This document shows, one piece after another, positions 1 through 64,000 of a stretch of DNA of 64,000 bases (positions are counted from its first letter, which is position 1; every line of letters begins with the position of its first letter). The notes under the pieces were generated by a model, which worked only from the letters and a program-made list of their open reading frames with translations, ran no database searches and had not been told where the DNA came from. The stretch is taken from assembly GCF_023721715.1 (NCBI RefSeq), contig NZ_JAMDLG010000001.1, positions 2,767,784-2,831,783 on the forward strand, given 5' to 3'. The stretch is from Parasegetibacter sp. NRK P23. GTDB taxonomy: Bacteria; Bacteroidota; Bacteroidia; Chitinophagales; Chitinophagaceae. The translations under genes were made by a program, and so were the position numbers.

Positions 1-434
1 CAAGGACGCAAAGTGTTAATTAGATGGGAAAAGTTTCTATTGCGCAGGTGTTTTGCGAGATGAGAAAAATAGCTGAACTGTTGCTGTTTGGAGGATATTT
101 TTCCGCAACGGCCGACGCAACGTTAGCAGTTGATTTAATTTCCTGATCAAAATATATAGTAAGGGTGTGCCTTTTCGCAAGGCACACCCTTATATTTTAG
201 GTAATTCGGGGTGCAACAATCGCAACTATAAAACAAATACTGAGCAAGCCAGCGATTAATCAGTACTCGGTGTCGCCGCACCTGCGAGGTAAGAAGCAGT
301 GCGAGAAAACAATAACGAAACCATATATTCCTCCAACCTGTTAAAACACAAACAACGCTGCGAGGCACGAAGCAGTGCGTCCTTGCTCCCTTGCGCTGCG
401 CAGTGCGAAGCACAAAGCAGTTGCGTGAAAAAAA
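1..434. repeat. Mirrored dispersed repeat, copy A (cut by left window edge)
   Basis: This region has no gene. It holds the end of a left-hand module (GCAAGGACGCAAAG-like at 1-13, a TTTGGAGGATATTT linker near 90, CGCAACGGCCGACGCAACG near 105-125). A hairpin lies at 160-192. A reverse-oriented module follows, with TTGGAGGAATAT on the minus strand near 330, GCGTCCTTGC near 378, and GCACAAAGCAGTTGCGTGAA at about 409-428. The right end touches the stop codon of the oxidoreductase at 436. The 88-aa open frame at 147-413 is built from repeat sequence and is not a credible gene. Confidence 0.7.
160..192. terminator. Hairpin at centre of repeat copy A
   Basis: The arms TAAGGGTGTGCCTT and AAGGCACACCCTTA are perfect complements around a 5-nt TTCGC loop. 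A T-rich tract follows on the plus strand and an A/T-rich tract precedes it. It could terminate transcription from either side; on the minus strand it would follow the oxidoreductase at 436-1767. Confidence 0.65.
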
Positions 435-435
435 A

Positions 436-1767
436 CTAAACCTCCCTCGAAGCCATCGGTTTCAAACTCGTTAAAGACGCAATCTTCACCGGCATCCCCG
501 TATCAATTGAATTCCGCGCGGCAATCCCCACAAGAATAGACATCGCCCCATCCCTGCTTCCGGCAATCTGTTTCAAAGGATCATTCCCATCAGGTTTGAA
601 AAGCTGTTTGCGCAAACGCACATCTCCTCCCCCGTGCCCGGCCTCAGTATTGGAAACGCGGATGATTTCCCGTTTTCCGAAATTGCTGGTAACCTGTATT
701 TCATCAAACTTTTCAGCTTCCCAGGGTTGGCTTTCCTGAATCCAGGCATCAAGTTTTCCTTTGGTACCGTTAAAGGAGATGCGGTAACCTTCATAAGGAG
801 AATAAGTGGTGAGCGAATAACTCACCTGCACTTTGTTGGCATATCTGATCTGCACCGCCATCTTATCGAAGATGTCGATGTCTTCCCTCCAAACACAGCC
901 ATCGCGGTGGTAACCGTCATATTTTTCATTGTCCGCGTACAGTTTTACCAGGCGCGCGCTTTTGTTGATGTCCCAGTAAAACTTACATTCCGATTTGTGT
1001 GGGCAGGGTCTGCAATGTGTATGACGGAAAGCGTTGTTTTTACCATAATGCTCCAATGCACCATATGCATATACTTCTTCCGGCTCAGATTGGAGCCACC
1101 AGTTCAGCAGGTCAAAATGGTGGGTGGATTTGTGCACCAGCAACGAACCTCCGTTCTTGCGGAGCCGGTGCCAGCGACGGAAATAATCGGCACCATGGTG
1201 TACATCGAGGTACCAGTGGAAATCTACGGAAGTAATTTCTCCTATGGCTCCCTCGCGGAGCAGTTCATAAATTTTCTGTCGATGCGGCGAGAAGCGGTAG
1301 TTGAAAGTAACGTGTACCTTACGGCCAGTGCGCTTTTCAGCATCCAGGATCAGCTGGCATTTCTTTTCATCGATGGTCATCGGTTTTTCCGTGATGATAT
1401 CGGCACCGAGCTCCAGTCCGCGTACAATATGTTCATGGTGCACGCCATCCATACTGGTGACGATGAGTAATTCCGGTTTTGTTTCTTTCATCATCTTCTC
1501 AAAGTCCGTGAAAGTGGGACATTGCACACCAATCATCTTCCGGCCAGTTTCCACTCTTCCGGGATTGCTGTCGCACAAACCCACGAACTCCACGATATCA
1601 CCGAATTCTTCCACCACGGAAGAACCCCACATGCTGGTACCACGGTGACCTGTACCTACCATGGCGATCCGTTTTTTCGCGCCTGGAGCGGCCTGTAGAA
1701 TTTCGGGAACAAGAAGCGTACTTAAGCCGGCTGCACCGGTTTGGTGAAGAAAGTGTCTGCGGTTCAT
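436..1767 (-). CDS. Secreted Gfo/Idh/MocA-family oxidoreductase
   Basis: This is a predicted NAD(P)-dependent oxidoreductase acting on sugars or sugar derivatives outside the cytoplasm. The N-terminus carries a Tat-like signal (NRRHFLHQTG, then a hydrophobic stretch to about residue 27). The Rossmann motif VGTGHRGTSMWG is at about 37-48, and the family EKP motif is at 127-129 (ITEKPMT). An unusual Cys/His-rich patch, HCRPCPHKSEC, is at about 251-261 and could bind a metal. The length of 443 aa is normal for the secreted Bacteroidota branch. The substrate cannot be told from sequence. The gene is a single transcription unit; upstream lies a possible -7 box, and downstream the repeat element and hairpin. 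Confidence 0.85.
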   Translation of the reverse strand: MNRRHFLHQTGAAGLSTLLVPEILQAAPGAKKRIAMVGTGHRGTSMWGSSVVEEFGDIVEFVGLCDSNPGRVETGRKMIGVQCPTFTDFEKMMKETKPELLIVTSMDGVHHEHIVRGLELGADIITEKPMTIDEKKCQLILDAEKRTGRKVHVTFNYRFSPHRQKIYELLREGAIGEITSVDFHWYLDVHHGADYFRRWHRLRKNGGSLLVHKSTHHFDLLNWWLQSEPEEVYAYGALEHYGKNNAFRHTHCRPCPHKSECKFYWDINKSARLVKLYADNEKYDGYHRDGCVWREDIDIFDKMAVQIRYANKVQVSYSLTTYSPYEGYRISFNGTKGKLDAWIQESQPWEAEKFDEIQVTSNFGKREIIRVSNTEAGHGGGDVRLRKQLFKPDGNDPLKQIAGSRDGAMSILVGIAARNSIDTGMPVKIASLTSLKPMASREV

Positions 1768-1840
1768 AATGGCAACAATTTATTCGATAAGATAGCCATT
1801 AATGAAATACCAGTTTCGTGCGCAGCACGGAAAATTTACG

Positions 1841-1848
1841 CAAACGTA
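1841..1848 (-). promoter_or_regulatory. Possible -7 promoter box for the oxidoreductase
   Basis: On the minus strand this reads TACGTTTG, a perfect match to the Bacteroidota -7 consensus TAnnTTTG. It lies about 74 bp before the start codon at 1767. I see no clear -33 element. Confidence 0.35.
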
Positions 1849-1856
1849 GCCGGAAC

Positions 1857-2789
1857 CTAATATCCTTTCCGGAGTTGAACCCTGTCTTCCGGATCCTGCC
1901 CACTTTCGAAAGAAGAAAAATTCTTCAGGAAATACCGCACAAATCCTTCTTCCTCCCGCTCCTGTCCTCCGCCGGTGTGCTGGGTCAGGATCACGTTGTT
2001 CATTTCCCAGAAAGGACTACCCTCCGGCAGCGGTTCCTGTTCCGTAACATCCAACACCGCTCCTGCTAGTCTGCCATCGCGGAGCGCATCCAGCAAAGCG
2101 GCTTCGTCAGTAGTATTGCCACGGCCCACATTCGCATATACGGCACCGGGTTTCATGGCACGGATAAAGCTTTCTGAAACATATTTATCCGCTGAACCGG
2201 GCAAAGTATTGATAATAATATCAATCACGGGAAGAATTTCAAATACGGCTTTTTCAGCCACAATATCAGCGACGGGATTACTTCTGGCAGCCATAAGTAC
2301 TTCGGCCCCAAAGCCCAGCAACTGCTGTTTCACCAATAAACCAATATTACCAGCTCCCAGCACAAGCACACGGCTATTACCCAGCAACTTTAAATCAGGC
2401 CTTATCATTTTTGATTTCCAGTTCCTGGATTGCTGCAACCGCGTAAGTTCGTGTATGCCTCTTAAAAAAGCCAGCACGCCGCCCACAATTGTTTCGGCAC
2501 AGGGGCGCGCAAAGAAATCACCCATATTGCAAACCACCGCGTTTAATTCAAGTGTATCGTATTGATTGAATCCGGCAGAACTCAGTTGCCAGAAACGCAG
2601 TGCCGGCAAGGGGCGGGAGAACCACTCCACCGGCGGATTCCCTAAGAGCGCATCAGCATCCTGGAAGGCATCCAGCGCTTGTTCATAGGAAAGTTCTTTC
2701 GCGAAAGAAACAGCATGTTCCTCGGGGAGTTGTTGTAATAGCAACGCTTTTGCTGAAGCGGTAAGCTCAGGGTAAACAAATAGTTTCAT
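1857..2789 (-). CDS. D-isomer-specific 2-hydroxyacid dehydrogenase
   Basis: This is a cytosolic NAD(P)-dependent 2-hydroxyacid dehydrogenase, substrate unknown. The cofactor-binding motif LGAGNIG is near residue 140. The catalytic triad is recognisable: Arg in NVGRGNTTDEAAL, Glu in VTEQEPLPEGSPFW and His in LTQHTGGG. The open frame extends upstream to 2984, but those 65 codons are repeat sequence. I therefore start at the ATG encoding MKLFVYPEL, which gives 310 aa, close to the family size. A -7-like box lies just upstream of this start. The C-terminus after the catalytic His is ordinary. Confidence 0.85.
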   Translation of the reverse strand: MKLFVYPELTASAKALLLQQLPEEHAVSFAKELSYEQALDAFQDADALLGNPPVEWFSRPLPALRFWQLSSAGFNQYDTLELNAVVCNMGDFFARPCAETIVGGVLAFLRGIHELTRLQQSRNWKSKMIRPDLKLLGNSRVLVLGAGNIGLLVKQQLLGFGAEVLMAARSNPVADIVAEKAVFEILPVIDIIINTLPGSADKYVSESFIRAMKPGAVYANVGRGNTTDEAALLDALRDGRLAGAVLDVTEQEPLPEGSPFWEMNNVILTQHTGGGQEREEEGFVRYFLKNFSSFESGQDPEDRVQLRKGY

Positions 2790-2802
2790 GGAAGCATTTT
2801 GG

Positions 2803-2810
2803 TAAATGTA
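2803..2810 (-). promoter_or_regulatory. Possible -7 promoter box for the 2-hydroxyacid dehydrogenase
   Basis: On the minus strand this reads TACATTTA, one mismatch from TAnnTTTG, 13 bp before the chosen start codon. It supports the shorter start at 2789. Repeat copy B begins immediately upstream. Confidence 0.35.
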
Positions 2811-2823
2811 CGGCTTTAGGGGA

Positions 2824-2902
2824 GGTTTCACGCAATTGCTTTGTGCTACGCACTTCGCAACGCACTGCTTCGTACCTCGCAGGAGCAAGGACGCGAAGAG
2901 CG
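2824..2902 (+). repeat. Dispersed repeat, copy B (single proximal half-module)
   Basis: The copy starts with TTTCACGCAATTGCTTTGTG, continues with CACTTCGCAACGCACTGC, and ends with GGAGCAAGGACGCGAAGAG. Only the first half of the module is present: the linker and the TCTCGCAACGACG part are missing. The copy lies between the start of the 2-hydroxyacid dehydrogenase and the end of the beta-barrel gene. It falsely extends the dehydrogenase reading frame. Confidence 0.75.
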
Positions 2903-2991
2903 GTTCAGGCGCTGCTCGTAATGAAAGAATTTCCATATCGATGCAGTAGTGCTGCACATAAAATATTTGGTTGTTGGGCAGCAAAAAAAGA

Positions 2992-3019
2992 AACGGCGCG
3001 TCATTGTTGAGGCGCCGTT
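2992..3019 (-). terminator. Intrinsic terminator after the beta-barrel gene
   Basis: Arms AACGGCGC and GCGCCGTT surround a 12-nt loop. On the minus strand a run of seven T residues (A at 2983-2989) follows. It lies 28 bp beyond the stop codon at 3047. Confidence 0.75.
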
Positions 3020-3046
3020 CTGTGGTATATAGAAAATAATGGGTGC

Positions 3047-3709
3047 TTACTTATCGGGAACCACTGTTCCAAGCGGGAAAGTAACGCCAACGTTCACACC
3101 GATATTGCGTGTAGCGTTAAATGAGTTGGGTGTTTCGGACATATCCACCAATCCATTCTGGTAGTTAAGGTCCACGTTAAGCCAGGTATTTTTTTTGAGG
3201 CGATAGTTTAATCCGGCTCCGGCAACAAATCCAAAATCAAAACTTTTTAATACATCTTTGGTATCTCCTTCAATGGTGTTTGTTGTGCTGCCCGAAGTAT
3301 TCTCCAGTTTCGTTTTACCACCGAGCAGGAAACCCAGTGACGGGCCTGCATACAACTTAGGACGCACCCTGTCGCCGTATTCTCCGAAGAAATAGTAGGC
3401 TTTGAAAGGCACACGCAAAAAAGTAGCGTTCATTTTGTATTCGGAAGAAGCGTTGCCGTTTTCCGTTTTCGTGCGTACGCCTTCCAGGAAAGAAGCCCGG
3501 ATATCTGCGCCTACGCCCCAGTGGGAAACAAAGCTATACACCAGGGTTCCGCCCACGTTCACGGAAGGTTTGAACTTCACGTTTTCAAATCCGGTCATCC
3601 AGGAATGACCAACGCCGATGGTTGGGCCAAATGATAAATTCTGTGCTGAAACACCTTGCATTGTGGCGGCCAAAACCAGGCAGGCCAATAACATCTTTTT
3701 CATCTTCAA
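3047..3709 (-). CDS. Outer-membrane beta-barrel protein (PorT/OmpX-like fold)
   Basis: This is a 220-aa predicted outer-membrane barrel. The N-terminus is a clear signal peptide (MKMKKMLLACLVLAATM, cleavage after VSA). Alternating hydrophobic strands follow (for example FGPTIGVGHSW, VGADIRASF, FRVPFKAYYF, FVAGAGLNYRL and a final GVNVGVTFPLG), matching the Bacteroidota outer membrane protein beta-barrel domain. The function of such proteins is generally unknown. A terminator follows at 2992-3019, so the gene is probably monocistronic. Confidence 0.8.
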   Translation of the reverse strand: MKMKKMLLACLVLAATMQGVSAQNLSFGPTIGVGHSWMTGFENVKFKPSVNVGGTLVYSFVSHWGVGADIRASFLEGVRTKTENGNASSEYKMNATFLRVPFKAYYFFGEYGDRVRPKLYAGPSLGFLLGGKTKLENTSGSTTNTIEGDTKDVLKSFDFGFVAGAGLNYRLKKNTWLNVDLNYQNGLVDMSETPNSFNATRNIGVNVGVTFPLGTVVPDK

Positions 3710-3795
3710 TTCATTTTAAGGTTACTGAAAACCAGCGAGTAGTCTTCGAAATTAATTTCCGTCTCAGGTTTTTAAAAAACCGTGCCAACTTCCTT

Positions 3796-3826
3796 TTTCA
3801 TTTCCACACGGGGATGCTTACATTTG
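3796..3826 (+). promoter_or_regulatory. Promoter of the small acidic protein gene
   Basis: The -7 box TACATTTG at 3819-3826 is a perfect TAnnTTTG match. TTTC at 3796-3799 lies 19 bp upstream as a 3-of-4 match to the -33 TTTG. The start codon follows 16 bp after the -7 box. Confidence 0.55.
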
Positions 3827-3841
3827 TAAAAACGATGTAAC

Positions 3842-4180
3842 ATGACGAACTTCTTGTACTGCCATGACCCACTCGATGAGAATGTAGGAGAATACCTGCT
3901 GCATATACAAGACCCTAATGCACTGATCAAAGTAATTGCGCTGGAAGAAGAAGCGCCGGTAGAAAGCGATGAATTCGTTTCGAAGATTTATGAATTCGCT
4001 TTTGATGAAGATGAAGTGGAAGAATACCAGCTCATCTTTACACCCATCGGTTCCAGGAGCCAGTTGGTTCCCGCGTCTACCGAAGATGAAAAACTCGCCG
4101 TGCTGGATGCCGCCTGGGAATACTGGGTTGGCATTATGGAACAGGAAGGTGAAGAGTATGATGAGGATATTTCTTTTTAA
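3842..4180 (+). CDS. Small acidic protein of unknown function
   Basis: I do not recognise this 112-aa protein. It is rich in Asp and Glu, has no signal peptide or membrane segment, and reads like a folded cytosolic protein (ALIKVIALEEEAPVESDEF, then IYEFAFDEDEVEEYQLIF). The ATG lies just downstream of a good promoter. A repeat module begins 2 bp after the stop codon, and a strong bidirectional terminator follows at 4319-4360. It has no operon partner. Confidence 0.7.
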   Translation: MTNFLYCHDPLDENVGEYLLHIQDPNALIKVIALEEEAPVESDEFVSKIYEFAFDEDEVEEYQLIFTPIGSRSQLVPASTEDEKLAVLDAAWEYWVGIMEQEGEEYDEDISF

Positions 4181-4182
4181 GA

Positions 4183-4240
4183 TTTTCACGCAACTGCTTT
4201 GTGCAGTGCAAAGAAGCTAAGACGCGAAGGTGCGCCGGTT
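4183..4240 (+). repeat. Dispersed repeat, copy C (short half-module)
   Basis: TTTTCACGCAACTGCTTTGT begins 2 bp after the stop codon of the preceding gene. A degraded GAAGCTAAGACGCGAAGG part follows. The linker and distal part are absent. Confidence 0.7.
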
Positions 4241-4318
4241 GCTGCATCGCACATATCGAATGCGAAGATTTGTTGATACGGAATGATGTTGCGGAGCACC
4301 TTAGTGAAGTTCATTTAA

Positions 4319-4360
4319 AAAAAGGAGAGGGAGTATAAGTTGATACAATCTCTCCTTTTT
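4319..4360. terminator. Bidirectional terminator between the acidic protein gene and arsB
   Basis: Perfect 11-bp arms (AAAAAGGAGAG at 4319-4329, CTCTCCTTTTT at 4350-4360) are extended by an inner GTAT/ATAC pair. T-runs flank both strands, so it can end the plus-strand gene and the minus-strand ars operon. The rest of the gap, 4361-4547, is AT-rich. Apart from a weak inverted repeat (CTTAATC...GATTAAG, 4491-4523) I see nothing in it. Confidence 0.8.
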
Positions 4361-4547
4361 CCGTTCCAGCTTTCAGTAACGAATTTAGTTTGCTTTTCAG
4401 AAATCAATGATTGATCATAAAAAGTAAACGCTTATTGAATGAATGAAAGCGAATTTGAAAAACGCTCATATACAATCTTAGAATACATATCTTAATCATT
4501 TAAATCAGGTATAAACGATTAAGAAAAGTTCCTGGGCCATCATGAAA

Positions 4548-5615
4548 TCAACTGCGATAGCATTTCTTTCTCAACCAGAAGGCTACATTTACCAATGCGA
4601 TCAAAGCAGGCACTTCCACGAGCGGGCCTATCACTCCGGCGAAAGCCTGCCCGGAATTGATTCCGAATACACCGATGGCCACCGCGATCGCCAATTCGAA
4701 ATTATTACCGGCAGCCGTAAAGGAGATGGCGGCATTCTGTCCATAATCAGCACCAAGCCTTTTGCCAAGCAGAAAACTCACAAGGAACATAATGGCAAAA
4801 TAAATGACCAGCGGCACAGCAATTCGGAATACATCCAAAGGAATCTGAATGATAAGCGCTCCCTTCAGACTGAACATGACCACGATGGTGAAAAGAAGCG
4901 CCACTAATGTGATGGGGGAGACCATGGGAATAAACCTGTTCTTATACCATTCCTCCCCTTTCCATTTCAGTAGAGAATAACGGGTAACAATTCCTGCCAG
5001 GAAAGGAATACCGAGGTATATACCCACGCTCTCCGCGATTTCTTTCATCGTGATTTGCACATCGATCCCTGTATAACCAAGTAAAGGTGGTAAAACGGTT
5101 ATAAATACATACGCGTAAACACTGTAAAGCAATACCTGGAAAATGCTGTTCAGCGCCACCAGTCCTGCGGCGTATTCGCGGTTACCATCAGCGAGTTCGT
5201 TCCATACGATCACCATCGCGATACAGCGCGCAAGTCCGATCAGGATAAGTCCCACCATGTACTCCGGATAATCGTGGAGAAACAGGATGGAAAGCACGAA
5301 CATCAGTATCGGACCAATTACCCAGTTGAGTAAAAGTGAAGCGCCTAATACTTTGGTATTGCGAAAGACTTTACCAATCTGTTCATACCGAACTTTGGCC
5401 AATGGCGGGAACATCATCAGGATCAGCCCGATAGCGAGGGGAATATTCGTGGTTCCCGAAGATGCAGCCTGAATCATTTCCGGGACTTCCGGCCACCAAT
5501 TGCCCAATGCGACCCCTGCGGCCATGGCCAGGAATATCCAGAGCGTAAGGTAACGGTCAAGAAAAGAAAGGCGCCTGCGTTCGTGCGCGGGCGCACAGGT
5601 GGAAGTTGCAGCCAT
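4548..5615 (-). CDS. arsB: ACR3-family arsenite efflux transporter
   Basis: This inner-membrane permease exports arsenite. The 355 aa contain about ten hydrophobic segments. The ACR3 family's essential Cys is in [19 protein letters not shown], and the conserved Glu is in [15 protein letters not shown]; both are intact. Its ATG overlaps the arsC stop codon (ATGA), so the two are probably translationally coupled. It is the last gene of arsR-arsM-arsC-arsB and ends about 190 bp before the shared terminator at 4319-4360. The family differs from E. coli ArsB, although the symbol arsB is often used. Confidence 0.95.
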
Positions 5616-6031
5616 CAGTTCAGGTTTTGCTCAATAAAATCTTTACTGTACGTTTTGATCATTGCTCTTACCGCACGAAACTGCGCCATGATTTCTTCTT
5701 CCGTGCCCGTGGCTTTGGCCGGATCGGGGAAATTGTAATGAAACTTCTGCGCGGAAGAAGGAAAGTAAGGACAACGTTCACGTGCGTTATCGCACACGGT
5801 TATCACGAAATCGAAATCCATTTCGCGGTATTCCTCCATATTATTAGACGTATGTCCGGAGATATCGATCCCATCTTCCTTCATCGTGGCGATGGCACGT
5901 GAATTCACGCCATGTGTTTCCACGCCGGCGCTGTAAACTTCAGCCCTTCCATTCGCAAAATAACGGAGATACCCTTCGGCGATCTGGCTCCGGCAACTGT
6001 TACCGGTACACAATACTAAAATCCTTTTCAT
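5615..6031 (-). CDS. arsC: Arsenate reductase, thioredoxin-coupled (LMW phosphatase type)
   Basis: It reduces arsenate to arsenite in the cytosol, feeding ArsB export and ArsM methylation. The phosphatase-like P-loop is [14 protein letters not shown] (C-x5-R). The redox Cys pair of the S. aureus pI258 type is present in [13 protein letters not shown] motif (FPDPAKATG) follows, as in the family. The 138-aa length is normal. The gene starts 14 bp after arsM and overlaps the arsB start. Confidence 0.95.
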
Positions 6032-6045
6032 GTTTTGTTGGTTTA

Positions 6046-6885
6046 TTAATTACAGCAGCCGGGTGCGCAACATGGTGCTTCGGCGGGCTTTTGTGCGTAA
6101 ACAGTGATACTGAAAATACCGGTTTGGGAATTTTTGAAAGTATGAAGTTGTTCCGGCGTGAGGTAACCAGAAAGAATATCATCAGGAATGGTGATCTTTT
6201 TTTCTTTCTGAATTTTGATACCGGTGAAACCATTGTTCTCTATCAACTGCAAATATTCAGACTTCTGAATAGCACCGGAAACACATCCCGCATACATTTC
6301 AGCAGCTTCCCGGATTTCAGCGGGCAATGCTCCTTCCAACACGATATCGGAAATGCTAAAATGACCGCCAGCTTTCAGTACACGAAAAACTTCCTTGAAA
6401 ACACCATCCTTATTGGGTACAAGGTTCAGCACGCAGTTGCTCACCACCACGTCAGCTACATTTGAAGTAACCGGCATGTTTTCAATATCGCCCTGACGGA
6501 ATTCCACATTATTGAAGCCGCGGGTTTCCGCGTTTGCTCTTGCGCGTTCTATCATGGCAGGCGTAAAATCGATACCAATTACTTTACCGTTCTCTCCTGT
6601 TTCATGCCGGGCAACGAAGCAATCGTTGCCTGCACCGCTCCCCAGGTCGATCACGGTATCCCCGGGTTTGATTCCCGCAAACTGTGTTGGGAGTCCGCAA
6701 CCTAACCCAAGATCCGCATCTGGATGATACCCTTCAATAGCAGCATAATCGTCGCTCATAATATTGTATACTTCGGTGGAGCAGCCGCCGGCACCGCAGC
6801 AGGAAGCCGCATTGGTGTCTTTATCCTGTGCGGCGATCTCGGTATATTTTTGCCGCACCATTTCTTTGGTAGTGTCGTGTGACAT
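6046..6885 (-). CDS. arsM: Arsenite S-adenosylmethionine methyltransferase
   Basis: It methylates As(III) using SAM. The SAM-binding motif DLGSGAGNDCF is at about 80-90 and GIDFTPAMIERA at about 104-115. Cysteines at about 63 (LGCGLPT), 151 (SNCVLN) and 201 (YAGCVSGA) match the arsenic-handling cysteines of characterised ArsM enzymes. Further Cys-rich patches lie at both ends (SCCGAGGC near 29-35; the tail PCCAPGCCN), as is common in bacterial ArsM. It is the second gene of the operon; an ArsR-type palindrome sits in the short gap to arsR. Confidence 0.93.
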   Translation of the reverse strand: MSHDTTKEMVRQKYTEIAAQDKDTNAASCCGAGGCSTEVYNIMSDDYAAIEGYHPDADLGLGCGLPTQFAGIKPGDTVIDLGSGAGNDCFVARHETGENGKVIGIDFTPAMIERARANAETRGFNNVEFRQGDIENMPVTSNVADVVVSNCVLNLVPNKDGVFKEVFRVLKAGGHFSISDIVLEGALPAEIREAAEMYAGCVSGAIQKSEYLQLIENNGFTGIKIQKEKKITIPDDILSGYLTPEQLHTFKNSQTGIFSITVYAQKPAEAPCCAPGCCN

Positions 6886-6902
6886 GGTTTTTGTTTTATT
6901 GT

Positions 6903-6924
6903 ATTATTGCAATATTGCGATAAT
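6903..6924. promoter_or_regulatory. ArsR-type operator 2, between arsR and arsM
   Basis: This is a 22-bp near-perfect palindrome with only one mismatched pair, centred on ATTGCAATATTGCGAT (6906-6921). It shares the core GCAATATT with the palindrome in front of arsR. Lying 18 bp before the arsM start, it suggests that arsM-arsC-arsB can be controlled separately from arsR. Confidence 0.65.
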
Positions 6925-6939
6925 TAGAATTAAAAAAAA

Positions 6940-7269
6940 TCAGCAGCAATTGCCGTTCAGTGTTACATCAGCAAAGAAACTGCTAAACAGTTCCCGGTAT
7001 TCGTTCCATACTTTGGGGTTGATGCAATAGCAAACGCTTACGCCTTCAATTGTTCCCTGGATCAGCCCCGCGTTTTTCAGTTCTTTGAGGTGCTGGGAAG
7101 TTGTGGCTTGTGCGAGTCCGAGTTCATCCACCAGATCACCGCAAACGCAGGCATTTTTTCTCACGAGGTACTGGAGGATAGCGATACGTGCGGGATGCCC
7201 CAGGGCCTTGGCCATGGAGGCGATTTCATTTTGCTTTTTGGTGAAGAGATCTGTTTTCGTAATTCCCAT
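6940..7269 (-). CDS. arsR: ArsR-family metalloregulator
   Basis: This is an arsenite-responsive winged-helix repressor of 109 aa. The recognition helix lies in [19 protein letters not shown]. Candidate As(III) ligands are C41 and C43 (ACVCGDLV), with further cysteines in SVCYCINP and the C-terminal NGNCC. It leads the ars operon. A palindromic operator directly abuts its start codon, which implies autorepression. Confidence 0.93.
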
Positions 7270-7285
7270 ATCGCAATATTACGAT
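7270..7285. promoter_or_regulatory. ArsR-type operator 1, abutting the arsR start codon
   Basis: ATCGCAATATTACGAT is palindromic with one mismatched pair and matches operator 2 closely. It ends directly at the arsR ATG, where bound repressor would block initiation. Confidence 0.65.
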
Positions 7286-7309
7286 GAATTTTAAATAAGA
7301 GAGAATTTT

Positions 7310-7390
7310 TTTTACCCGTTTTACCCGTTTTACCCGTTTTACCCGTTTTACCCGTTTTACCCGTTTTACCCGTTTTACCCGTTTTACCCG
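7310..7390. repeat. Nine perfect tandem copies of TTTTACCCG
   Basis: Nine identical 9-bp units run end to end in the divergent gap between arsR (minus) and the TetR gene (plus), beginning about 40 bp upstream of arsR. A run of T precedes them and TTTCGCG follows. The unit length is a multiple of three, so a minus-strand frame reads GKT repeated, but no real gene contains it. Such arrays can change copy number and alter promoter spacing. The remainder of the gap, 7391-7569, is AT-rich and contains two CATTCTATA repeats. Confidence 0.9.
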
Positions 7391-7569
7391 TTTCGCGACT
7401 AACGCCGCGCAACAGGTAAAACTGCCACCTGCACGGTTACCATCAACCCAATTTCATTCAAAGGTTCCATAAAGTAGTTGAAGAGATCATTCTATAGAGC
7501 TAAATCAACCTCATTCTATAACCGTTCATCCAAATAAATAAATAGTTCAAGTTTTTAAACTAGTTTTAC

Positions 7570-7583
7570 TGAGTGATTACTCA
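7570..7583. promoter_or_regulatory. Putative TetR-family operator overlapping the start codon
   Basis: TGAGT-GATT-ACTCA is a perfect inverted repeat, of the form often bound by TetR/AcrR regulators. The GTG start codon of the regulator lies inside it at 7573, so binding would repress its own operon. Confidence 0.5.
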
Positions 7584-8163
7584 ATCAAACATATCCGATA
7601 AAAGAAAAGAGTTGCTCGCAGCCGCCCTGAAGCTCTTCGTGGAAAATGGATTCCACGGTACCCCAACAAGCAGTATCGCGAAAGAAGCCGGCGTGGCCCA
7701 CGGCACCTTATTCCACTATTTCAAAACAAAAGATGAATTGGTGATAGCTCTTTACATCAGTATCAAACAGGAAATGGGCACCTGCTCAGCACCCTTTCTT
7801 GAAAAGGACATCGGGCTGAAAGAAAAAGTAATGGGGATTTTCACCGCTTCTATTGAATGGGGACTGAAACACAGGAATGAATTTCAGTTTATAGAACAAT
7901 TCCACCACTCCCCATTCCTGAAAATGGTGCCGACCGCTGAAATTCAGGAACAAGGGAAACCAGCACTTGACCTGCTGAAAAAAGGTATTAAGGAAAAGAT
8001 TCTTAAACCTATGGATGTTGACTTTATGATCACCATCGTGATGAGCCAGCTTTTCGGATTATATAAATACCTCATCCAAACCAACCTATCCAGGAAAAAA
8101 CAACAAGCCCTGATTGAAGAGACCGTACATCTTCTATGGGATATGATCAGCACAGGAAAATGA
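7573..8163 (+). CDS. TetR/AcrR-family transcriptional regulator
   Basis: This is a 196-aa dimeric repressor. The N-terminal HTH is clear (LKLFVENGFHGTPTSSIA, then GVAHGTLFHYFKTKDEL). The C-terminal ligand domain is not assignable. The start is GTG at 7573: no in-frame ATG precedes the HTH, and the frame begins MITQSNISDKRKEL as is typical. Its TGA overlaps the ATG of the next gene, so the pair form a coupled operon and the regulator may sense the hydrolase's substrate or product. Confidence 0.9.
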   Translation: MITQSNISDKRKELLAAALKLFVENGFHGTPTSSIAKEAGVAHGTLFHYFKTKDELVIALYISIKQEMGTCSAPFLEKDIGLKEKVMGIFTASIEWGLKHRNEFQFIEQFHHSPFLKMVPTAEIQEQGKPALDLLKKGIKEKILKPMDVDFMITIVMSQLFGLYKYLIQTNLSRKKQQALIEETVHLLWDMISTGK

Positions 8164-9287
8164 AAAAAACAATTAAAATACTTAAACGCATGTTAGTTTG
8201 GTGCTTAGCAATTGTCGTAGGCCTCTTTATCGCCGGTTACTTTTTTATGCAACAACCGGTTTTCGGAAAGGCACCCGAAGGCGCAAGATTGGAAAGGATA
8301 AAAAAATCGCCCAATTATAAGGATGGCGCATTTCAGAACATCAGCCATACTCCGGCGCTTACCGAAGGCGCAAGTTATTTCGCCGTACTAAAGGAGTTTC
8401 TTTTTGAGAGAAAAAACAATGGCACCCCCAAAGACAGTTTGCCATCCGTAAAAACGAACCTTCATACACTTCCGCCACAGCAAAACACGATCATCTGGTT
8501 CGGACATTCCTCCTATTTTATGCAGATAGACGGTAAGAAAATACTGGTTGATCCTGTATTCAGCGGCAACGCATCGCCACTTAGCTTTACTACAAAAAGT
8601 TTTAAAGGCGCCGACATCTATTCCGCGGAGGATATTCCTGCCATCGACTACCTTTTCATTACCCACGACCACTATGACCACCTCGATTACAAAACCATAC
8701 TGGCATTAAAAAATAAAGTAAACAAAGTAATCACCGGACTAGGCACCGCAGCACACCTTGAATACTGGGGCTATGATCCGGAAAAGATCATCGAAGAAGA
8801 CTGGAGCACTACGGTCCCACTGGACCCCGGATTTGAAGTAACGCTATTGCCCGCAAGGCATTTCTCCGGCAGGGGATTCAAAAGGAACGGTGCGTTATGG
8901 GTTTCATTTGCGCTGAAAACTCCCACTCAAAAAATTTACATGGGCGGCGATAGCGGATTCGATACCCACTTTCATGCCATCGGAAAACAATTTGGACCAT
9001 TCGATATCGCCATTCTGGAGTGCGGGCAATACGATAAAAGCTGGAAATACATCCACATGATGCCCGAAGAAGTAGCGCAGGCAGCACTTGACCTTAAAGC
9101 CAAAGTACTGTTCCCTGTGCACTGGAGTAAGTTTCAACTTGGTAACCACGCCTGGGATGATCCGATTGTGAGGGTCACCACTAAAAGCAGGCAACTAGGT
9201 TTACCTATTGTTACGCCATTGATCGGAGAACCACTATTTCCCGGTGACAGTATCCGGGAAAATGCCTGGTGGGAAGCATTGAAATAA
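8160..9287 (+). CDS. Membrane-anchored MBL-fold metal-dependent hydrolase (NAPE-PLD/UlaG-like)
   Basis: This is a zinc hydrolase of the metallo-beta-lactamase fold. An N-terminal hydrophobic segment (about residues 11-31, LVWCLAIVVGLFIAGYFFM) suggests export or membrane anchoring. Metal ligands are visible in order: GHSSYF, THDHYDHLD, PARHFSGRG, GGDSGFD and FPVHWSKF. This arrangement fits the NAPE-phospholipase D/UlaG-like branch; the substrate is unknown. I start at the ATG overlapping the TetR stop (375 aa) rather than eight codons upstream. A strong terminator follows at 9311-9340. Confidence 0.85.
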   Translation: MKKTIKILKRMLVWCLAIVVGLFIAGYFFMQQPVFGKAPEGARLERIKKSPNYKDGAFQNISHTPALTEGASYFAVLKEFLFERKNNGTPKDSLPSVKTNLHTLPPQQNTIIWFGHSSYFMQIDGKKILVDPVFSGNASPLSFTTKSFKGADIYSAEDIPAIDYLFITHDHYDHLDYKTILALKNKVNKVITGLGTAAHLEYWGYDPEKIIEEDWSTTVPLDPGFEVTLLPARHFSGRGFKRNGALWVSFALKTPTQKIYMGGDSGFDTHFHAIGKQFGPFDIAILECGQYDKSWKYIHMMPEEVAQAALDLKAKVLFPVHWSKFQLGNHAWDDPIVRVTTKSRQLGLPIVTPLIGEPLFPGDSIRENAWWEALK

Positions 9288-9310
9288 ATATTCACCTCAC
9301 GATCAGAAAA

Positions 9311-9340
9311 TAAAAACCCCGATGTGCGCCGGGGTTTTTA
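9311..9340. terminator. Bidirectional terminator between the MBL hydrolase and SusD
   Basis: TAAAAACCCCG pairs perfectly with CGGGGTTTTTA around an 8-nt loop. A- and T-runs on both sides let it end both convergent transcripts. Confidence 0.85.
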
Positions 9341-9359
9341 TTTTAATTAACTGTTCTCC

Positions 9360-10898
9360 TTACTCATAACCGGGATTCTGGTACATTTTCTCCGGATCAA
9401 GTTTGTTTTCGTCGAGTGGAATCGGGAAGTAATAATCCTTGGTTCCGATATTGCTCAATGGTGAATTGTTATAATCCGCCTGGCTCTTCTGTTTAAAGTA
9501 GGCCACCAGTTGTTCAGGGGTGAAAAAACGAACCAGGTCGTGCCAGCGGTGGTGCTCAAAAGCCAACTCCATCCTGCGTTCATGAAGGATGGCCAGTTTC
9601 AGTGTAGGGAACTTAGCTTTATATCCGGCATCGCCCTGCATAGCGGTATAACCCGGCAGGCCCGCTCGTGAACGAACCATATCAAGGTACACAATGGCAT
9701 TTGCTTCATCGTTCAGAAGCATGGATACCTCGGCCAGACAAAGAACCACATCTGCATAACGCATCAGTATCCAATCATTACCGCCTCTTCCGAGGTTGCT
9801 GGCGGCCGCACTTGCGTCTCTGAATTTGGTAATGTAATTATTCTGAACAGAAGGATGCGCGGCATATTTGAAAGTAAAATTCTTCCGAATATCATTTGCT
9901 TCAAATTCCTTCACCAGGTCGAGTGTTGGTGCGCGACCGGTTCCCGTAGAAACAAACAACGAGTTCGTGTTCTCACCAGTAGCCTGGTTGTTGCGCGCGA
10001 TCGCGGAAGAATAGGTAGGATCACCTTGCTTATAGGATATCTGCCAAATGATCTCTGGATTGGTAGCTTCTTTCGCAACATCAAAAACATCGGCGAAAGG
10101 GATATCCGACAGTTTCGCGAATGTCTTCTGATTGTAACACGCCATCAGGTAATTCTTCGCATTGTTCAGGTTAGCCGTGGCATTCGCCGCGTCTACACCT
10201 GATGCGGCGGCGGTAAGGTAAGCTTTGCCCAGCATGGCGTTCGCGGCCTGAAGTGATGCGCGCCCTTTTCCCGATGCGGGCTGAATCACAGGCAGGTTAC
10301 TTTCTGTAACATCTTTCAGGTCGGTGAATATCTGCGCATACACTTCTTCCCGCTTGCGGCGATAGGTAAGTGCTTCCACCTGTTCCGGATTGGTAAGTCT
10401 TTCTGTTACTACCGGCACATCTCCAAACTCACGAACCAGCATAAAATACATCACTGCACGGATGAACTTCATCTCGGCGATATACTGGGTTTTGGTGGAC
10501 TCGTTGGCGAACGAAATCTTATCAATCTGGGAAAGCACCACGTTTGCCCGCACAATCGGGTTGTACAATGCCACCCAGTGGTTGTAGAGATAAGGATTGA
10601 TGGGCGCCAGCGCGAATGCGGTAAACTGGAAGGGGTCGCCACTGTTCGACTGATTATCCGTACTGTTGTAGTCATCTGAACGGTCATCTGTCCAAAGTAT
10701 AGCTTCTTCCCCGATGCAGTTGGAACTTCTCAATGCCTCGTAAGCGCCATTCACCGCCAGGGCCACATCCGCCTCCGTGTTCATGCCCTGCTCAATGTTT
10801 ACAGAGTTGGGGGAACTTTGTTCCATGAATGATTTCTTGCAGGAAGTGATCCCTGTTATAAAGATCACCGCCACCACCGGAATGAATTTATTTTTCAT
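9360..10898 (-). CDS. SusD/RagB-family nutrient-binding lipoprotein
   Basis: This surface lipoprotein captures a nutrient, probably a glycan or peptide, for the SusC channel encoded next to it. The signal peptide is MKNKFIPVVAVIFITGITSC, with a lipobox ending at Cys20. TPR-like helices and the typical C-terminal SusD segment follow (LAILHERRMELAFEHHRWHD, then DYYFPIP and MYQNPGYE). I start at this ATG (512 aa) rather than 15 codons upstream, because it gives a proper lipoprotein signal. The gap to susC is only 20 bp, and the gene ends the operon before the terminator at 9311-9340. Confidence 0.93.
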   Translation of the reverse strand: MKNKFIPVVAVIFITGITSCKKSFMEQSSPNSVNIEQGMNTEADVALAVNGAYEALRSSNCIGEEAILWTDDRSDDYNSTDNQSNSGDPFQFTAFALAPINPYLYNHWVALYNPIVRANVVLSQIDKISFANESTKTQYIAEMKFIRAVMYFMLVREFGDVPVVTERLTNPEQVEALTYRRKREEVYAQIFTDLKDVTESNLPVIQPASGKGRASLQAANAMLGKAYLTAAASGVDAANATANLNNAKNYLMACYNQKTFAKLSDIPFADVFDVAKEATNPEIIWQISYKQGDPTYSSAIARNNQATGENTNSLFVSTGTGRAPTLDLVKEFEANDIRKNFTFKYAAHPSVQNNYITKFRDASAAASNLGRGGNDWILMRYADVVLCLAEVSMLLNDEANAIVYLDMVRSRAGLPGYTAMQGDAGYKAKFPTLKLAILHERRMELAFEHHRWHDLVRFFTPEQLVAYFKQKSQADYNNSPLSNIGTKDYYFPIPLDENKLDPEKMYQNPGYE

Positions 10899-10918
10899 TT
10901 GCTGAAATTTATTAGTGA

Positions 10919-13900
10919 TTAAAAAGCCATACGAACACCACAATTGAAAGCCCGTACCAGTGGGTATTTACCATAGTCCACGCCGGGCGTAAGGTTACTT
11001 CCGTTGTTGTAATCCACTTCAGGATTATAACCCAGGTAATTGGTAATGGTGAACGCGTTATCAATGCCACCGTAAATACGAACGCTGCTCAGGCCGGCTT
11101 TTTTCAGTCCCTGCCGCACCGGCATATTAAAGCCGATGGTGATATTGGTGCAACGGAAATAAGTTCCATCCTGCAGGTAGTAATCAGACAACCTGGTGCT
11201 GTTGCTCTGCGTTCCACCCCTTGAAGCCCTGTAATCATGACCGTTGCCGGGTTCAGCCTCACTCCTGTACCTGTTTACAAGCACTTTATACTGGTTACCC
11301 GATCCTTCCATGTTGCGGATATAATAATCCTGTCCGTCCAGCACCTCGTTGCCGTGCGATCCGTTAAAAGACGCACTCAGGTCGAAATGTTTATAATTGA
11401 AACTAAGGTTAAAGCCGTAGGTAAAATCCGGATAGGGAGAACCGATCACATCTTTATCCGCATCCGTTACCACACCATCACCGTTCACATCCACGAAATA
11501 AAGATCACCGGGAGCGAGCGGCGTGCTGGAAGCATTGGAACGTGCCGGTCCTTTCAGTACATAGCCTTTGGGGAAAGCGTTGTTGTTGGCCCTGTAAACG
11601 GCATCATCGGCGGCGATGTTGGCCATATCGCTTTCGCGGACCATCCCCGCCACACGGAAACCATAGAACATACCGATACTGTTGCCTTCACGCGTTACGT
11701 GTGTGGTGTAAGAACGTTCCGCACCGGCATTATACAGAGCGCTGGCGCCATCCAGGCTTTTTACTTCGTTCCGGTTGGCGGTGATGTTGCCGCTGAAGTT
11801 GAAAGAGAAATCTTTTTTACGGATCACCTTCGCATCCACCTGCAGGTCGAAACCGTGGTTGCGGATGTCGGAATTTTTCAGGTTGGTCAGCACCGTTCTG
11901 GCCCCACTGATCGCGGACACGCTTTTTCCATAGAGCAGGTTGAAGGAACGGCCCACATAGTAGTTGAAGATCGCGCCGATCCTGCCATTCAGCAAAGTAA
12001 CATCTGTGCCGATATTGTACTGGGAAGTAGATTCCCAGCCAAGTTTATCATCCGTGATGCCCTGCGCCCAGATCGCGGTGAGAATATTCTCGCCGATCAC
12101 GGTACCTCCTGGCTGCGCAAGAAGCTGCTCATAACGGTAGTTCCCGATATTATTGTTGCCGCTCAACCCCCAGCTTGCACGCAACTTCAGGGTTGAACCC
12201 GCGCCCAGCCAGTTGTTGTAGAAAGATTCGTTTGAGATATTCCATCCTCCGGAAACAGAAGGGAAGGTACCAAACCTGTTCTGCGGACCGAACCTGGAAG
12301 AGCCGTCGGCACGGATGGAAGCGGAAGCGAAGTAGCGGTCATCGAAATTATACATCACCCTGGAGAAATAAGATACCAGTGTGGTCACGGCTTTACCGGT
12401 ATTGTCCTGTAACAGGAAACTGCCGGCTGCCGCGCCCTGGGCCGTGATCTCCGGCACCAGGTCGTTGCTGAAGTTCCTGGCTTCCACGCTTACGATATCA
12501 CTGGTGGTTTCCTGTGCGGAATAGCCGGCCAGCGCATTGATATGGTGTTTACCAAATTGCTTCTGATAATTCAGTGTGAATTCAGCGAGCCTGTCCAGGG
12601 TATTGATGGTTTGGGCAGAAGCCCTCGCCGCGGCGATCGCGGCGGCTGAACCGGGAGGATTCACCCCACTGCTTAAAGTGGTGGGATAAAAGTACTCATA
12701 CTTTTCATTGTAAGTCTGTAAGCCGAGGTTCACCTTGGCAGACAAATCAGGAAGGATCTTGTATACCGCGTTCCCGTTATAGGTGCCGCGGATTCCTTTG
12801 CGTGTGATATTTACTTTCTGGGCGAGCGCCACGGGGTTTTCGATAGTCTGGAAAGCGTACTGGTAACCATCCGTCCTTTCAGAGGCCCTGCCGAGTTGCA
12901 AAGAGCCGTCGGTATTGTATACCGGGAAAATCGGCATCATCACCAGGGCGCCCAATATCGGTCCCTGGTTAAAGCGGCCTTCCTGCACTTCACGGCCATC
13001 GGTATTGGTGAACGCCATGCTGGCACCTACCGACAATTTCTTATTTACTTCGGCATCCACATTCGCGCGGAAATTGATCCTTTTCTGAAAAGTGGCCGTA
13101 ATGATACCGGGCTGGTCCTGGTAACCGCCACTCAGTGCATACCTTACCCCATCCTTTCCACCTGAAAAAGAAAGATTGTGCCTTTGCACCAGCGCACTCC
13201 TGTACAATGCGTCCTGCCAGTCGGTATTGAATTCCGGCTGAATCATTTTCTGGTTGGCGAAATCGTAAATGGACTTCAGGATCGTGCTGGAATTGCCGCC
13301 GCCTTTGGCGATACGCGTAGCGTTGTCATCGGAATAAAACGCATCGTTCCAGGTAACACCATTAGCGATGAGCGTATTCTTGTAGTTGCCGTTCCTTCCA
13401 TCAATGAACATCTGCGCGAATTCAGCGCCATTCATCAATTCAACCTTTTTCGCCAATTGATGAACTCCCAGTTGATAATGGTATTCCAATCTTCCTTTGC
13501 CCAACTTGCCCCTTTTGGTGGTAATCAGCACCACGCCGGCAGCGGCGCGTGAACCGTAAATGGCCGCGGAAGCCGCATCCTTCAATACTTCTATCGACTC
13601 AATATCATCAGGATTGATGAAGATATCGTTGCCATTGGTATTCGGGTTAAACCCGCCTGTTCCAGTACCGCCATTGCCAGGACCCGCGCTCTGGTTTCCT
13701 CCTACAGCGTATCCGTCAATCACATACAATGGTTCAGAACTCGCATTGATAGAACCGATGCCCCGAACACGAATCTTCGCACCCGCATTTGGAGCGCCGC
13801 TCACCTGCGATACCTGCACGCCCGCCACTTTACCCACCAGTGCCTGACTAAGCGTTGGCGTGGAAAGGTTCAACTCATTCGCTTTAACACTGGAAACCGC

Positions 13901-14329
13901 TCCCGTTAAATCTGACTTACGCAGTTTCTGGTACCCGATAGACACCACCTCATCCAGCGCCTGAATATCTTCCTTCAATACAATGTTTAAAGTATCACTT
14001 CCGGACACTTTCACTTCTTTAGGAGAAAAGCCAGCGGAACTCAGCACTAGTACCGCGCCTTCTTCCACATTGATCACAAAGTGGCCCTCGCTATCAGTCA
14101 CCACAACGTTAGAACCATTTTTAACGGCAACGCTCACACCGGGAAGCGGATTACCTTTTTCATCGGTTACTTTACCCGACACTTTCACCAGGGCCTGAAC
14201 AACAACCGAAGTGTGTTCCGCGCCAGCCATTACCGTTACGGGCCGGCACAGCAGGAACGTGCCGGTAAGCAGTGCCCCTGCACAGAGGGAAGTACGCTTC
14301 AGCATTTTTACAGGTAGCATTTCTTGCAT
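10919..14329 (-). CDS. SusC/RagA-family TonB-linked outer-membrane transporter
   Basis: This 1136-aa outer-membrane channel is energised by TonB and works with the SusD lipoprotein downstream. After the signal region comes a carboxypeptidase-D-like domain (VSGKVTDEKGNPLPGVSV, about residues 49-130). The plug carries the SusC signature motifs (GYQKLRKSDLTGAVSSV; DIESIEVLKDAASAAIYGS). A long beta-barrel ends in NCGVRMAF. There is no STN domain, so it is not an anti-sigma-coupled type. The true start may be Met4 or Met9 rather than Met1. The imported substrate cannot be told from sequence; no glycoside hydrolase belongs to this operon. Confidence 0.95.
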   Translation of the reverse strand: MQEMLPVKMLKRTSLCAGALLTGTFLLCRPVTVMAGAEHTSVVVQALVKVSGKVTDEKGNPLPGVSVAVKNGSNVVVTDSEGHFVINVEEGAVLVLSSAGFSPKEVKVSGSDTLNIVLKEDIQALDEVVSIGYQKLRKSDLTGAVSSVKANELNLSTPTLSQALVGKVAGVQVSQVSGAPNAGAKIRVRGIGSINASSEPLYVIDGYAVGGNQSAGPGNGGTGTGGFNPNTNGNDIFINPDDIESIEVLKDAASAAIYGSRAAAGVVLITTKRGKLGKGRLEYHYQLGVHQLAKKVELMNGAEFAQMFIDGRNGNYKNTLIANGVTWNDAFYSDDNATRIAKGGGNSSTILKSIYDFANQKMIQPEFNTDWQDALYRSALVQRHNLSFSGGKDGVRYALSGGYQDQPGIITATFQKRINFRANVDAEVNKKLSVGASMAFTNTDGREVQEGRFNQGPILGALVMMPIFPVYNTDGSLQLGRASERTDGYQYAFQTIENPVALAQKVNITRKGIRGTYNGNAVYKILPDLSAKVNLGLQTYNEKYEYFYPTTLSSGVNPPGSAAAIAAARASAQTINTLDRLAEFTLNYQKQFGKHHINALAGYSAQETTSDIVSVEARNFSNDLVPEITAQGAAAGSFLLQDNTGKAVTTLVSYFSRVMYNFDDRYFASASIRADGSSRFGPQNRFGTFPSVSGGWNISNESFYNNWLGAGSTLKLRASWGLSGNNNIGNYRYEQLLAQPGGTVIGENILTAIWAQGITDDKLGWESTSQYNIGTDVTLLNGRIGAIFNYYVGRSFNLLYGKSVSAISGARTVLTNLKNSDIRNHGFDLQVDAKVIRKKDFSFNFSGNITANRNEVKSLDGASALYNAGAERSYTTHVTREGNSIGMFYGFRVAGMVRESDMANIAADDAVYRANNNAFPKGYVLKGPARSNASSTPLAPGDLYFVDVNGDGVVTDADKDVIGSPYPDFTYGFNLSFNYKHFDLSASFNGSHGNEVLDGQDYYIRNMEGSGNQYKVLVNRYRSEAEPGNGHDYRASRGGTQSNSTRLSDYYLQDGTYFRCTNITIGFNMPVRQGLKKAGLSSVRIYGGIDNAFTITNYLGYNPEVDYNNGSNLTPGVDYGKYPLVRAFNCGVRMAF

Positions 14330-14352
14330 GTTTTATTTGTATTTTTTGTTTA

Positions 14353-15219
14353 TCAATAATCAGTGAGCCGCATTTTACTCACATTGTTTTTCCTGGAAGA
14401 AGTAACCGCGAAACCATTTTCCGCGTTAATGAACGCGAAGCCTTCTAGTTCATCCGCGCGATCAGTTTCCACCACACCCGTTATCTGCGCGGTTCCTTTT
14501 TCTATGGAGGAAGCCAGGTCTACAAAACTCAGTCTCCATCTTTTGCCCTCGATCTGGTTCTGAATGAGTACAAGCTTGTTTTTCCCCGGAATCCAATGAA
14601 GGTTCTGCACCCATGCGGGGCATGTGAACTTTTTGTACAATACTCCTTTCTCTTTGGTGGAACGCGCTCTACGGAGTAATTCAGGATCGTAAAGTCTTAC
14701 TTCATTTCCTTTATTCCCATAATCCGCCGTAGCCACATACCATTTGTTGCGGTAAGGAACATATTCCGGCCTGGTGCCTTGAATGCAGGCATCGTCTTCT
14801 ATAATATTCAAAAGATTACCGTCGAGCGTACCGGTTTTTTGTAACCCATCCCAGTTAACATGGTAAATCACCGCCCGCCAGAGCGTACCTTCTTTGTTCA
14901 GCCGGATACTATTCCCTATGAATACCGGCATATCATCATGATCCGCCAGTCCCGTTGGATGATTGATCACATCCGTATCGTTCAGGGTAAGTTTCAGCTC
15001 TTTCCCAACACGTTCCAGGCTATCTCCCATTACACGGAACTCGCGGATCATGCCGATTTCCCGGTCGCCGTAAAGAAAAACACGGTTCCCTTGTATAGAA
15101 ATTCCCTGACAGGCCCCGAGTGAATCAACCGAAAAAGAATGCGTAATAAAGCCTTTCGGCTCCTTATGGTCGATGCAAAGCAGTGAGGTTACCAATAAAA
15201 AAGCAGACAGTATTTTCAT
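14353..15219 (-). CDS. Secreted protein of unknown function, possibly beta-propeller
   Basis: This 288-aa protein has a signal peptide (MKILSAFLLVTSLLCID). The body consists of repeated short beta-strand segments with WD/aspartate-turn character (ISIQGNRVFLYGDREIGMI; WYVATADYGNKGNEVRLYD; WVQNLHWIPGKNKLVLIQNQ), which suggests a propeller. I do not recognise a named family. It lies 23 bp before susC and 18 bp after the DUF218 gene, so it is probably cotranscribed with the uptake system and may be a periplasmic or surface accessory. Confidence 0.65.
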   Translation of the reverse strand: MKILSAFLLVTSLLCIDHKEPKGFITHSFSVDSLGACQGISIQGNRVFLYGDREIGMIREFRVMGDSLERVGKELKLTLNDTDVINHPTGLADHDDMPVFIGNSIRLNKEGTLWRAVIYHVNWDGLQKTGTLDGNLLNIIEDDACIQGTRPEYVPYRNKWYVATADYGNKGNEVRLYDPELLRRARSTKEKGVLYKKFTCPAWVQNLHWIPGKNKLVLIQNQIEGKRWRLSFVDLASSIEKGTAQITGVVETDRADELEGFAFINAENGFAVTSSRKNNVSKMRLTDY

Positions 15220-15237
15220 CTGAAGATCATTTTAAAT

Positions 15238-16542
15238 TCAGGGATCCATTGGTTCGGAAGGATTGATGTGCAGCGCCGCCATCAAAGGATAGAACTCCAG
15301 CTCCGTTTCGCTTAAACGCTTTCCGGTTTTATACGGAACGGCTTTCAGCTCACGCATACACCGCTCCGGCAGCGTTCTTTCAATCATACTACTTTGCCCC
15401 CGCGTGGTGCAGGTAAGCGCGACATTATCGAACGGAAAACCATACCTGTACATCAGCCTGGCCGCATTGCGCATATTCGTGGTAGTATGCCGCGCGTGCG
15501 GTTCAATAATCACGGCATCGGAAGGCACCCCAAGTTTCTCAACCAGGTATTTCTTCATTTCCGTAGCCTCGCAATATTTTGTTTTATAGGGATGTACCCT
15601 TCCGCCGGAAGGCATAATAAACGGTGCGTATCCTTTTGCGTACAACCTTGCGGCCAGCCGGCAGCGCAACATGCCCTCCGCGCTGAGTGGAACGGCGGGA
15701 TCATCAGGGCCGGCTCCAGGTACAAGGATAACCGAGTAGTTGTATTGCTCCCAACGCACCGTGGTTACCTTTTTTACCGCGGCAGCGTTCTCTCCTTTTT
15801 CCATCGGTTCAAAATCAGCCGCCTGCTCCCGTTCATTCATTTCAATAAAACGGAGTGAAAAAGCCAGCGGAGCTTCAAAAAACAAATCAAGCTCATCCCG
15901 CTGGGCAACTACAAGAGAGACGGTATTGTATAAAAGTGAGGTATACCCGGCATTATAGCGGGCGCCCGTTTTTTTATCCCAGGTATTAAAAGCAATGGAA
16001 TCAATCAGCGGATAATTGGGCTTATCACCACCCGCGTATACGCCGATGGACCAATTCACGCCATACGCGTCCTGCTCCCATGCTTTCACCAGCATTTCAA
16101 CTGGAGCGTCTTGGCTAAAACGAATATAAGTACCGGAAGGCAGGAGGTGCTCCTTCACAAGCTTATCCAACGCATTACCGGGCGCATACAAAGCCCGGAT
16201 CCGATCACTTACAAGTTTTATAGCTGAGGAATCAAACTTCATGCGTTGAACATAACAGGTACCATCGCGCCCGCAATGCTGAAGCGCTGCAGCCAGCGTA
16301 TCAAAACGCTGCTGTGTAAGCTGCCGGAAAACGGCATCTTTAACCAATAAGTTTCTTGCTTCGGGAAGATTCGCCAGGAGGGTAAGGAGGTAATAATTTT
16401 TAGCCTGAACAACACTTTTTCCGATGATAAATTTATAAGTCACCTTGGGGCCAGGTTCAACGGAACGAAGCGCGGAGAAAGCAATAAAAAGCAGGGCGCA
16501 CAAAGCGGGAACCACTTTGCGCACGGTTACAGCAGCACGCAT
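15238..16542 (-). CDS. Membrane-anchored DUF218 (YdcF/SanA-like) protein
   Basis: The protein has 434 aa. An N-terminal hydrophobic anchor or signal (VVPALCALLFIAFSALRSV) precedes a Bacteroidota-specific N-terminal region. The DUF218 domain fills the C-terminal 170 residues or so: YSVILVPGAGPDDPAVPLS, AEGMLRCRLAARLYAKG, PSGGRVHPYKTKY and EPHARHTTTNMRNAARL. E. coli members (ElyC, SanA, YdcF) affect envelope processes, but biochemical roles are poorly known. It appears to be the first gene of the operon leading to SusC/SusD; a -7 box precedes it. Confidence 0.8.
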   Translation of the reverse strand: MRAAVTVRKVVPALCALLFIAFSALRSVEPGPKVTYKFIIGKSVVQAKNYYLLTLLANLPEARNLLVKDAVFRQLTQQRFDTLAAALQHCGRDGTCYVQRMKFDSSAIKLVSDRIRALYAPGNALDKLVKEHLLPSGTYIRFSQDAPVEMLVKAWEQDAYGVNWSIGVYAGGDKPNYPLIDSIAFNTWDKKTGARYNAGYTSLLYNTVSLVVAQRDELDLFFEAPLAFSLRFIEMNEREQAADFEPMEKGENAAAVKKVTTVRWEQYNYSVILVPGAGPDDPAVPLSAEGMLRCRLAARLYAKGYAPFIMPSGGRVHPYKTKYCEATEMKKYLVEKLGVPSDAVIIEPHARHTTTNMRNAARLMYRYGFPFDNVALTCTTRGQSSMIERTLPERCMRELKAVPYKTGKRLSETELEFYPLMAALHINPSEPMDP

Positions 16543-16561
16543 AAAATTTTGATTGATGCCA

Positions 16562-16569
16562 CAAAGCTA
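16562..16569 (-). promoter_or_regulatory. Probable -7 box of the DUF218-SusCD operon
   Basis: On the minus strand this reads TAGCTTTG, a perfect TAnnTTTG match 20 bp before the start codon at 16542. A -33 element is not obvious. The gap 16543-16745 otherwise holds only a weak 66-codon plus frame, which I do not call as a gene. Confidence 0.45.
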
Positions 16570-16745
16570 GGCGCCAATAAAATGTTAAATGCCACTTCTG
16601 AAACAGGTAACGATATGGTATTCTTTACATCACGATTTAATAATGTTCCGGTAACAGAACGGTTATTAAACAGCTGTAAATACGGTGAAAACACCGAAGT
16701 CACAATGATACCATCTTCCGAAAAAGACTTAAATTCGCAGGAGTT

Positions 16746-17594
16746 ATGAAGGCTAAATATATAAACCCATTCACAGACTTCGGATTCAAAAAAATATTCG
16801 GAGAAGAAGCGAGCAAACCTCTTTTGCTCGACTTCCTGAACGCGCTATTGCCTCAAAAAAGCCAGATCGTTGATCTTTCGTTCAAAAACGCGGAGCAACT
16901 TGGCCAAACGGAAGCAGACAGAAAAGCGATTTATGATATTTATTGCGAGAATGACCGCGGGGAGAAATTCATTGTTGAATTGCAGAAGGCCAAACAGAAT
17001 TATTTTAAAGAAAGAACTATTTATTATTCCACCTTTCCGATTAGGGAACAAGGTGAGCGCGGAGAATGGAACTATAACCTGAAAGCGGTTTATTGTGTTG
17101 GAATACTGGATTTCACTTTTGACGATTATGAAACCGAACCAGAAAAAAGTGAAGTGGTGCACACCATTCAGCTCAAAAATCAGAATGGGAAAACCTTTTA
17201 TGATAAGCTGACTTATATCTACCTGGAAATGCCCAATTTCAGCCTGAAAGAGGAGGAGTTAAAAACCCGTCTGGATAAATGGCTGTATTTTATCAAACAC
17301 CTTGAAGACTTTCAAAACATCCCTTCCATTTTTAAAGACGATGTTTTCAAAAAAGCATTTGAAAAAGCTGAGATCGCAAAGATGGATGAAACGGACCTCA
17401 GCAGGTACCAGAATAGCCTGAAAATTTACCGTGACCTTAAAGGTGTTATCGACACAGCTTTTGACGAAGGGAAGTTGGAGGGGTTTATGGAAGGGAAACT
17501 TACGGTAGCAAAAGCACTGAAAGCACAAGGCTTCCCTGTTGATGTCATCGCCGCTTCAACCGGACTTTCATCAAATGAAATAGAACAACTCTAA
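16746..17594 (+). CDS. Rpn-family PD-(D/E)XK nuclease / putative transposase
   Basis: This 282-aa protein belongs to the Rpn (recombination-promoting nuclease, PDDEXK_2) family. The N-terminus KYINPFTDFGFKKIFGEE is diagnostic. The nuclease core lies in IYDIYCENDRGEKF followed by IVELQKAKQ, where the E-x-Q replaces the classic E-x-K as in many family members. The C-terminal EGKLEGFMEGKLTVAKAL and GLSSNEIEQL are also typical. An AGGAG sequence lies just before the ATG, unusual here. E. coli Rpn proteins are DNA endonucleases that raise recA-independent recombination. It stands alone with no terminal repeats, so I see no sign of its being part of an insertion sequence. Confidence 0.88.
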   Translation: MKAKYINPFTDFGFKKIFGEEASKPLLLDFLNALLPQKSQIVDLSFKNAEQLGQTEADRKAIYDIYCENDRGEKFIVELQKAKQNYFKERTIYYSTFPIREQGERGEWNYNLKAVYCVGILDFTFDDYETEPEKSEVVHTIQLKNQNGKTFYDKLTYIYLEMPNFSLKEEELKTRLDKWLYFIKHLEDFQNIPSIFKDDVFKKAFEKAEIAKMDETDLSRYQNSLKIYRDLKGVIDTAFDEGKLEGFMEGKLTVAKALKAQGFPVDVIAASTGLSSNEIEQL

Positions 17595-18289
17595 CCCCGC
17601 GGAATTTGCAAAACCATCAAAATAGCACCGCCGGAGAGTGCCTCCCATTCAATTTTTTGAAGGTTCCATAAAGCCAGGCCATCGCGGGCATGCAGTAATC
17701 TGCCTTCCACCTCAAATGCGCCTTCTATAACGAATACAAAGAACCCATTCATTCCTTCCGATACGCACATTTCCCCTTCAACACGCCCATCAAACTTACC
17801 GATGAAAGGCTTAGCAACACTGGATTCATCTGCTGAAAACAAAGGCAACATTACATTGGGATGCGCATCCAGGTTAAATAAGAATGTTTGTATATTTCCA
17901 AATGACTCAGTGGTTGAAACCCTGAACCAAATTTGTATAAAATTAATAAGTTCGTTAGCGTAAGGATTGATGAGTTCCAGCTTTTTTCCCCCACCAATTC
18001 TTGCGACCATACACGCGCCCGCTTCCACAAAGGCATCATTGCCATAATCGTCTTTATATTGAACGGCGCCAACCACGGGAATCAGCAAGATCACCGAAGG
18101 CTCTTCCACCTGCATTAACAGCGACTTACCTCCGGCCAGCGTATCATCGTTCAATACATATAAATTACCGAAAGGTATTTTGTATGGATTGAAGTAACCA
18201 CCAAAATTGAAGGTATTATAACTCCTGAACCAACTCAGCTCATTGCAACCGCGCTGCTCAGAGAGAAACATTTTTGCACCCGTTTCCAT
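17591..18289 (-). CDS. Pirin-like bicupin lacking the metal-binding histidines
   Basis: This is a 232-aa cytosolic protein. The N-terminus FNFGGYFNPYKIPFGNLYV followed by LNDD matches the pirin/YhhW opening. The C-terminal part (VEGRLLHARDGLALWNL, then LSGGAILMVLQIP) matches the second cupin. The usual HPHxxxE histidines after LNDD are absent (LLMQVEEPSVILLIPVVGAV stands there), so quercetinase-type iron chemistry is unlikely. The start may be Met7 (18271), which reduces the overlap with the upstream gene from 32 to 14 bp. The 3' end overlaps the Rpn gene on the other strand by 4 bp. Confidence 0.7.
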   Translation of the reverse strand: METGAKMFLSEQRGCNELSWFRSYNTFNFGGYFNPYKIPFGNLYVLNDDTLAGGKSLLMQVEEPSVILLIPVVGAVQYKDDYGNDAFVEAGACMVARIGGGKKLELINPYANELINFIQIWFRVSTTESFGNIQTFLFNLDAHPNVMLPLFSADESSVAKPFIGKFDGRVEGEMCVSEGMNGFFVFVIEGAFEVEGRLLHARDGLALWNLQKIEWEALSGGAILMVLQIPRG

Positions 18290-18800
18290 ATTGAAGCGTT
18301 GAATATTGTAAGGAATGAATGGCCAGGAATGGCTGAAGCGGGAACTGCTCTATCGCGTATCCCCCATCGTCTTCCGTCTTTTCTCGGGATACCACCAACT
18401 GCCCGTCAATGGTATCGTGCCAGATCAATGGCTCGGAATAGAAATTAACCGCCACCTGGTGCTTTGTACTATCCAGCACATCAGAATTTATAATTTCGAA
18501 GCGAAAATTTTGAAAGCGGAGAAAGTGTTTACCCAACGCATTCACCACATCAGGCACCACATCATTCAACTGAATCAAGTAGCCTGTAACAGCGGAACTT
18601 ACCAGGAAATGTAATTGTTCCGCTCCCCTCACATGACGCAACACATCAGCAAAGCGCCTGTACTTTCGTTCCGGATCGAATAGTTGAACCTGCATCCTGA
18701 ACTCGGTATAGCTGGCTTCGAACACCAGTTTATCCCAGGGCCTTACCGATGTGGCGTCTATCACTTTTCTATAGCACAATTGGATGATGCGGTTTTTCAT
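18258..18800 (-). CDS. Protein of unknown function, coupled to the pirin-like gene
   Basis: I do not recognise this 180-aa protein. It has no signal peptide or membrane segment and contains alternating beta and helix segments (YTEFRMQVQLFDPERKYRRF; QLHFLVSSAVTGYLIQLNDV). Its 3' end overlaps the pirin-like gene and its start lies 16 bp after the dioxygenase-like gene. The three minus-strand genes probably form an operon. Confidence 0.6.
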   Translation of the reverse strand: MKNRIIQLCYRKVIDATSVRPWDKLVFEASYTEFRMQVQLFDPERKYRRFADVLRHVRGAEQLHFLVSSAVTGYLIQLNDVVPDVVNALGKHFLRFQNFRFEIINSDVLDSTKHQVAVNFYSEPLIWHDTIDGQLVVSREKTEDDGGYAIEQFPLQPFLAIHSLQYSTLQYGNGCKNVSL

Positions 18801-18816
18801 GATGGTAAGTTTATAC

Positions 18817-19569
18817 TTAAGCAGCCACCTTTATGGTATGCGTAAGGGTATAGCCCGCTGAAACACTTCCCGTGAGCGCAGCCACTTGCACACCTGCCGA
18901 ATCGTCACTGAAAACATTATCCGAAGCGTTATATGTATAGCCACTCATGCCTTTCGTATAGCCATAAGCCACACCCGCTGATCCATTTACGGTGGCAACC
19001 GCGCTGGAACTTCCTTCCGGAAAGGCGATCTGCGTGATCTTCAGCGAAGTACCGGAGGCATTGTAAATGTGAACATGAATATGTGTGGCGCGTCCCTGGT
19101 ACCAACCCGGAAATATGGAGGTGAAGCTTACCAAGCCATTCGCGTCGGTCACCTGGCGGCCACGTAAAAAATGAACACTGGTAAAATTGGCCGACTGCAT
19201 GCTCGTTCCACCATACTCCGAATAGTAGCCATCTTTATCGCAATGCCATACATCCACGATAGCATTGGCCAGCGCCGCGCAATTGGCGTTCGTATTCTGA
19301 ATGGTGATCTTCATGGTAAAGGGAACACCCGTGCGGCCATCGGTGATATCCGTTCTCACGAGGGAAGAAGGAGATTTAGTGGGAAAAGGGCCCTCCGTTT
19401 CTGTTGGCGCCACCGTGCAGGACGTGGGATTTGACCCCGAACCTGTTTCCGTACCGGTAGCTGTATCGGTGCCATCTAAAGTATCTTTCCGGCAGGCGGC
19501 GGCCAGCGGGGCAATGGCGGTGATTCCTAAGGCAGCCAGTCCGTTCCTTAAAAAATGTTTCCTTTCCAT
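18817..19569 (-). CDS. Intradiol dioxygenase-like secreted lipoprotein
   Basis: The 250-aa protein has a lipoprotein or Tat-like signal (MERKHFLRNGLAALGITAIA, lipobox LAAAC) and a Thr/Gly/Ser-rich linker. A protocatechuate/catechol 1,2-dioxygenase-type domain follows. The Fe(III) ligand set appears intact: Tyr in GYYSEYGG, Tyr in FPGWYQGRATHIHVHI and the two His residues of that motif. The preceding TETEGPFPTKSP and VDVWHCDKDG are also typical. Extracytoplasmic members of this family are common in Bacteroidota, but their substrates are unknown. It is the likely first gene of a three-gene operon. Confidence 0.85.
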   Translation of the reverse strand: MERKHFLRNGLAALGITAIAPLAAACRKDTLDGTDTATGTETGSGSNPTSCTVAPTETEGPFPTKSPSSLVRTDITDGRTGVPFTMKITIQNTNANCAALANAIVDVWHCDKDGYYSEYGGTSMQSANFTSVHFLRGRQVTDANGLVSFTSIFPGWYQGRATHIHVHIYNASGTSLKITQIAFPEGSSSAVATVNGSAGVAYGYTKGMSGYTYNASDNVFSDDSAGVQVAALTGSVSAGYTLTHTIKVAA

Positions 19570-19759
19570 GGTTTGATTTTTAAGTGAGGAAATTGTGTTG
19601 TAGATTATGAATTGAAATTACAGCCAGGGATTTCTACTGTGTAAAAAGTCCCGATGAACAGCAGAATTGTAACGCCGGTTTTATCTTAACAATTCTTAAA
19701 CATACATTCCGGCACCTGTTGCATCATGCCTGTGATTAACGGCAATCGCGGGTAATGTC

Positions 19760-19767
19760 TACCTTCG
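19760..19767 (+). promoter_or_regulatory. Possible -7 box of the META-domain gene
   Basis: TACCTTCG, one mismatch from TAnnTTTG, lies 33 bp before the start codon at 19801. No clear -33 element is visible. The rest of 19570-19759 shows nothing else. Confidence 0.35.
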
Positions 19768-19800
19768 TTGTGTTCCTTTTTATCATTTAAAACTTATAAC

Positions 19801-20232
19801 ATGAAAGCCATTCTGTTCTCCTGCGCTATGTTTTTTGTACTTGCGGGTTGTACATCCACTAAAACCGCCCAGACAGCAACATCCATTGAAGACACCTACT
19901 GGGTGCTTACGGAACTGATGGGAAAACCGGTGAGCGCTCAACAGCCCAACGGAAAAGAGATACATATCCTCCTCAACAAATCGGAAAACCGGGTCCAGGG
20001 ATTTGCCGGTTGCAACGGCTTCGGTGGCAACTACGAACTGAAAGCCGGCAACCGCGTAGTCTTCTCCCAGATGATCGGCACCCTGATGGCCTGCGATGCG
20101 CTGGATACGGAGAACGAATTATTGAAGGCACTGCGAACAGCAGACAATTACACGATTGCAGATGGTAAACTTTCGCTGAACAAAGCGCGTATGGCCCCGC
20201 TGGCCAGGTTTGAAATCGGGAAGAAAAAATAA
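19801..20232 (+). CDS. META-domain (HslJ-like) lipoprotein
   Basis: This is a 143-aa lipoprotein with signal MKAILFSCAMFFVLAGC (lipobox LAGC). The META domain follows with its hallmark GFAGCNGFGGNY and the later IGTLMACDALDTENELLKAL. In E. coli, HslJ is linked to heat and novobiocin tolerance; the role here is unknown. I use the internal ATG at 19801 because it gives a proper signal sequence, rather than an ATG 11 codons upstream. It is convergent with pbpC, with 36 bp between the stop codons. Confidence 0.88.
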   Translation: MKAILFSCAMFFVLAGCTSTKTAQTATSIEDTYWVLTELMGKPVSAQQPNGKEIHILLNKSENRVQGFAGCNGFGGNYELKAGNRVVFSQMIGTLMACDALDTENELLKALRTADNYTIADGKLSLNKARMAPLARFEIGKKK

Positions 20233-20268
20233 TTCAGGAGCAACGAAAAGTGTTCCGGAGCGAAAGGT

Positions 20269-22596
20269 TCAGTAATGCTCCACACTTATCCTGACCTTAC
20301 TGCTCCGGCCTTTATCATCCGTACACACTACTTCGGTTTCCCCGGGAACGGCTTTAAAAAAAAGTTTTTCCCCAGCCGCGGCCGCTCGGTAGAATTTATT
20401 GTTGATGTACCAATATACTTTCAATACATCATTGGATGTCTGGCAGGAAAGACGGATCATATCGGGATCATCAGGAGAGGTATAGTACACGGTCCCGCCC
20501 TGCGGTGAAATAATTACGGGACCACTTCCTTTGAATAGTTTCTCACAGGAAGGGTTATGCGGCGGAATATGATCGTAAGCGATCCTTCGTTCATTATAAT
20601 ATGCCTGTAGCGAAGGCGGCATCACGCGATACATCTTTTTTTTGTAGCCCGCGGCGGGCGTGCAATAAACGCAATAGCTGATTTTTTCATCCGCGGAAAC
20701 ATGGTACTCCCGGCGGTTATCGCAGGTAGTAGCGGGTGAAATCAGCGGAATAAAATAATCTGAAACCAGTTGTGTGCAATGTGCGGAAGGCGGAAGCCCA
20801 GTTTCGGCACACACCGTTCTGAGCTCGCAATCCGGCGTTGGCGCATACCAGTCTGTTTGCCCGTTGTAATCAATGGCGTTAAAGATTCTGAATAACAATG
20901 GCGTGGCGATATCAGCACCGCTCAGGTCGGGCGCGGAGACTCCTGAAAAATTCCCTACCCACACGCCTACCGTATACTTTTTATTGAAGCCAATGCTCCA
21001 CGCGTCTCTCCGGCCATAAGATGTTCCGGTTTTCCAGGCGATGCGCGGCATGTGTTCCGTGCTGCTCCAATGCAAGGGAAAATCCGGGCGGTTCACTTTG
21101 GATAAAGTTTCCGTGATCATAAATGCCGCAGCCGGACTTACCAGTTTTTTCCCCTTACCGGCTTCGTCTTTTTCACGGTACCGGAGCGGTCGATACACCC
21201 CTTCGCGTGCTATCGCGGCAAAAAGCGCGGTCAGTTCTTCCAACGTTGCCCCGCATCCGCCGAGCGCCACAGACAAACCAAGCGCCTTCCGTTTCCGCGC
21301 CACCGCAGCGAATCCGGCACGGGTAAGTTCATCGATAAACCTGTCCTTTCCCAATGCGGCCATTGCTTTTACCGCGGGGATATTGAGTGAGTGTTCCAGG
21401 GCATATTCCAAAGTAACTTCACCATTGAAACGCCGGTCATAATTTTCGGGAGCATACCCATCGTAAAAAACGGGCACATCGTGCATCACCGATTTGGGCG
21501 TATACAATCCTTCGTCGATGCAAAGCGCGTACAGAAAGGGCTTCAGGGTACTGCCCGGTTGCCTTATAGCGGTAATGCCATCTACTTGTCCGCCATCGGG
21601 ATTCTTCCAGAAATCCGATGAGCCAACATAAGCGATCACTTTCCCGGTTTGGTTGTCCACCACGAGCGCGGCGGCATTACGGATGCCACGGTGCGTAATG
21701 CCATTCACATAAGCCTGTAACAGTTGCTCCACCTGGAGCTGGCGGTTCATCTCAATAGCCGTATGAACATCGCTTCCAGAAGCCGAAAGCCTGCGGGCCA
21801 GGTGCGGTATCTGCCGGGGAACCGGCCTCCGCCATGCTTCCAATGGCTCCGAAAGCGCGTCGTTGATTTCCTTTTCCGTGAAAATACCGGAGGAAGACAG
21901 TTTTTTTAACCAGTGGTTGCGGGCGGAAAACAACGCTTCGTTGTGTACCCCGATCCGCCAGGCTGATGGTCTGTTGGGGATAATAGACAAGGTTACGATC
22001 TCCGCGAGGGAAAGATGATCCGGGTCTTTGCCCAGGTACAACAGCGAAGCGGCTTTTATACCTTCAATGTTTCCGCCATAAGGCAACAGGTTGCAATACA
22101 GCTGGAAAATTTCCTGTTTTGAATATTTCCATTCCAGCTGTAAGGCACGGAACACTTCCTTGAATTTATTTCCCCAGGTGCGGGGAGAACGGTCGAGCAT
22201 TTTGGCCACCTGCATGGTAATCGTGGAAGCGCCGGACACCCTTCGACCGGAAAACAGGTTCTGGAAAAAAGCCCTTCCAGCCGCAATGGGGTTCACGCCA
22301 AAATGATAATAGAAATAATGGTCCTCTTTTTCGATCAGCGTCTTCCTGAGCAAAGGAGAAATTTCATCGGCCTCCGCATACATCCGCCATTTTTCATCGT
22401 GGGTCAGAAAGGCGTGCGCCAACTGCCCTTTATGGTCGCGGATAATGACAGAATGGTCTTTCAGCGCGGGGAGCGGGAACAAGGCATTCAGCAGAAAAAA
22501 CAGCACGACCAGGGGCAATACGAGGAAAAGGAAGAATTTTCCCGTACGGGTCCTTCTGAACCGTCCAAAGTATACCTTTATTTTATGCTTTTTCAA
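20269..22596 (-). CDS. pbpC: Penicillin-binding protein 1C (bifunctional peptidoglycan synthase)
   Basis: This class A PBP of 775 aa sits in the inner membrane (FFLFLVLPLVVLFFLLNALF). The GT51 glycosyltransferase is shown by LIEKEDHYFYYHFGVNP and GASTITMQVAKM. The transpeptidase has its three motifs: STLK in RQPGSTLKPF, SLN in LEHSLNIPAV and KTG in AWKTGTSYGRRDAWSIG. The C-terminal extension matches the PBP1C-specific domain (PDDPDMIRLSCQ; CTDDKGRSSKVRIS). It is divergent from the alpha-2-macroglobulin gene across 66 bp. This pairing is known from many bacteria, where A2M is thought to protect against proteases at cell-wall breaches while PBP1C repairs the wall. Confidence 0.96.
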   Translation of the reverse strand: MKKHKIKVYFGRFRRTRTGKFFLFLVLPLVVLFFLLNALFPLPALKDHSVIIRDHKGQLAHAFLTHDEKWRMYAEADEISPLLRKTLIEKEDHYFYYHFGVNPIAAGRAFFQNLFSGRRVSGASTITMQVAKMLDRSPRTWGNKFKEVFRALQLEWKYSKQEIFQLYCNLLPYGGNIEGIKAASLLYLGKDPDHLSLAEIVTLSIIPNRPSAWRIGVHNEALFSARNHWLKKLSSSGIFTEKEINDALSEPLEAWRRPVPRQIPHLARRLSASGSDVHTAIEMNRQLQVEQLLQAYVNGITHRGIRNAAALVVDNQTGKVIAYVGSSDFWKNPDGGQVDGITAIRQPGSTLKPFLYALCIDEGLYTPKSVMHDVPVFYDGYAPENYDRRFNGEVTLEYALEHSLNIPAVKAMAALGKDRFIDELTRAGFAAVARKRKALGLSVALGGCGATLEELTALFAAIAREGVYRPLRYREKDEAGKGKKLVSPAAAFMITETLSKVNRPDFPLHWSSTEHMPRIAWKTGTSYGRRDAWSIGFNKKYTVGVWVGNFSGVSAPDLSGADIATPLLFRIFNAIDYNGQTDWYAPTPDCELRTVCAETGLPPSAHCTQLVSDYFIPLISPATTCDNRREYHVSADEKISYCVYCTPAAGYKKKMYRVMPPSLQAYYNERRIAYDHIPPHNPSCEKLFKGSGPVIISPQGGTVYYTSPDDPDMIRLSCQTSNDVLKVYWYINNKFYRAAAAGEKLFFKAVPGETEVVCTDDKGRSSKVRISVEHY

Positions 22597-22631
22597 CGGC
22601 CGGAAGTTACAGATAGTTGTGCTAAATTATG

Positions 22632-22639
22632 TACCTTTC
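22632..22639 (+). promoter_or_regulatory. Possible -7 box of the alpha-2-macroglobulin gene
   Basis: TACCTTTC, one mismatch from TAnnTTTG, lies 24 bp before the start codon in the 66-bp divergent gap with pbpC. Confidence 0.4.
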
Positions 22640-22662
22640 TCCCGTTACAACCTTAATTCTTT

Positions 22663-25600
22663 ATGCGTACCATTGCCCGCCTTTATGCTTTACTGCTGCC
22701 CGTTTTTTTCCTGGTATCCTGTAACCGAAACGCTGTTGAACTGAGCGAGACCAATGCGAAGGAAGAAGTGCCCGTACTGGGTAACCTGGAATTCCGGTTC
22801 TCCAAAGCGTTGTTCCCGGATTCCCTACTGAACAGATGGGACTCCACAGCATACATCAGGTTCAATCCGGCTATTCACGGAAGGTTCCGTTGGGAAACGC
22901 CCGACAAACTCGTGTTCTCTCCTTCCGAACCACTCCCGCCTGCCACAGCATTCACGGCAAAGTTTACGGATGAACTTTTCCGTTATTCGGAATACAATAA
23001 GGTGGAAGCCGGCGACAAAATAAATTTCTATACCGCTTCGCTGCAACTTGACCAGAGTTATGTAGCCTGGACAAAAACAGAAGCCACCAAACCCACGCCC
23101 GTTATGCACCTTGTGTTCAACCACCCGGTTGATCCCGAAAAATTGAAGGAGGTGCTTGAACTGAAATCAGGAGACGCCACCCGCAGCTTCGCCCTCCTCT
23201 CCGCGGGAGCGGGCGATCATTTACAGGTACGCCTCACCGATATTCCGGTAGAAGACAAAGAAACTCCGGTTTCAATTAAAATACTGAAGAAATTATTACC
23301 TGAAGGCGGTCGCAACGAAGCGAAGGAAGACATCACCGCCGAAGTTACCGTGCCCTCTCCTTTCAGATTAGATGTGCTGGATGTGCAGGCGCAACTGAAC
23401 GGTAACATCGCCAGCATCCAGGTTAGAACGAGTCAGCCCCTCGTAGCGGAAGGCATGAAGGATTTCGTAAAAACCGATCCGGCCCTGAACTGGGAATTTA
23501 CCCCGCTGGATGATGGTTTCGTGATGACCGCCGACCAGGCCAAAGAAGAAATGACTTATGAACTGATCATCAATAAAGGACTGAAAGGCGCCATTGGCGG
23601 CGTGTTGAAAGAAACATACACGCAACAGGTGGCCTTCGGCGAACTGGAACCCGATATCCGGTTCACCAACAGCAAAGGAATGTACCTGGGAAAAATGGGT
23701 GCCAGAAACATGGAGATCAGCGTAGTGAGTGTACCCAAAATGAAAATCACGGTCTCGAAAATTTACGAAAGCAACCTGCTGGCCGCGCAGCGATATGGTT
23801 ATTACCCCCGCGATGAAGCTGGAGATTATTACTACGACAATGCAGATATGGGGGTATTGGGAGATGTGGTCTACGAAAAGGAAATCAATTCTTCCGATCT
23901 TCCGAAGTACGGCAACAGCAGGCTTTTCAATTTCAACCTGGAGGACCGCATCCAGGATTTTAAAGGCATTTACCATGTATCCATCCGCTCTATGGAAGAT
24001 TACTGGGTGCGCGACAGCCGTTTTGTGGCACTCTCCGATCTTGGAGTGATTGCCCGGGAAGGAGCGGAAGATATGACCGTATTCGTTCAATCCATTCAAA
24101 CCACCAACCCGGTTCCGGATGCGCAACTCACGGTGTATGGCAGCAACAACCAGGTACTGGGCGTGGGCAGTACCGATAAAGATGGCGTAGGAAAGATCAA
24201 ATACATCCGCAAGGAACCATCGGGGTTTAAACCGGCCATGGTGACCGTGAAAACCGCTTCGGATTTCAACTATCTCCCCTTCCAGTCCACCCGTGTAAAC
24301 ACCTCCCGCTTTGAAGTGGGTGGCAAAAGAATGCACAGTTCCGGCCTGGATGCTTATGTATATGCTGAACGAGACATGTATCGCCCCGGAGAAACTTTCC
24401 GCTACGCCATGATCGTGCGCGATCCGCAATGGAAAGTACCGGGAGAACTTCCGCTGAAACTGAGGTTCGTGATGCCCAGTGGCAAAGAATGGACCGCCCT
24501 CCGGAAAAACGCGGACGCACAAGGCGCACTGGAAGGCACTTTAGACATTCCCGCCTCCGCACTAACGGGCACCTACACCCTGGAAGTGTATACAGGTAAC
24601 GACCTGCTGCTCGCTACCTACCCGTTCCAGGTGGAGGAATTCGTTCCGGACCGCCTGAAAGTGCAGGCCTCGACAGGACTTGACCTGCTGAAACCCGGAA
24701 CAGAAGCGACCCTGAACATACAGGCTGATTACTTCTTTGGAAGTCCCGCCGCCGACCGGAAATGGGAAACGGAAATTCAATTGCAGCAACAAAGTTTCCG
24801 CTCAAAAAAATTCCCCGACTACGACTTTAACCTGGCCAACCACCGTGATTTCTACGACAAAGTAGTTCAGGAAGGCAAAACAGATGACGCCGGACATGCC
24901 ACGCTTAATTACACCGCTCCTGCCGAATACAAAAACAGGGGGCTTTTGCAGGTAGCATTCTATACCACAGTTTTTGATGAATCCGGACGCCCAGTGAGCC
25001 GACACCACAAACTCCCCTTGTACACGCAGGATTATTTCCTGGGACTGGGCGCCGATGATTATGGCTATTATCCCCTCCGCCAATCGATCCGTTTCCCACT
25101 GATCGCGGTGGATAAAAACGATCAGCCCGTCAGTGCAAAAGCGCATATCCGGGTGGTGAAAAAAACATATAAAACAGTATTAACTAAGAATGGCGGCTAT
25201 TTCCGGTACGATTCACAACCGGAAGAAATTATCCTCCAGGAGAAAGACATCAACATTACGGGCACTTCATCGCAATTTTCATTCGTACCCACCGATCCCG
25301 GCAGCTACGAAGTACGGGTGTACATGCCCGGCGCTACCACTTATATCGCCCGCAGCTTTTACAGTTATGGATCCTGGGGCATCGCCGGCGGAAGTTTCGA
25401 CGTGAACACAGAAGGCAACGTAGACATTTCACCGGACAAAAACGGCTATAAGCCCGGCGAAAAAGCGAAAATATTGTTTAAGGCCCCGTTCGACGGGCGA
25501 ATGCTCGTAACCGTGGAAAACAACGGCGTACTGGCGCACCAGTACCTGGAAGTAAAGAAAAGGACCGCCACCTGGGAACTGAACATTGATCCCACCCATC

Positions 25601-28035
25601 TTCCCAACGTGTACATCACTGCCACCCTGATCAAACCGCACCAGGTAGCGGATATCCCACTTACGGTAGCACACGGTTTTCAATCCCTCCGGGTGGAAGA
25701 ACTGAACCGGAAGATTCCCCTTGAAGTGAATGCCGTGGCCACGACGCGATCAGGTAAAAAACAAACGATCCGCGTGAAAGCCGCGCCGGGCGCGATGGTG
25801 AGTATAGCCGCCGTAGACAACGGTATCCTGCAGGTCTCCGATTTCAAGAGCCCGGACCCTTACGCGTATTTCTACCAGTCACGGGCTTTGGGTGTGAACG
25901 CGTTTGACATCTACCCGCTATTGTTACCCGAACTGAAACAGCGTTTAAGCAGCACCGGTGGTGATGGTGGCCTTTCTATGGAGAAAAGAATCAATCCCGT
26001 TACCAACAAGCGTTTCAAACTGGTCTCTTTCTGGAGTGGACTGAAGAAAGCCGATGGCAGCGGAAACGTTTCTTTTGACATAGATGTCCCCACTTTTTCA
26101 GGAGAACTCCGGATTATGAGTGTGGCGTTTAAAGATGATCGTTTCGGAGCGGCCACCACCCTGATGAAAGTGGCCGACCCACTGGTGGTGAGCACAGCGC
26201 TACCCCGGTTCCTGAGCCCGGGCGATACGCTTGAGGTACCGGTATCCGTGATGAATACCACCACCAAAAGCACTTCAGTTACCGGCACCTTACAGGTTGG
26301 CGGCGCATTGAAAGTGGTGGGATCCGCCACCGCCGAGGGAGAGGCGCAGGGCGGCAAAGAAGCCAGGCTCGTTTATAAACTGGTAGCCGGTATGCAACCC
26401 GGAACCGCCGAAGTAAAAACAACCGTTAAGGGCCTGGGAGAAACATTCACAGAACAACTGGATATTACCGTAAGACCGGCTTCCACACTCCAGACGCGGA
26501 GCGGCAGCGGCGTTGTGACCGCAGGCAAAAACCTGCCACTGAACCTCCCTGTGAACGATTTTATGCCCGGCTCGGTGACCACAGAACTGGTTACTGGCGC
26601 TTCCCCTTTGCTGGAATGGGGCGTGCAATTATCCGATCTCCTGCAATACCCTTATGGCTGTACGGAACAAACTATTTCAGCGGCATTTCCCCAATTGTAT
26701 TTTGGTGACCTGGCCAACGCGATTAAGGGAAAAAAAGCCGGTACTGTTACCGCCGCCGCGCATGTACAGGAAGCCATCCGGAAAATAAAAGCCAGGCAAC
26801 TCTACAACGGCGCCGTCATGATGTGGGACAACACAGGGGAAGAAAACTGGTGGGCTACCGTATTTGCCGCGCACTTCCTGCTGGAAGCAGAGAAAGCAGG
26901 TTACAGCATCGACAAGAACCTGATAGAGCCCATGCTTTCCTACCTGCAGTTCAGGTTAAGGAACAGGCAATTCATCACCTATACCTATAACCGCGATCAA
27001 CAGAAGAAGATCGCGCCCAAAGAAGTGCCTTATTCCCTCTATGTGCTTTCGCTGGCCGGCAAACCGCAGGCCGCCACGCTCAACTATTATAAGGCACATC
27101 CCGAATGGCTCAGCCTGGACGGACGCTATATGCTTGCCGCAGCCTTCGCAGCCGCGGGAGATAAAAAAAGTATCAACGAAATTTTACCCGCAAGTTTTAC
27201 CGGAGAAGTTTCCGCCAAACAAACCGGCGGCAGCTTTTATTCCCCCTTACGCGATGAGGCTATGGCGCTGCTGATGCTGGTAGAAGCAGATCCCAAACAT
27301 CCGCAAATCCCCATGCTTGCACGAAAAGTGGCTTCCTCGCTGAAACAAAACCGCTGGCTGAGTACGCAGGAAATGGTATTCAGTATGCTGGGGCTCGGTA
27401 AACTCGCAGCCAATGCCGGCAAAGCCAACATCTCCGGCAGCGTGCTGGTGAACGGCAAAAAAGTAGCCCCAATATCCAACGCCGCCGGCAAATTGACCGA
27501 TAAAGAATTGAAAGGAACAGCTATTTCGCTGCAAACAACTGGCAGCGGTAACCTCTATTATTTCTGGAAAGCACAGGGCATCAGCGCTACCGGCGACTAC
27601 GTACAAGCCGATAACAGCGTGAAAGTAAGAAGGCAGTTCTATTCACGTACAGGCGCACCGCTCTCCACTACCAGCTTTTCACAGAACGACCTCATCATCG
27701 TAGGTATTTCCGTTGAAAACATGTACAAAGGAACCGTAGAAAACATGGTGCTCACCGACCTGCTCCCCGCCTGCTTCGAAATAGAGAACCCACGCATCAG
27801 GGAACTCCCCGGTATGGACTGGATCAAGAACGCGTCCGCTCCAACAGCCATGGATATCCGTGACGACAGGATTCATTTCTTTATGGATCTTTCACAGCCC
27901 AAACAAACTTACTATTATGCGGTAAGAGCGGTATCACCCGGCGTATTCAAAATGGGGCCGGCAAGCGCGGAGGCGATGTATGATGGCGCGATTCATTCTT
28001 ATAATGGTGGCGGGGTGATCCGGGTGGGGAGGTAA
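22663..28035 (+). CDS. Bacterial alpha-2-macroglobulin lipoprotein
   Basis: This is a giant (1790 aa) periplasmic protease-trapping lipoprotein. The signal ends in lipobox LVSC (YALLLPVFFLVSCNRN). The MG2-type macroglobulin domain lies around VYAERDMYRPGETFRYAMIV, and the A2M family domain around VSFWSGLKKADGSGNVSFDI. The thioester motif is intact: YPYGCTEQT with Cys at about 1333 and Gln at 1336, so covalent capture of proteases is likely. An alpha-alpha toroid and a C-terminal receptor-like domain (VRAVSPGVFKMGPASAEAMY) follow. It is divergent from pbpC. A repeat element starts 9 bp after its stop. Confidence 0.96.
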   Translation: MRTIARLYALLLPVFFLVSCNRNAVELSETNAKEEVPVLGNLEFRFSKALFPDSLLNRWDSTAYIRFNPAIHGRFRWETPDKLVFSPSEPLPPATAFTAKFTDELFRYSEYNKVEAGDKINFYTASLQLDQSYVAWTKTEATKPTPVMHLVFNHPVDPEKLKEVLELKSGDATRSFALLSAGAGDHLQVRLTDIPVEDKETPVSIKILKKLLPEGGRNEAKEDITAEVTVPSPFRLDVLDVQAQLNGNIASIQVRTSQPLVAEGMKDFVKTDPALNWEFTPLDDGFVMTADQAKEEMTYELIINKGLKGAIGGVLKETYTQQVAFGELEPDIRFTNSKGMYLGKMGARNMEISVVSVPKMKITVSKIYESNLLAAQRYGYYPRDEAGDYYYDNADMGVLGDVVYEKEINSSDLPKYGNSRLFNFNLEDRIQDFKGIYHVSIRSMEDYWVRDSRFVALSDLGVIAREGAEDMTVFVQSIQTTNPVPDAQLTVYGSNNQVLGVGSTDKDGVGKIKYIRKEPSGFKPAMVTVKTASDFNYLPFQSTRVNTSRFEVGGKRMHSSGLDAYVYAERDMYRPGETFRYAMIVRDPQWKVPGELPLKLRFVMPSGKEWTALRKNADAQGALEGTLDIPASALTGTYTLEVYTGNDLLLATYPFQVEEFVPDRLKVQASTGLDLLKPGTEATLNIQADYFFGSPAADRKWETEIQLQQQSFRSKKFPDYDFNLANHRDFYDKVVQEGKTDDAGHATLNYTAPAEYKNRGLLQVAFYTTVFDESGRPVSRHHKLPLYTQDYFLGLGADDYGYYPLRQSIRFPLIAVDKNDQPVSAKAHIRVVKKTYKTVLTKNGGYFRYDSQPEEIILQEKDINITGTSSQFSFVPTDPGSYEVRVYMPGATTYIARSFYSYGSWGIAGGSFDVNTEGNVDISPDKNGYKPGEKAKILFKAPFDGRMLVTVENNGVLAHQYLEVKKRTATWELNIDPTHLPNVYITATLIKPHQVADIPLTVAHGFQSLRVEELNRKIPLEVNAVATTRSGKKQTIRVKAAPGAMVSIAAVDNGILQVSDFKSPDPYAYFYQSRALGVNAFDIYPLLLPELKQRLSSTGGDGGLSMEKRINPVTNKRFKLVSFWSGLKKADGSGNVSFDIDVPTFSGELRIMSVAFKDDRFGAATTLMKVADPLVVSTALPRFLSPGDTLEVPVSVMNTTTKSTSVTGTLQVGGALKVVGSATAEGEAQGGKEARLVYKLVAGMQPGTAEVKTTVKGLGETFTEQLDITVRPASTLQTRSGSGVVTAGKNLPLNLPVNDFMPGSVTTELVTGASPLLEWGVQLSDLLQYPYGCTEQTISAAFPQLYFGDLANAIKGKKAGTVTAAAHVQEAIRKIKARQLYNGAVMMWDNTGEENWWATVFAAHFLLEAEKAGYSIDKNLIEPMLSYLQFRLRNRQFITYTYNRDQQKKIAPKEVPYSLYVLSLAGKPQAATLNYYKAHPEWLSLDGRYMLAAAFAAAGDKKSINEILPASFTGEVSAKQTGGSFYSPLRDEAMALLMLVEADPKHPQIPMLARKVASSLKQNRWLSTQEMVFSMLGLGKLAANAGKANISGSVLVNGKKVAPISNAAGKLTDKELKGTAISLQTTGSGNLYYFWKAQGISATGDYVQADNSVKVRRQFYSRTGAPLSTTSFSQNDLIIVGISVENMYKGTVENMVLTDLLPACFEIENPRIRELPGMDWIKNASAPTAMDIRDDRIHFFMDLSQPKQTYYYAVRAVSPGVFKMGPASAEAMYDGAIHSYNGGGVIRVGR

Positions 28036-28044
28036 GAAATGGGG

Positions 28045-28254
28045 TTCACGCAACTGTTTTCGCTTTGATTCTCGCAAAGACGCAAAGGAGCGGAGACGCC
28101 AAGCACAGATTGGTTGGTGCAAGCTAGCAATTAATCTATGCTTTGCGTCTTTTCGTTGCGAGAAATAATAAAATACGCTACCCCTAAATTTCAGCAACCT
28201 ACCTACACAACAAGGCTTTGCGTCTGCGCTCCTTTGCGTCTTTGCGTGAAAACT
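28045..28254. repeat. Mirrored dispersed repeat, copy D (between convergent genes)
   Basis: The left module (TTCACGCAACTG, TCTCGCAAAGACGCAAAGG, then TTGGTTGG) starts 9 bp after the A2M stop codon. It lacks its distal part. The right module is inverted and more complete (CTTTTCGTTGCGAGAAATAA near 28149, then CTTTGCGTCTGCGCTCCTTT and GCGTGAAAAC) and ends about 22 bp before the GH2 stop codon. A further partial GCGTGAAAC follows at 28269. Unlike copies A, E and F, it has no obvious central hairpin. Confidence 0.75.
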
Positions 28255-28276
28255 TAGTGTAACAATCTGCGTGAAA

Positions 28277-31858
<3,582 letters not shown>

Positions 31859-31863
31859 TCATA

Positions 31864-31871
31864 AAAAGATA
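31864..31871 (-). promoter_or_regulatory. Possible -7 box of the GH2 gene
   Basis: On the minus strand this reads TATCTTTT, one mismatch from TAnnTTTG, 39 bp before the start codon at 31825. Confidence 0.3.
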
Positions 31872-32021
31872 ACACCAGCGTCAATAATTGGCTAAACTAT
31901 CACTTCTATTGGCTTTTACCACTTCCATTAACAGTGTGTTTAAAGTTCTCCGCGTACCGGTGGCGCTATCGTTGCTCCACCCGGAGCATTAGAATTAACA
32001 AATTCTTGCCCCCAACCTTAC

Positions 32022-32029
32022 TACCTTTG
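32022..32029 (+). promoter_or_regulatory. -7 box of the MFS transporter gene
   Basis: TACCTTTG is a perfect TAnnTTTG match 16 bp before the chosen ATG at 32045. It supports that start over the far upstream ATG at 31934. A -33 TTTG is not clear. Confidence 0.5.
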
Positions 32030-32044
32030 CGCCATATAAATTTT

Positions 32045-33256
32045 ATGGGCAAGAAAGAAAGGATACTCCTGTTGCTGCTGGCGGCGGTGAACTTTACGCA
32101 TATACTCGATTTCATGATCATGATGCCGCTCGGCAACTACCTCATGCCTTATTTCCATATTTCCGCGCAGCAGTTCAGTTTTATTGTTGCATCTTATACA
32201 CTAAGCGCGGGTATTTCGGGTTTTACCGCGGCTTTTTTCGTAGACAATTACGACCGTAAAAAAGTATTGATATTCGCTTATGTCGGTTTTGTGCTCGGCA
32301 CCCTCATCTGCGGCATCGCGCCCACTTATACTACATTATTGTGCGCACGCATTTTCGCGGGCATTTTCGGGGGACTGATCGGCGCACAGGTACTCTCTAT
32401 CGTAGCCGATACATTTTCTTATGAGCGGAGGGGTATGGCCATGGGCACCCTGATGTCGGCGTTTTCACTGGCCTCCATTGTAGGTGTTCCCCTCGGACTT
32501 TTCCTCGCCACCCGCCTCAGTTGGCACGCGCCATTCCTGCTGGTAGGCGGTATAGGGCTCGTACTGATCCCATTGCTCATCAAATTCCTGCCTTCCGTAA
32601 GTGGACACCTTTCCGGGCAGGATCGTCCTAAAGCAACCGAAGTGATCGGGCAGATCATGCGCAACAGATCTCAGCTCCTGGCGCTTTCCCTGGGCGGACT
32701 GCTCATGCTCGGCCACTTCCTGATCATCCCGTTCCTGAACCCCTTTATGGAATTTAATGTCGGATTCCACAAAGATCAGACGATGTGGATTTACACCGTT
32801 GGCGGCATTCTTACCTTCTTCAGCTCACCACTGGTGGGGAAACTCTCCGATAAATATGGCAAACAAAGAGTGTTCGTCATGTTTGTACTTTTCTCATTGA
32901 TACCGGTTTTCCTGATCACCCACATGCCCCCCATTCCTTTCTATTATGTACTGATCGTTACCGGAATCTGGTTTGTACTGTCTACAGGCAGAAGTATTCC
33001 CGCCCAGGCCATGATCAGCAATGTGGTGGAACCTTCGCAACGCGGGAGTTTCATGAGTTTCAATTCTTCCATCCAGCAGTTGTTCACCGGGATGGCTTCG
33101 CTGATAGCAGGTGCCATCGTGATCAAAGAACCTTCGGGCAAGATTGCGCATTACAACTGGGTGGGCTACCTCAGCATCATCCTGGTTTGCTGCAGCATAT
33201 TTGTGGCAAGGGCCATGTACCGCTCGCAGGAAAGAACCATAGCCGAAGCGGCCTGA
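32045..33256 (+). CDS. MFS transporter (DHA1-like)
   Basis: This is a 403-aa inner-membrane transporter with about 12 hydrophobic segments. The MFS signature between TM2 and TM3 is FVDNYDRKKVLIFAYVGF, and the antiporter-type segment FSLASIVGVPLGLFLA follows TM5. The profile fits the drug:H+ antiporter-1/sugar-efflux branch; the substrate is unknown. The start at 32045 is chosen from the promoter and the family's N-terminus (GKKERILLLLLAAVNF). Its stop lies 3 bp from the stop of the convergent MORN/TonB gene, with no terminator between. Confidence 0.9.
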   Translation: MGKKERILLLLLAAVNFTHILDFMIMMPLGNYLMPYFHISAQQFSFIVASYTLSAGISGFTAAFFVDNYDRKKVLIFAYVGFVLGTLICGIAPTYTTLLCARIFAGIFGGLIGAQVLSIVADTFSYERRGMAMGTLMSAFSLASIVGVPLGLFLATRLSWHAPFLLVGGIGLVLIPLLIKFLPSVSGHLSGQDRPKATEVIGQIMRNRSQLLALSLGGLLMLGHFLIIPFLNPFMEFNVGFHKDQTMWIYTVGGILTFFSSPLVGKLSDKYGKQRVFVMFVLFSLIPVFLITHMPPIPFYYVLIVTGIWFVLSTGRSIPAQAMISNVVEPSQRGSFMSFNSSIQQLFTGMASLIAGAIVIKEPSGKIAHYNWVGYLSIILVCCSIFVARAMYRSQERTIAEAA

Positions 33257-33259
33257 TTT

Positions 33260-34135
33260 TTAGCGGTGGTAGAAAGGAATTGACATCTCCCATACAGAAG
33301 GAATGGCGCGGTTGTGCGAAATAGCGGGCGACCAATCCGGCATACTTTCAAAAACCTTCTGCACTTCCACAGAGAACATTTCATGTGTGGACTCCGTGAT
33401 ACTGAACTTCCGTAGTTTGCCGTGCTCACTTACTTCAAAAGACACTTTCACCAGGCCGTTTATGCCTTTATCGAAAGCTTCTTTGGGCCACTGCAGGTAT
33501 TCGACTACATAGTTTTTGAAATCAGGAATATCACCCAGCAGAAAAGCTTCTTTCCGGACGTTACACATCGGCCCCAAAGATTTTCCGGAAGAATCAAAGC
33601 ATTCAAGCGCTACCAGTTTACCACGGTTATAGGTTTCCTTCGTACTTGGCTTCCCGTTAGGAAAATACCATACCCACTCCCCCGCGGGAAGACCGAGTTG
33701 ATAAGCGCCTGTATGTTCCGGGTTACCGTTCTCGTACCACTGTTTGCTTACCCCCGTTTTTACCCCCATCTGGTACTCCACGTAAGCTGAGGGTTTGGCG
33801 GAACTGAACCAGGTGGAAACGGCGCCATCCAGCATATCGTTGGAATAATTGCCTTTTTCAATGGGCACACCTGAAGGGTTATACAAGGTGTACGGCCCAT
33901 GCCTGATGGTAAGTTTTTTGTTCTCAAAACCAATCTCACAAAGAATTTGCCCGTTGGGATAGAAAAGATTGGCGAACCACACATCCCCATGTTTAAAAGC
34001 CTGTCCGGCGATCTGCGCCATATGTTGCGGTACGCGCCGGAGGGAGGAATCGAAATACACCCTGAGCGTATCATTCTTCTGCGCGTATGTATTGGCTTGA
34101 AGGAGCAGGAAAAAGAGGGGTAACAATACTTTCAT
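33260..34135 (-). CDS. Secreted MORN-repeat protein with TonB C-terminal domain
   Basis: This is a 291-aa exported protein with signal peptide MKVLLPLFFLLLQANTYAQ. The middle holds MORN-like/YwqK repeats (HGPYTLYNPSGVPIEKGNY; KQWYENGNPEHTGAY; GEWVWYFPNGKPSTKETY). The C-terminal 90 residues match TonB_C (GINGLVKVSFEVSEHGKL, MPDWSPAI). It lacks the N-terminal membrane anchor and proline-rich spacer of true TonB, so it is probably an extracytoplasmic protein that reuses the fold. I start at the ATG giving a clean signal peptide, 12 codons inside the open frame. Confidence 0.82.
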   Translation of the reverse strand: MKVLLPLFFLLLQANTYAQKNDTLRVYFDSSLRRVPQHMAQIAGQAFKHGDVWFANLFYPNGQILCEIGFENKKLTIRHGPYTLYNPSGVPIEKGNYSNDMLDGAVSTWFSSAKPSAYVEYQMGVKTGVSKQWYENGNPEHTGAYQLGLPAGEWVWYFPNGKPSTKETYNRGKLVALECFDSSGKSLGPMCNVRKEAFLLGDIPDFKNYVVEYLQWPKEAFDKGINGLVKVSFEVSEHGKLRKFSITESTHEMFSVEVQKVFESMPDWSPAISHNRAIPSVWEMSIPFYHR

Positions 34136-34201
34136 CGGCTGAAAAGGTTTCCGGCAATTTGAGGAAAACAAGACAATAATATTGTTACCGTACTGTGAAA
34201 A

Positions 34202-35935
34202 TCATTTCAATACCCGGTACACGGGGTATTGCAGGTGATCCGGTTCGTAATAGGGCGACAACTTATACACGAATTCCAGTTGTGCCGCGCCATTCTTAGC
34301 GAAGCTGGTATCCGTTCTTTTCTTCTCTTCCAATTGCGCCCGCGCAGCGGGATTGTTGCGCAGCCATTCTTCAGCGGTATCTTCAAAAACATAAGAGGAA
34401 TAGCCTTCTTTCTGTCCGAGTATCGCATCAAAAAAGTTCCAGGCGAAATAAGAATCGGGCGCTTCAGGCTCCAGCACTTCCACGATAAACCGCCGTTTGG
34501 CATTTTGTGTGGGAATCATCCAGTCGCCTTTCCTGAAACGCTTTGTAACAACGGTTTTGGTAACCGAAACTTTTGAATGGAGGTAGTGCTTCTCGAAAGG
34601 GCGGTTCGGCGATTGGTAGTCCGCGATCCTGTACATCTCCACTTCAACGAGGGTATCATTGAGGATTGGACGCATCGGAACACCGTTCTTTTTAAGCAGT
34701 TCGGCCACGGCCCACCAGCCCTGGGGAAGGATATAAGCGTTTGGAACAGTTACAGCCTTATCGGTTTCATAATAATTATAGAAAGGCACCTGGAGTGTAA
34801 AGGGCCTGGCCCTGTCGTAGAATAGTCTTGGCAATCCTGAGATGGCACTTGGTTTGTAACCTGAGGCATACCCTTTGAAGGTAATTTGTGTCTGTTGCGT
34901 TCTGTTTAACTTCCAGGAAACGGGCAGTTGCATGGATTCGACCAGTTGTGCCCTCGCCTGCCTTTTCAGACTTTTAATGGCGGAAGCATGGCCCGAAGCG
35001 TAAGCGATAAAGCAATCCATCAGCGCTTCCGTGGCTTCCACCCTTTGCGGATACGGTTTCAGCATATGTGTTTCCGGCATAAAGCTGAAGCATTGGAACA
35101 GTGCGGCGTAGCCGGTGGAATACCGTGGACCGTCGTGGAATTCGGACCAGCCTTTCTCGGGGGTTTCACCGAAAAAGTTCACGTAAGGAACGAGGTCGAA
35201 ACCTTTTTCCCGCATCATCGCATAGATGCCTGGTTCCATTTGTTGTTGCAGGAAATCCCCCATGGCGCCCCCCAGTTTGTTGTGCTGGGTGGAAATCAGG
35301 GTCATTACGTGTTGGTAATCCGCGCCATTGCTTACGTGGTTATCGATAAAAATATCCGGGTCCACGAGGTGGAATATTTCGGCGAAGGCGGTGGCGTTTT
35401 TAGAATCTGATTTAATGAAATCACGGTTCAGGTCGAGGTTCTGGGCATTGCCGCGGAAGCCGAAGCTGTCGGGACCATTCTGGTCTACGCGGTACCAGGG
35501 GCTTCGGTTCAGCAATCCCCCGATATTGTATACCGGTATAAAAGCGATGAGCACGTTTGAAGGAAGTTGTATTTTCCCGGAGATGAGTTTTTGCGCCAGC
35601 AGCATGCTTGCGTCAATACCATCCGGTTCGCCGGGATGAATGCCGTTGTTGACGAGAATTTTTACCCGGTTCTTTTTTTCGGCTGAAGTAAAACTAAAAT
35701 CCTTATCAGGGGAAAAGATAGCGAGGTGCAGGGGTTCTCCGGCATCGGTCATACCCATTTTTTTCAGTTCCAGCCTGGGGGAAGCTTTGGCGGCACGTTC
35801 CCACCATTGGATCACTTCTTTATAATTACCCGTTTCCTTTCCATTGCTCAACTGGAACCTGGTTGGGGGCACCTGAGCGTTTGAAACATTTAATAAAAGC
35901 AGGAAGCAGAAACAGAGCAGGGAAAAGGGGCGCAT
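34202..35935 (-). CDS. Secreted M14-family zinc carboxypeptidase
   Basis: The protein has 577 aa with signal peptide MRPFSLLCFCFLLLLNVSNA. The M14 zinc site starts with the HxxE motif in NNGIHPGEPDGID, with the third ligand His probably in IFIDNHVSNGADYQH. The catalytic Glu of the C-terminal half is not certain to me. Extracytoplasmic M14 enzymes of this type are frequent in Bacteroidota. I start at the internal ATG rather than the GTG six codons upstream. The rpsT terminator lies 30 bp before this start. Confidence 0.85.
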   Translation of the reverse strand: MRPFSLLCFCFLLLLNVSNAQVPPTRFQLSNGKETGNYKEVIQWWERAAKASPRLELKKMGMTDAGEPLHLAIFSPDKDFSFTSAEKKNRVKILVNNGIHPGEPDGIDASMLLAQKLISGKIQLPSNVLIAFIPVYNIGGLLNRSPWYRVDQNGPDSFGFRGNAQNLDLNRDFIKSDSKNATAFAEIFHLVDPDIFIDNHVSNGADYQHVMTLISTQHNKLGGAMGDFLQQQMEPGIYAMMREKGFDLVPYVNFFGETPEKGWSEFHDGPRYSTGYAALFQCFSFMPETHMLKPYPQRVEATEALMDCFIAYASGHASAIKSLKRQARAQLVESMQLPVSWKLNRTQQTQITFKGYASGYKPSAISGLPRLFYDRARPFTLQVPFYNYYETDKAVTVPNAYILPQGWWAVAELLKKNGVPMRPILNDTLVEVEMYRIADYQSPNRPFEKHYLHSKVSVTKTVVTKRFRKGDWMIPTQNAKRRFIVEVLEPEAPDSYFAWNFFDAILGQKEGYSSYVFEDTAEEWLRNNPAARAQLEEKKRTDTSFAKNGAAQLEFVYKLSPYYEPDHLQYPVYRVLK

Positions 35936-35964
35936 AAAAACGGTTTGATGCACTAAAATAAAAA

Positions 35965-35985
35965 AAGGCGCCCAAAGGACGCCTT
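35965..35985 (-). terminator. Intrinsic terminator of rpsT
   Basis: Arms AAGGCG and CGCCTT, extended by CC/GG, form the stem. On the minus strand it is followed by a long T-rich run (A-rich 35954-35964). It lies 31 bp after the rpsT stop codon. Confidence 0.85.
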
Positions 35986-36015
35986 CTATATAGAAAGTTT
36001 GTTTTGCTGTTTACC

Positions 36016-36270
36016 TTATGCCAGGGCAGTGGTTCTTTTCACCAGCTTGCTCTTCAGGTTGGAAGCTTTATTCTTGTGAATAACGCCACGTTTTGCCAGC
36101 TTGTCGATCATAGAGATCACAGAGGGCAGTTTCTCACCTGCGGCAGCTTTATCTTCCAGCGCTTTCAGGTCACGGATAGCGTTACGGGTTGTTTTTCCGT
36201 AGTAACGGTTTCTATCTCTGCGTTTTTCGGCCTGACGCACATCTTTCTTGGTTGCCTTATGATTTGCCAT
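36016..36270 (-). CDS. rpsT: 30S ribosomal protein S20
   Basis: This is an 84-aa very basic protein with the canonical start [20 protein letters not shown] and the conserved [20 protein letters not shown]. It binds 16S rRNA in the small subunit. I use the ATG encoding MANHKATK, not the upstream in-frame ATG, because it matches the family start and places the promoter 22 bp away. It is monocistronic, with its own promoter and terminator. Confidence 0.97.
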
Positions 36271-36291
36271 AATTTTTTCGATTTCGGACGG

Positions 36292-36322
36292 CAAAGGTAG
36301 GCTTTTTATAAGAACAAACAAA
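36292..36322 (-). promoter_or_regulatory. Strong Bacteroidota-type promoter of rpsT
   Basis: On the minus strand TTTG (36319-36322) is followed after 19 bp by TACCTTTG (36292-36299). This exactly matches the -33/-7 consensus of the primary sigma factor in Bacteroidota. It is the best promoter in the window. Confidence 0.8.
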
Positions 36323-36471
36323 TTTTGTCAGACTTTTTTCAGAATCTTCCGAGAATACAAATTTCCCTTAAAACCATTGAATTCTCCTGTTAACCGTACC
36401 ATATTTTCAACGATATTTGCCAAATTGCTCTATAGACATCATTCAATAACTATCGGCCAAATAATGATTCA

Positions 36472-39207
36472 ATGAAGGATTTTTCTTATATCACGCATTC
36501 GCACCCGTCCTATATAGAAGGTTTGTACCAGGATTATGTGCAGGATCCCGCCGCAGTAGATCCCGATTTCCGGAAATTTTTCGAAGGTTTTGATTTTGCC
36601 GTTACCAACGGGCATGCCACAAACGGCAAACCTGCAACCGGAGCGGCAGACGCGGGCCAGCTTGCCAAAGAGTTTTCCGTATACCAACTCATCCAGGCCT
36701 ACCGTAAAAAGGGACACCTGGTGGCCAAAACCAATCCCATCCGGGAAAGGAAGGACCGCCGGGCCAACCTCGACCTGAAATATTTCGGTTTGTCGGATGC
36801 TGACCTGAAAACATCCTTCGAAGCAGGTAAATTCATCGGCTTACCCAATGCCACACTCGCGCAGATCGTGGCGCACCTTCAAAAATGCTATTGCGCCTCC
36901 ATGGGCGTGGAATACTCCGCATTGAACGACCACGCGCGCGTGGAATGGCTCGCAAAGGAAGTAGAACAAAACTTCCACCAGCCCATGCCGCTGGAAAAGA
37001 AAAAAAGAATCCTGGGGAAACTGAACGAAGGCGTGATGTTCGAGAAGTTTCTCCATACTAAATACATTGGCCAGAAACGCTTCTCCCTGGAAGGGGGCGA
37101 AGCCACCATCCCCGCGCTGGATGCCATTATTGACACCGCGGCAGAACTCAGCGTTCAGGAAGTGGTGATTGGTATGGCCCACAGGGGAAGGCTGAACGTA
37201 CTCGCCAACACACTCGGCAAAACCTACGAGCAGATTTTCAGTGAATTTGAAGGCACCGCCATCCCGGATACCACCATGGGCAGCGGCGACGTGAAGTACC
37301 ATCTCGGCTTCCGAAGTGAAGTGGAAACGGCGCACGGGAAAAAAGTAAACCTGCAACTCTGCCCCAACCCCTCCCACCTGGAAGCGGTTGACCCCGTGGT
37401 GATCGGTTTCGCGCGCAGCAAGGCCGACGTTATCTACGAAAGCGATTACGATAAAATATTGCCCATCCTCATCCACGGAGACGCCTCCCTCGCCGGACAG
37501 GGCATCGTTTACGAAGTGATCCAGATGAGTTTGCTGGAAGGTTATTATGTGGGGGGCACCATGCACCTGGTGATCAACAACCAGATCGGGTTCACCACCG
37601 ATTTCGATGATGCCCGCTCCTCCGATTACTGTACTTCCGTGGCGGCCATGGTGCAGGCCCCCGTGTTGCACGTAAACGGCGACGATGCGGAAGCCGTGGT
37701 GAAAGCGGTGGAAATAGCCACCCGCTACCGCCAGGAATTCAATTCAGATGTGTTCATCGATATCCTTTGCTACCGCCGCCATGGCCACAACGAAGGCGAT
37801 GATCCCAAATATACCCAGCCCCGCCTGTACAACCTGATCGACAAGCATCCCAACCCCCGCGAAGTATATTCGCAGCAACTGATCGCCTCCGGCGCAGTGG
37901 ACGCAGAACTCGCGAAGGAAATGGAAAAGAAATTCTGGAGCGATCTCCAGGAAAGGCTGGACGAGATCAAACAAAACCCCCTCCCCTACAAATACCAGAA
38001 ACCCGAAGAATGGTGGCAGGCGCTGAGAAAGGCTACAGAAGAAGATTTCCTGCAATCGCCAGAAACAGGTATTACGGAAGACCAGTTCAACACTGTTTTT
38101 AAAGCGATGATGGCTATCCCGGAAGGATTCAAGCCGCTCCGCAAAGTGGAGAAACTGATCCAGGACAAAGAAAAATTATTCAACGAGGAAGGCAAACTCG
38201 ACTGGGCCACCGCTGAACTGATGGCTTACGGTAGTATTTTGCTGGAAGGTAAGGATGTGCGCATGAGTGGGCAGGATGTCCGCCGCGGCACCTTCTCCCA
38301 CCGTCATGCCGTACTCCGCGACGAAGAAACAGATGCCGCTTACAACAGGTTGAGCCGCATTCCCGGCGCCGAGGGTCAGTACAGAATCTTCAACTCCTTC
38401 CTCAGCGAATTCGGCGTACTCGGTTTTGAATACGGGTACTCTATGGCTAACCCGAACACACTCGTGCTCTGGGAAGCACAGTTCGGTGATTTCATGAACA
38501 CCGCGCAGTGTATGATTGACCAGTTCATCACTTCCGCAGAACAGAAATGGCGCATGATGAGCGGACTCGTCATGCTGCTCCCCCACGGATACGAAGGACA
38601 GGGACCAGAACACAGTTCCGCCCGCATGGAAAGATTCCTGCAGTCTGCCGCTGAACTGAATATTGTTGTTACCAACATCACCACGGCGGCCAACTTCTTC
38701 CATTCGCTGCGCCGTCAGCTGGCCTGGCAGTTCCGTAAACCGCTGGTCAATTTCGCGCCCAAAGCGAACCTGCGTTTGCCGGCTACCTATTCTGAAAAAT
38801 CGGCTTTCCTGTCCGGGAAATTCCAGGAAGTGCTCGACGATACCTTCGTTGAAAAAGCGGACGAGGTGAAGAAAGTATTGTTCTGCTCCGGCAAAATCTA
38901 TTATGACCTCGCCGACAGGCAACAGAAAACGGGAAGGAAAGACGTGGCCATCGTACGCGTGGAACAACTGTACCCGCTGCCCGCCAACCAACTGGAAGCA
39001 TTGTATAAGAAATACAACAAAGCTACCTGGTTCTGGGTACAGGAAGAACCGCTTAACATGGGCGCCGCCTCCTTCCTGCAAATGAACCTGAAAACACTGA
39101 ACTACGGTGTGATCAGCCGCCAGGCCAGCGCCGCTACCGCTACCGGTTATGCGAAAGTGCACGCACAGGAACAAACTGAAATCATAGATACCGCGTTTTC
39201 AATCTAA
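36472..39207 (+). CDS. sucA: 2-oxoglutarate dehydrogenase E1 component
   Basis: This thiamine-diphosphate enzyme of the TCA cycle decarboxylates 2-oxoglutarate and passes the succinyl group to the SucB lipoyl arm. The 911-aa length is typical. Landmarks are the N-terminal E2-binding segment (HPSYIEGLYQDYVQDP), the active-site MAHRGRLNVLANTLGK, the ThDP/Mg region GDASLAGQGIVYEVIQMS with NNQIGFTT, and C-terminal FSHRHAVLRDEET and GQGPEHSSARMERFLQ. sucB follows after 20 bp. Lpd (E3) is not encoded nearby. Confidence 0.97.
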   Translation: MKDFSYITHSHPSYIEGLYQDYVQDPAAVDPDFRKFFEGFDFAVTNGHATNGKPATGAADAGQLAKEFSVYQLIQAYRKKGHLVAKTNPIRERKDRRANLDLKYFGLSDADLKTSFEAGKFIGLPNATLAQIVAHLQKCYCASMGVEYSALNDHARVEWLAKEVEQNFHQPMPLEKKKRILGKLNEGVMFEKFLHTKYIGQKRFSLEGGEATIPALDAIIDTAAELSVQEVVIGMAHRGRLNVLANTLGKTYEQIFSEFEGTAIPDTTMGSGDVKYHLGFRSEVETAHGKKVNLQLCPNPSHLEAVDPVVIGFARSKADVIYESDYDKILPILIHGDASLAGQGIVYEVIQMSLLEGYYVGGTMHLVINNQIGFTTDFDDARSSDYCTSVAAMVQAPVLHVNGDDAEAVVKAVEIATRYRQEFNSDVFIDILCYRRHGHNEGDDPKYTQPRLYNLIDKHPNPREVYSQQLIASGAVDAELAKEMEKKFWSDLQERLDEIKQNPLPYKYQKPEEWWQALRKATEEDFLQSPETGITEDQFNTVFKAMMAIPEGFKPLRKVEKLIQDKEKLFNEEGKLDWATAELMAYGSILLEGKDVRMSGQDVRRGTFSHRHAVLRDEETDAAYNRLSRIPGAEGQYRIFNSFLSEFGVLGFEYGYSMANPNTLVLWEAQFGDFMNTAQCMIDQFITSAEQKWRMMSGLVMLLPHGYEGQGPEHSSARMERFLQSAAELNIVVTNITTAANFFHSLRRQLAWQFRKPLVNFAPKANLRLPATYSEKSAFLSGKFQEVLDDTFVEKADEVKKVLFCSGKIYYDLADRQQKTGRKDVAIVRVEQLYPLPANQLEALYKKYNKATWFWVQEEPLNMGAASFLQMNLKTLNYGVISRQASAATATGYAKVHAQEQTEIIDTAFSI

Positions 39208-39227
39208 ACTAATCAGAAACCCGCATT

Positions 39228-40784
39228 ATGATCGATATCAAAGTACCAACAGTAGGAGAATCCATCAGTGAAGTAACACTGGTGAAATGGTTAAAGAAAG
39301 AAGGAGAATACGTTCAGCGCGATGAAGTGATCGCAGAATTGGAAAGTGAGAAGGCTACTTTTGAATTGAACGCTGAAAAAGCAGGTATACTGCACACCAA
39401 AGCAAACGAAGGTGACACGATTAATATCGGCGACATCGTAGCATCTATTGATGATACCGCCGCCGCGCCATCCGGAAGCGCTCCCGCCGTGGAAGCGCCG
39501 AAAGAAGAAGCGAAACCTGACGCCACAGCGCGTGAGAACGAAAAATCCACGCCCGACGCTGTTGCCACAGGCAAGGGTGTGATTGAAATGAAAGTGCCCA
39601 CCATCGGAGAATCCATCAACGAGGTCACCCTTGTAAAATGGTTGAAAAAAGATGGCGACCTCGTTCAACGCGACGAGATCATCTGTGAAATGGAAAGCGA
39701 AAAAGCCACTTTCGAACTGAACGCGGAAGAAGCTGGCAAGCTGATACAGGTAGCAAAAGAAGGCGATGTACTGAAAATAGGTGATCACGTGGCTTCTATC
39801 GATTCCGATGTGGCCGTGCCCGCCGCAGGCGCTTCGAAGCCCGCCCCCGCACCTGAAAAGAAAGAAGCCGCTCCCGCTGCCCCTGCTGCCCCATCTTCGG
39901 ATGTAAAAGCGACCCCGGTAGCCGCCGCCATCATCGCCGACAAAAAAGTAGACCCCAAACAAGTGCAGGCCTCCGGAAGCGGTGGTAAAATCCTGAAACA
40001 GGACGTACTGGAAGCCCTCCAGAACCCGGGCCGCAAGCCCGGCGCCGCCATGTTCACCCGCGACGATAAGCGCGAGAAAATGAGCAATCTCCGCAAAACA
40101 GTTTCCCGCCGCCTCGTGGAAGCCAAAAATACCACCGCTATGCTCACCACTTTCAACGAAGTGGACATGGGTAAAATCATGGAACTGCGCGGTAAATACA
40201 AAGACAAATTCAAAGAAACGCACCAGGTCAACCTGGGCTTCATGAGCTTCTTCACCAAAGCCGTTACCTACGCACTGCAGGAATGGCCGGCCGTGAACGC
40301 ATACATCGACGGAGACGAAATCATCTACCACCAATATTGTGACATCTCCATCGCCGTATCTGCCCCGAAAGGCCTGGTGGTACCGGTGATCCGCAACGCG
40401 GAAAGCCTCAGCATGGCCGAAATCGAGAAAAAAGTAGTGGAACTTGCCACCAAAGCACGCGACAACAAACTCACCATGGAGGAAATGCAGGGTGGTACGT
40501 TCACCATCACCAATGGTGGTGTATTCGGCTCGCTGATGTCTACCCCCATCATTAATATCCCGCAGTCCGCTATCCTGGGCATGCACAAAATACAGGAACG
40601 TCCGATGGCCGTGAACGGCCAGGTGGTGATCCGTCCGATGATGTACCTCGCACTGAGTTACGACCACAGGATCATTGATGGAAGGGAATCCGTTTCTTTC
40701 CTGGTAAGGGTGAAAGAATTGCTGGAGAATCCGGAGTTGCTGTTGTTCGGGAAAGATCCATTGAGGACGTTATTGGAGTTGTAG
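39228..40784 (+). CDS. sucB: Dihydrolipoyl succinyltransferase (E2o) with two lipoyl domains
   Basis: This core enzyme of the 2-oxoglutarate dehydrogenase complex has 518 aa. Two near-identical lipoyl domains (about 1-76 and 119-197) each carry the lipoylated Lys in [12 protein letters not shown]. Ala/Pro-rich linkers separate them. The E1/E3-binding domain follows ([19 protein letters not shown]). The catalytic domain from about 285 ends with [16 protein letters not shown], which contains the acyltransferase HxxxDG. The classical E2o has one lipoyl domain; the second here explains the extra length. A repeat module starts 6 bp after the stop codon. Confidence 0.95.
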
Positions 40785-40790
40785 GAAAGA

Positions 40791-41159
40791 TTTTCACGCA
40801 ACGACGCAAAGGAGCAAGGACGCAAAGCATTGTTTGTGTTTAGCAGGTTGTGGGGATTAAGCTGTAGCGTATTTTTCATTTCTCGCAACTACGCTACGAC
40901 GCAACGTTGGACCATGATTTACCAGGCTTATTATAAATACAAAGTGGATGCCTTAGTTGGGCATCCACTTTGTATTTATAAGATAATCTTTAAAAGAAAA
41001 GCCAAAGACTCAACGTATCTTCAAGCAATCAAGGCCGTAGCGCCGTTGCGAGAAATTAAAAAAACTACCCAAAAGAAACTCCAGCCAACCAACTAAGGCC
41101 TTGCGTCCTTGCCCCTTCGCGCTGCGCAGTGCAAAGCACAAAGCAGTTGCGTGAAAAAA
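40791..41159. repeat. Mirrored dispersed repeat, copy E (best-preserved)
   Basis: The left module (40791-40910) reads TTTTCACGCAACGACGCAAA, GGAGCAAGGACGCAAAGC, a linker, then TTTCTCGCAACTACGCTACG. The right module (about 41031-41159) is its mirror image, ending in GCACAAAGCAGTTGCGTGAA. Its linker on the minus strand is TTAGTTGGTTGG. A 22-bp-arm hairpin lies midway at 40931-40981. The element fills the whole gap between convergent sucB and the GAF gene. No credible gene lies within it. Confidence 0.85.
40931..40981. terminator. Central hairpin of repeat copy E
   Basis: Perfect 22-bp complementary arms (40931-40952 and 40960-40981) surround the 7-nt loop TTAGTTG. The inner stem is AAAGTGGATGCC/GGCATCCACTTT and the outer part is AT-rich. 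It is suited to end both convergent transcripts. Confidence 0.8.
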
Positions 41160-41183
41160 CTCTCCCCAGCACCTTACGTGAAA

Positions 41184-43478
41184 CTACCGCATCACCCCCA
41201 CCCGCAACGCCCTCAGCCCCGAAACACCCTGCAAATCCTCCACCTCAAAGCACTCCACTTCAGCTTCCACATAACCTTTTTCGTGCAACCGTACCAGGTA
41301 CTTCCTGTATTCCGTTTCTTCCGCATCATCTGAATACACAATGGTTATTTTTCCCGCCTGCGTAATGCGTTCACCGCTTTTTTTTGCATGCGCCTTATCT
41401 ATTCTTTTCTTCACGATTTCGAAGCGCGCGTTGTAGCTACCGTCTACATCAAAGCGTTTTTCGTCCATACGGAAGCGGATGGAAATAGTGGCATTGTATA
41501 CAAGCACCAGCGTGGTAACATCCAGCGGATAAGGAAGCGAAGACTTCAATTTGTGTTGTGCAGCTTCCATTTTACACAGCACTTCCAGTTGCCAGTAACG
41601 GAGTTGTTTCAAATGCGCCGCACTAAAGTTCAGTGCCGGCGCGATGGAGGGGCCAATATAGAGGTTGTGCTCCACCCCATCTGTTTTAAAACGTTCAAAG
41701 TAATGCGGAAATATTTCCTGGGCTTCCAACTGACTTTTATCGATTACGCGGGCCATCTTATTGTTGATCAGACTAATCGTTTGCTCATACATCCGCCTGT
41801 GGGTATGGAAAACACCGTTTTCCTTTAATGTACCGGAAAAATAATCGGCTACCGCATCTTTTAACCTGCCTCCCGAAGCGCCTTGCAGCAAGGGATGAAC
41901 ACGTTCGCTTAAAAAGTTCGTGATATGTTGTTCAGTACCGGCTTTCAATGGAACGGAAAGTTCTTCCAGGTAAGCCCGGAGGTGTTTTTGAATTTCTGAA
42001 ATATCTTCGGAAGAATGAATTTCCAGTTTCGGCAACAACTCCAGCAGTGTATTCAATTGGGTGATGAGGTCATTTTGGACGCCCGCGTTACGGACTTCGG
42101 AAGAACCTTTAATATCCACCTGTCCGTACAAAGGATACACATCGGGGAAAACGATTTCATGCAGCGCATACTCATGACCGGCAGCTTCTTCCTGTATCAG
42201 CATTTGCGCCTCTTCCCGAAAGCGCCAGTGCACACTTGAGTGCACGGAAGTATATTTTTCCTGGATTACGGCCTGCACACGGTTTTCCAATTGGGCGATT
42301 AGTCGTTCAACGGTATCCGTTAAAAACGGCATCACCACTTCCAGTTTATTCGCATTAATGCTGTTCAGTTCTTTACTTCGCAACGCCACTACTTCCAACA
42401 CTCCAAGCATCACATCATTCTTCACAATGGGCGCAAGGATAAAACTTCCGATGCCCTGTGCAGCGAAATTCCTGATCAGCAAACTCTCAGGATAATGCTT
42501 CAACGCAACAGCGGTATCGGATATGGCGAAGAAACGCCGCTGATCCACCAAACAATAGAAAGAAGGCGCACAGAGCACTTCCTTCGCCGCGGCGCGTTCA
42601 CTGGTATTCAGTATAAAACTTTGCATCTGCCTGCCTAAGGCATTCAGGTTAAAAACGGATTCGTTCCGGTCAAATACGGTAAAGCCCACCCTTATATCCG
42701 GGATCCGGTATATCGACCTGAAGATTGACTCCACGCTGGATTGGAAATTGGTGGTATTCAGCGCCAGCAGTTTCTCTTTGAATATGGAAACCGCGTTTTC
42801 CACGGTGGCATCAAAAAGATTCATAATGGCAAATCCTTTTAAAACCCAGCTCTCATGAGGAAATTTCTCTTTCCAAAGCGCAATATCATCATAACTGTTC
42901 AGCAACAATTCGATGTCTGCTTCGGTCAGTTGAACAGCTTTTTCTGTAGGGTGTATATCAATAAAATCAGCATTGTACAATATCCTGTAGTGCCTGATGA
43001 TGCCATCCGCGGTAGGAATGTCGTAGAAGATGGGTTTGCTGAAATCGAGCCGCGTGCCGTAATATTCGTTCAGGATAATACAGCAACTCTGTATATAAAA
43101 CTGCGTTTCATCGAAATCCCGGATATTGATGGAGAAGGAAGGTCCAGCGGCTTTCAGGAGGTTACGGAACCGCGTTGTATGGCTGAATACGATATTGGTG
43201 TACGGTATGCTCACGGCTTTGATCTCGTTCATTGTAAGCGCTGCCGGAAATATAGGCGCCAGTAAAGCGCTGATCAGCGGTTCGTGTTGCACTATTTGCG
43301 CCGGATCTGTTATACCTGTTCTCAGTTCAGGTACCTGGTGCAGGGCCTCCAGCAACTGACGGTCGGAGGAAAGCGCCTTCTCCCCTTCTTCCATCACCTT
43401 CTTTTCCAGGGGTGTGATGATTGATTCGAAACTGAATTGCACCTGGAAAGGTGTTTCTATATTACTGAGCAGGTTCAT
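41184..43478 (-). CDS. Large GAF-domain protein of unknown function
   Basis: This is a 764-aa soluble protein. A GAF-like sensory domain lies at roughly 235-400 (SIFRSIYRIPDIRVGFTVFD; FAAQGIGSFILAPIVKNDV; LGVLEVVALRSKELNSINA). The N-terminal and C-terminal thirds are unassigned, and there is no kinase, cyclase or HTH output domain that I can see. It has no signal peptide. It is a single gene, convergent with sucB across repeat copy E and divergent from YciI. It may sense a small molecule or a redox signal, but this is only an inference from the GAF domain. Confidence 0.75.
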   Translation of the reverse strand: MNLLSNIETPFQVQFSFESIITPLEKKVMEEGEKALSSDRQLLEALHQVPELRTGITDPAQIVQHEPLISALLAPIFPAALTMNEIKAVSIPYTNIVFSHTTRFRNLLKAAGPSFSINIRDFDETQFYIQSCCIILNEYYGTRLDFSKPIFYDIPTADGIIRHYRILYNADFIDIHPTEKAVQLTEADIELLLNSYDDIALWKEKFPHESWVLKGFAIMNLFDATVENAVSIFKEKLLALNTTNFQSSVESIFRSIYRIPDIRVGFTVFDRNESVFNLNALGRQMQSFILNTSERAAAKEVLCAPSFYCLVDQRRFFAISDTAVALKHYPESLLIRNFAAQGIGSFILAPIVKNDVMLGVLEVVALRSKELNSINANKLEVVMPFLTDTVERLIAQLENRVQAVIQEKYTSVHSSVHWRFREEAQMLIQEEAAGHEYALHEIVFPDVYPLYGQVDIKGSSEVRNAGVQNDLITQLNTLLELLPKLEIHSSEDISEIQKHLRAYLEELSVPLKAGTEQHITNFLSERVHPLLQGASGGRLKDAVADYFSGTLKENGVFHTHRRMYEQTISLINNKMARVIDKSQLEAQEIFPHYFERFKTDGVEHNLYIGPSIAPALNFSAAHLKQLRYWQLEVLCKMEAAQHKLKSSLPYPLDVTTLVLVYNATISIRFRMDEKRFDVDGSYNARFEIVKKRIDKAHAKKSGERITQAGKITIVYSDDAEETEYRKYLVRLHEKGYVEAEVECFEVEDLQGVSGLRALRVGVMR

Positions 43479-43558
43479 ACCGGCAATTTACGGGGTTAAA
43501 CGCAAATGGTGAAAGGATGAATCCGCACTTTTCAGGTATATGCACCGCACGATTTTAT

Positions 43559-43566
43559 TACCTTTC
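43559..43566 (+). promoter_or_regulatory. Possible -7 box of the YciI-ligD-ku group
   Basis: TACCTTTC, one mismatch from TAnnTTTG, lies 10 bp before the preferred YciI start at 43576. It therefore supports that start over the ATG at 43540. Confidence 0.4.
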
Positions 43567-43575
43567 CTTCAAAAA

Positions 43576-43866
43576 ATGCAACAGTTCCTGCTCATAGCCC
43601 GTGATGGACGGGACGAACATGCTTTGGAAAGAAGGATGGCGGCGCGTCCGGCTCATTTCGAGCGTGCGGCACAACTGAAAATGTCCGGAAACTTTATCCT
43701 GGGCGGAGCGCTTTTGGATGAATCAGGTATCATGAATGGCTCCATGATGGTGGTCCAGTTTCCCGACCGTGCAGCTGTGGACGAATGGCTGCGTACAGAA
43801 CCTTACGTACTGGGAAATGTATGGGAAGAAGTTGAGGTACAACCCTTTAAGGTAGCAGTTGTATAA
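43576..43866 (+). CDS. YciI-family protein
   Basis: This 96-aa ferredoxin-fold (dimeric alpha-beta barrel) protein has the YciI hallmarks: an opening QQFLLIARDGRD, then ERRMAARPAHFERAAQL and GALLDESGIMNGSMMVVQF, and DRAAVDEWLRTEPYV. The conserved His/Asp pair (His in RPAHF, Asp in DEWL) is kept. A catalytic role is suspected for the family but unproven. The start at 43576 fits the family N-terminus and the -7 box. It precedes ligD by 23 bp and may be cotranscribed. Confidence 0.85.
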   Translation: MQQFLLIARDGRDEHALERRMAARPAHFERAAQLKMSGNFILGGALLDESGIMNGSMMVVQFPDRAAVDEWLRTEPYVLGNVWEEVEVQPFKVAVV

Positions 43867-43889
43867 CCTGCTGCTGGCACGGATTTTAC

Positions 43890-46529
43890 ATGCCGTTGCT
43901 TATGCCATTGACCCAATACAAAAACAAAAGGGACCTCCGGAAAACACCGGAGCCCGCGGGCGGAAAAGCCACCTCCTCCGGGAAACTGCGCTTCGTGGTT
44001 CAGAAACATGATGCGCGTTCCCTTCATTATGATTTCCGCCTGGAAATGAACGGTGTGCTGAAAAGCTGGGCCGTGCCGAAAGGGCCTTCCCTCCAACCCT
44101 CCGATAAACGCCTCGCGGTAATGGTGGAAGACCATCCCTTCGATTACCGCAACTTCGAGGGGATCATCCCCGAAGGGAATTACGGCGCCGGAACAGTGAT
44201 TGTGTGGGATGAAGGTTATTATGAACCCATTGTGCCCGTTACATCAAAAAAAGCGGCGGAAAAAGAACTGAGCAAGCAACTGAAAAGTGGCTCACTGAAA
44301 GTGCGGCTCTTCGGTAGTAAGCTGAACGGCGAATATGCGCTTGTGCATACCAAACAATCCGAAAAATCCTGGCTGCTGATCAAACACAAAGACGAATACG
44401 CGACTTCCACGGATATAACCAGGAAAACACGTTCCGTAAAATCAGGAAAAACACTTGAAGAACTGGAGAAAAACAACAGGAAGCAGCCGGGTAAAAAAGC
44501 CGCCACTAAAAAGGCATCAGCAGCAAAGACTTCTTCCCCACCAAAAAACAATTCCGCCAAACTACCTTCTTCTATGCCGCCCATGCTCGCCACCCTTTCG
44601 GAGCCTTTCCAGGAAAAAGGATGGTTGTATGAGATCAAATGGGATGGCTACCGGGCAATCGCGCACCTCGATGGAAAGAAAAGCAAATTGCTTTCCAGGA
44701 ACAACAAATCTTTCAACGAAAAATTCTACCCGGTATACGAAGCCATTACACAATGGAATGTCAAGGCCATTGTAGATGGAGAAATTGTGGTGATAAACGA
44801 TAAAGGAACGACCAGCTTCGGGCAATTGCAGAACTGGCGGAGTGAAGCTGACGGGCACCTGCTCTATTATGTATTCGACATTTTATGGCTGAACGGAGAA
44901 GACCTTACGGAAAAACCACTTTCAGCAAGAAGGGACATCCTGGAAAAAGTACTTCAGCAACAGGATTCGGAACTCATCCGTTTCAGCAAAAACTTCACCG
45001 GAACAGTTCAGGGTTTGTTGAAAAAAGTAACCAAGCTTGGGCTTGAAGGTATTATCGCGAAGAAAGCCGATAGTGTGTATATGCCTGGTGCGCGAAGCCG
45101 CGACTGGCTGAAAATTAAAACAGGCATGCGCCACGAAGTCGTGATCGGTGGTTATACGAAGAACGATGGCTCTCCCAAACCATTCAGCTCATTACTCGTA
45201 GGCGTTTACAATGAAGGAAAACTGCATTATACCGGAAAAATCGGAACCGGTTTTTCGGTTGAACTCCAAAAGAAGATCCTGAAAAAACTACAGGCCCTGG
45301 AACGCAAAAAAACACCGTTTACCGAACTGCCTGATGTAAACAAACCATCCCGCTTCCGGCCCGATCCGCCCAACGCTACGGCGGTATGGGTAAAGCCTGA
45401 ACTGGTATGCGAAGTGAGTTACACGGAAGTAACCGCCGACGGATTGATGCGCCATCCTTCTTTTGAAGGATTAAGAACGGATAAACCCGCGCTGAAAGTA
45501 GAAGAAGAACGACCAGTTGCGGTTAAAAGAAAAACAACTACTTCCAAAAAGAAATTCACCCGGGAAACCGACAGTAAAACACTATTGAATCCCTCCGAAA
45601 AAACCCAGGAAAAAACCATCAACGGCCATCAGCTTAAGTTCACGAACCTGAACAAATTTTACTGGCCCAAACTGAAGATCGAGAAAAGGGACCTCCTCAA
45701 CTATTACTACCAGGTAGCGCCCTATATATTGCCTTACCTGGTGAACAGGCCGCACTCCCTAAACAGGCACCCCAACGGGTTTGCAGGAAAAAACTTCTAC
45801 CAGAAAGATGTTACAGGAAAAATACCGGAATGGATTGAAACGCTTCCTTACCGCACGGATGATGATCCGCAGCAGAAAAACTTTCTCGTATGCACCGATG
45901 AAGCCAGCCTTTTGTATATGGCCAACCTCGGTTGCATTGAGATGAACCCATGGAGCAGCACCGTTAAAAAACCGGATCATCCCACCTGGTGCATCATTGA
46001 TATTGATCCCGACAAAAACAGTTTCGATGAAGTGATTGAAGCCGCAAGGGTTGCCCACGATATCCTGGAAACGGCCGGTGTACCATCTTTCTGCAAAACT
46101 TCAGGATCAACCGGCATGCACATTTATATTCCGCTGCGCAGCAAGTACGACTATGAACAATCAAAGGAATTCGCACGCCTGATCGTCACTCTCGTTCAGC
46201 AGGAACTGCCTGAACTGACCAGCATCGAAAGACAAGTAAATAAACGCAAAGGAAAAATATACCTCGATTTTTTGCAGAACCGTCCGCAGGCAACGCTGGC
46301 AGCGCCCTATTCAGCCCGTCCCAAACCCTTTGCCACCGTATCCATGCCGCTGCTTTGGGAGGAAGTGAAAAAAGGTTTAAAAATGGAAACTTTCACGGTA
46401 CAAAACACGATGAGCATACTGCAGGAAAAAGGAGATGTATTTAAAGGCGTACTGGGCAAAGGCATCAGCCTTCAACAGGCGTTGAAAAAGATCAAAAGTA
46501 ATTTCACCTTACAAAATGAAAATTCATGA
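43890..46529 (+). CDS. ligD: ATP-dependent DNA ligase D (NHEJ)
   Basis: This multifunctional end-joining enzyme has 879 aa. Domain order is phosphoesterase (about 30-170; FVVQKHDARSLHYDFRLEMN, VEDHPFDYRNFEGIIPEGNY), then ATP ligase (about 225-530; catalytic Lys250 in YEIKWDGYRAIAHLDG), then primase-like polymerase (about 585-870; FYWPKLKIEKRDLLNYYYQ, catalytic Asp pair in IDIDPDKNSF, SGSTGMHIYIPL). This PE-LIG-POL order is that of Pseudomonas LigD. A Lys/Ser-rich linker (residues about 190-225) joins the first two domains. The last bases overlap the ku start (ATGA). Confidence 0.97.
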   Translation: MPLLMPLTQYKNKRDLRKTPEPAGGKATSSGKLRFVVQKHDARSLHYDFRLEMNGVLKSWAVPKGPSLQPSDKRLAVMVEDHPFDYRNFEGIIPEGNYGAGTVIVWDEGYYEPIVPVTSKKAAEKELSKQLKSGSLKVRLFGSKLNGEYALVHTKQSEKSWLLIKHKDEYATSTDITRKTRSVKSGKTLEELEKNNRKQPGKKAATKKASAAKTSSPPKNNSAKLPSSMPPMLATLSEPFQEKGWLYEIKWDGYRAIAHLDGKKSKLLSRNNKSFNEKFYPVYEAITQWNVKAIVDGEIVVINDKGTTSFGQLQNWRSEADGHLLYYVFDILWLNGEDLTEKPLSARRDILEKVLQQQDSELIRFSKNFTGTVQGLLKKVTKLGLEGIIAKKADSVYMPGARSRDWLKIKTGMRHEVVIGGYTKNDGSPKPFSSLLVGVYNEGKLHYTGKIGTGFSVELQKKILKKLQALERKKTPFTELPDVNKPSRFRPDPPNATAVWVKPELVCEVSYTEVTADGLMRHPSFEGLRTDKPALKVEEERPVAVKRKTTTSKKKFTRETDSKTLLNPSEKTQEKTINGHQLKFTNLNKFYWPKLKIEKRDLLNYYYQVAPYILPYLVNRPHSLNRHPNGFAGKNFYQKDVTGKIPEWIETLPYRTDDDPQQKNFLVCTDEASLLYMANLGCIEMNPWSSTVKKPDHPTWCIIDIDPDKNSFDEVIEAARVAHDILETAGVPSFCKTSGSTGMHIYIPLRSKYDYEQSKEFARLIVTLVQQELPELTSIERQVNKRKGKIYLDFLQNRPQATLAAPYSARPKPFATVSMPLLWEEVKKGLKMETFTVQNTMSILQEKGDVFKGVLGKGISLQQALKKIKSNFTLQNENS

Positions 46530-47323
46530 GAGCAATATGGAGCGGCGCCATAGGATTCGGGCTGGTCAACATCCCGGTTAAACTATTTTCAGCGGTAAAC
46601 GAAAGCAGGCTTGGTTTTGATATGCTGGACAAGAAAGATCATTCGCACATCAAATACAAAAGAGTAAACGAAAACACCGGGAAAGAAGTGGCCTGGAACA
46701 ACATCGTGAAAGGGTACGATGTAAACGGGAAATACGTGGTGCTAAACGATGCCGATTTTGAAAAAGCATTGCCGGAAAAAACAAAAACAATCACACTCGA
46801 AACCTTCGTTCATCCCGGAGAAATTGATGTGATCCTGTATGACGGAGCGTATTATCTGCAACCTGCCAAAGGCGGGGAAAGAGCCTACGCTTTGCTGGAG
46901 GAAACACTTCGGAAAACCAACAAAACAGGCATAGGTACTTTTGTACTGCGCAACAAAGAGCGCCCTGTTTCGCTGCGTGCAGCAAACGGCATTCTTATTT
47001 TGCATACGCTCCGTTTTATCAATGAAATCAGGAATCCTTCCGAACTCATCAAAACAAAAACCTCCGTAAAACGAAACGAACTTACAATGGCTGTGAACCT
47101 GGTGGAGAATATGGGCGGAAAATTTGATATCAGAAATTACAAAGATATCTACACGTTAAAACTGATGAAGTTCATCAAAGCAAAAGCAACTGGCAAAAAG
47201 ATAGCCGCGCCCAAAAAAGAAACGAAGTCTATCCCCAACGACCTGATCGCGCAACTGGAACAAAGCTTATCACCGGCGAAGAAAGCCCCGGCAAAAAAGA
47301 AAAGAACACCCGCTAAAAAATAA
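46526..47323 (+). CDS. ku: Ku-family DNA end-binding protein
   Basis: This 265-aa homodimeric ring binds DNA double-strand ends and recruits LigD. The start MRAIWSGAIGFGLVNIPVKL is canonical, followed by the Ku core (AYALLEETLRKTNKTGIGTF). The C-terminus is a Lys/Pro/Ala-rich basic tail (KKAPAKKKRTPAKK), as in other bacterial Ku proteins with DNA-binding tails. It overlaps the ligD stop codon by 4 bp, so both subunits of the pathway are translationally coupled. Confidence 0.97.
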   Translation: MRAIWSGAIGFGLVNIPVKLFSAVNESRLGFDMLDKKDHSHIKYKRVNENTGKEVAWNNIVKGYDVNGKYVVLNDADFEKALPEKTKTITLETFVHPGEIDVILYDGAYYLQPAKGGERAYALLEETLRKTNKTGIGTFVLRNKERPVSLRAANGILILHTLRFINEIRNPSELIKTKTSVKRNELTMAVNLVENMGGKFDIRNYKDIYTLKLMKFIKAKATGKKIAAPKKETKSIPNDLIAQLEQSLSPAKKAPAKKKRTPAKK

Positions 47324-47722
47324 ATGGTGTTACCTCATACGGCACACAGTGATTTTCCGGCAAACGCTTCGGTGCAACTACACCTCTTCACAACCGTGAT
47401 TACACGGTGAACGAATTACTGCATGAGTACAAAAACCCGGTGTAAACACCGGGACCCGGTGGCACCGGGTATGTTTTTTACCCCGGGATTTCGTTTTTTT
47501 CTGCTGATGTACTGGTGAAAAAACGTAATCGACACCGTTAAAAAACATGCAACACCCAAGCATCTTGCATCCGTATTCCTGGTTTGAGACAGTCTACCTG
47601 AAGAGCTGGAAGAAGCTGTAAAGGAAAGCAGAAGTTTTCAACACCGGCCACATCAGCAACCAGGTTCTTCCCTGTTATCATTCAGAACGAATGCATTATT
47701 TTACACCTTCAAAACATTATAA
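47324..47722. other. Non-coding gap after ku, with tandem hairpins
   Basis: No gene is supported here. A hairpin ACCGTG-ATTA-CACGGT lies at 47393-47408. Two adjacent palindromes follow at 47436-47470. From 47580 onward the DNA is open in several frames, and one frame encodes LPEELEEAVKESRSFQHR with no start codon; this could be gene debris, but I cannot show it. Confidence 0.6.
47436..47478 (+). terminator. Tandem hairpin terminator of ligD-ku
   Basis: CCCGGTGTAAACACCGGG (47436-47453) is directly followed by ACCCGGT-GGC-ACCGGGT (47454-47470), then ATG and six T residues. The two stems share CCCGGTG and could also pair with each other, allowing alternative folds. Confidence 0.65.
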
Positions 47723-48406
47723 ATGAACGTACATATTTTCCAGCACGTGGATTTTGAAGGACCAGGCATCATGAAAGACTGGCTGCTGGCGAAGAAACAT
47801 CGTTTAACCTATACTTATTTTTTTGAAGAAAAATATGCCCTTCCGCCCCTTCATGAAATTGACGCGCTGATTATTATGGGCGGCCCGATGAATGTATACG
47901 AGGAAGCGAAATACCCGTGGCTGATCAACGAAAAACGTTTCATCCGCGAAATGATTGAAGCGGGAAAACCGGTATTGGGCATTTGTCTGGGAGCGCAACT
48001 GATTGCCGTTGCACAAGGCGCTGAAGTATTTGAAAACGGGGGGCAGGAAATTGGCTGGCTCCCGGTACACTGGCACGATTCAATGTCTGAATGGTTAAAC
48101 GCGCCACTTTCAAAAGAACAGTTCTACTTCCACTGGCATGGCGACACCTTCCATCTTCCGCCCAACGGGGTGCTTCAATGCTCCACACCCGCGTGTCGGA
48201 ACCAGTTATTCACGATCGGCGACAAAGTTGCGGGCATCCAGTTTCATCCTGAAGTGCGCCGGGAAGATATAGAAAACATGTACAGCCATTCCGGGACAAT
48301 AACCACCGGAAAGTACGTTCAAACCACCGCCCAGCCCGTAAAGGAAGAACACCTGCTAAAAGCGCATGAAACAATGGAACTTATCCTGACCAAACTCTTC
48401 TCCTGA
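47723..48406 (+). CDS. Class I glutamine amidotransferase-like protein
   Basis: The 227-aa protein has the triad-type fold of GMP-synthase-like amidotransferases. The nucleophile elbow is GICLGAQLIA with the catalytic Cys, an oxyanion region lies in IMGGPMNVYEE, and the His is in GIQFHPEVR. No synthetase domain is attached, so it probably acts alone, perhaps on a gamma-glutamyl compound; the substrate is unknown. It converges with the DUF202 gene, with 3 bp between stops. Confidence 0.88.
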   Translation: MNVHIFQHVDFEGPGIMKDWLLAKKHRLTYTYFFEEKYALPPLHEIDALIIMGGPMNVYEEAKYPWLINEKRFIREMIEAGKPVLGICLGAQLIAVAQGAEVFENGGQEIGWLPVHWHDSMSEWLNAPLSKEQFYFHWHGDTFHLPPNGVLQCSTPACRNQLFTIGDKVAGIQFHPEVRREDIENMYSHSGTITTGKYVQTTAQPVKEEHLLKAHETMELILTKLFS

Positions 48407-48409
48407 TGT

Positions 48410-48799
48410 TTACAATGCCGTTTCTACAAGGTAAACCACCAGCACCAGACTTATCGCCAACATAAAGCCTATAAAAACATACAGCCACCCGGAGCGGTGC
48501 GTGTATTCGCCACGGTTCAGCTGTTGTTCGGCTTTCCGGTACCGGATGGTTCCAAATACCAATCCCAATGCGCCCAGTATTACCAGCAGCGTTCCCACGG
48601 GTCCTGAAAAACCTGTACGCGGCACCGCGGATTCATTCCCCGTTACAATGGCCATCTGTCGGAGAAAAAGAGAAAACTTCACGATCACGAACCCGAAAGT
48701 AATAATGGCGATGGCCGTTCGCACCCAGGCCAGCAAAGTACGTTCGTTGGCCAGGTGCTCATTCGTATTTTTCTGAGGTTGCTTCGGCTCCATATTCAT
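48410..48799 (-). CDS. DUF202 (YidH-like) small membrane protein
   Basis: This 129-aa protein has three hydrophobic segments (TAIAIITFGFVIVKFSLFL; VGTLLVILGALGLVFG; WLYVFIGFMLAISLVLVVYL). The family signature NEHLANERTLLAWVRT precedes the first. The function of the family is unknown. Met1 or Met3 could be the start. The gap upstream, 48800-49091, shows nothing I can name. Confidence 0.88.
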   Translation of the reverse strand: MNMEPKQPQKNTNEHLANERTLLAWVRTAIAIITFGFVIVKFSLFLRQMAIVTGNESAVPRTGFSGPVGTLLVILGALGLVFGTIRYRKAEQQLNRGEYTHRSGWLYVFIGFMLAISLVLVVYLVETAL

Positions 48800-49091
48800 G
48801 CCTGGTTTTCTTAAAATTACCGAAAGATTGTACTATTTTTTCGTACCCCAATACTATTTTAACCTGTAAGAATTTCTTCCCGGATCAAGGAGGGCAATTC
48901 AGGATCAAAACATTAAATTGAATTTTTATTGAAAGAACAGACTATGTCTTCATGGCAAACAATTTTCGCGCCATGTGAACAGGTAGTATCCGGCAGGAAA
49001 AATTGGGCTGGAAATTACTGTGTATATAACCCGTAGTTCTTTCTTTCAAATGATTCCCGAACATCATTTCATACCATACAAACATGCCATT

Positions 49092-50387
49092 ATGAACAGC
49101 AGAAGAAAATTCATTGCTACCACAGCCGCCCTTGCCGCTTACACCGGTGCGGTATCCGCCTTTCCCGGCATCAGGAGTTTCGCCCTGGAAGGAAAGCTAA
49201 AACTCGGACTGATCGGCGTTAAAGGGATGGGTTGGAGCAACCTGTCTTCTTTCCTCAAACTCCCCGACGTGGAATGCACCGCCCTTTGCGATGTGGATGC
49301 ACGCGAACTGGACAAGCGTGTAAAAGAACTGGAAGCGAAGAACATTAAAGTGAAAACCTACGGCAACTACCGCGACCTGCTGGCCGATAAAAATGTGGAT
49401 GCCGTGATCATCGGGACGCCAGATCACTGGCACTGCCTGATGATGATTGAAGCCTGCGCCGCAGGTAAAGATGTATATGTAGAAAAACCACTCGGCAACT
49501 CCATCGTGGAATGCAACGCCATGACCGAAGCAGCTAAAAAATACAACCGCATTGTGCAGGTAGGACAATGGCAAAGAAGCCAGCAGCACTTCAAAGATGC
49601 CATGGCCTATGTGCATTCAGGCAAACTCGGGAAGATACGGCTGGTGAAAGCCTGGGCCTACCAGGGATGGATGAAAAGCATTCCCGTTAAGCCCGATGGT
49701 CCCGTTCCGGAAGGCGTGAACTACGATATGTGGCTCGGCCCCGCGAAAAAACGTCCGTTCAACCCCAACCGTTTCCATTTCGATTTCAGGTGGTATTGGG
49801 ATTATGCCGGCGGATTGATGACCGACTGGGGTGTGCACATGCTCGACTTCGCACTGATTGGAATGAAAGCGCATACACCTAAATCCGTGGTGGCCAGCGG
49901 AGGCAAATTCGCCTACCCCGATGATGCGGCAGAAACACCGGATACCCTCACCGCACTGTATGAATTTGACGGGTTCAACATTCAATGGGAACACGCCACC
50001 GGCATCAACGGTGGTCCTTACAACCGCGACCACGGCGTGGCCTTTCTCGGTAACAACGGCACACTGGTCGTGAACCGTGGCGGATGGGAAGTGATACCAG
50101 ATGGCACGAAACTGGAAGCCGTTCCCCTCCAAAAAAGTGTGGACCGCGGGCTAGACATGCATACCGCCAACTTCGTAGCCGCCGTGAAAGCCAGGAAACC
50201 GGAACTGCTGAACGCGCCCGTGGAAGCAGGCGCGCACATCGCTATCTTCTCACAAATGGGGAACATCGCCTACCGTACCGGGAAGAAAATTTACTGGAAC
50301 GAAAAGAAAGGCGCGTTCGATGATAAGGCCGCCAATAAATTATTAACGGCCTCTTACAACAACAGCTACAAAATACCTTCGGTATAA
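49092..50387 (+). CDS. Secreted Gfo/Idh/MocA-family oxidoreductase
   Basis: This 431-aa NAD(P)-dependent sugar oxidoreductase has a Tat signal (MNSRRKFIATTAALAAYTGA). The Rossmann motif LGLIGVKGMGWSNLSSFL replaces the usual GxGxxG with GVKGMG. The EKP motif is in DVYVEKPLGNS. The dimerisation and substrate half includes FRWYWDYAGGLMTDWGVHML, which carries the conserved His. I choose the ATG giving the Tat signal, 24 codons inside the open frame. It is less than half identical by eye to the family member at 436-1767 and lacks that protein's Cys cluster. The phosphoesterase follows after 65 bp. Confidence 0.88.
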   Translation: MNSRRKFIATTAALAAYTGAVSAFPGIRSFALEGKLKLGLIGVKGMGWSNLSSFLKLPDVECTALCDVDARELDKRVKELEAKNIKVKTYGNYRDLLADKNVDAVIIGTPDHWHCLMMIEACAAGKDVYVEKPLGNSIVECNAMTEAAKKYNRIVQVGQWQRSQQHFKDAMAYVHSGKLGKIRLVKAWAYQGWMKSIPVKPDGPVPEGVNYDMWLGPAKKRPFNPNRFHFDFRWYWDYAGGLMTDWGVHMLDFALIGMKAHTPKSVVASGGKFAYPDDAAETPDTLTALYEFDGFNIQWEHATGINGGPYNRDHGVAFLGNNGTLVVNRGGWEVIPDGTKLEAVPLQKSVDRGLDMHTANFVAAVKARKPELLNAPVEAGAHIAIFSQMGNIAYRTGKKIYWNEKKGAFDDKAANKLLTASYNNSYKIPSV

Positions 50388-50426
50388 CGTAACGATTTCT
50401 TCATATCCACGGCAGGTGGCACGCTG

Positions 50427-50434
50427 TAATTTTG
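50427..50434 (+). promoter_or_regulatory. -7 box of the phosphoesterase gene
   Basis: TAATTTTG is a perfect TAnnTTTG match 19 bp before the start codon at 50453. The -33 position has no TTTG. Confidence 0.45.
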
Positions 50435-50452
50435 CGCCCAAAATACTGGAAC

Positions 50453-52033
50453 ATGAAATTACTCCGCGCCACCTGTTTTTTGTGGTTGCTCACCCTTGCA
50501 ACAACCTCACAGGCACAAACACCCGCTAAAGGCTTTGTTTACACTGATACAAACGGGAACAAAAAGAAAGACAAGAAAGAAAAAGGAATTGAAGGCGTTG
50601 CCGTTTCGAACGGGGTTGAAGTGGTACTTACCGATAAAAACGGGGCCTACGAACTCCCCATCGGAAACGACAACATCATCTTCGTCGTAAAGCCTTCCGG
50701 TTATAAATTACCGCTGAACAGTAAGAACCAACCCATTTTCTACCACATCCATAAACCTGTTGGCACACCCGCGAATTTTAAGTTCAAAGGCAGCGCACCA
50801 ACAGGCCCCCTGCCCGGCTCTATCGATTTCGCCGTGATACCTACTATTCAGGAAGATAAATTCTCAGCACTCGTATTCGGAGATCCGCAACCATATACCC
50901 TGGAAGAAATCGATTATTTCTCCAGAGGTATCGTGAAAGAAGTGGAAGGCATCAAAGGCATCAGCTTCGGGCTTAGTCTGGGCGACCTCGTTGGCGACAA
51001 CCTCGATCTTCACAACCCCTACATTGATGCCGTTCAGAAAGTAGGTATCCCCTGGTACAATGTGATCGGCAACCACGATATGAACTATGATGCCGTTACG
51101 GACTCACTTTCAGATGAAACCTACGAAGCGAATTTCGGCCCGGCCAACTATTCGTTCAACGAAGGCAATGTGCACTTCATCGTACTGGACGACATCATCT
51201 ACCCCGATCCCCGTGATGGAAAAGGCTACTGGGGCGGATTCCGCGAAGACCAGCTCCGTTTCCTCGAAAACGACCTGAAACTTGTAGACACCTCCAAGCT
51301 GATCGTTTTCTCCATGCACATCCCCTTAAAGATGTACAACGATGCTTTCCGTCCGGAAGACCGCAACCGCCTGTTCCAACTGCTGCAACGCTTCCCCCAT
51401 ACCCTTTCCCTCTCCGCCCACACGCACCTGCAAAGGAACGACCTTTACGGTAAATCAGACGGCTGGCTCCGCAACACCCCGCACCACGAATACAATGCAG
51501 GCACCACTTCAGGCGACTGGTATTCCGGTCAGCTGGATGAAAACGGCATTCCCTACAGCACCATGCGCGACGGTACGCCAAAAGGCTACGCGTTCCTCCA
51601 CTTTAACGGTAACCAATATGTGATCGATTATAAAGTGGCCAGCAAGCCCGCTTCGTTCCAGATCGAAATTTTCGCGCCTAAAGTGATTCCTTTCAAAAAG
51701 AAAACTTCCGCGGGCATCTACGCGAATTTCTTCATGGGCAGGGAAGATTCAAAAGTGGAATACAAGATCGACAATGCCAAGTGGAAAAAAATGGAGTTCG
51801 CGGAAAACTTCGATCCTAACTTCCTGGGAATCCTGCATAAGTTCGATCACAGCGAAACATTGATTCCCGGTAAAAGGCCAAGCAATCCCGAGGCGTCCTC
51901 GCATTTGTGGAGAACGGCGATTCCCAATAACCTGGCATTGGGTGAGCATACGATTGAGGTGCGGGCCACGGATATGTTCGGGAGAGTTTTCACGCAGAAG
52001 GGTGGTTTTAAGGTGGCAGCGTTGGAGAAATAG
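50453..52033 (+). CDS. Secreted calcineurin-like phosphoesterase
   Basis: This 526-aa exported metallophosphatase has signal peptide MKLLRATCFLWLLTLATTSQ. An N-terminal Ig-like MetallophosN domain is present (YTDTNGNKKKDKKEKGIEGV). The calcineurin motifs follow in order: ALVFGDPQ, SLGDLVGDN, VIGNHDMNYD, FSMHIPLKM and LSAHTHLQRN. A C-terminal beta domain completes the family architecture. It may act on phosphodiesters or phosphorylated polymers. A repeat module starts 3 bp after its stop codon. Confidence 0.9.
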   Translation: MKLLRATCFLWLLTLATTSQAQTPAKGFVYTDTNGNKKKDKKEKGIEGVAVSNGVEVVLTDKNGAYELPIGNDNIIFVVKPSGYKLPLNSKNQPIFYHIHKPVGTPANFKFKGSAPTGPLPGSIDFAVIPTIQEDKFSALVFGDPQPYTLEEIDYFSRGIVKEVEGIKGISFGLSLGDLVGDNLDLHNPYIDAVQKVGIPWYNVIGNHDMNYDAVTDSLSDETYEANFGPANYSFNEGNVHFIVLDDIIYPDPRDGKGYWGGFREDQLRFLENDLKLVDTSKLIVFSMHIPLKMYNDAFRPEDRNRLFQLLQRFPHTLSLSAHTHLQRNDLYGKSDGWLRNTPHHEYNAGTTSGDWYSGQLDENGIPYSTMRDGTPKGYAFLHFNGNQYVIDYKVASKPASFQIEIFAPKVIPFKKKTSAGIYANFFMGREDSKVEYKIDNAKWKKMEFAENFDPNFLGILHKFDHSETLIPGKRPSNPEASSHLWRTAIPNNLALGEHTIEVRATDMFGRVFTQKGGFKVAALEK

Positions 52034-52036
52034 TTG

Positions 52037-52456
52037 TTTCACGCAATTGCTTTGTGCTTCGCACTTCGCAACGCACTGCTTCGTTTCTCGCAAGGACGCA
52101 AAGGAGCAAGGACGCAAGGCGTAAGTTGGTTGGGGATATTTCTTTTAACGAAGAGATTTTTGTTTCTCGCAACGACGCCACGGCGCGACGAAAGGTTTAA
52201 TTACAGACTTGCTGAGTATTACAATAATGGGTGCACTGCTGTATCCTCAAAGGCCTAAAATAAAATGGCGCGCCTTTTCTAAGCCACGCCATTACTGTAT
52301 ATATTGAACAGAATATTAAATCAACCGCTAACGTTGCGCCGTGGCGCCGTTGCGAGAAAATATTAATTAACAGGCTGCAAACCAACAACTCCTTGCGTCC
52401 TTGCTTCTGAGAGGAACTAAGCAGTGCGTTGCGCCGTGGCGTCGTTGCGAGAAATT
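52037..52456. repeat. Mirrored dispersed repeat, copy F (between convergent genes)
   Basis: The left module (52037-52195) is complete: TTTCACGCAATTGCTTTGTG, CGCAAGGACGCAAAGGAGC, linker AGTTGGTTGGGGATATTT, then GTTTCTCGCAACGACGCCAC. A short hairpin lies at 52264-52293. The right, inverted module (about 52322-52456) has CTAACGTTGCGCCGTGGCGC near its inner end. It finishes with CGTGGCGTCGTTGCGAGAAA, 4 bp before the histidine kinase stop codon, instead of the usual GCAGTTGCGTGAAA end. The gap contains no gene. Confidence 0.82.
52264..52293. terminator. Central hairpin of repeat copy F
   Basis: AATGGCG and CGCCATT form the stem, with a 16-nt loop that may pair further. It is weaker than the hairpins of copies A and E. 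Confidence 0.5.
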
Positions 52457-55218
52457 CACCCCTCCACCGGCAACACCACATGCACCGTAGTACCCACGCC
52501 TACCGCCGACTCAACATACACATGCCCTCCGTGATTAGACACAATGCGTTTACAAAGTGCCAGGCCAATACCAGAACCGGGATATTGCTCGCGTGTATGC
52601 AACCTTTTGAAGACCTCGAAAACATGAGTGGCGTATTCCTGGTCGAAACCAATACCGTTGTCGGAAACACGGATATGCACATACGCACTTAACGGGTTGT
52701 AGGAAGGCAGGATCAGCTTCAGGTTTTCCTGATCCACCGGAACGGTATCAATTTTTATGACCGGGCGTTTGTTGTTGCCCGTGAATTTCAGTGCATTACT
52801 GAGCAGGTTGTGGAACAACTGGTTCATTTGCAGTTGAATGGCACGGATAGTAGGCAAAGAGGCTATTTGTATCTCCGCATTCTTTTCCGCCACGATCAGT
52901 TCAAAATCGCTGGTGATGTCCAGCAGTAAATCGGAGAGCGCCACTTTCTGCCACAATGCCTGCATCCCGGATAAACGGGAATAATCGAGCAGGCTCTGGA
53001 TAAGGTTGGTCATTCTTCCTGCGGCCATGCCCACTTTTTCCAGCAACTGTTTTTGTGCCGGCAATAGCTGATCGCTTCCTTCCAGCATACTGGTGAATAT
53101 CCTGATTTTGCGGAGTGGCTCCTGGAGATCGTGACTGGCCACATAAGCGTAACGTGCAAGCTCTTCATTGGAACGTATCAGTTGCTCGTTGGAATCGGCC
53201 AGTTCTTCGTTAGTGGTTTGTAATTCCTCGTTCAGGGCCTGGAGTTCTTCGGTCCTTTGTTGCACCACCTGCTCCAGTTCGAGCTGGATCATCCGCTGGC
53301 GGGTTACATCCTGAATGGCTCCACCAATGCGGTGCAGACCGGGGAAAGATTTCCCCTGCGCGTGTAATATTCTTGGTTTGGAACCAGAAGTAAAAAAACT
53401 GATGTCGATAGAACTTCCTTCTTCGCGCAGCAATTTGCGCAATGCCATCATTACATGAGCGCGGTCTTCTTTACGGATGTGCCGGAAGATGCCAGTGAGC
53501 GTAACGGCCTCTTGTTTGGAAAACCCGAGCCAGTTGCGGAGCCGGGAAGAAACGGAAAGTGTTTCATTGCGGGTATCCAATTCCCAGGTACCCAATTCGG
53601 CCAGTTCAATAGCGGCACGCAAACTGGTTTCCACTTCCTCTACTTTTCGCCGGGCAAGCACCTGCCCGGTGATTTCCGTTGCAGTAATGAGTACCCCGTA
53701 AATTTCCCCTGCGATATTTTGTAAGGGTTGGTAGATGTAATTGTAATAACCGGGATAAGAACGATTAATTTTTACGAGCGGGGGCCTTTCTTCATGCTGA
53801 AAAAAAGTACTGCCATGCTCCATCACCTGAAGCAGTTTTTCTTTTATTTCAGGATCATCCAGATCAGGTACGGCTTCATCGAGTGTTTTACCAATGGGTG
53901 GTGCACTGATTCCCAGCATGGTCATCATCTTTCCGTTCACGGTACGGACCACCAGTTCTTTCCCGATCAGTACCATTTTGGCGACGGGCGAATTGGAGAT
54001 CAGGCTCCGGGAAAACAATTCACTCTCTTCCAGTTGCTTACGGGCCTTAACTTGTTCGGTAACATCAACGGCCATATCCATGATGGCATACACCTCACCG
54101 GCTTCGTTCCGTAATGGCTTATAGGTAAAATCAAAATAATAAGTCCCAAGTTTCCCATCCAGTTCCAGTTGCGCCTCCGCGGCCCTGGCCACATACGCCA
54201 CACCACTTTGGTACACTTCGCTAAGTATGTTGATAAAAGCCTGGCCCCTCAGTTCCGGAACACCTTCCAATAATGGTTTTCCAATAATGGACCTGTCCTT
54301 GCCCCAATACTTCAGCATAATTTCGTTGGCTACTTCAATCTTCATATCTGGACCAACGAACAAGCAGGTGGCCACCGGGGCTTCCTCCACGAGTGAACGG
54401 AAACGGACTTCACTTTGCGCAAGCGTTAATTTACCCTGGTGTTCGGCGGTGGTGTCATAAACGGTTCCCGTGAAAAGATAGGGCTTGCCGTGCATGTCGT
54501 TCAGGTAAGAACCCGCCGCTTTCATCCAGTGGATGCTGCCATCGGTCCATATTACCCGGGCCTCGTAGTTTAATTTTCCTGTTCTTTCCGCGACCTTATA
54601 AGCTTCCTCTCTTAAACGGCGGTCCTCGGGATGGATATGGGCGATAAAATCCTGGCGCGTTAACTGCTGCGTGGGATTACCGGTAAGCACTTTGGCGAGT
54701 GAAGGAGAATATTCCATTTCCCCTGTTTCCAATGAAATCAAGAAGTAAGAGGAGTTTGAATTTTCCAATGCGAGTTGGGCTATCGCTTCAGACAGGCGCA
54801 CCTTTTCCTGCCCTTCCATTTCCGCGGTTACGTCCAGCGCCGTTCCTGAAAAGCGCACCGGCACTCCTTCCGCATCAAAAGAAGCACGTCCGCGGCAATG
54901 CAACCAACGCAGTTTACCATCAGCGCCAATGGTCCGGAAACGCGCATCGTATCCGCCTGTGGCACCCGGCAGAAGGGCCTCCGCAACAGCTTTTTCCACC
55001 TGCGGACGGTCGTCCGGATGAATGTATTTCAGCACCTGTCCGTATTCAACTTTTTCTCCATCTGAAAAGCCATACAGTTCCCTGCAACGCTCATCCCAAT
55101 GGACCGTATTATTTTGTGGATCAAGATTCCAGGTGCCTACGCCGGCTGCATTCAGGGCAAAAACAAGTCTTTCAATCTGTTCCGAAGGTGAATTTTCTGC
55201 ATTTACCCGGTGCGGCAT
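52456..55218 (-). CDS. Multi-PAS sensor histidine kinase
   Basis: This 920-aa soluble kinase has five consecutive PAS/PAC segments covering about residues 15-640 (for example AAGVGTWNLDPQNNTVHWDE, ENSNSSYFLISLETGEMEYS, EEAPVATCLFVGPDMKIEVA, SNSPVAKMVLIGKELVVRTV, ELAELGTWELDTRNETLSVS). A coiled coil follows (ELQALNEELQTTNEELADSN). The phospho-acceptor is His696 in YVASHDLQEPLRKI. The ATPase N- and G-boxes are FHNLLSNALKF, VSDNGIGFD and GSGIGLALCK. It has no membrane segment and no response regulator next to it, so it is an orphan kinase. Confidence 0.93.
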   Translation of the reverse strand: MPHRVNAENSPSEQIERLVFALNAAGVGTWNLDPQNNTVHWDERCRELYGFSDGEKVEYGQVLKYIHPDDRPQVEKAVAEALLPGATGGYDARFRTIGADGKLRWLHCRGRASFDAEGVPVRFSGTALDVTAEMEGQEKVRLSEAIAQLALENSNSSYFLISLETGEMEYSPSLAKVLTGNPTQQLTRQDFIAHIHPEDRRLREEAYKVAERTGKLNYEARVIWTDGSIHWMKAAGSYLNDMHGKPYLFTGTVYDTTAEHQGKLTLAQSEVRFRSLVEEAPVATCLFVGPDMKIEVANEIMLKYWGKDRSIIGKPLLEGVPELRGQAFINILSEVYQSGVAYVARAAEAQLELDGKLGTYYFDFTYKPLRNEAGEVYAIMDMAVDVTEQVKARKQLEESELFSRSLISNSPVAKMVLIGKELVVRTVNGKMMTMLGISAPPIGKTLDEAVPDLDDPEIKEKLLQVMEHGSTFFQHEERPPLVKINRSYPGYYNYIYQPLQNIAGEIYGVLITATEITGQVLARRKVEEVETSLRAAIELAELGTWELDTRNETLSVSSRLRNWLGFSKQEAVTLTGIFRHIRKEDRAHVMMALRKLLREEGSSIDISFFTSGSKPRILHAQGKSFPGLHRIGGAIQDVTRQRMIQLELEQVVQQRTEELQALNEELQTTNEELADSNEQLIRSNEELARYAYVASHDLQEPLRKIRIFTSMLEGSDQLLPAQKQLLEKVGMAAGRMTNLIQSLLDYSRLSGMQALWQKVALSDLLLDITSDFELIVAEKNAEIQIASLPTIRAIQLQMNQLFHNLLSNALKFTGNNKRPVIKIDTVPVDQENLKLILPSYNPLSAYVHIRVSDNGIGFDQEYATHVFEVFKRLHTREQYPGSGIGLALCKRIVSNHGGHVYVESAVGVGTTVHVVLPVEG

Positions 55219-55243
55219 AGTAAGAAGGTGTTTTAAGCGTTAA

Positions 55244-55251
55244 CAAATGTA
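55244..55251 (-). promoter_or_regulatory. -7 box of the histidine kinase gene
   Basis: On the minus strand this reads TACATTTG, a perfect TAnnTTTG match 26 bp before the start codon at 55218. No clear -33 element is visible. Confidence 0.45.
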
Positions 55252-55407
55252 ACGATTACCCTATTAATATTGTGCCATAATACCCGGCACTACATTACCT
55301 GTAACGTGCAAAGCGGAGCGCTCCGGATGACCAGGTAAAACACGTGGACCCGGCAGGTCGAGTCTTTGGCTTCGTAAAGCCACGGCATCCTTAGGTTTAA
55401 AATGTAA

Positions 55408-55435
55408 AGGAGGCGTATCAAAAGATACACCTCCT
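55408..55435 (-). terminator. Hairpin terminator of the DUF892 gene
   Basis: Arms AGGAGGCGTATC and GATACACCTCCT, with one mismatch, surround AAAA. It lies 44 bp after the DUF892 stop codon, and a T-rich stretch follows on the minus strand. The rest of the gap 55252-55407 contains a 12-bp palindrome CGGAGCGCTCCG at 55314-55325 and a GGCTT/AAGCC hairpin near 55370. Confidence 0.6.
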
Positions 55436-55478
55436 GTATATACTACGCGGACGGTATTGATAGGATATGGTTGGATGA

Positions 55479-56030
55479 TTATTCTTCTTCCAACGCCATT
55501 TCGTTGATATGCGATTCCGCCAGATTGGTCAGGTCCATATCACACTGTTTTTCCTCGTCCAGCGTTTGTTGCAGCAAAGATGCGGCATCGCTGTACCCGA
55601 GCAGGGTGGCCAGTTGTACCAATCCGCCGTAAGTGGCAATCTCGTAGTGTTCCACTTTTTGCGCGGCGAAGATGATGGCCACATCACGGGTGAAAGTATC
55701 GTCGTCGGTATCTTCCAGTACCTGTTTTCCTTCTTCCAGCAACCCTTCCATAGCTTCGCATTTTTTACCACGCGGCGCTTTCCCCAACATACCGAACACT
55801 TCCTGCAAGCGCTCCACTTGTGTTTCCGTTTCTCCCTGGTGTTTTTCTATAGCGGCTCGCAACTCTTCATTGGTAGCGGCGGCAGCCATTTCAGGCAAGG
55901 TTTTCGCCAGTTTTCTTTCCGCATAAAGGATATCCCGCAATTCATCCACAAAGAATTCTTCTAACATAGAATGGTTGTTATTGGACCCCTTGGCTGCGCC
56001 TTGCATCTTTTTGTTGTTTGTCGCTTTCAT
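55479..56030 (-). CDS. DUF892 ferritin-like (YciE/YciF-type) protein
   Basis: This 183-aa four-helix ferritin-like protein has likely di-metal ligands in the Glu/His of LYAERKLAKTLPEM, EKHQGETETQVERL and QKVEHYEIATYGGL. The family is induced by stress in enterobacteria; its activity is unknown. The start could also be a later Met (MQGAAKG or MLEEFF). It is a single gene with a terminator at 55408-55435. Confidence 0.9.
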   Translation of the reverse strand: MKATNNKKMQGAAKGSNNNHSMLEEFFVDELRDILYAERKLAKTLPEMAAAATNEELRAAIEKHQGETETQVERLQEVFGMLGKAPRGKKCEAMEGLLEEGKQVLEDTDDDTFTRDVAIIFAAQKVEHYEIATYGGLVQLATLLGYSDAASLLQQTLDEEKQCDMDLTNLAESHINEMALEEE

Positions 56031-56193
56031 ACTATTTGTATTTTATAATTGGCAATAATCAATAACGTGAAAAAGCCATACCAGCCTTTTCGCACAGAAG
56101 GTGTAAAGATCAATGTACAATTTGCTGGAAATGAGACATCCCTTACCCGTTGATTTTTCGCCACATGGCATGTATATTGAATAATTTCATGAA

Positions 56194-57501
56194 ATGAATT
56201 TTATGAAAGCGTTCTACCCCATGCTACTGCTATTCCTGCTTGCCGGTTGTACCGGACCCGGAAAATCTTTTTTATCCGGCAAAACACCCCACGAAGCTTA
56301 CCAGCAAAAGATCGCACAGCTTGGATTAGACAACAGCGCCATGGGAAAACAGTGGATGGATGCCGCGAAAAAAAGCCTCAGCGCTCCGGCCAGCATCTCC
56401 CTGCCTTATACAGAGAAAGGTTATTTCTCCGCGGAAACACCAGGGGCCACCGGATACAGTTTCTCAGTGAAAAGGGGAGAAATGATTACCGCTTCGCTGG
56501 AAGCGAATCCTGATTCCGCTTTTCGGCTCTTTATGGAACTCTGGGCCAGGAACAAAGAACTGGAACACAAACTGGTTAAAGCCGCAGATACCACATACAA
56601 TATCACATTCGAAGTGCCGAGCGATGGCATTTACCAGTTGAGGATACAGCCGGAACTGTTGTCGAACGGCAATTACACCCTCACTATTCAAACAGGTCCA
56701 TCACTCGCCTTCCCTGTACCAGCGAACGCGAATCCGAGAACCACCAGCTTCTGGGGCGCGGCAAGAGACGGCGGAAACCGCTCCCACGAAGGTGTGGACA
56801 TTTTCGCCGCCAAAAGAACGCCTTTGCTGGCAGCCGCGGATGGGCGTATACTGAGAACAGGCGAGAATAACCTCGGCGGGAAAGTGATCTTTATGAAACC
56901 GGAAGGAAAAAACATTTCTCTCTATTATGCACACCTCGATGAGCAACTGGTATCCCCAGGACAAACAGTACAGCAAGGAGACACCATCGGATTAATGGGC
57001 AATACAGGTAACGCACGCACCACGCCACCACATCTCCATTTCGGAATATATACCGGCAACGGCGCCATTGACCCCTACCCTTTCATCAACAATAAACGAC
57101 CCGCAACGCCAACGCTTCAAAATACCAGTCATGAACCGGGCACACTGGTACGCACAAACGCCAAAGCCCAGTGGACCAACGCCATCAACAACAAAGACAG
57201 TTCACTTCCGGCCAATACCCTCCTATACATCCAGGCCATTGCACCAGAGAAAAAATACAAAACCATTCTTCCCAACGGACATACAGGTTTCATCAGCACA
57301 AACAGTATATCGGCGCTTGATAAGCCCTATACCCAAACAACAGTGCGGGAAAACAGTGCACTCGCATTTGCGCCTCAGGGAGATGCGCCCATTAAAACAA
57401 CCTTGGAAAAAGGAACTGGCATACAGGTGCTCGCCCGCTTCAACAACCACCTTTTCGTAAAAAGCGGAACAACTACCGGCTGGATACTCAACCTTCCTTA
57501 A
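56194..57501 (+). CDS. M23-family metalloendopeptidase lipoprotein
   Basis: This 435-aa lipoprotein (signal KAFYPMLLLFLLAGC, lipobox LAGC) is probably anchored in the periplasm. The N-terminal beta-rich region (FSVKRGEMITASLEANPDS) precedes the LytM/M23 domain, whose zinc ligands are in RSHEGVDIFAAK (HxxxD) and PPHLHFGIY (HxH). A C-terminal SH3-like region follows (TILPNGHTGFISTNS). It may cut peptidoglycan cross-bridges. Met4 is an alternative start. Confidence 0.9.
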   Translation: MNFMKAFYPMLLLFLLAGCTGPGKSFLSGKTPHEAYQQKIAQLGLDNSAMGKQWMDAAKKSLSAPASISLPYTEKGYFSAETPGATGYSFSVKRGEMITASLEANPDSAFRLFMELWARNKELEHKLVKAADTTYNITFEVPSDGIYQLRIQPELLSNGNYTLTIQTGPSLAFPVPANANPRTTSFWGAARDGGNRSHEGVDIFAAKRTPLLAAADGRILRTGENNLGGKVIFMKPEGKNISLYYAHLDEQLVSPGQTVQQGDTIGLMGNTGNARTTPPHLHFGIYTGNGAIDPYPFINNKRPATPTLQNTSHEPGTLVRTNAKAQWTNAINNKDSSLPANTLLYIQAIAPEKKYKTILPNGHTGFISTNSISALDKPYTQTTVRENSALAFAPQGDAPIKTTLEKGTGIQVLARFNNHLFVKSGTTTGWILNLP

Positions 57502-57573
57502 CAAAATTTTCAGCGCCGTACATACGAAATTACCACCTGGTTTTGTTATATTAATGGAGCAAACTTTTAGTGT

Positions 57574-58284
57574 ATGAAACAGTTATCTGAAACCTGGTTC
57601 GCGGAAGGCTATATTGATTTTGAACTGAAAAAATACACCCTGCTCGCGTACCTCCAGGAAGTGAACCGCTACTTCTCAGAAAACAAACTCTACCCGCAAC
57701 TGGCGGAAGTAGTGTTCCATTACAACAACATCGTTTCCTTCAGAGAAAACAAACAGTTCCTGCAGCAACAGTTCCCGAAAAAATTAACGGGTATCCAGCT
57801 CGAAAAGCTGCAACTGCTTTACGAACAGATGCTGGAAGACGATGAGGTAATGGCTGAACTTGAAAACATTATCCAATACGCCGAAACACATATCAACTCC
57901 ACCCTGCGCACCGGGTCCGATATTTATGATTTCGTGGAAGAAAAGCTGAACATCTCCCCCGTAGGGCTGCTGCCGCTGGATACACAGGAAGGTTATTTTT
58001 TCCTCACAAACGGGAACATCAAAACCACATTGGTTTATCATTACCGGCTCTCCATTTTTGAGAAGCATCACGAAAAATACAGGAGCATGCGCACCACGTT
58101 CCTCGACAGTTGGCAAAGAAGTATCGCCAATACTTATGAACACATTAAAGCCGATATCATCCGGAACAAAAAGGAACTTCCCAATCCAGCCGTGTATGCC
58201 ATCCAGACCGAACTCAGTTTTCCGGTGAATGAAACGTTGTTGCCGGTAGCAAAAAGAAGTCTGGTGAAATACATCACCTGTTGA
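57574..58284 (+). CDS. Protein of unknown function
   Basis: I do not recognise this 236-aa protein. It has no signal peptide or membrane segment. It is mostly helical by eye and rich in Tyr, Glu, Lys and Gln (KYTLLAYLQEVNRYFSENK; ITGIQ-like KLTGIQLEKLQLLYEQMLED), with a more beta-like part near NISPVGLLPLDTQEGYFFL. Its 3' end overlaps the SDR gene on the other strand by 11 bp. It starts 72 bp after the M23 gene and may be read through from it. Confidence 0.65.
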   Translation: MKQLSETWFAEGYIDFELKKYTLLAYLQEVNRYFSENKLYPQLAEVVFHYNNIVSFRENKQFLQQQFPKKLTGIQLEKLQLLYEQMLEDDEVMAELENIIQYAETHINSTLRTGSDIYDFVEEKLNISPVGLLPLDTQEGYFFLTNGNIKTTLVYHYRLSIFEKHHEKYRSMRTTFLDSWQRSIANTYEHIKADIIRNKKELPNPAVYAIQTELSFPVNETLLPVAKRSLVKYITC

Positions 58285-58999
58285 CGATACGGAGCGCCAG
58301 GGCAGGAAAAACCCGGTGCACCAATTTCAACAATTTCACCTTACCGACATTCATTTCAAATACATCTTTTTCGAACAGGCGGATGAATAGAGCAGCAAGT
58401 TCTTCCGCCTGCATTTTTCCCTTTCCGCGTCCTTTCGTCATGGCCGTATCCACTAAGGGAGGAACAAGTTCAAACACTCTTACCTTTTGATCCTGGAGTC
58501 TTAAAGATTGAGAGAACATACGCAGGGCAGCTTTTGTGGCCGCGTACACCGCAGCATCAGCCTTGGGCACTACCGCCAATGCTGAGGATACGTTTACGAT
58601 AGCGCTTTCCTCCTGCTTCAGTAACAAAGGATACAATCCTGCGCACAATTGCAACGGGGCCGAAAGATTCACCTTTAACTCCTCCTCTATCTGAACCGCC
58701 CCAGGTGCTTCAGTTCCCCAAAAATAGTTGTACTGAATACCCGCATTGTTTATGAGCACATTCAGATCAGCATGTTGGGCATGAATAAATCGTATTAATC
58801 CATCAATATCCTGCTGAAGCGAGAGATCAGCACAGAAAGGAACTATAGCGTAGTGCCTGATGGACAGTTGTTCTAGCCGTTCCCGGTTCCGGCCGATTGC
58901 GATAATGGTATTGCCTTTATCTGCCAGTGCCAATGCCATTGCTTTCCCTATTCCATCAGAAGCGCCGGTAATCAAAAATTTATTTCCTGAAATACGCAT
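58274..58999 (-). CDS. Short-chain dehydrogenase/reductase
   Basis: This is a 241-aa NAD(P)-dependent SDR of the classical type. The cofactor motif is LITGASDGIGKAMALALADKG, cut here to TGASDGIG, with NNAG in LINNAGIQYN. The catalytic Ser is in VNVSSALAV and the Y-x3-K is in YAATKAALRM. It resembles DltE-like oxidoreductases of unknown substrate. The gene is downstream of a Crp-family regulator gene on the same strand, 56 bp away, suggesting shared control. Confidence 0.9.
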   Translation of the reverse strand: MRISGNKFLITGASDGIGKAMALALADKGNTIIAIGRNRERLEQLSIRHYAIVPFCADLSLQQDIDGLIRFIHAQHADLNVLINNAGIQYNYFWGTEAPGAVQIEEELKVNLSAPLQLCAGLYPLLLKQEESAIVNVSSALAVVPKADAAVYAATKAALRMFSQSLRLQDQKVRVFELVPPLVDTAMTKGRGKGKMQAEELAALFIRLFEKDVFEMNVGKVKLLKLVHRVFPALALRIVNR

Positions 59000-59055
59000 T
59001 TTTTATGCAATGTTCAGGAGAAACAAAACGGATTCCATTTACATAGGTAAAGATA

Positions 59056-59628
59056 TCACGCTTCTTTCCGGGCGCGTATCCTGCTGAGTTGTGTAGGCGT
59101 AACACCCAGGTAAGAAGCGATATGGTATTGAGGAATACTGTTTTCCAGCGCTGGGTACTCTTCCCGGAACAATTTATACCGTTGCCCCGCGTCCATCAGC
59201 ACCAGTTGGATTTCCCGGCGCTCCTTGTAGCAATAGAAACTTTCGGCCAGCATACGCGCCAGCGTTTCTATACCGCGGTGCTCCCGGTAAAGCGCTTGCA
59301 TACCGGCGTAAGGAGCCACCAATAAAGTGCAGGGCGTAAGCGCCTCTATATTGATGTAATTCGGCTGCCGCATTACCAGTGATGTATATGCGCCCGCGAA
59401 TTCATTTTCCGTAAAAAAGAACTTATTGTATTCGGTTCCGGAAACATCCCTGTAGAAAGCGCGCATCACGCCGTGCAGCAGGAAACCCATCTCTTTTTCC
59501 ACACGGCCCTCACGGGCGAAGTACGCGCCTTTTTCCAGTGAACGTTCCGAAAACAAATTGCTGAAGGCAATCCACGCTGCTTCGTCCAGCGCCACGAACT
59601 GTGTTATATACTGACGCAATACCTCCAT
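59056..59628 (-). CDS. Crp/Fnr-family transcriptional regulator
   Basis: This 190-aa regulator has an N-terminal cyclic-nucleotide-binding-like domain (SLEKGAYFAREGRVEKEMGF) and a C-terminal HTH region (HIASYLGVTPTQLSRIRARK). No Cys ligands for an iron-sulfur cluster are evident. In Bacteroidota such proteins often control the gene next to them, here the SDR. A -7-like box precedes it. Confidence 0.9.
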   Translation of the reverse strand: MEVLRQYITQFVALDEAAWIAFSNLFSERSLEKGAYFAREGRVEKEMGFLLHGVMRAFYRDVSGTEYNKFFFTENEFAGAYTSLVMRQPNYINIEALTPCTLLVAPYAGMQALYREHRGIETLARMLAESFYCYKERREIQLVLMDAGQRYKLFREEYPALENSIPQYHIASYLGVTPTQLSRIRARKEA

Positions 59629-59652
59629 AAGCAGGAACTATATTGATTTCCC

Positions 59653-59660
59653 TAAAGATA
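59653..59660 (-). promoter_or_regulatory. Possible -7 box of the Crp-family gene
   Basis: On the minus strand this reads TATCTTTA, one mismatch from TAnnTTTG, 25 bp before the start codon at 59628. Confidence 0.35.
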
Positions 59661-59673
59661 CGTTCACGCATCA

Positions 59674-62103
59674 CTACTTCATCAGCCGCACCTCATAAAC
59701 ATTCGCCGTGGTACTGCCCTCATGCGCAACGAATTTTATTTCCAGCTTGCCGCGTAATGTTTTTAAGGATGCGGGCAGTGCATATTCTTCCGCATAGAAG
59801 TCATCCCCTTTGTCGCCTTTCATTTCTACGGAAGCCAGCTTTTGCCCTTGCACGTAAATATCAAAGGAACGGTTCCTTTCTCTGCCGAAATACACCACGC
59901 GGAGTTTGGATGCATTGCCTTCTTTGTTGTTCATTTCATAAGAGAACCAACCCTTCGCATTCCGGAAGCGCTCTTCTTTAAATAGCCCTGTTTCCGTTTT
60001 TTCTCCTTTGAATGCGTGGTCCGACTCCGGTTGTTGTTCTCCTGCATTTATCCTATCGACCGTATTGTTATCCAGGGTTATTTTCACCAGTTCTTTTTGT
60101 TTCATTTCCGCCCGCACTTTTTCAAGCTTTGATGCTTCTGTGAATGGGAAATACACCGTGTATCGCTGATCGTGGACCATATAAAAAGGGCGCAGCTGCA
60201 ATTTGCTGTACTTCTCCTGCACCACGGGCTGAGGAATATTGAACACCAGTTCACCCGGCTGTGCACGCACTTTAGCGGCCAGTTCCTTTTCGTTGCCCAC
60301 CAGCATTGGCGCATCATCCAGCGGACGGATAGGACCGGAAGCCACATGTCCCATTCTGCTGCCATCCGCGAAAAGCCCGTTCAAACCTAAAGTATCCATA
60401 GGTGCGGCGAGCACGATGGGCCCGTGCACAAAAGACACCCATTCGGATTGATCGGGCAGCCTTTCCGCACGGGTTTCCATGGGCAGTTTCACCGTAACTT
60501 TATCCCCATTCTTCCAATTGCGTTCAATGGTGATATAGTGCGCTGAATCTCCGGTTGCGGGAACGAAAGGCTTTCCGTTTATGCTGACCGTCATTGTGCC
60601 GGCAACCCAGGAAGGTTTGCGGATCATCAACACGAATTTCTTTTTCTTTTTCAGCGCCAGCTTTAATTCAGTTCGCTCCGATTCCGGAAAAGTTGTTGTC
60701 TGCGTGAGCGTGAGTCCTTTTTCTTTCCATTGCAGTTCAGATGCCATGAACAGGTTCACGAACACATCATCTCCCTTGTGCGCATAAATGAGTTCCCCGT
60801 ATTTACCATGGTTTTCCAACCCTGAGCCCACACAACACCAGAAGCCTTCCTGCGGTTGTGAATACACACGGTAATGACCGGGACGCATGGGCGTGAAGTA
60901 AACGAATCCACCCGTTTCCGGATGTTGGGAAGAAAGAATATGGTTAAACAGTGTTCTTTCATAATAATCCATGTAATGGGCCGAAGGACGGGATAGGAAA
61001 AGTCCTTTGGAAAGCCGCAACATATTGTAGGAATTGCAGGTTTCAGGCCCCTCCCGCGATTCGATCATGGAACTGAAGTTGTCGGTGGGATGAAAGTGCT
61101 CGCGAACACTGTTCCCCCCAATGGAAACAGAGCGATTGCGTACCACGGTACTCCAGAAGAAATCCGCCGCTTCGCGCCAGGCGGGATCGCCACCGGCTTT
61201 GGCCACCGCGTTGTAACCCACCACTTTGGGTATCTGCGTATTGGCGTGGAGTCCTGTGAGCGCGTCTCTTTTTTCCAGCAGCGGCTGAAGGATACGCTGG
61301 TCGGAGAAACGTTTGGCAAGTTCCAGGTATTTTTTATCGCCGGTCAACTGTGCCACATCAGCGAACACTTCGTTGAGACCGCCATGTTCGCTGCGCAGCA
61401 TGTCCTGTATTTGTGCATCGGTGAGTGGGGAGAAGGAATTATAAAACCAGTCGGTTAAACCAAGCAGTACTTTTTTTGCTGATTCATTGCCGCCAATGGT
61501 ATAGGCATCGTATAAACCCGCGAAAGTTTTGTGGATATTGTACAGTGGCACCCATTTTCCGTTGAGCGAAAAACCGTTCGCGTTAATTTTTCCATCCGCT
61601 ACGTTCTGCCACATGGCTTTCCCCCCGGGCACGCCACTGGTATATCCGTTGCCCGCGGCCTCTTGGCAGGCCAGTAATTCAGCTACCGCATAATCCAGTT
61701 TCTTTTTCACTTCTTTGTTCCCCGTGGCCGCATACATATTGGCCAAGGCGGAGAGGTAATGGCCGCCGATATGTCCATCCAGACCGGTATTTTCCCAGTT
61801 GCCGTAATTCTGCGCTTTGGGAGCGAGGCCGGCTTCTTTACGGTAAGGCGCCAGTAAGCGGTCGGCATCCAGGGAGAGCATGTATTTCATATCAGCCTGT
61901 TGCGCGCGGAGGAAAGGGCCGTTCAGTAGTTTTATGGAAGAAAGGGGGAAGAGCTCCGCTTTTTGGGCATGAACGAGTACTGGAGCAGAGAGCAAAGCTA
62001 TCGCAATGATTTTTTTCCGAAAGATGGTTGGGAGCAGTTCAAATGCTATGGAACGTGCGTCTTTTTTACCAAGCCTTGGGAAGGTAACGAGGGTTTCAAT
62101 CAT
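59674..62103 (-). CDS. Secreted GH127 (DUF1680) glycoside hydrolase
   Basis: The 809-aa protein is a putative beta-L-arabinofuranosidase. The family's zinc site is visible: Glu and Cys in EGPETCNSYN and the Cys pair in FWCCVGSG. Other landmarks are GHIGGHYLSALANMYAATGN and RSEHGGLNEVFADVA. The signal peptide (KKIIAIALLSAPVLVHA) begins about 30 residues after the chosen Met, so the N-region is unusually long. No internal ATG or GTG improves this, and the ATG at 62103 remains the best start. The open frame further upstream, to 62466, is repeat sequence. Confidence 0.9.
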   Translation of the reverse strand: MIETLVTFPRLGKKDARSIAFELLPTIFRKKIIAIALLSAPVLVHAQKAELFPLSSIKLLNGPFLRAQQADMKYMLSLDADRLLAPYRKEAGLAPKAQNYGNWENTGLDGHIGGHYLSALANMYAATGNKEVKKKLDYAVAELLACQEAAGNGYTSGVPGGKAMWQNVADGKINANGFSLNGKWVPLYNIHKTFAGLYDAYTIGGNESAKKVLLGLTDWFYNSFSPLTDAQIQDMLRSEHGGLNEVFADVAQLTGDKKYLELAKRFSDQRILQPLLEKRDALTGLHANTQIPKVVGYNAVAKAGGDPAWREAADFFWSTVVRNRSVSIGGNSVREHFHPTDNFSSMIESREGPETCNSYNMLRLSKGLFLSRPSAHYMDYYERTLFNHILSSQHPETGGFVYFTPMRPGHYRVYSQPQEGFWCCVGSGLENHGKYGELIYAHKGDDVFVNLFMASELQWKEKGLTLTQTTTFPESERTELKLALKKKKKFVLMIRKPSWVAGTMTVSINGKPFVPATGDSAHYITIERNWKNGDKVTVKLPMETRAERLPDQSEWVSFVHGPIVLAAPMDTLGLNGLFADGSRMGHVASGPIRPLDDAPMLVGNEKELAAKVRAQPGELVFNIPQPVVQEKYSKLQLRPFYMVHDQRYTVYFPFTEASKLEKVRAEMKQKELVKITLDNNTVDRINAGEQQPESDHAFKGEKTETGLFKEERFRNAKGWFSYEMNNKEGNASKLRVVYFGRERNRSFDIYVQGQKLASVEMKGDKGDDFYAEEYALPASLKTLRGKLEIKFVAHEGSTTANVYEVRLMK

Positions 62104-62217
62104 AATGGCAACAATTAGGTGGTGAAAATAACGAAATTTAATAAGTGTACAAAACACATTTAATTTAGAGAATTTGCATTTGGAAGGTTTGAGTCTTGCA
62201 AACGTTTTCAGGGAAGG

Positions 62218-62484
62218 AGTGTTTTCACGCAACTGCTTTGTGCTTCGCACAGCGCAGACGCAAGGAATGAAAGACGCAAAGCCTTGTTTGTATGCGGGAC
62301 GCTGGAGTTCGGGGGAAGATGGTTTTATTTTATTGCTCGCAACGACGCCTGCTTCGTACCTCGCAGACGCGGAGCCTTGGGTAGTTGGTGAGGATATTTC
62401 TCGCAACGACGCCACGACGCAGGGCGTTAAGGAGTTGGGAGGATATCTTTCTCGCAACGATGCCACGACGCGGAGTATTGAGGA
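62218..62484 (+). repeat. Dispersed repeat, copy G (single module with tandem distal part)
   Basis: The proximal part TTTTCACGCAACTGCTTTGT starts at about 62221. The distal part is present three times: CTCGCAACGACGCC at 62336, CTCGCAACGACGCC at 62400 and CTCGCAACGATGCC at 62451. Each of the last two is preceded by a GTTGG..GGATAT linker. There is no inverted partner. It lies in the 453-bp gap between the S9 peptidase and GH127 genes, both on the minus strand. The remaining 62104-62217 shows nothing nameable. Confidence 0.78.
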
Positions 62485-62508
62485 GTTGACGCTGAACTTG
62501 TAACGAAA

Positions 62509-62535
62509 ACGGGCGGCTCTTAAGGAACCGCCCGT
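62509..62535 (-). terminator. Hairpin after the S9 peptidase gene
   Basis: Arms ACGGGCGGCTC and GAACCGCCCGT, with one mismatch, surround a 5-nt loop. It is 22 bp beyond the stop codon at 62557, and the minus strand continues with TTTTCG. Confidence 0.65.
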
Positions 62536-62556
62536 ATCAGATAAAGCCCTTACTGT

Positions 62557-64000
62557 TTAATATTTCAGATCGAATTTTCTTTCATCGATGCTGATGCCTT
62601 CTTTCATCCAGCGGGGCATTGGCTTTTTATTCAGGTAATGTTCAAAGAACTGTTCCATGCGGATGGTCCAGTCGTGTTGAGCGGGGATGCCGTTCAGGGT
62701 ATGATTTTCTCCTTTGTAATTGAGCAGCCAGGCGGGCTTTCCTAGTCTTCGCATGGCGAGGAAAAAGCTTTGGCCCTGTGTGTAGGCTACTGCGCCGTCT
62801 TTATCGCAGTGGAACAGCAAAAGCGGGGTTTGTACTTTGTCGGCGCGGTAGATGGGGGAATTGTCGATGTACCCCTGTTGGTCTTCCCAGAGGTTTTTGC
62901 CCATGCGCGACTGTCCTGTTTCGTAGAGGAACATGCAGGGCGCGCCGCTGTTCCGGATAGCGAAGTAGTTGTAACTCATGTTGGAGACCGCCGCGCCAGC
63001 ATTGGCACACGCGAAGAGGTTGCTGCGGGTGATGAGGTAGAGGGTTTGGTAACCCGACCAACTGTGTCCCTGCAAGCCAATTCTTTTCTTATCAGCGATG
63101 CCCCTTTCAATCAAGGCCTGGGTGCCGCTTATTACGGCGTTTACGGCACTTTCTCCGGGTGCGCCGATGGTAAAATGCACATCGGGACGGAACACAATGT
63201 ATCCTTTACTCACATAAGTAGGGATATTAATGGTGGCCGTACTGAGTTCTGGAAAAAGGTATTCGTGCAGGTCTTCACTGTGTGTTTGGTAGAAATCCAC
63301 AATGGTGGGGTAAGAACGGGTGCTGTCGTAGTTTTCAGGCAGGTACAGCAAGCCCTGGTTTGGTTTACCTTCCAGGTTTTTCCATGCTATGAGCCGTACG
63401 GTTCCCCAATTGTATTGTTGCTGTTGCGCATTAATGGCCGTGATCTTTTTCGGTGAACGGAACTTGGTATCGGCCCACCAGATATCACGTGGCATGGTAT
63501 ACCTTTCTTTGGTGAAGACACAGGTGGTACCATCTCCTGAAACAACATCAATTCTTGAACTGTACGCGGGTTCGTCCAATAATTTCTCCACTCCTTTTCC
63601 AGGTTCAAAAGCGTATACACCTTTTGATTTGGTGTTTTCATTGAACGAATTGAAGAGCAATTTTTTGGTGATATCCAGCTTTTCCTGGAACTCCGCACCC
63701 TGCAAACGCAGGCGCACCTGGTGCTTCCTGCCGTAGCCTTTGGTGAGCGAATAAGGGGCTTTCTTTCCTGACAGATCAATCACCCAAAGGTCGTAGCGAT
63801 CGTACACCACAACACTGTTTCCCTGGTCGGCCCAGCCAGCCAGTCCGTAAGCCGGAGCCGGACGGGGAAAATCGTGGTCCTCGTCATGAACGGGGAATCC
63901 GATGCCGGAGGATATGTTTTTAAAGGAACGGCTCACGGTATCGAGCACCTGCCATTGTTGTTCCACCTCGTTGTAGCGGATGGCGAATTTCCCACCCGGT
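62557..64000 (-). CDS. S9-family prolyl oligopeptidase-like peptidase (partial, N-terminus beyond window)
   Basis: The frame is open to the right window edge, so only the C-terminal 481 residues or so are seen. A beta-propeller end (VVYDRYDLWVIDLSGKKAPY) leads into the alpha/beta-hydrolase domain. The catalytic Ser is in GLQGHSWSGYQTLYL, the Asp is in FHCDKDGAVAYTQG and the His is in KGENHTLNGIP. The enzyme probably cleaves peptides outside the cytoplasm, but any signal peptide lies outside the window. A hairpin follows at 62509-62535. Confidence 0.9.
   Translation of the reverse strand, partial: PGGKFAIRYNEVEQQWQVLDTVSRSFKNISSGIGFPVHDEDHDFPRPAPAYGLAGWADQGNSVVVYDRYDLWVIDLSGKKAPYSLTKGYGRKHQVRLRLQGAEFQEKLDITKKLLFNSFNENTKSKGVYAFEPGKGVEKLLDEPAYSSRIDVVSGDGTTCVFTKERYTMPRDIWWADTKFRSPKKITAINAQQQQYNWGTVRLIAWKNLEGKPNQGLLYLPENYDSTRSYPTIVDFYQTHSEDLHEYLFPELSTATINIPTYVSKGYIVFRPDVHFTIGAPGESAVNAVISGTQALIERGIADKKRIGLQGHSWSGYQTLYLITRSNLFACANAGAAVSNMSYNYFAIRNSGAPCMFLYETGQSRMGKNLWEDQQGYIDNSPIYRADKVQTPLLLFHCDKDGAVAYTQGQSFFLAMRRLGKPAWLLNYKGENHTLNGIPAQHDWTIRMEQFFEHYLNKKPMPRWMKEGISIDERKFDLKY

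Follow-up and report, generated by a model that had tools for sequence, protein, structure and literature searches.

The closest described counterparts of the feature at positions 40791-41159 of the 64-kb stretch of DNA analysed here (the window), from Parasegetibacter sp. NRK P23, are the REP and REPIN sequences, which RAYTs have been proposed to drive (PMC2817692, in the excerpt considered here). According to the excerpts of PMC2817692 and PMC3116915, these sequences occur as dispersed extragenic inverted doublets, reach roughly a hundred or more copies per genome, and include enzyme genes that lie within inverted repeat copies, with a flank type that tracks the enzyme, as is also the case for the repeats described below. 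Nevertheless, the gene involved here encodes a PD-(D/E)XK protein of the GxxExxY family instead of a Y1/IS200-type transposase, and the arms are 8-bp-periodic. As for the REP tag, GTAG or CGTC at one end (excerpt of PMC3733652), the consensus of our unit begins with TTTC, and its reverse complement contains CGTC and GTAG internally and not at the end. A RAYT or another Y1 enzyme was considered as the driver of the units and was rejected: one PF01797 match was found (34.8 bits, over the cut-off), and the best unit match in its 3.3-kb locus has an E value of 0.078.

MITEs share with the feature a short, gene-less, multicopy organization with inverted arms and a plausible autonomous partner in the genome, but the loops seen here are mostly unrelated among loci and the partner is no known transposase. 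Elhai and co-workers reportedly described, in 2008, small dispersed repeats of cyanobacteria nested in other repeats, which resemble the micro-insert TGCGARGCACRAAGCA found within our larger units, although the sequence differs. The 23S rRNA intervening sequence with its S23 protein is likewise a selfish unit of 0.4-0.5 kb with one small ORF, but it has a different protein, an rRNA site, and excision by RNase III, according to the excerpt of PMC4990558.

The earlier note on this DNA gave no named family with this layout, and Rfam gave 0 matches at the gathering score in the 64-kb window. In the open-licence literature, we found neither a paper tying GxxExxY to repeats nor a described role for it; in the excerpts of open-licence full texts, GxxExxY appears as a gene name only, and no element made of arms and gene-less copies is described. 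Open-licence full texts gave no match to PDDEXK_3 or to the strings CGCAAAGACGCAAAG and CACAGAGACACAGAG, and nothing relevant to REP/RAYT in Bacteroidetes or to selfish intergenic nucleases occurred among the matches listed (titles and abstract openings of open-licence papers). Compared with solved structures, GxxExxY gave four matches with E values of 0.37-0.70, all to ribosomal uL30/L7, and PADLOC gave weak matches only (E 0.0008 and 0.006).

The feature is located between two convergent genes, a 2-oxoacid dehydrogenase acyltransferase gene ending at 40784 on the left and a gene for a 764-aa protein, without Pfam match at E 0.001, ending at 41184 on the right. The left outer arm (B, 40791-40828, plus strand) starts 6 bp past the stop codon at 40784 and finds its inverted partner in 41090-41121 and 41146-41157, the outermost inverted pair (40791-40802 and 41146-41157) being perfect over 12 nt. 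The left inner unit (A, 40878-40908, plus strand), with a unit HMM match at 40879-40907, has its inverted partner at 41036-41065 (87% across 30 nt). On the other side, the right inner unit (A', 41034-41056, minus strand) was delimited by the inverted-repeat scan and a unit HMM cluster, and the right outer arm (B', 41099-41158, minus strand) by the inverted-repeat scan; B' contains a one-base variant of the 16-bp micro-insert at 41130-41145. The central hairpin (40931-40981) is a perfect 22-bp stem with a 7-nt loop, its 22-nt arms at 40931-40952 and 40960-40981 being 100% complementary in the inverted-repeat scan, and it is flanked by inverted pairs of 32 nt (81%) and 30 nt (87%). The arrangement that the earlier note had described, inverted modules around a perfect 22-bp hairpin, is thus recovered by measurement. 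The predicted RNA fold of 40791-41159 has an energy of -146.2 kcal/mol (z -9.76), and 0 of 100 shuffles were equally low.

The window contains 15 copies of the core word CGCAACGACGC (at most 1 mismatch), against 1.2 expected. A first sister copy, at 1-434, has its own hairpin (about 150-193), abuts the stop codon of the gene at 436-1767 (minus strand), and extends upstream of the window (genome match C1:2767738-2767837). Another, at 28045-28253, lies between convergent genes and has 36-nt arms with 92% complementarity and no independent hairpin, the stem detected there consisting of module sequence; its right arm scores 29 against an arm of the genome's GxxExxY element (shuffled maximum 12). 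The copy at 52037-52454 has a different central hairpin and takes up the interval from the stop codon at 52033 to that at 52456, leaving only 3 and 1 bp; its arm scores 26 against an arm of the genome's GxxExxY element (shuffled maximum 13). At 62222-62490 (plus strand), a one-sided direct array of units, with two HMM matches in 62397-62480, leads into a hairpin. The recurrent design of module, hairpin, and inverted module proposed earlier covers only part of the family, and the units of the copy at 62.2-62.5 kb lie on a single side. The hairpin, said earlier to be unlike those of the other copies, differs among loci and is often missing.

The GH127 ORF listed at 59674-62466 (minus strand) overlaps the repeat array at 62222-62466, and its true start is probably deeper inside the gene. 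We also observe that the 16-bp quasi-palindrome TGCGARGCACRAAGCA sits within modules as if inserted, at 359-374, 404-419, 52048-52063, and 62234-62249 of the window. It has 46 exact copies in the genome (backwards control, 0), and, of the 32 copies that fall in the part of the genome examined for units, 25 have a unit match no more than 250 bp away, such zones making up 4.6% of that sequence.

In the whole genome (4.83 Mb), the pattern TCGCAACGRCGCNACGRCGC with at most 2 mismatches gave 74 forward and 71 reverse matches and the reversed-order pattern gave 0; the 20-nt unit pattern matches 116 times with at most 1 mismatch and 145 times with at most 2. A unit HMM (consensus TTTCTCGCAACGACGCTACGACGCAACGTGT) was built from 62 stretches totalling 1.148 Mb, of which 464 kb are contiguous and the remainder was picked for containing matches, and it yields 149 matches in 82 clusters in this sequence, against 0 in one Markov resampling. 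Variation within the unit peaks at positions 12, 16, and 20, i.e. at every fourth base, in an analysis that omitted 14 of the 149 matches absent from the HMM alignment. A lack of inverted co-occurrence of the modules across the genome would have refuted the earlier note, but the modules do co-occur in this way: 50 of the 67 neighbouring unit pairs are inverted, 36 inward and 14 outward, the other 17 being direct. The gaps of inward pairs range from 11 to 386 bp, while 13 outward gaps measure 4-37 bp and one 126 bp.

The loci are unevenly distributed among gap types, as typed by simple ORF calling on partly targeted stretches: 36 of the 80 loci are in convergent gaps, 40 in co-directional gaps, and 4 in divergent gaps, compared to 52, 192, and 53 of 297 background junctions (two of the 82 clusters were dropped because they are not flanked by two genes). 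Convergent gaps are enriched (Fisher p 1e-6) and divergent gaps are depleted (Fisher p 0.003), which bears out the earlier description of a dispersed repeat with inverted pairs near stop codons. The cluster midpoint falls within an ORF of at least 130 aa at 7 of the 80 loci. Arms match better within a locus than between loci, both in outward pairs (0.942 vs 0.912; a value this high in 4 of 5000 permutations, 11 pairs) and in inward pairs (0.874 vs 0.852; 13 of 5000 permutations, 29 pairs), and direct pairs show no such excess (4620 and 381 of 5000 permutations; 8 and 5 pairs). At C1:1106936-1107464 (L039), three right-hand modules are found in tandem with a spacing of 244 bp, with micro-inserts at L039 9947, 10191, and 10435. 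A CRISPR-like array is also present at C1:381290-384062, with a 47-nt repeat in 36 exact copies spaced by about 77 bp.

Stems of 9 bp or more were looked for inside the loops of the 35 inward pairs whose loop measures 30 bp or more. Such a stem was detected at 8 of the 14 loci in convergent gaps, at 4 of the 18 in co-directional gaps, and at 1 of the 3 in divergent gaps, a detection that undercounts because the weaker hairpin at 52.2 kb was missed. The loops of these pairs are mostly unrelated, and three locus pairs share longer loop sequence; therefore, whole elements are sometimes copied. The central hairpin was considered as a part of the element and this was rejected, as other loops carry different hairpins or none. 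Since loop hairpins vary and many loops have none, the window hairpin, whose 22-bp stem ends with TTTGTATTTATAA on its 3' side and is placed between convergent genes, is best read as the two-way terminator of the locus itself, lying outside the element. Both convergent transcripts would probably stop at this hairpin and include arm sequence in their 3' ends, and the terminator between the arms could be either a native one flanked by two insertions or one captured by the element. The earlier proposal of an element built to surround terminators, or to duplicate itself around them, does not fit the family: inward pairs also occur in co-directional gaps, where 14 of 18 loci are without detected hairpin, the loops are mostly unrelated, and arms of this kind also enclose a protein gene, both here and in other genomes. 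At C1:683143, 1571105, 1795081, 2718401, and 3908447, outward pairs make up long, nearly perfect palindromes that occupy narrow gaps flanked by convergent stop codons, with only 0 and 3 bp left over at C1:683143, and some are followed by T-runs. These palindromes may serve as two-way terminators.

The genome contains a single PF13366 match, at C1:743217-743567, in a gene placed between NuoF- and NuoG-matching genes and on their strand. This gene (L232) matches the GxxExxY family TIGR04256 / PF13366 (E 2.1e-39 and 1.9e-37), and the two inward arms around it, TTTTTTCACGCAAAGACGCAAGGGAGCRGAGACGCAAGGA, agree at 39 of 40 positions. The left outer arm of the window feature matches one arm of this nuoF|nuoG element at 31 of 35 bases. 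Together with the arms found in other genomes, this comparison indicates that the window modules are members of the family of arms found around GxxExxY genes, both in this genome and in others. Two findings go against reading the units as parts of a GxxExxY element, namely that one GxxExxY gene stands against about 145 units in the genome, and that the arm of that gene is not quite the same as the unit most often found (A, CGCAACG).

The unit is carried by 11 of 293 other genomes of the same family, in 1-6 copies (backwards control, 2 matches in 294), and its wider form TTTCWCGCAAMGRCGCNAMG by 23 of 394 other Bacteroidota genomes, in at most 11 copies (backwards control, 0 in 395 genomes). At four loci in other genomes (L142, L154, L215, and L216), an inward pair encloses an ORF of ~125 aa, which is a GxxExxY protein at L216 (TIGR04256, E 3.7e-44). 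Within the scanned loci, four ORFs of 80-200 aa have inward units on both sides (L142, L215, L216, and L231), and all four are GxxExxY by sequence. Of 62 units listed in other genomes, 6 have a GxxExxY gene less than 700 bp away, against 0.09 expected for 116 genes, and 56 do not, in a count that covers listed unit places only and leaves out weaker or fragmentary GxxExxY rows and unscanned genomes. A GxxExxY gene is present in 186 of the 395 sampled Bacteroidota genomes, including 21 of 24 unit-bearing genomes and 165 of 371 others (Fisher p 3e-5, uncorrected for kinship). Three unit-bearing genomes have no such gene, and G003 shows unit-like BLAST matches yet no PF13366 gene, which goes against the element reading. 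In 400 kb of another genome, three arm chains were found (five shuffles, 0), none of them at its GxxExxY gene, which is a weak result, and the SucB loci of 80 relatives showed no unit at E<=1 (675 kb) and no GxxExxY gene (phmmer).

With a model of the CGCAAAG arm, all of 30 GxxExxY loci came out without a unit, and a sequence-free comparison of inverted flanks then revealed other arm types. The sample consisted of 70 loci chosen blind to their flanks (30 by HMM score, 40 hand-picked) and 5 known arm-bearers. The left flank and the inverted right flank score at least 16 at 41 of these 75 loci (38 of the 70 flank-blind ones), compared to 8 of 450 cross-pairs and 0 of 300 shuffles, and at 18 of the 31 loci of the own-family set, which includes L232. 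The direct comparison of flanks reaches at least 16 at 13 of the 75 loci; therefore, other repeats gather at GxxExxY loci too. The arms are variants of one theme, with words such as CACAGAG, CGCAAAG, or CGCAGATT about every 8 bp, and those of one locus (L374, in G019) are of the CGCAACG kind seen in the window. Arm words with this 8-bp period are found on both sides of 73 of 121 distinct GxxExxY genes and of 0 of 121 windows placed 600 bp outward, in a set where some genes were preselected by units, some come from unit-bearing genomes, and some are orthologous; the other 48 genes, including that of the genome studied here, have no arms by this word-count rule.

The type of arm is associated with the enzyme. 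Placed on a FastTree of 121 proteins, derived from a short alignment with few columns in which near-copies favour clustering, five arm types require 17 changes, compared to a mean of 32.7 after shuffling (0 of 200 as low). The protein of the genome studied here falls in a supported set of 15 rows, of which 5 are typed as CGCAAAG, 2 are typed as CGCAACG, and 8 are untyped; both of these arm forms are also present in the window. Judging from this comparison, arm type and GxxExxY protein clade go together.

The junction between a methionyl aminopeptidase gene (map) and a methyltransferase gene, both assigned by match, was read in the best 30 of the 119 genomes that matched among 121 searched from another genus. 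It is empty in 8 of the 30, with a gap of 0 or -3, and 7 of these 8 read TAATG, the stop and start codons sharing one base. A GxxExxY element is present in 11, with gaps of 440-587 bp, and 7 have gaps of 18-28 bp, of which L320 and L331 resemble stubs of two arm types; the remaining junctions are degraded in two cases and contain 83 and 143 bp without GxxExxY in two others. Occupied junctions keep the stop and start codons complete. The 11 elements belong to two protein subfamilies, 4 with 70-100% and 7 with 36-40% identity to the query, the first with CACAAAG-like arms and the second with CACAGATT- or CACGAATT-like arms. As the two subfamilies each have their own arms, the junction has been occupied repeatedly, always between the stop and the start codon, and the comparison indicates that GxxExxY elements come and go at one orthologous junction. 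At L305, the left remnant contains CACAGATT-type words like those of L304 and the right end looks of the CACAAAG type, and two different elements may have merged there. GxxExxY genes are also found between bioF- and bioD-matching genes (L299) and upstream of thiH (L295).

From these comparisons, we consider that the window feature is probably a non-autonomous copy, devoid of a gene, of a small mobile element whose gene-bearing form encodes GxxExxY. The gene-bearing form would measure about 0.5 kb, would consist of an 8-bp-periodic arm, a gene for a GxxExxY protein of ~125 aa, and the same arm inverted, and would typically occupy the space that separates a stop codon from the gene that follows. 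The putative PD-(D/E)XK nuclease may recognise its own arms, as duplex or folded strand, and cut, the arms and the gene then being copied through repair or transposition. Gene-less arm pairs would be moved in trans, and the many pairs of this genome would be passengers, as is proposed for REPs and RAYTs. Gaps beside stop codons probably tolerate insertions, and the placement may reflect target choice or survival. The chances seem about even for the broader proposal of a widespread and so far undescribed class of bacterial mobile elements that has GxxExxY proteins as its enzymes. Its members would land between stop and start codons, leave operons unbroken, and scatter gene-less arm pairs as REPIN-like passengers, and the intergenic repeats of the CACAGAG, CGCAAAG, and CGCAGATT kinds would then be footprints of a single system.

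It is also conceivable, if unlikely, that the arms form a REP-like or MITE-like repeat of their own, moved by another enzyme, GxxExxY being cargo that landed in, or was captured by, the repeats. Such a relationship would explain why most units have no adjacent GxxExxY gene (56 of 62), why some unit-bearing genomes have no such gene at all, and why direct repeats are also seen at the flanks of 13 of 75 loci. Against it stand the arm types that track the protein clade, with two subfamilies at one junction each having its own arms, and the finding that, among small ORFs (80-200 aa) near units in the scanned loci, those with inward units on both sides (four) are all GxxExxY. Furthermore, the 3.3-kb locus of the sole Y1 transposase gene contains no unit at E<0.05.

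Old structural or regulatory gene-end repeats, maintained by selection as two-way terminators or as hairpins that stabilise RNA, would account for the enrichment in convergent gaps and for the outward pairs that fill tiny gaps between convergent stop codons, as at C1:683143. We regard this as improbable, given that 40 of the 80 loci are co-directional, that T-runs after 26 outward-pair stem ends are inconsistent, and that the unit occurs in only 11 of 293 other family genomes, with 1-6 copies each. The likeness of same-locus arms beyond chance (4 and 13 of 5000 permutations) also speaks for such repeats, but whole-pair copying or template switching yields concordant arms as well. As for a drift of low-complexity 8-bp microsatellites without any element, it is suggested by the 4- and 8-bp steps of the unit and by the variable positions 12, 16, and 20, but it appears very improbable in view of the fixed TTTC end, the inward and outward pairing at characteristic distances, the reversed pattern with 0 matches in 395 genomes (2 in the 294-genome set), and the location between stop and start codons, at sites found both empty and occupied.

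If the window feature is indeed a gene-less copy of a GxxExxY element, the arms, empty sites, and gene-less copies give GxxExxY a testable role as a selfish nuclease. Many intergenic repeats would be explained, and a second enzyme with dispersed palindromic passengers, independent of RAYTs, would be added. The annotation of such gaps would change accordingly, with the repeats as element arms and the inner hairpin as terminator.

GxxExxY gave no match in phages, and none of the 17 pattern matches in viral contigs was confirmed. In plasmids, 8 records matched and the flanks were read in 5. Arms are present in the Bernardetia, Gemmatirosa, and Sphingomonas records, the last showing the order fabD|GxxExxY|fabG with arms TCTTTTTTCACGCGAAGGCGCGAGGACGCGA / TCTTTGGTTCACGCGAAGCCGCGAAGACGCGA; the Treponema record shows 11 bp only and the Fusobacteria record no inverted arm. 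On the Gemmatirosa kalamazoonensis plasmid (L379), each flank of the GxxExxY gene is a complete, near-perfect palindrome of CGCAGAGG words and not a single arm, so that the flanks look as if a gene-less element sat on either side of the gene.
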